Below, one piece after another: positions 1-19,042 of a stretch of DNA of 19,042 nt. Numbering within the stretch: position 1 is the first letter of the stretch; every line of letters begins with the position of its first letter. Origin of the DNA: Chloroflexota bacterium (GTDB lineage Bacteria; Chloroflexota; Dehalococcoidia; Lucifugimonadales; UBA826); contig PBDP01000004.1 in assembly GCA_002718095.1 (NCBI GenBank), positions 260,492 to 279,533 of the forward strand. The letters are read 5' to 3'. The position numbers and the translations under genes were made by a program. The notes beneath the pieces are model-generated. The model was not told the DNA's origin and did no database searches. It worked only from the letters and a program-made list of their open reading frames with translations.

Positions 1-647
1 GTTAATCCTTGGAAGCTAGCTCCATATCCTATACTCGTAGGGACTGCAATTATTGGAATATCTACGAGTCCTCCAATGACTGAAGGTAAGGCTCCTTCCA
101 TTCCTGCTACAGCTATTATTACTTTTGACTCTAGTAATAGATCTAGTTTGTCAAATAACCTATGGATTCCAGCGACCCCAACATCAGATATTTTATCGAC
201 CTTACATCCCATCATTTCTGCAGTAATAGCGGCTTCTGTTGCGACAGGTAAATCAGATGTTCCTGCACATGCTACTAATATACCAGGCATTTTTGGGATA
301 GGATTGTCAGCAGGTTTTTCAATAGTTATTATTCTGGCGTGTTCGTCATATTTTGCATCTGAAAATATTTTCAGAACGTCTTCAAAAGCTTTATGTTCAG
401 CTCTTGTGACGATTACTTTTGTTGATCTGTTCATTATAGATTTGCAAATTTGAGCGATCTGATCAGGTGTTTTACCTTGACCGAAAACTACTTCGGGAAA
501 CCCTTGTCTAATTGCTCTATGATGGTCGACTTTTGCAAATCCAAGATCTTCAAATGGCAGGCGTTTTAACTCTTGGATACCTTCATTTATATTTACGGAT
601 CCTGATTTTATATCTTCTAATAATTTGCGTATATTGTTCTCTTCTAT
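1..647 (-). CDS. larB: LarB, nickel-pincer cofactor biosynthesis (AIR-carboxylase-like), 3' end outside window
   Basis: Seen: reverse-strand translation gives a continuous protein starting IEENNIRKLLEDIKSG, followed by LPFEDLGFAKVDHHRAIRQG and FPEVVFG, then CAGTSDLPVA, DVGVAGIHRL, VAGMEGALPSV and, at the window edge, PTSIGYGASFQGL. These blocks are characteristic of LarB, which has a PurE/AIR-carboxylase-type fold. Known: LarB carboxylates nicotinic acid adenine dinucleotide and hydrolyses it to the dicarboxylic mononucleotide, the first step toward the nickel-pincer cofactor used by lactate racemase and related LarA enzymes; it is cytoplasmic. The last part of the gene is off the left edge. 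Start: a strong AAGGAG (655-660) stands 7 nt before an ATA codon (645-647) and 1 nt before an ATT (651-653); no ATG, GTG or TTG is close. The nearest conventional in-frame start upstream is a TTG at 696-698, which has no comparable ribosome site. I chose ATA from spacing. Family call is sure; start is not. Confidence 0.88.
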   Translation of the reverse strand, partial: MEENNIRKLLEDIKSGSVNINEGIQELKRLPFEDLGFAKVDHHRAIRQGFPEVVFGQGKTPDQIAQICKSIMNRSTKVIVTRAEHKAFEDVLKIFSDAKYDEHARIITIEKPADNPIPKMPGILVACAGTSDLPVATEAAITAEMMGCKVDKISDVGVAGIHRLFDKLDLLLESKVIIAVAGMEGALPSVIGGLVDIPIIAVPTSIGYGASFQGL

Positions 648-654
648 GGTAATT

Positions 655-660
655 CTCCTT
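655..660 (-). promoter_or_regulatory. Shine-Dalgarno of larB pointing at a non-ATG start
   Basis: AAGGAG on the minus strand, a full match to the anti-SD CCTCC of the 16S gene in this window. It lies 7 nt before ATA (647-645), in frame with the LarB reading frame, which suggests initiation at a rare codon, either ATA or the closer ATT. Confidence 0.5.
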
Positions 661-778
661 ACTCGACGATATATGATACGGATTACAAATAGTATCAAAA
701 TTATTACATAACTAGATTTATTTTGTTTAAAAATTTAATATATATGCTTGGGTCTGATATTATTTAACATATTTTTAT

Positions 779-853
779 CGGGGTGTGGCGCAGCGGTAGC
801 GCACTCGCTTTGGGAGCGAGGGGCCGTCAGTTCGATCCTGACCACCCCGACCA
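779..853 (+). tRNA. tRNA-Pro (anticodon TGG), CCA encoded
   Basis: The 7-bp acceptor stem CGGGGTG (779-785) pairs perfectly with CACCCCG (843-849), followed by discriminator A850 and an encoded CCA (851-853). The anticodon arm is CTCGC (804-808), loop TTTGGGA (809-815), GCGAG (816-820), placing TGG at 811-813, which reads proline codons. The T loop TTCGATC is present. The gene stands alone between larB (divergent) and a repeat module, and a damaged second copy of its 3' half follows at 1049-1095. Confidence 0.96.
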
Positions 854-855
854 AG

Positions 856-954
856 ATTTTTAGCTATGAAATTCTCAATTTTATAGTCTTTAGATAAGAA
901 TCTATTTTAAAATTTGGGTACATTTTTGGGTACATTATGTTCATTTCCACGTTT
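856..954 (+). repeat. 99-bp tRNA-downstream module, copy A (att/arm-site-like)
   Basis: This block begins 2 nt after the CCA of tRNA-Pro and has the same length and about 84% identity (83 of 99 by eye) with 11093-11191, which begins 2 nt after the CCA of tRNA-Ala. Its most regular part is a direct repeat of period 12, GGGTACATTTTTGGGTACAT. Paired short direct repeats next to a tRNA 3' end are typical of arm-type sites bound by tyrosine recombinases. That function is inferred; no integrase gene is in the window. Confidence 0.7.
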
Positions 955-1048
955 TACCAGCTTAAACAATAGGTTTATATTTAATGTTATCTGATAACTT
1001 TTTGTGTGATTTAGGGCAATCTGGGACAGTAAAATAAATCACTTTCTT

Positions 1049-1095
1049 CGCCTTGGGAGTGAGGGCCGTCAGTTCGATTCTGACCGCCCCTGCCA
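1049..1095 (+). repeat. Decayed duplicate of the tRNA-Pro 3' half (att-like scar)
   Basis: These 47 bases align with tRNA-Pro 807-853 with a few substitutions and one missing base. Shared blocks include TTGGGAG, GGGCCGTCAGTTCGAT and the terminal CCA. There is no 5' half: no D arm, and no partner for the acceptor 3' strand. It is therefore not a tRNA gene. A repeated tRNA 3' half is what site-specific integration into a tRNA gene leaves at the far end of the insert. The following RNB gene stops at 1099, 4 nt away. Confidence 0.85.
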
Positions 1096-1098
1096 TTA

Positions 1099-2640
1099 TT
1101 ATTGTTGTAAGTATGTAAACTGGGCTGTTTTTTCCCACAAATCTACTCCGGACAGTTTGACAGTTACTTTCTGTCCTGCTTTTATTTTGTGAGTAAAAAT
1201 GCATTTGTTTCTATAAGGATAATTATTTAATTGAAAAGCAGTTCTCCTATCAGACCCATCTTCTAATGAAATTGCCTCCATTATTGTGTTGTCTTTTTCA
1301 ATATAACTTTCTTGCAAATATTTTAAAAACCAATATCTAGTGCGTGTTTTTTCTATCTGAGATAGATTTCTCATTTGAGTATCGACTGAATGACAGATTG
1401 CTGAAATTTCATCTTCTGAATAAGAAATGTTTCCGGTTTCCATGTAATTAATAATTTGTCGTTGAATGCATAGATCAGAATATCGTCTTAAAGGTGAACT
1501 TGCTTGTGTGTAAGCATTTACTCCTAATCCAAAATGCCAATCAGCAGATCTAGAATGCATAGAAGGTTGCAATATCCTACCTATCATGTAATTCCCTAAT
1601 ATTCCTTTGGGTAAATTGTTTAGTTCATCTGTGTCAGGTGGTTTTTGTGTTTTATATGATGCTGGTATTTGATGGTTTTTTAAAAATTCGGCTATTTTAC
1701 AATTGTAAGTAATCATTAGCTCTGCTATTAATAAACTTGAAGGACTATCTCTTTTTACTATCTCAACAGATACTTGTTCAGAAATATTTGGAATAATTCT
1801 CATTTCATCACGAGTTAATAGTTCAAAGGCCCCTGATTCATATCTTTGTTGCCTAGCCCATTCAGTTGTTTTTTGTATTTTTTTCATACTGTCATAAAGT
1901 TCGTGAATCTTATCTGAGAGTATCAAGTCAGACTCTTTATATGAAATAGATTTATTACTTTTTATTAATGTTCTTTGAAAAGACGAATCAATTATTTCGC
2001 CATCTTGATTTGTAGTTAATTTTAATGAAAGACATTTTTTAGGTTCATTTACATTTATGCTTCCAATTTCTTCTGATATTGAAATAGGTAACATAGGTAT
2101 TGTCCCCTCAGGTAAATATAGAGTTGAGCTTCTATTGAATGCTTCTTTGTCTAGGATGCTATCTTTTTCAATTAAACTAGAAACATCTGTTATGTGTATC
2201 CAGATGATATCTTCGGATAACGAGAATGCATCATCTCTGTCCTTAGTGCTTTCATTGTCAATTGTGTAAGTCTCAAGATCTGTTAGGTCTAATAAGTTTT
2301 TATTATTTAGAGGGGGCATTTCTTTTATTTCATCGAAAATATGTTTTTTAAATCTAATCGAGATATTGGATTTAGCTAGTTCTATAGGATAATCTAAGGA
2401 TAATTCCCCACAAGTAACTAATTTCTGAAATAGTTGTTTTTGTATTTCAGATCCATGAAAAGACCTGCTCTTCTTAAGCATACTCGAAACATATCCACTT
2501 CTAGAGTATTCTCGGCCTAGGATCGCAAAGTTTTTTATGTGATTAAATATATTAGATTCTAGTTCGTTTTGGGGAGTTACCGTAGTCTCATTGTGAATAG
2601 AATCTAATAACTGTTGCTCTATTTGTTCTTTCTCAATCAT
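1099..2640 (-). CDS. RNB-domain 3'-5' exoribonuclease (RNase II/R family, short form)
   Basis: A 513-residue cytoplasmic protein. The RNB active-site stretch TIDNESTKDRDDAFSL gives the four metal-binding aspartates at about 128, 134, 136 and 137, in the RNase II spacing. The C-terminal RNB block SSPLRRYSDLCIQRQ is at about 381-395. The last 60 or so residues (AGQKVTVKLSGVDLW) resemble an S1 OB-fold. The first 110 residues show no cold-shock domains; they look helical, as in the compact RNB enzymes of Deinococcus and cyanobacteria. RNase R is usually 700-800 residues and RNase II about 640, so this is a short form. Known role: hydrolytic processive degradation of RNA from the 3' end. No Shine-Dalgarno is visible, and the start lies 7 nt after the permease stop, so translation is probably coupled to the transporter operon. 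Exact subfamily is uncertain. Confidence 0.88.
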   Translation of the reverse strand: MIEKEQIEQQLLDSIHNETTVTPQNELESNIFNHIKNFAILGREYSRSGYVSSMLKKSRSFHGSEIQKQLFQKLVTCGELSLDYPIELAKSNISIRFKKHIFDEIKEMPPLNNKNLLDLTDLETYTIDNESTKDRDDAFSLSEDIIWIHITDVSSLIEKDSILDKEAFNRSSTLYLPEGTIPMLPISISEEIGSINVNEPKKCLSLKLTTNQDGEIIDSSFQRTLIKSNKSISYKESDLILSDKIHELYDSMKKIQKTTEWARQQRYESGAFELLTRDEMRIIPNISEQVSVEIVKRDSPSSLLIAELMITYNCKIAEFLKNHQIPASYKTQKPPDTDELNNLPKGILGNYMIGRILQPSMHSRSADWHFGLGVNAYTQASSPLRRYSDLCIQRQIINYMETGNISYSEDEISAICHSVDTQMRNLSQIEKTRTRYWFLKYLQESYIEKDNTIMEAISLEDGSDRRTAFQLNNYPYRNKCIFTHKIKAGQKVTVKLSGVDLWEKTAQFTYLQQ

Positions 2641-2647
2641 ATTGTGA

Positions 2648-3595
2648 TTATATAGTTCTTTTATCTATGTAACCTTGAGATATTCGATCAATAATAATTG
2701 CTAATATTACTATGGCAAATCCAGCTATTACAGCTTCTCCTTCTCGTAATTGACCCATAGCACGAAGAACTTCAGTTCCTAATCCTCCTGCCCCAACCAT
2801 CGCTGCTATTGTAGACATAGCTAAAGCCATCATCACCGTTTGGTTTATACCTGCCATAATTGTAGGAATAGCCATTGGGATTTGAATTTTTAAAAGTAGT
2901 TGCAAGTTATTAGATCCAAATGATTTACCAGCCTCAACTACAGATTCGTCAACTTGTCTTATTCCTAAATTAGTTAGTCTTATACAAGGTGGGATTGCGT
3001 ATAAAACGGTTGCTAGTATTGCGGCTACATTTCCTAATCCAAACAACATTATCCCAGGCACTAAATATACGAAGCTAGGCATAGTTTGCATTGCGTCTAG
3101 AATTGGTCTCATGACTGTATCGGCAACTTGGTTTTTAGAACCTAAAACTCCCAGTGGGATGCCTAGAATAATTGAAATCAATACGGCCACTATCATGATT
3201 GCTACAGTAACCATAGTAGGATCCCAAAGGTTAGATATCGCCAAAAGGCCTAACCCTATCACACACATGATGCCTACTTTATATGAGGCGATTTTCCAAG
3301 CGAGTAGGAAGATTGCCATCATTGTAATAGGCCAGGGAACCCAGACCAAGAAGGTCCTCATTTTGCCTAGTAAGTATTTTAAATTATCACTGATGTAGTC
3401 AAAAAACCAACCGTAATGTAAGATTGTCCATTCTATAGAATTATCAATACTTTTTTCAAGATGCTTACTTATATCTATTGGGAAATCAATAAAAAAGTCT
3501 AATTTTAAAAAGTGTATTAAGTATGAGTTCGCTAATAGGATTATTAATAGAGACACAAGTCCTAATATTGTAGAAGTATTTTTACCCAATTTCAT
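2648..3595 (-). CDS. proW: Glycine betaine/proline-type ABC transporter permease (ProW/OpuAB-like)
   Basis: A 315-residue inner-membrane protein with about seven hydrophobic segments: one at 10-30, then a hydrophilic stretch, then a cluster from about 88 to the end. The binding-protein-dependent permease (EAA-loop) motif is in VEAGKSFGSNNLQLLLKIQI at about 221-240, the site that docks on the ATPase. PTIMAGINQTVMMALAMSTI and GAGGLG are typical of the ProW/OpuAB family. It forms the channel for quaternary-amine solutes such as glycine betaine, proline betaine or choline; the substrate cannot be fixed from sequence. It sits 11 nt after the ATPase gene and 7 nt before the RNB gene. The ATG at 3595 has only a distant AAGGA, so coupling to the upstream gene is likely. 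Confidence 0.92.
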   Translation of the reverse strand: MKLGKNTSTILGLVSLLIILLANSYLIHFLKLDFFIDFPIDISKHLEKSIDNSIEWTILHYGWFFDYISDNLKYLLGKMRTFLVWVPWPITMMAIFLLAWKIASYKVGIMCVIGLGLLAISNLWDPTMVTVAIMIVAVLISIILGIPLGVLGSKNQVADTVMRPILDAMQTMPSFVYLVPGIMLFGLGNVAAILATVLYAIPPCIRLTNLGIRQVDESVVEAGKSFGSNNLQLLLKIQIPMAIPTIMAGINQTVMMALAMSTIAAMVGAGGLGTEVLRAMGQLREGEAVIAGFAIVILAIIIDRISQGYIDKRTI

Positions 3596-3606
3596 TGACG
3601 TGACAT

Positions 3607-4455
3607 TTATCCTTCTAAAGCTTGTAATTCATCTATTCTGTTGCTTGAAATTCCTTCAGTAAACTCAGATACAAAATCGTTTGCTGGAGTATTAATTATT
3701 TCCATAGGTGTTCCAAGTTGAATAATTTCACCGTCACGCATAATTGCAATTCTGTCTCCAACTGATACAGCTTCATCTAAATCATGAGTAATAAAAACCA
3801 TGGTTTTGTGGATTTCCTCTTGTAAAGTTGTTAATTCTTTTCTCATCTGACGGCGTATCAATGGGTCCAGTCCACTGAAAGGCTCATCCATTAACATTAT
3901 TTCAGGATTTACAGCTAAAGCCCTTGCTATCCCAACTCTTTGCTGCATTCCTCCACTTAGTTCGTCTATTCTTGATTCTCCCCATCCGTCTAAGCCTACG
4001 AGGTTAAGCATCTCTTCGGCTATTGCATGACGGGAATCCTTTTTAATGCCCCTGATTTCTAATCCAAATGCAGCATTGTCAATCACGTTTCTATGGGGTA
4101 ATAGCCCAAATTGTTGAAATACCATTGCTATTTTAGATCGACGGAAATCCCTTAATTCATTTTGGTCATATTTTATTATGTCTTTATTGTCAATTACGAT
4201 ACTGCCTGCCGTAGGGTCTATCAACCTTGTCAGGCATCTTACCAGAGTAGATTTTCCGCTTCCTGACAGACCCATCACAACGAAGGTTTCTCCTTTATCT
4301 ACAGAGAAGGAAACATCCCTCAATGCTGTAATTAGGTTGAGTTCAGATTGAATTTCTGATCGGCTTTTGGTTGAGTAAGAATCTTCAAAAACCTGATTAG
4401 GGTTTTTACCAAATACTTTCCAAAGATTTTTGACTTCAATATGTGTTTCTTTCAT
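3607..4455 (-). CDS. proV: Glycine betaine/proline-type ABC transporter ATPase (ProV/OpuAA-like, no CBS domains)
   Basis: A 282-residue ATPase. Walker A is GLSGSGKST (62-70), the Q-loop lies in MVFQQFGLLPH, the signature is LSGGMQQRV (166-174), Walker B is IMLMDEPFSGLD (186-197) and the H-loop histidine is in FITHD (His224). The N-terminal extension (NPNQVFEDS, then a Ser/Lys linker before the ABC core) is typical of ProV/OpuAA. The family often has 380-400 residues with two C-terminal CBS domains that sense ionic strength. This protein ends soon after the ABC core and lacks them, so osmosensing through CBS is not expected. It energises import through the adjacent permease. A strong hairpin (4478-4507) separates it from the binding-protein gene upstream. 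Confidence 0.94.
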   Translation of the reverse strand: MKETHIEVKNLWKVFGKNPNQVFEDSYSTKSRSEIQSELNLITALRDVSFSVDKGETFVVMGLSGSGKSTLVRCLTRLIDPTAGSIVIDNKDIIKYDQNELRDFRRSKIAMVFQQFGLLPHRNVIDNAAFGLEIRGIKKDSRHAIAEEMLNLVGLDGWGESRIDELSGGMQQRVGIARALAVNPEIMLMDEPFSGLDPLIRRQMRKELTTLQEEIHKTMVFITHDLDEAVSVGDRIAIMRDGEIIQLGTPMEIINTPANDFVSEFTEGISSNRIDELQALEG

Positions 4456-4477
4456 ATCTGTAATTTTGGTCTAGATG

Positions 4478-4507
4478 AAAAGGGGCGCAAATTTGCGCCC
4501 CTTTTTT
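4478..4507 (-). terminator. Intra-operon hairpin between binding-protein and ATPase genes
   Basis: A perfect dyad: GGGGCGC (4482-4488), AAATTT, GCGCCCC (4495-4501), extended by A/T pairs to 28 bp. On the minus strand, the transporter direction, it starts 5 nt after the binding-protein stop and is followed by TTTT. The longer T run (six) is on the plus strand. It could terminate part of the transcripts or protect the 3' end of the binding-protein mRNA, giving more binding protein than membrane subunits; this is inferred from position. Confidence 0.75.
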
Positions 4508-4512
4508 AGTAT

Positions 4513-5670
4513 TTATTCGCGCTCAAGAGCTACGGTAATATTTGCCAATATTTCTTCAGGCACCCAACTATGCCAATTGCTACTCTCTTTTAAGTAAGAA
4601 ATCGCAGTTGCCTCAAATGCTTCTTCAGCACTGCCATAATCATCAGCTATTTCAGCATAATTTCCTTCTGCTAATAATTGATTCTTAGCAGACCAATCCC
4701 ATTTTTGGAAAAATGGGATTAGATATGGAGCATCATCAATTAGCTCCGTATTCATAGCTATCATAATTTCTGCAGCAGGAAATGCGCATCCGTGTACTGG
4801 GTCGTTGTCTTTACACTCAGAAGGAGCTGGTTGCTCTAGGTCAACAATCTTACCGTCAGCATACCCAAGGTCAGACATCAAAGCAGTTGGTCCCCAATAA
4901 TAGAAAAGGATAGGATCTTTCTTTGTAAAAGCTCCTTCGATAGCAGCAGCTAGTGCTCCTGCAGTTCCAGGGTCTCTAAATTCAATGTGGTCGCTTAGTC
5001 CCATATTAACAATTTGCCCGTCACCACTGTCATTACCTGTTTGAACCCCGCGACAGCCCCATCCAGACATACAGCCATAAAGAACAGCTTTACCATTACT
5101 ATCTGGCTCGGCAAAGATTGCCTTGTATTTCTCTTCTTTAAGGTCTTCAACGGAATCTAATTCAGGGTACTCTTCTTGGACATATGCTGGGATCAAAAAT
5201 GTACTTTGCCAGTTGTCTTCTAAGCTTTTTCCTACCGGAATAACTTCACCGGATTTAATCCCTTCATTCCATGCATCATTTTGATTGGGTAACCAGATTT
5301 CCATTGTAATATCAATGTCACCTTTTCGTAATCCTTGGAACAAGGGCACTGTTGCCCCTTCTATTTGGGATGTTTCGTGACCGTAACCTTTTTCAACGAT
5401 ATATCTAGCAACAGCATTTTGGATTAGAGCACTATTCCAATTTAATCCACCAAACACTATTTCTCGTTTTGGACCTTCTTCTGGGACTAATTCAACATAC
5501 TCGACAACTGGTACTTCAACTTTTACCTCATCTGTCACAATTTTTTCAACTTCAACTTCCTTTATAACCTCAACTTCCTTTATAACCTCAACTATTTCAG
5601 TTTCAGAAGAACAGGCAATAGCAAAAACTATCGATAGCCCTATTAATGTCATTAACGATGCATATTTCAT
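4513..5670 (-). CDS. proX: Glycine betaine/proline-type ABC transporter substrate-binding lipoprotein (ProX/OpuAC-like)
   Basis: A 385-residue lipoprotein. The signal peptide ends in the lipobox FAIAC, so Cys20 would be lipidated and the protein anchored outside the membrane. Residues 25-62 form a repetitive Val/Glu/Ile/Lys spacer (IVEVIKEVEVIKEVEVEKIV) of the kind common in Chloroflexota binding lipoproteins. The OpuAC domain starts near 70 with REIVFGGLNWNSALIQNAVA and continues with TMEIWLPNQNDAW; Trp78 and Trp126 are candidates for the aromatic cage that holds a quaternary amine. It would deliver ligand to the permease encoded downstream. A clear AAGGAG Shine-Dalgarno stands before the ATG at 5670. 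It is the first gene of the minus-strand operon, preceded by a hairpin-rich leader. Exact ligand is not determinable by reading. Confidence 0.93.
   Translation of the reverse strand: MKYASLMTLIGLSIVFAIACSSETEIVEVIKEVEVIKEVEVEKIVTDEVKVEVPVVEYVELVPEEGPKREIVFGGLNWNSALIQNAVARYIVEKGYGHETSQIEGATVPLFQGLRKGDIDITMEIWLPNQNDAWNEGIKSGEVIPVGKSLEDNWQSTFLIPAYVQEEYPELDSVEDLKEEKYKAIFAEPDSNGKAVLYGCMSGWGCRGVQTGNDSGDGQIVNMGLSDHIEFRDPGTAGALAAAIEGAFTKKDPILFYYWGPTALMSDLGYADGKIVDLEQPAPSECKDNDPVHGCAFPAAEIMIAMNTELIDDAPYLIPFFQKWDWSAKNQLLAEGNYAEIADDYGSAEEAFEATAISYLKESSNWHSWVPEEILANITVALERE
5553..5588 (-). repeat. Tandem 18-nt repeat inside proX (two units)
   Basis: The units 5553-5570 and 5571-5588 are identical. Each encodes one six-residue Val/Ile/Lys/Glu unit of the spacer behind the lipid anchor. 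The number of units may vary by replication slippage, changing spacer length in steps of six residues. Confidence 0.85.
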
Positions 5671-5770
5671 ATTTTTCTCCTTACATGTTTTGAACGTGTT
5701 CTTATGTGCCGAGGCTATTAGCTCGTCTAATTCAAAAATTTTTAGAGTTCATTTTTTGAAAATTGAGGAA

Positions 5771-5874
5771 TCAGAATTAATTCTGCTTTAGTCCTTGCCC
5801 GAAATCTTTAGAAATTTCGGATGGGGATACAAGAAAATGCTCATTGTGAGCTCAAAAGCGTCCTCAAGGGACGA
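5771..5874 (-). promoter_or_regulatory. Candidate structured 5' leader of the proX operon
   Basis: Read in the proX direction there are four consecutive hairpins within about 105 nt: CGTCC/GGACG (5860-5874), GCTCA/TGAGC (5838-5850), CCGAAAT/ATTTCGG (5799-5820) and the palindrome CAGAATTAATTCTG (5771-5784). They lie 100-200 nt before the proX start. I do not recognise a known riboswitch class. It may be a leader RNA, a small RNA on either strand, or chance. Confidence 0.35.
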
Positions 5875-6058
5875 ATAGAGATCTTTAAACCGATCAAGAT
5901 CAGCACATATAAAATTAAATTATTTACTCCCTTTAACTATCCACTCGGCTATGTGAATAAGTTTATAAAACATCTAGACTATAAATAAAATACAGTGCTT
6001 AGGTCAAGTTTTGAGTATTTGATTTACAGATTTACCCAACCTACAATCTTTATACTTG

Positions 6059-6092
6059 GCAGTATTTGATTATTTGCAGTATTTGATTATTT
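6059..6092 (+). repeat. 17-bp tandem duplication upstream of the M42 gene
   Basis: GCAGTATTTGATTATTT occurs twice without a gap (6059-6075, 6076-6092), and a partial third copy (GTATTTGATT) is at about 6013. It lies about 30-65 nt before the TTG start of the aminopeptidase, where a promoter would be, so it may duplicate a regulator site. Slippage is an equally simple origin. Confidence 0.8.
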
Positions 6093-6122
6093 AGAATCGG
6101 ACATATATAAAGGATAATTATT

Positions 6123-7214
6123 TTGGAAAGACCATTAGAAATATTGAAAGAATTGTCTCAATTTCCCGCTGTAGCTTTTCATGAAGCATTAGTTTCAAAT
6201 GGAATAAAAAATATTTTAAGAAATTCGAGAATTAATTTTATCGAAGATGACTTCGGAAACCTTATTGTTGAATTAAAGGGTTCTAATACTGAAATTCCAC
6301 CAATAGCTTTTGTTGCTCATATGGATCATCCTGGGTTTGAAGTTCAAACTATTTCAGATAATCAAGTAATAGCCTCTCCTCTAGGTGGGGTACCTTATTC
6401 ATCTATATCTAATGGTGCTGATTGTTTTGTACTCGATAATAATGGACAACGTATTTCTTGCACCTTAGTTCCAATACCAGATTCTTCAGATAGGATTGTT
6501 GAAGTTATTGATATTGACTCACTGAAACCAAAGACTCCTATCTTTTTTAATCTGGAAGATTTTTCTATAGAAGGTGATTTTATTTACATGAGAGCTTTAG
6601 ATGATTTGGCAGGATGTGCAGCTATTATTGCCGCCTTAGAAAATATTATGAATAATTCTTTAGAGAATACGGTGTATGCTGTATTTACTAGAGCTGAAGA
6701 AGTTGGTCTCATTGGGGCTAGGCTACTAGCTAAATCTAATATTCTTCGCTTGGATTCATTTGTTGTTTCTGTTGAAACTAGTTCTGTTGTTCCGGGTGTT
6801 GTACATAATATGGGTCCTGTTATCAGAACGGGAGATGCTTCATATACATTTGATTCGCAAGCTGAACAAATACTAATGATGTCTAGCAATAATATAAAAG
6901 ACGAATATCCAAATTTTAAATTTCAACGTCATTTGATGGACGCAGGATCATGTGAAGCAAGTGCATTTATGGCATATGGATACAGGTCGACAGGGATTGC
7001 CTTTCCTTTGGGTAATTGGCATAACGCAACTACTCGAATAAAAGATATTGATTCAGGGATTTCAAGTGAATATATTGGGGTTGATGATTTTTTAAATGGT
7101 GTTATTTTGATTCAAATGGCTATGGAATACGGAAGCACATGGGAACCAGATTACATTTCAAATAGGTATAAAGAAGTTGATGATATGCTTATAAAAAGAT
7201 TAAAAGAAGATTAA
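6123..7214 (+). CDS. M42-family metallo-aminopeptidase
   Basis: A 363-residue cytoplasmic protein with the M42 (FrvX/TET-type) two-metal centre: AHMDHPGF (His66, Asp68), RALDDLAG (Asp160 as bridging ligand), TRAEEVGLIGA (Glu192 as general base, Glu193), SVETS (Glu218, where many relatives have Asp) and GNWHNATT (His300). Length matches the family (about 340-370). Members remove N-terminal residues from peptides, often as dodecameric complexes; some annotated as endoglucanases are really peptidases. Peptide substrate preference cannot be read. The start is TTG at 6123, preceded by AAAGGA; no ATG fits better. It converges with the DinB-like gene, with one base between the stops. Upstream lies a tandem repeat at 6059-6092. 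Confidence 0.88.
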   Translation: MERPLEILKELSQFPAVAFHEALVSNGIKNILRNSRINFIEDDFGNLIVELKGSNTEIPPIAFVAHMDHPGFEVQTISDNQVIASPLGGVPYSSISNGADCFVLDNNGQRISCTLVPIPDSSDRIVEVIDIDSLKPKTPIFFNLEDFSIEGDFIYMRALDDLAGCAAIIAALENIMNNSLENTVYAVFTRAEEVGLIGARLLAKSNILRLDSFVVSVETSSVVPGVVHNMGPVIRTGDASYTFDSQAEQILMMSSNNIKDEYPNFKFQRHLMDAGSCEASAFMAYGYRSTGIAFPLGNWHNATTRIKDIDSGISSEYIGVDDFLNGVILIQMAMEYGSTWEPDYISNRYKEVDDMLIKRLKED

Positions 7215-7215
7215 T

Positions 7216-7854
7216 CTAAGGGTCACTTCTATCCCAGTCATCTAGCATCCAATACCCAACCATTGGGATACTTATATTAGTTTTTAGTTTCTGAGCTTTT
7301 TTGAGCCGTTGTATATTGAATAAATGAGTTGTTTCTTCAAAGTATAAATGCCTGAAAGTAGCTTCTAAGGTCATAGTTCTAGCTGCAGGATTTCCCGTTG
7401 CGGTAACGCCTCTAGGGTGAGCTTTAGACATTGATAGCCATTGAGGAGTTGGAGGGCCTTTGATGATTTTGCTGGTGAGAAAATCTTCAGTTTTTTCATT
7501 TAATATTTTTATTGATAAATTTATCCAGATTTCTAATATTTCTAGTATAGAATTTAAATCCCAATAAATGTCGTCATTTAATCTTCTGTCATAGTGAGAA
7601 TTAGCTATGTCGTTTATGTTTGTGAATCCATGTTCATCATTAGGGAATAGATCTGACTTCCATCTTATGGCTAGCCAGCGCGGTATTACTGAGGCCATAT
7701 GGCTAAGTTGGTTACGTATGCTCCATTTAGACCATTCCCATTTTGGACTTGTATAGTCTAATTGGAGATCATTTAAATCTTGAACTTCTTGATATATAAG
7801 TGAGTATAAGTCATTGAATTCAGGTAATATGTCTATCCCGTATTTTAATGTCAT
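7216..7854 (-). CDS. DinB-like four-helix-bundle protein
   Basis: A 212-residue soluble protein. WSIRNQLSHMASVIPRWLAI at about 46-65 matches the DinB-type first histidine helix (W-s-x-r-x-x-l-x-H), and the C-terminal helix FRHLYFEETTHLFNIQRL carries HxxxxxxxH spacing compatible with the second and third metal ligands of the DinB/YfiT superfamily. Members are metal-binding and include thiol-dependent transferases (bacillithiol, mycothiol) and many of unknown role. No substrate can be assigned. A GGTGA element precedes the ATG at 7854. It is divergent from lhgO (91 bp between) and convergent with the M42 gene. The superfamily is probable; the precise family is not resolved. Confidence 0.65.
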   Translation of the reverse strand: MTLKYGIDILPEFNDLYSLIYQEVQDLNDLQLDYTSPKWEWSKWSIRNQLSHMASVIPRWLAIRWKSDLFPNDEHGFTNINDIANSHYDRRLNDDIYWDLNSILEILEIWINLSIKILNEKTEDFLTSKIIKGPPTPQWLSMSKAHPRGVTATGNPAARTMTLEATFRHLYFEETTHLFNIQRLKKAQKLKTNISIPMVGYWMLDDWDRSDP

Positions 7855-7945
7855 ATTTTCACCAATAAATCTTTAATTATATTTACTTTCCAGTATATAA
7901 AATGATGTAATATTAAAATACTACTTATTATAGTTTGGAGTAATT

Positions 7946-9163
7946 ATGGTAGATAAATCTTATGATATTGCAATCATAGGTGGTGGGATTATAGGTCTTG
8001 CCACAGCTATGGAATTAAGTGAAAGTTATCCTGATAAAAAAATAGTTGTGCTGGAAAAAGAATCTGGTGTTGCTAAACATCAAACAGGTCACAACAGTGG
8101 TGTGATACACGCTGGAATATATTATGCTCCAGGCTCTCAAAAAGCCAATTTCTGCTCAACTGGAGGTAAGTTACTTCGAGAGTTTTGTGATAAGCATGGT
8201 ATTGAGTATGACATGTGCGGGAAACTCATAGTTGCGTCAGATGAAAACGAAATACCTGGTCTTGAAGAATTATATAGACGGGGCACTGAGAATGGTGCTG
8301 AAGGGTTGCGTATTGTAGAAAAAGATGAAATGCATGAAATAGAACCTCATGTGGCTGGGGTTAAAGCTATATTTTCTCCAAATACGGGAATAATTGATTA
8401 TCAGAAAGTTTCTATAGCTTATGCGGCTGAACTTTCTGAAAATGGAGGAGATTTACTCACTAATTGTGAGTTGCGTTCAATTAGCAAAAAAGATGATGAT
8501 ATTTATATGGAAACAAATTTAGGCACAATCAAAACGACATTCTTGATAAATTGTGCTGGTCTGCAAGCAGATAAAGTAGCAAAATTAATGGGAGTTGAAA
8601 CTGGTATTAGAATAGTGCCTTTTAGAGGAGAATATTTTTCTATCATTCCAGAACGTTCGGATCTTGTAAATGGATTAATTTACCCTGTTCCTAATCCTAA
8701 TTTACCTTTTTTAGGTGTTCATTTTACGAAAAGAATGAATGGATCAGTTGAAGCAGGTCCTAATGCGGTTTTTGCTCTTGCTAGAGAAGGCTATAAAAAA
8801 ACAAGCTTTAATATAAAAGACACGTTGGGGACACTTTCTTTCCTGGGTTTTTGGCGTATGTCTGCTAAATACTGGAAAGTGGGCGTTAATGAACAATATA
8901 GATCGCTTGTGAAAGGAGTTTTTGTAAAGTCTTTGCAAAAATTAGTTCCTGATGTGACATCTAAAGATTTAGCAGAACCTGGAGCAGGAGTTAGGGCACA
9001 AGCAATTAATAAGAAAGGCGAGCTTTTACAAGATTTTAGTATTGTGGAAACTGACAATGCTATTCATGTGCTTAGCGCTCCATCTCCTGGTGCAACATCA
9101 TCTTTGACTATTAGTAAATATTTAGCAGATATGGCAAATAAATCATTTAGCCTTGCTAAATAA
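7946..9163 (+). CDS. lhgO: L-2-hydroxyglutarate oxidase/dehydrogenase-like FAD enzyme
   Basis: A 405-residue flavoprotein of the DAO family. The FAD dinucleotide fold is at the N-terminus (IAIIGGGIIGLATAMEL, glycines 12-14 and 17, then VVLEKE for the ribose). The LhgO-specific stretch QTGHNSGVIHAGIYYAPGS follows at about 46-64, then FSPNTGIIDY, RIVPFRGEYF, PVPNPNLPFLGVHFT and the C-terminal GAGVRAQ and APSPGATSSL. Known: LhgO oxidises L-2-hydroxyglutarate to 2-oxoglutarate, passing electrons to the quinone pool or oxygen, as metabolite repair or in lysine/glutarate breakdown. Length matches E. coli LhgO (about 420). GGAG stands 8 nt before the ATG. No glutarate genes are adjacent, so a repair role is as likely as a catabolic one. 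It ends only 13 nt before the rRNA promoter. Confidence 0.9.
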   Translation: MVDKSYDIAIIGGGIIGLATAMELSESYPDKKIVVLEKESGVAKHQTGHNSGVIHAGIYYAPGSQKANFCSTGGKLLREFCDKHGIEYDMCGKLIVASDENEIPGLEELYRRGTENGAEGLRIVEKDEMHEIEPHVAGVKAIFSPNTGIIDYQKVSIAYAAELSENGGDLLTNCELRSISKKDDDIYMETNLGTIKTTFLINCAGLQADKVAKLMGVETGIRIVPFRGEYFSIIPERSDLVNGLIYPVPNPNLPFLGVHFTKRMNGSVEAGPNAVFALAREGYKKTSFNIKDTLGTLSFLGFWRMSAKYWKVGVNEQYRSLVKGVFVKSLQKLVPDVTSKDLAEPGAGVRAQAINKKGELLQDFSIVETDNAIHVLSAPSPGATSSLTISKYLADMANKSFSLAK

Positions 9164-9176
9164 TTGAATAATCTTA

Positions 9177-9205
9177 TTGACGACGTTGCTCTAGTTAGGT
9201 AACAT
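9177..9205 (+). promoter_or_regulatory. 16S rRNA operon promoter
   Basis: TTGACG (9177-9182), a 17-nt spacer and TAACAT (9200-9205) are close to the sigma-70/SigA consensus with ideal spacing, about 80 nt before the mature 16S. Two small dyads follow in the leader: CGTAT/ATACG (9215-9227) and TGGGAATTTCCCA (about 9236-9248). Confidence 0.75.
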
Positions 9206-9257
9206 ATACTTCTGTCGTATTTTATACGGTAAAAATGGGAATTTCCCACGTACTTTA

Positions 9258-9282
9258 ACATCTAAATAGTAGAATGAACCGT
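9258..9282 (+). other. 5' arm of the 16S processing stem
   Basis: These 25 nt are complementary to 10973-10997 with only two G-U wobbles. The core CTAAATAGTAGAATGA (9262-9277) pairs exactly with the 3' arm, enclosing the 16S rRNA in the long helix normally cut by RNase III. Confidence 0.88.
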
Positions 9283-9285
9283 AAA

Positions 9286-10787
<1,502 letters not shown>

Positions 10788-10938
10788 TAAGGGAGCAAGG
10801 TAGAGGCATTTATGTCGCTAACCTAGGTCTGTCAGCAGGTGGGTAAAATTAAATGAATGAATTGAGCATGATCACTTTAGAGTGAGGAGCTCTTCAGGAT
10901 TGGATGTTTACTCCTTATGAAAGCCTGCTGTTTATTTA

Positions 10939-10962
10939 GCCTCATTGAGGCACAATTTTTTT
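10939..10962 (+). terminator. Hairpin plus T-run in the 16S-tRNA-Ala spacer
   Basis: GCCTCATTGAGGC (10939-10951, 5-bp stem with a 3-nt loop) is followed by ACAA and seven T. The shape resembles a weak intrinsic terminator between 16S and tRNA-Ala, which could lower tRNA output, but the short stem and the offset of the T run make this uncertain. The rest of the 10788-11014 spacer shows no gene. Confidence 0.35.
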
Positions 10963-10972
10963 GAAAACTCTA

Positions 10973-10997
10973 ACGGGTCATTCTACTATTTAGGTGT
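10973..10997 (+). other. 3' arm of the 16S processing stem
   Basis: This is the complement of 9258-9282 (core TCATTCTACTATTTAG), 185 nt after the mature 16S end and 17 nt before tRNA-Ala. The stem therefore encloses only 16S and leaves the tRNA outside. Confidence 0.88.
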
Positions 10998-11014
10998 TAA
11001 AGTCTGATTATTCT

Positions 11015-11090
11015 GGGGCTGTAGCTCAGTTGGGAGAGCACCTGCTTTGCAAGCAGGGGGTCAGGAGTTCGAGCCTCCTCAGCTCCACCA
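11015..11090 (+). tRNA. tRNA-Ala (anticodon TGC), CCA encoded
   Basis: Acceptor GGGGCTG (11015-11021) pairs with CAGCTCC (11080-11086) with one G-T wobble; discriminator A11087, then CCA 11088-11090. The anticodon loop TTTGCAA (11046-11052) has TGC at 11048-11050. The D arm (TAGCTCAGTTGGGAGAGCA) and T loop (TTCGAGC) are normal. Alanine tRNA in the 16S spacer is the usual bacterial position, but here no 23S follows. Confidence 0.97.
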
Positions 11091-11092
11091 CC

Positions 11093-11191
11093 ATTTTTAG
11101 CTACAAAATCACTAACTTTCTACTCTTTAGATAAGAATCTATTTTAAAATCTAGGGGCATTTTTAGGGACATCATGTTCATTTCCACGTTT
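11093..11191 (+). repeat. 99-bp tRNA-downstream module, copy B (att/arm-site-like)
   Basis: The partner of 856-954, equally placed 2 nt after an encoded CCA. Identical blocks include TTTAGATAAGAATCTATTTT and ATGTTCATTTCCACGTTT. The period-12 direct repeats are kept in altered form (AGGGGCAT, then AGGGACAT). No second copy of the tRNA-Ala 3' half was found to the right. No gene is seen between it and 11304. Confidence 0.7.
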
Positions 11192-11303
11192 AAGAGTCAG
11201 TCTGTCAATATATCATGTGAAAATATATAATGGCGTTAAATGCAACCTTATTACTGAATATTTTTTATAAATCGAAAATTACTGATTCTAAAAAGGATAG
11301 CGT

Positions 11304-11738
11304 ATGAAATGGATTCTAATATCAATGCTAGGAATTGTTGTATTAGCTGCTTGCGAAGGTAATGTGTATTCTCTCAAAGTGGGAGATTGCTATAACGGGG
11401 TGACCATTGATAAATACTCAGGTGAAACGATGGAAGTTAGGGATGTCGAACTAGTCAGCTGTGACGAGCCTCACGAAAGTGAAGTCTATGCAATATCTGA
11501 TTTGCCAGACTCAGATTGGAAAGGGGGTGACTATGTCTATGAGCAAGCTAGGATCTTCTGTTTAGACAGCTTCGAACCGTTTGTAGGTGTTGAATATGCC
11601 CTTTCGACATTGGACGCCGATTTCATCTACCCTACAGAAGAATCTTGGAAAGATATGGGAGACCGGCTAGTCCAGTGCAGTATCTATCAGGAATCGTATA
11701 TGAAGGTTTCTGGGTCATTAAGAGGTAGTAGACGTTAG
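11304..11738 (+). CDS. Septum-formation-domain (Septum_form-like) lipoprotein
   Basis: A 144-residue lipoprotein; the signal peptide ends in LAAC (Cys17). The mature part matches the pattern of the Septum_form domain: VGDCYNG (Cys29), VSCDEPHESEVYAISDL (Cys53), FCLDSFEPFVG (Cys86), YPTEESWKDMGDRLVQCSIY (Cys125). The four cysteines probably form two disulfides outside the membrane. The domain is named from actinobacterial proteins; its biochemical role is not firmly known, so no function is claimed. AAGGA precedes the ATG. By eye the gene is near 44% GC, higher than the next gene, and it is the first gene behind the tRNA-Ala repeat module, which could mean it was brought in by transfer. Confidence 0.75.
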   Translation: MKWILISMLGIVVLAACEGNVYSLKVGDCYNGVTIDKYSGETMEVRDVELVSCDEPHESEVYAISDLPDSDWKGGDYVYEQARIFCLDSFEPFVGVEYALSTLDADFIYPTEESWKDMGDRLVQCSIYQESYMKVSGSLRGSRR

Positions 11739-11781
11739 CAGTGTCTAACGATTAGTATTCTAAAAAATATAACTAAAATTT

Positions 11782-12243
11782 ATGATAACTAAAAATCAAA
11801 TTGAAGAAGCTCAAAGAAAATGGGGTGACGGAATAGTCAAAATTGGCACCCTAATAGATAGAGATGCAGATTTAATTGAATTCACAACTTTATTTTTAAA
11901 TAGTGTCTATGATTTTAAAAATAGTAGAATTTTATTTAAACCAACAAAGGCTTCAAAAGAACAATTCAGACCTAAAATCGAAATGGCATTATCATATTTT
12001 TTAGGAGGAAAAAATTCTTATTGTGATGAGGATGATGGTTTTGCAATGAAGCCGTGGGCTAAAGTTGAATTTGAGAATTTAGGTTTTATTATTGAAGAAA
12101 ATAGAGCTTTTGCTATGGGCAACTATTTTTTTACCGATACTAAAGGAATTAAGCTTAAAGTTGAGTATACTTTTGGTTATAAATTGTTAAATGGTAATTT
12201 AATAATAGATCTTCATCATTCATCTTTGCCTTTTTCATCTTAA
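11782..12243 (+). CDS. Conserved NTF2/SnoaL-like protein of unknown function
   Basis: A 153-residue soluble protein. It contains blocks I recognise from a widespread conserved family: EEAQRKWGDGIVKIG near the start, RILFKPTKASKEQFRP in the middle, ALSYFLGG, GFAMKPWAKVEFENLGFII, FAMGNYFFTD, KVEYTFGY and the C-terminal LIIDLHHSSLPF. The predicted order (N-terminal helix, then curved beta strands) fits the NTF2/SnoaL cone fold. Homologues are sometimes named after phosphoribosyl-AMP cyclohydrolase, which I think is an inherited misannotation since no such active site is visible. No ribosome site is evident before the ATG at 11782. It is AT-rich, unlike the lipoprotein gene before it, and converges with the rhodopsin gene across a 48-bp palindrome. 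Confidence 0.65.
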   Translation: MITKNQIEEAQRKWGDGIVKIGTLIDRDADLIEFTTLFLNSVYDFKNSRILFKPTKASKEQFRPKIEMALSYFLGGKNSYCDEDDGFAMKPWAKVEFENLGFIIEENRAFAMGNYFFTDTKGIKLKVEYTFGYKLLNGNLIIDLHHSSLPFSS

Positions 12244-12272
12244 TTTGTAGAAAAATTAATCAAATTAAGGCA

Positions 12273-12320
12273 AACAACCAACTGTCACCTAGATGATCAT
12301 CTAGGTGACAGTTGGTTGTT
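12273..12320. terminator. Perfect 48-bp palindrome, probable bidirectional terminator
   Basis: Arms of 24 bp (12273-12296 and 12297-12320) pair without any mismatch around a central GATC. It lies in the 103-bp gap between two convergent genes. On the plus strand it is followed by GATTTTT. In RNA it would form an almost loop-free hairpin of about 22 bp. Terminating both convergent transcripts is the simplest role. Confidence 0.75.
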
Positions 12321-12346
12321 GATTTTTAAAAAATGACTACTTTTAA

Positions 12347-13018
12347 TTAGGACTCACGCTTTGCAGCTGCCCAAATAACTAGCCCAAATGCAGTCTTGTT
12401 AACTAAGTCAGCAAGGTTATAAATCGCGTTCATTGCCTTGACTCCATCTGCTCCCAAGTCGCCAAAATTACCTAGTAAGAATCCTATTGGGTAAATTGCC
12501 CATCCTACTAATACAATCCACCTTATAGCATTAAATGCCATTTGGCTTGAAGTATTACCACTTTCGGCATTAGCTTTTTTAGCTTCTCCAAAGTAGATGA
12601 GATAAATAACGTATAGCCAACCTAACATACCTATTGCAAAGGCTATGTATTCGTTTAGGTCTCCAGTTTCACCTAGATAACCGAAAACAAGCATTACCAA
12701 GGATGCTCCTAGTAATTGCCAGAAAAGGTTCATTTTTACTTTGGTTACTGCGTATAGAATCAAATAGAATTCCACTATTTGTAATGGCACAGTTATTAAC
12801 CAGTCTATGTACCTTAATTCTGTAGGACTTGTTCCTGTATCAATCCATATGCCTCTCATATACAAATAATGCCAAAATGCGATACCAGTAACTAAACCAG
12901 CAACTGTTACAGATGTTCTCCATTTTGGGTCAACATCAAATCTTTCTAAGAAGAAGAAGACAGTAGAAGCGAGCATGGCTGCTGTTGCAATCCAAAATGT
13001 CATTGCTACGAAATCCAT
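12347..13018 (-). CDS. Proteorhodopsin, light-driven proton pump, blue-tuned
   Basis: A 223-residue, seven-helix membrane protein closely resembling gammaproteobacterial proteorhodopsin. Helix B contains GIAFWHYLYMRGIWI (His50, equal to His75). Helix C contains RYIDWLITVPLQIVEFYLIL: Asp72 (Schiff-base counterion, Asp97), Thr76 (Thr101) and Glu83 (proton donor, Glu108), the DTE motif of outward proton pumps. Gln80 corresponds to tuning residue 105; Gln there gives blue-absorbing pigments. Helix G NLADLVNKTAFGLVIW carries the retinal lysine Lys208. Classic proteorhodopsin has about 249 residues with a cleaved signal peptide; this one begins about 25 residues later and has none. The start is firm: AGGAGG precedes the ATG at 13018. 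No carotenoid or retinal (blh) genes lie nearby. It diverges from the DUF1800 gene. Confidence 0.97.
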   Translation of the reverse strand: MDFVAMTFWIATAAMLASTVFFFLERFDVDPKWRTSVTVAGLVTGIAFWHYLYMRGIWIDTGTSPTELRYIDWLITVPLQIVEFYLILYAVTKVKMNLFWQLLGASLVMLVFGYLGETGDLNEYIAFAIGMLGWLYVIYLIYFGEAKKANAESGNTSSQMAFNAIRWIVLVGWAIYPIGFLLGNFGDLGADGVKAMNAIYNLADLVNKTAFGLVIWAAAKRES

Positions 13019-13063
13019 ATTTAACCTCCTAATATGTTTTTAATAATGCGTCTATCTTCCTTC

Positions 13064-13082
13064 ATTATACTATTTGTATAAT
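13064..13082. promoter_or_regulatory. 19-bp inverted repeat between rhodopsin and DUF1800 genes
   Basis: ATTATAC-TATTT-GTATAAT is a perfect dyad (7-bp arms). On the minus strand 13064-13069 reads TATAAT, a consensus -10 for the rhodopsin gene, about 50 nt before its start. It may be an operator overlapping the promoter, or just two A/T-rich -10-like boxes. No good -35 is seen. Confidence 0.4.
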
Positions 13083-13104
13083 ATGGTTTGCTTAGGATTC
13101 AGAT

Positions 13105-13135
13105 TTGAGATTGAAAAATCCAAATTTGATATACT
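13105..13135 (+). promoter_or_regulatory. Candidate promoter of the DUF1800-NHL-DUF1501 operon
   Basis: TTGAGA (13105-13110) stands 17 nt before GATATA (13128-13133), which overlaps an extended -10 TGATATACT (13127-13135). Transcription would begin near 13142, leaving a leader of about 30 nt with the ribosome site GGAG at 13164. Confidence 0.45.
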
Positions 13136-13175
13136 CTTGAGAATATGTGTATTTTAGTATTTTGGAGTGAGTTAT

Positions 13176-14624
13176 TTGACGACAGTTGACTATTCAAAAG
13201 ATGTATCTTTATTAGCTCATTTACTTAGAAGGGCAAGTTTTGGTCCAACTCCTGATGAAATGGATTATGCTGTAGAAGTAGGGTACGACAATATCTTAAA
13301 AGAGTTCTTAAATCCTAAAGAGGCGGACCTTGTTCCCCATGACATGATAAGAAGATATCATGTCGCACAATCGGATTTAAGAAATCAGGGTGCGGCCTAT
13401 TGGATTTATAGGATGTTGATGACAAAATCTCCATTACGTGAAAAGATGACATTGTTTTGGCATCGGATATTTGCTACAGGATGGGCTAAATTAATACAAC
13501 ATAGGCCTATTTTAAATCAGATAGATATGTTTCGTACTCATGGTATGGGAAAGTTTGATGATCTTTTGATTGAATTATCTAAAGATCCTTCCATGATTAT
13601 GTGGTTAGATAATCAAGATAATCATGGGCATAATATAAATGAAAATTACGGTAGGGAAATTCTCGAATTATTTTCTATGGGAGTTGGCAATTATACAGAA
13701 GATGATATTAAAGAAACTGCCAGGGCTTTTACTGGTTGGCGTGTAGTTAATCCTGAATATATGTCAATTAAGATGCGTAATAATACAGCTCGTCCGTATG
13801 GATATATGTCATGGCAATTTGAATATGACGACGAAGATCATGATAAAGGACTTAAAACTATTTTGGGTCAAACTGGTAATTGGAATGGTGAAGATGCGGT
13901 AAGGATTATATGTGAACAAGAAGGTACGGCTAAGTATCTTGCAAGGCATTTATATCATTACTTTGTTGAAGATGAATTGCCTGTTCCTCAGTGGCCTCAT
14001 GAGCCTCCAAGAAATCCTGAAGCTATAGATTTAATGGTGCAATCTTATTTTGATAATGACCATAGTATAAAGGCTGTTTTAGGGACTATGTTTACTGCAG
14101 ATTTTTTTAAAGATATACCTGCACGATACGCTCGTATTAAAAGTCCTGCAGAAATGGTTGTTGGGGCATTGAGGTTGGCAGGACCAATTGAATTGCCTTC
14201 AATGGATTTATTAGCAGCTGAAGATGCTTGTACAAATATGGGACAAGCATTATTAAATCCACCTAGTGTAGAAGGTTGGCAAGGTGGGACAGAATGGGTT
14301 AGCACTGGAGCATATGTTCAAAGAGTTAATTTTGTTAGTAAGGTTTTAAGTGACCCTGACAAAATAGGACTCAGGAATATTATTGATAAAATAAAAGAGA
14401 AAGCTTCTTCATCTAATCTTACTCATACACAATTAGTAGATTTTTGTTTAGATATTCTAGGCCCGTTAGATGTTATGGATTCTACGAAATCAAGTCTAAA
14501 TAAATATATTTCTAGATACCCTGATTTGTCATGGTCAGATAAATCAGGATCTGATTCTTTTGATGAAGCAGTGGTATCTCTTATTCAATTGATTGTATCT
14601 TCAATTGAATACCAAAATGCATAA
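13176..14624 (+). CDS. DUF1800-family protein
   Basis: About 482 residues. Typical DUF1800 blocks: LLAHLLRRASFGPTPDEM at the N-terminus, SPLREKMTLFWHRIFATGW at about 88-106, then LSKDPSMIMWLDN, NENYGREILELFSMGVGNYT, ETARAFTGWRV and, near the C-terminus, LLNPPSVEGWQGG. The family's function is unknown; members are usually encoded next to DUF1501 proteins, as here. Many are secreted, but no signal peptide is visible. Start: the reading frame has a GTG at 13167, but it overlaps the ribosome site GGAG (13164-13167). The TTG at 13176, 8 nt after it, is better placed and is used here. First gene of a three-gene operon with NHL and DUF1501. A paralogue is at 18509-19042. Confidence 0.9.
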   Translation: MTTVDYSKDVSLLAHLLRRASFGPTPDEMDYAVEVGYDNILKEFLNPKEADLVPHDMIRRYHVAQSDLRNQGAAYWIYRMLMTKSPLREKMTLFWHRIFATGWAKLIQHRPILNQIDMFRTHGMGKFDDLLIELSKDPSMIMWLDNQDNHGHNINENYGREILELFSMGVGNYTEDDIKETARAFTGWRVVNPEYMSIKMRNNTARPYGYMSWQFEYDDEDHDKGLKTILGQTGNWNGEDAVRIICEQEGTAKYLARHLYHYFVEDELPVPQWPHEPPRNPEAIDLMVQSYFDNDHSIKAVLGTMFTADFFKDIPARYARIKSPAEMVVGALRLAGPIELPSMDLLAAEDACTNMGQALLNPPSVEGWQGGTEWVSTGAYVQRVNFVSKVLSDPDKIGLRNIIDKIKEKASSSNLTHTQLVDFCLDILGPLDVMDSTKSSLNKYISRYPDLSWSDKSGSDSFDEAVVSLIQLIVSSIEYQNA

Positions 14625-14640
14625 TAATGGGGCTCATGAT

Positions 14641-15657
14641 TTGTCAAAGACAACAAAAAAAATGAATTATGTGACTACTGTGGGATTTAATACTGATTTT
14701 GGCGGCAGAGGGTTTGAGCATCCTGCATCATTGGCTATTAGAGATGACGGAGTTATATTCGTAGCTAGCCGAGGGAAAAGAACTTCTAAACAGACAATTG
14801 GTATACAGAGAGTATCTAAAAATCATGAGTTTTTTGGTAAGATTGGTTCTTATGGGCTTGGTGAGTTAGGTCAGATGGTTTGGCCTACTTGTGTGACTTT
14901 AGATTTAGATAATAATCTTTTTTTAGCAGATGAATTTCTCAATAGGATAACTATATTTGATCCTGACGGGGAACCTGTGAAGTATTGGGGTGAAAAAGGT
15001 TCTGCCCCTGGGCAATTTGATCAACCAAGTGGATTACTCGTTAGAGGAGAAACCATTTTAGTTGTAGATTCTAAAAATAACCGTATTCAAGAATATAATT
15101 TAGATGGGGGTTATATTTCTCAATGGGGAGAAGAAGGAGTAGGTCCTGGTCAATTTTCCCTACCTTGGGGAATATGTGAAGATTCTCATGGATACATTTA
15201 TATTGCTGATTGGCGTAATGATAGGATACAAAAATTTACCTCAAAGGGAGAATTTGTTGAATCATTTGGTGAATCAGGATCATCAGAAGGAAAATTTAAT
15301 AGACCTTCTGATGTTGCGGTAGATACAGAAGGGAATATCATTGTTACTGATTGGGCTAACCAGCGATTACAGATACTGGACAGAGAAGGAAATTTTTTAA
15401 TCGAAGAAAGAGGGAAAGGGGGCTTAAATCCTTGGGCCGAAGAATACTTTGAAGCTCAGCAAGATGAAAAAGAGGCTAGAGCCTCTTTTGTTCCTGTTTT
15501 TGATACAGACGTAGATGATCCCTCTGAAATATCGGCCAGAATAGAGCCATATTTTTGGGATCCTGTATCAGTGGAATTAGATTCTGATGATAATATATAC
15601 ATAACTGAGTCAAATAGACATCGATTTCAAGTTTTTGAATTTTGTGAAGGTAATTAA
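14641..15657 (+). CDS. NHL-repeat six-bladed beta-propeller protein (copy a)
   Basis: About 338 residues. Repeated units of the NHL type (hydrophobic strand, G-x-I/V-x-V-A/T-D, N-x-R-I-Q-x-F) occur about six times, for example GYIYIADWRNDRIQKF, GNIIVTDWANQRLQIL and the last NIYITESNRHRFQVFEF. Each is preceded by a G-x-G-x-x-x-G-Q-F turn. This predicts a six-bladed propeller, a binding or scaffold fold. Between the fifth and sixth blades is an insertion of roughly 40 residues (NPWAEEYFEA to IEPYFWDP) shared with the paralogue at 17503-18501. Start: TTG 14641 has GGGG 8 nt before it and aligns with the ATG of the paralogue; ATG 14617, overlapping the DUF1800 stop, is the alternative. The stop directly abuts the DUF1501 start. 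No signal peptide is seen. Confidence 0.85.
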   Translation: MSKTTKKMNYVTTVGFNTDFGGRGFEHPASLAIRDDGVIFVASRGKRTSKQTIGIQRVSKNHEFFGKIGSYGLGELGQMVWPTCVTLDLDNNLFLADEFLNRITIFDPDGEPVKYWGEKGSAPGQFDQPSGLLVRGETILVVDSKNNRIQEYNLDGGYISQWGEEGVGPGQFSLPWGICEDSHGYIYIADWRNDRIQKFTSKGEFVESFGESGSSEGKFNRPSDVAVDTEGNIIVTDWANQRLQILDREGNFLIEERGKGGLNPWAEEYFEAQQDEKEARASFVPVFDTDVDDPSEISARIEPYFWDPVSVELDSDDNIYITESNRHRFQVFEFCEGN

Positions 15658-16779
15658 ATGAAAGATAAAAAATTAGTTGTAATTCAACTTTCTGGCGGTA
15701 ACGATTATCTTAATTGTGTGATTCCTTACAATAATTCTAATTACATTGATAACCGGCCAAATGTCAGAATAAATGAAAATGAAGTTATTCCTATAGATTC
15801 CAATATTGGCTTAAATCCTGTTATGCAACCTATGAAAGATCTGTACGATCAAAATAAGGTGGCTATTTTGCATGGTGTTGGCTATCCTGTCCCCAATCGA
15901 TCACATTTTAGATCTATGGATATATGGCATACTGCAGAGCCTACAAAGGTAGGTACTGAAGGGTGGTTAGGAAATGCTATTAACCAAATGTACCCTAAGC
16001 ATGATAATGTGGTAGCTGCAGTTAATTTTGGAGCAGGATTGCCCCGTGCGCTAGTTGCCCACGGTGCTCCAGTTGCTGCTGTAACGGATTTAGATTCTTA
16101 TGGTTTTTTAAATCACATTAATGAAGAGAATAATAGATTAGATGCTCTTAGTGCTTTTAAAGATATGTATGCACAAGCTATAGGAACAGGTCCGGTTATG
16201 GATTATTTACGTCAGACAGGCCTAGATGCACTTAAAGGTGCCGACATACTTAGTACGGTTACTTCTGAATATTCCTCAGACATTGAATATTCGATGGATA
16301 ATTCATTTTCAAAAGCTATGAAAGGAGCAGCGCAAGTCCTTCAAGCTGATATAGGAACTAGGATTTGTTATACCCAGCATGGAAGCTTTGATGCCCATAC
16401 TAATGGGATAGCTTTACAAGAAGGCTTGTTAAAACATGTTATGGGAGGGATTAGAGATTTTTATGATGATATGAAAGCAGCAAATAAGTCTGATGATGTG
16501 ATTATGTTTGTATTTTCTGAATTTGGCAGACGTGTTAAAGATAATGGTAATGGAACAGATCATGGTTCGGGAGGAGTAGCTTTTGTTATTGGAGATTCTG
16601 TGAAAGGTGGCCAATATAGCGAATATCCTTCTTTGAAATATGAAGATTTATTAGAGGGGGACCTAAGGTTTAATCTTGATTTTCGTAGTGTTTATTCGGA
16701 AATTTTAGAAGATTGGTTAGGAGTAGATGCAATACCTGTTGTTAAAGGTGCGTACGAGAAAGTAGGATTTTTAACTTAG
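15658..16779 (+). CDS. DUF1501-family protein (alkaline-phosphatase/sulfatase-like fold)
   Basis: A 373-residue protein. Characteristic blocks: VVIQLSGGNDYLN (7-19), PVPNRSHFRSMDIWHTAEP (78-94), YTQHGSFDAHTNG (238-250) and FSEFGRRVKDNGNGTDHGSG (286-305). Asp, His and Glu in these blocks are in positions expected for metal ligands of the alkaline phosphatase superfamily to which DUF1501 is related; no reaction is established. Most DUF1501 proteins start with a Tat signal (twin-arginine, then a hydrophobic stretch). This one begins directly with the first core strand, so a cytoplasmic location is inferred. The ATG follows the NHL stop without a gap (TAAATG), and GAAGG lies upstream, showing tight operon coupling. 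It converges with the HTH-like gene, with one base between stops. Confidence 0.92.
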   Translation: MKDKKLVVIQLSGGNDYLNCVIPYNNSNYIDNRPNVRINENEVIPIDSNIGLNPVMQPMKDLYDQNKVAILHGVGYPVPNRSHFRSMDIWHTAEPTKVGTEGWLGNAINQMYPKHDNVVAAVNFGAGLPRALVAHGAPVAAVTDLDSYGFLNHINEENNRLDALSAFKDMYAQAIGTGPVMDYLRQTGLDALKGADILSTVTSEYSSDIEYSMDNSFSKAMKGAAQVLQADIGTRICYTQHGSFDAHTNGIALQEGLLKHVMGGIRDFYDDMKAANKSDDVIMFVFSEFGRRVKDNGNGTDHGSGGVAFVIGDSVKGGQYSEYPSLKYEDLLEGDLRFNLDFRSVYSEILEDWLGVDAIPVVKGAYEKVGFLT

Positions 16780-16780
16780 A

Positions 16781-17398
16781 TTAATCAATTTTTTGAAAGC
16801 TTGAATATCCTCTAACATTACGTGGTCTTGGTGTTTCAAGTGTACTATTGCTAGAGATATCTGACATTTCATGATCTTCTTTATGGTTGTTGTCCTCAGA
16901 AGAATTATTTGTTACTGTTCCGGCTGTTATACCTGTTGTATCCCGTCTATTTGAAAGCATTTGTTCGTCTAATGATGCCAAACTTTCTGATTTTATTCCA
17001 AATGCTGTCTTTATTTCGTATTCTTCATACTTTTTAGCCCACAACATAAGTTTTTCATCAGACCATCCTCCAATTTGATTTAAACGCCACCACCATTTAA
17101 TTAATCTTCTACTGGGCATGTGACCTTCCCAGTCATGGAAATAACCAATCCCTCTTCCTATTTCCCAGCCCATACCGTAATCGTCTAAATCATGCCATTG
17201 GATACTTTGGGAATTTTCTTTTTCTTCATCGGATAATTCTTTAAATTTCTTTATCCAATCACCTAAAGTACGCAATTTTATAGAATTTGATCTATAAATC
17301 AAATTAAGTTTTTCTAGAATTTGAGCTTGTTTGTACCCCGCAGTGTATAATCTGTACGCTTCTACAAATTGTTCTGAATCACTAATACCTCTAGGCAT
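16781..17398 (-). CDS. Unidentified protein with N-terminal HTH-like region
   Basis: A 205-residue soluble protein I do not recognise. Residues about 8-55 (EQFVEAYRLYTAGYKQAQIL, then LRTLGDWIKKFKEL) look like a helix-turn-helix of the type that opens transposases, terminase small subunits and some regulators. The middle (about 66-135) is rich in tryptophan and glycine (GMGWEIGRGIGYFHDWEGHM, RRLIKWWWRLNQIGGWSD). The tail from about 140 is Ser/Asn/Asp/Glu-rich and probably disordered. No transposase catalytic motif is seen. AGGA precedes the ATG, followed by a run of eight T. It sits exactly between the two mirror-image NHL/DUF1800 cassettes, so it could be their regulator; this is only positional inference. 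Confidence 0.6.
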   Translation of the reverse strand: MPRGISDSEQFVEAYRLYTAGYKQAQILEKLNLIYRSNSIKLRTLGDWIKKFKELSDEEKENSQSIQWHDLDDYGMGWEIGRGIGYFHDWEGHMPSRRLIKWWWRLNQIGGWSDEKLMLWAKKYEEYEIKTAFGIKSESLASLDEQMLSNRRDTTGITAGTVTNNSSEDNNHKEDHEMSDISSNSTLETPRPRNVRGYSSFQKID

Positions 17399-17428
17399 AA
17401 AAAAAATCCTATATAGTGCATTTCACAT

Positions 17429-17458
17429 ATTATAAACTGCATTATACAGTAAATACAA
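17429..17458 (-). promoter_or_regulatory. Weak candidate promoter of the HTH-like gene
   Basis: On the minus strand TATAAT (17434-17429) lies about 30 nt before the start, with a poor -35 (TTGTAT, 17458-17453) at 18 nt. A second TATAAT is at 17446-17441. The 104-bp gap after the NHL gene is otherwise plain A/T-rich sequence with no evident terminator. Confidence 0.3.
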
Positions 17459-17502
17459 GATATTAATATGCTTTTAGGTATACAATAGGTGCATTAAAAA
17501 TA

Positions 17503-18501
17503 TTATATGTTGTATATTTGAATTCTATGCCTTGAAGACTCAATTACATATAATTTTGAGTTATTATCAATTACTACAGAGGAAGGTCCCCAAAAATAAG
17601 CTTCTATTTGAGTTGATATTAAATATGGTGTATTAAAATGTTTAGGCAAATCTGGTTTTAGATTGGATATCTCACGTTGTGTAGATTCATCTGGATTAGC
17701 ATCTAAGAATTCTTGTGCCCATTTTGATAATGTTGCTTCTCCACGTAAGGATTGAACGTGGCCTCCCTCGGGAGAATAAATTTTAACGGATTCATTACCC
17801 CAATCGGCAACATATACGTATCCATCTTTGTCAGCTGCAGCTTTTGCGGGTTTATTTAGAGAACCCTCATTTTTATTAGGCCCTCCTATTACACTTATAA
17901 AGGATCCGTTAGTATCAAATTTTTGTATTCGATCATTACCCCAATCAGTGACATATACATATCCATCCAATCCAACTGATATTCCCCACGGATGATCAAA
18001 TTGGGATTTTTTTTCACCGTGCTCTCCCCAGGTGGTAATGAAATCTCCATTTAGGGAGAATTTTTGAATTCTATGGTTATATTGATCTACAACATAAACA
18101 TTATCTTCCATATCAACGGTAATTCCAGATGGACCATTTAACTGTCCTGCGTCACTACCATGGTTTCCCCAATTAGATAAATAAGTTCCATCCTCTGAGA
18201 ACTTTGAAATCCTATTGTGGTGTTCGTCACATACGAGAATTGTTCCTGTTGAACTACTTGTAATACCTGTTGGTAACCAAAATTGACCATCTCCATGACC
18301 ATATGTTCCAAATTCGTTTATATAATCTTCTTTATAATTACAGACCCCAACTCTAGCAAAGACAGGATGTTTATTTAAGACATAAAACTTATCGTTGAAT
18401 ATTGCCATGTCTACTGGGTGAGCAAACCCGCGACCTAACGGATTGTTGTTAGTTATGCCTATAGTTTTGTTGTAAGTTGCCTTTTCGATTTGAGTAACCA
18501 T
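17503..18501 (-). CDS. NHL-repeat six-bladed beta-propeller protein (copy b)
   Basis: About 332 residues, paralogous to copy a over its whole length. Corresponding pieces: GRGFAHPVDMAI (GRGFEHPASLAI in a), GYVYVTDWGNDRIQKF (GYIYIADWRNDRIQKF) and the last blade KLYVIESSRHRIQIYNI. Six NHL blades are predicted. The same insertion before the last blade is present (SKWAQEFLDA to IEAYFWGP), so the two form one specific subfamily. Start: the ATG at 18501 lies 7 nt after the DUF1800b stop and aligns with copy a; a longer frame from TTG 18540 overlaps that gene and is less likely. No signal peptide or strong ribosome site is seen, so coupling to DUF1800b is likely. Unlike copy a, no DUF1501 follows; the next gene is the HTH-like one. 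Confidence 0.85.
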   Translation of the reverse strand: MVTQIEKATYNKTIGITNNNPLGRGFAHPVDMAIFNDKFYVLNKHPVFARVGVCNYKEDYINEFGTYGHGDGQFWLPTGITSSSTGTILVCDEHHNRISKFSEDGTYLSNWGNHGSDAGQLNGPSGITVDMEDNVYVVDQYNHRIQKFSLNGDFITTWGEHGEKKSQFDHPWGISVGLDGYVYVTDWGNDRIQKFDTNGSFISVIGGPNKNEGSLNKPAKAAADKDGYVYVADWGNESVKIYSPEGGHVQSLRGEATLSKWAQEFLDANPDESTQREISNLKPDLPKHFNTPYLISTQIEAYFWGPSSVVIDNNSKLYVIESSRHRIQIYNI

Positions 18502-18508
18502 GGAAAGA

Positions 18509-19042
18509 TTACACTCTTTGATATTCTTTTGAAGAGGCAATAAGACCTAATATCTCGGATATTCTTTCTTCAGCATTTTTTCTGTCTGATGTCGATGCTT
18601 CCCCAAATATTATTGGGCCTTTCTTTTTTGAATGTTTAACAATTGCGTTTTTTGTAGATTCTTCAATGTCAGGATCCAATATCCCCATCAAATTAAAGCA
18701 CATATTTACTGCGTCATCGGGGTCCAATTCTGCGTTAAAAGCTAAGCGGTTAGTAATATCTTTTACTTCTGGAGAATTAGTATTACTCCAAACTTTATGG
18801 GAGAAGTTTACTCTTTCTACTATAGAACCACTATTTATCCATTCGGCACCTTCATGCCACCCTTCAACTGAAGGGGGATTCAGTAGGGTTTGACCCATAT
18901 AGGCTATTACACTTTCTGCCTCATTCATTAATAGTGTGGGCTTAGTTATTGTATTGCTAACTCGTAAACACCCGGCGACATATTCAGCAGGACATTTGAC
19001 TCTTTCATATGTAGATTCTTTAAAGAAATCAGATTTAAATAA
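18509..19042 (-). CDS. DUF1800-family protein, C-terminal part (5' end outside window)
   Basis: The reading frame is open to the window edge, giving 177 residues. It starts with LFKSDFFKEST and CPAEYVAGCLRVSN, which correspond to MFTADFFKDIP and SPAEMVVGALRLAG in DUF1800a, and continues with YMGQTLLNPPSVEGWHEGAE and INSGSIVERVNFSHKV (copy a: NMGQALLNPPSVEGWQGGTE and VSTGAYVQRVNFVSKV). A methionine at 18928 is internal, not a start. It precedes NHL copy b by 7 nt, repeating the DUF1800-NHL order of the plus-strand operon. It is not truncated at its C-terminus: it ends SSKEYQRV where copy a ends SSIEYQNA. The N-terminal two thirds lie to the right of the window. Confidence 0.9.
   Translation of the reverse strand, partial: LFKSDFFKESTYERVKCPAEYVAGCLRVSNTITKPTLLMNEAESVIAYMGQTLLNPPSVEGWHEGAEWINSGSIVERVNFSHKVWSNTNSPEVKDITNRLAFNAELDPDDAVNMCFNLMGILDPDIEESTKNAIVKHSKKKGPIIFGEASTSDRKNAEERISEILGLIASSKEYQRV

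Follow-up and report, generated by a model that had tools for sequence, protein, structure and literature searches.

The window, as the whole 19,042 nt stretch of DNA analysed here is called, holds two groups of genes that meet head-on at position 16780. On the plus strand lie DUF1800a (13167..14624, 485 aa; Pfam PF08811, E 1.7e-100), the NHL beta-propeller NHLa (14593..15657, 354 aa; Pfam NHL, E 7.9e-30) and DUF1501a (15658..16779, 373 aa; Pfam PF07394, E 1.4e-20), with no signal peptide on either DUF1800a or DUF1501a. DUF1800a starts either at the GTG at 13167 or at the TTG at 13176, which has GGAG 8 nt upstream, and NHLa likely starts at the ATG at 14617, overlapping the 3' end of DUF1800a. 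On the minus strand lie an HTH-like ORF (16781..17398, 205 aa), the NHL beta-propeller of cassette b, NHLb (17503..18540; Pfam NHL, E 2.7e-36; likely start an ATG at about 18501), and the C-terminal 177 aa of DUF1800b (18509..19042; PF08811, E 1.5e-15 for the part inside the window), the full gene extending past the window edge to C4:280460. The DUF1800 match runs over the whole length of the family profile (positions 1-418 of 419) at 337.6 bits against a gathering score of 26.1, and DUF1501 reaches 74.3 bits against a gathering score of 27. NHL (PF01436) is above its gathering score in both propellers, with 101.8 bits over 3 stretches in NHLa and 122.2 bits over 5 stretches in NHLb. The propeller family is presumably COG3391, and NHLa is related to the solved NHL propellers of TRIM71, Brat and PknD. 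The genes first described are real and the description is confirmed in part, given these Pfam matches (below cut-off for the HTH-like ORF), the tight spacing and the convergence at 16780.

The host is a SAR202 (Chloroflexota) genome of 1.44 Mb in 10 contigs, 94.6% complete; among named genomes, those with the closest relatives of DUF1800a belong to SAR202 or to other Dehalococcoidia/Chloroflexi. The window also contains genes for 16S rRNA and a proteorhodopsin, in line with epipelagic SAR202 groups I/II, from which rhodopsins are reported (PMC6946804).

An earlier note, made from the window alone, had DUF1501 as single in that view and proposed that two DUF1800/NHL pairs may share it. When the contig was extended past the window, DUF1800b was found to be preceded on the same strand, after a gap of 20 nt, by its own DUF1501 (DUF1501b, C4:280481-281614), so that each cassette has its own copy and the second had been hidden by the window edge. 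Cassette a is thus ordered DUF1800-NHL-DUF1501 and cassette b DUF1501-DUF1800-NHL; DUF1800 and DUF1501 are adjacent and co-oriented in both, with NHL between the two in cassette a. The two cassettes had also been described as a duplicated, mirror-image layout of clear paralogues with the same gene order; a mirror duplication is not supported by the comparisons. DUF1800a and DUF1800b are 47-48% identical and NHLa and NHLb 38%, no closer to each other than to the other cassettes of the genome. Counterparts of DUF1800a in other genera, by contrast, match it at 66-70% identity. On the tree built from 125 DUF1800 sequences, the order of the genes behaves as a clade trait, requiring 19 changes as opposed to 53.5 for shuffled labels (0/200 shuffles as low), and DUF1800a falls in a DUF1800-NHL-DUF1501 clade and DUF1800b in a DUF1501-DUF1800-NHL clade, both of them old. 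Forcing the two to be sisters lowered the log-likelihood by 292, and the sister relation was rejected (quick tree, two-tree test). In G005, the sole genome in which counterparts of both a and b were seen, they are on different contigs, so the convergence of the two cassettes may be peculiar to the genome of the window.

The HTH-like gene, previously suggested as a possible regulator, was judged to be a chance neighbour of the cassettes and to lie outside them. Its product matches Pfam HTH_48 below the cut-off (E 0.011) and has neither a PHROG nor a PADLOC match. It belongs to a multicopy family present in 16/60 genomes; most members of the window's GTDB family carry 1-4 copies, and at the 19 other fetched loci no DUF1800, NHL or DUF1501 gene was found within 1.5 kb of it (0/19). 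With regard to anti-phage defence, no PADLOC-DB model was matched at E 0.01, a search that a system of undescribed type would escape.

Cassettes of this kind recur through the host genome. It contains 9 DUF1800 genes, 8 intact and 1 broken into two ORFs, nearly all in similar cassettes, together with 5 different genes for DUF1501 and 11 different ones for NHL propellers (contig C3 ends in sequence that recurs at the start of C6, and genes there were counted once). All 8 intact DUF1800 genes have an NHL gene adjacent or one gene away, where about 0.1 would be expected by chance with 11 NHL genes among about 1,450 genes. Eight of the 11 NHL genes are in cassettes with DUF1800, and the other 3 are solitary and more distant. 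Between paralogous cassettes of the genome the propellers are about 27-43% identical. Three tandem sulfatases without leader peptides adjoin the cassette on contig C1.

Among 60 relatives, DUF1800 was present in 42, with up to 18 copies per genome, and the surroundings of the gene were retrieved for many of the relatives and for 80 named loci. Scored against a profile of the copies of the host genome, DUF1800 proteins were distributed bimodally with none at 350-450 bits, and a cut at 450 bits, chosen after this gap had been seen, was used to separate a cassette type from a canonical type. As the profile was built from SAR202 copies the score is partly one of kinship; NHL and leader traits were not used for the cut. 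A same-strand NHL gene was found within 2.5 kb of 165/169 cassette-type (high-scoring) DUF1800 genes, and a DUF1501 within 2.5 kb of 108/169, leaving about 36% with no DUF1501 nearby. This linkage was counted by domain coordinates, since over-long ORFs in GC-rich genomes mask neighbours; in a smaller set it was 88/96. The canonical-type (low-scoring) DUF1800 genes were paired with DUF1501 in 42/43 cases, and an NHL gene was beside none of the 21 whose flanks are long enough for a third gene; canonical loci L233-L262, with 1.5 kb flanks too short to hold a third gene after DUF1501, were left out of this count. The proposal that NHL is a fixed partner of DUF1800 is therefore strongly supported for the cassette type.

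The two types can occur in one genome. Leaderless DUF1800-DUF1501-NHL cassettes are also found in two genomes of other Chloroflexota families (G101 and G124), the second of which additionally carries a canonical Tat-type pair. Three genomes of the window's order (G033, G051 and G056) carry the canonical pair without NHL, and the few plasmid loci seen outside Chloroflexota are all canonical. No further constant neighbour beyond DUF1800, NHL and DUF1501 was found among the cassette neighbourhoods. Those that do occur there, among them CoA transferases, SDRs and enolase-superfamily members, seem to come from families that SAR202 has in abundance in any case, and they do not point to a substrate.

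Pairwise identities of DUF1800 proteins and of their neighbouring NHL proteins are correlated (r = 0.88 over 106 pairs). In comparison with shuffles in which partners were exchanged only inside each genome, so that species history is kept, the DUF1800-NHL correlation was 0.93 while 1000 shuffles gave a mean of 0.285 and a maximum of 0.654; for DUF1800-DUF1501 the correlation was 0.938 and the shuffles gave a mean of 0.548 and a maximum of 0.778. Values so far above the shuffles show that the cassettes are inherited as matched units, and that each DUF1800 and its own NHL share a history far beyond that of a common genome. What the correlation shows is long-term linkage; adjacent genes that are inherited together can have correlated trees without a complex. 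The propeller diverges fastest of the three, with a mean identity of 38% as compared with 51% for DUF1800 and 56% for DUF1501, as would be expected for a recognition module.

The cassette proteins also differ from the canonical pair at their N-termini. Only 13-14 residues precede the GGND motif in cassette DUF1501 proteins, as compared with about 56 in canonical ones, and a hydrophobic N-terminal stretch is found in 0/108 cassette DUF1501 proteins but in 23/29 canonical ones, with a Tat-like RR motif in 24/29 of the latter. For DUF1800 a hydrophobic N-terminus is found in 1/180 cassette and 12/23 canonical proteins. Because the leader of the canonical pair is absent, the cassette proteins are probably cytoplasmic.

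A structural model of DUF1501a (pLDDT 89.7) aligns with the nucleotide pyrophosphatase/phosphodiesterase 7mw8 over 238 residues (VIA Z 19.8, rmsd 3.1), and Foldseek gives a probability of 1.00 to sulfatases, LtaS and EptC, the superfamily match running from end to end. DUF1501 is accordingly predicted from the model to be a metallohydrolase of the alkaline phosphatase superfamily. Twelve residues (D16, S82, H83, D245, H247, E288, R291, N296, D301, H302, D341 and R343) are invariant in 115/115 cassette DUF1501 proteins and nearly invariant in 36 canonical sequences; by their position in the chain, D16, S82, D245, H247, D301, H302 and D341 are candidate metal ligands or serine nucleophile. Three further residues are fixed in cassette-type DUF1501 alone: R85, which follows S82 by three positions, and D295 and G306, which lie around the DHG motif. 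They are a plausible sign of a different substrate.

The model of DUF1800a is of similar quality (pLDDT 87.9, pTM 0.90). Searched against PDB structures it gave no convincing match (Foldseek best E 0.98, VIA best Z 4.8), and a sequence profile searched against the PDB gave only weak matches of the N-terminus to phycobilisome-complex chains (best E 0.004), results that fall short of establishing a new fold. The family has an invariant polar core in common with canonical proteins (N158, E159, N160, R163, E164, E167, H225, D226 and R386), to which the cassettes add D224, E369 and H153 as specific residues; this conservation suggests an active or binding site.

The explanation we favour, at a little under even confidence, is that these are enzyme cassettes of the cytoplasm, expanded in this lineage, which are akin to the exported DUF1800-DUF1501 pair and distinguished by an NHL propeller of their own. 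They would probably serve as intracellular, catabolic ester-hydrolase modules. DUF1800, NHL and DUF1501 would form a cytoplasmic complex, within which DUF1501 would hydrolyse a phosphate or sulfate ester by means of metal and the serine nucleophile S82. A second catalytic or structural function may come from DUF1800, which is helical and conserved, and the faster-diverging propeller may hold or select the substrate or dock a partner. Paralogous cassettes could then divide a range of imported organic compounds, as is thought for SAR202 sulfatases and enolase-superfamily enzymes, and the third or so without a nearby DUF1501 gene may either act without one or use one encoded elsewhere.

Copy numbers across 40 families, one genome each, are in keeping with such a role. 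The number of DUF1800 genes follows that of DUF1501 (rho 0.97), of sulfatases (rho 0.74, or 0.72 with genome size taken into account) and of the MR_MLE_C domain of the enolase superfamily (rho 0.65, or 0.60 on the same basis), although the correlation is also expected if the families all mark one SAR202 life style. Sulfatases and enolase-superfamily enzymes have been proposed to serve the breakdown of algal and sugar-derived matter (passages of PMC6946804 and PMC10444878). Taken together, the fold and motifs of DUF1501, the tracking of copy numbers and the leaderless sulfatases favour intracellular catabolic ester hydrolysis.

Biosynthesis is still a serious rival, albeit a rather unlikely one. 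In that case the cassettes would make or alter the precursor of a polysaccharide or lipid at the cytoplasmic side, much as the canonical pair may do close to chitin synthase genes, and activated sugars or lipids would be the substrates of DUF1501, as a phosphatase or transferase. Several bacteria carry canonical DUF1800-DUF1501 genes together with those for chitin synthase and a sugar epimerase (PMC5122149). The fold of DUF1501 is also similar to that of lipoteichoic acid synthase and of phosphoethanolamine transferases, and an aminotransferase adjoins the C6/C3 cassette in the host genome. However, up to 18 diverged copies in genomes of 1.2-3.7 Mb fit a range of substrates better than one envelope pathway, copy number tracks the sulfatases and enolase-superfamily enzymes, and no family is a constant neighbour of the cassettes.

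The NHL propellers of TRIM71 and Brat are RNA-binding, and PknD has its propeller as a sensor domain. With such proteins among the relatives of the cassette propeller, and with the resemblance of DUF1501 to NPP/ENPP1, which cleave nucleotides, a sensing or regulatory module can be envisaged, its propeller binding nucleic acid or a ligand and its DUF1501 acting as a phosphodiesterase in signalling. We consider this improbable, as the cassette has no DNA-binding or membrane-linked output domain, the HTH-like neighbour is unlinked at other loci, and the existence of an exported pair whose DUF1501 has these invariant motifs too fits an enzyme better. Least probable is the model of the earlier note, a mirror duplication whose two DUF1800/NHL pairs share one DUF1501 under an HTH-like regulator, for which the DUF1800-then-NHL order of both pairs and their head-on convergence within the window can be cited, but which has against it the second DUF1501 just outside the window, the rejected sister relation and an HTH-like gene unlinked to cassettes in relatives; the first two of these already refute its single DUF1501 and its duplication.

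If the catabolic reading is extended, DUF1800 would be an enzyme or scaffold whose fold is absent from solved structures, and with a dedicated NHL propeller and the alkaline-phosphatase-like DUF1501 it might constitute a modular cytoplasmic machine, in up to 18 substrate-specific versions, that processes marine dissolved organic matter. Such a major undescribed catabolic system is a tentative suggestion, and one we hold to be on the doubtful side. SAR202 makes up 10-30% of deep-sea planktonic prokaryotes (PMC10444878). The group is thought to oxidise resistant organic matter, yet which of its enzymes act on what is largely unknown. The cassettes rank among the gene sets most expanded in SAR202, and no known function was found for two of their three families. 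Once they are seen as units with specific partners, probably intracellular and different from the exported pair, two widespread DUFs become an enzyme system that can be tested, in which the contrasts between types (leader or none, NHL or none, type-specific residues) offer handles for mutagenesis and structure work.

Within the open-licence literature, few papers on DUF1800 or DUF1501 were found, none of them giving a function, and we found no account there of the cassette, of the specificity of its partners or of the missing leaders. The abundance of the COGs in SAR202 was already known: COG3391, COG4102 and COG5267 are listed among the 50 most abundant SAR202 COGs as uncharacterized conserved proteins in sections of Saw et al. 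2020 (PMC6946804). The expansion reported there concerns the same families, while the sections in question describe no cassette, partner specificity, missing export signals or DUF1501 fold.

Three known groups of proteins can be compared with the cassettes. DUF1501 shares its fold and similar motifs with the alkaline phosphatase superfamily (NPP phosphodiesterases, sulfatases, LtaS and EptC) at only about 10-16% identity, and no activity is known for the DUF1501 proteins found here. The cassette propeller has NHL repeats in common with TRIM71, Brat, PknD and PAL but, unlike these, is a bacterial protein that stands alone and belongs with a DUF1800 cassette. The third comparison is with the canonical DUF1800-DUF1501 pair (PF08811/PF07394; COG5267/COG4102), as found at Chloroflexota loci L233-L262 and plasmid loci L228-L230, in which the same two families are adjacent and co-oriented and have the same DUF1501 motifs and DUF1800 core residues. 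That pair mostly carries Tat/Sec leaders, is mostly present in one copy and is ordered DUF1800 then DUF1501 with no NHL, whereas the cassettes are leaderless, have an NHL partner, occur in many copies and several gene orders, and bear residues specific to their type.

Copies of DUF1800 elsewhere in the window's genome are in places broken or duplicated. At locus L014 on contig C1 the DUF1800 copy is broken into two ORFs (L014:8157-9426, minus strand), with ambiguous bases in that stretch, and the split may reflect either gene decay or an error of assembly. Three tandem sulfatases (L014:1950-6931, plus strand), which have no space at their N-termini for a leader peptide, adjoin the C1 DUF1800-NHL cassette. 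Two tandem DUF1800 genes sharing 67% identity are accompanied by one NHL gene for both (L013:7800-10677, minus strand), and represent the most recent duplication found within this genome. A more distant, solitary NHL propeller gene (L018:5376-7323, minus strand) adjoins a DUF3500 gene, making another propeller-DUF pair in the same genome. Because the start of contig C6 (L012:1-4059) repeats the end of contig C3 (the end of locus L016) with few differences, these two contigs probably join at the shared end.

Within the window, the immediate upstream neighbour of cassette a (DUF1800a-NHLa-DUF1501a) is a divergently oriented proteorhodopsin gene (12347-13018, minus strand). The rRNA operon looks split, since the 16S rRNA gene (9286-10787) is followed by tRNA-Ala (11015-11090) and neither a 23S nor a 5S gene was found in the remainder of the window. 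The family of the HTH-like gene (16781-17398, minus strand) has 1-4 copies per genome within the window's GTDB family and conserves a tryptophan-rich, KWWWR-like motif.

The N-terminus of DUF1800a (window 13203-13415, about residues 13-83) bears weak profile similarity to phycobilisome-complex chains (best E 0.004), which account for five of its eight PDB profile matches and are mostly linker proteins.
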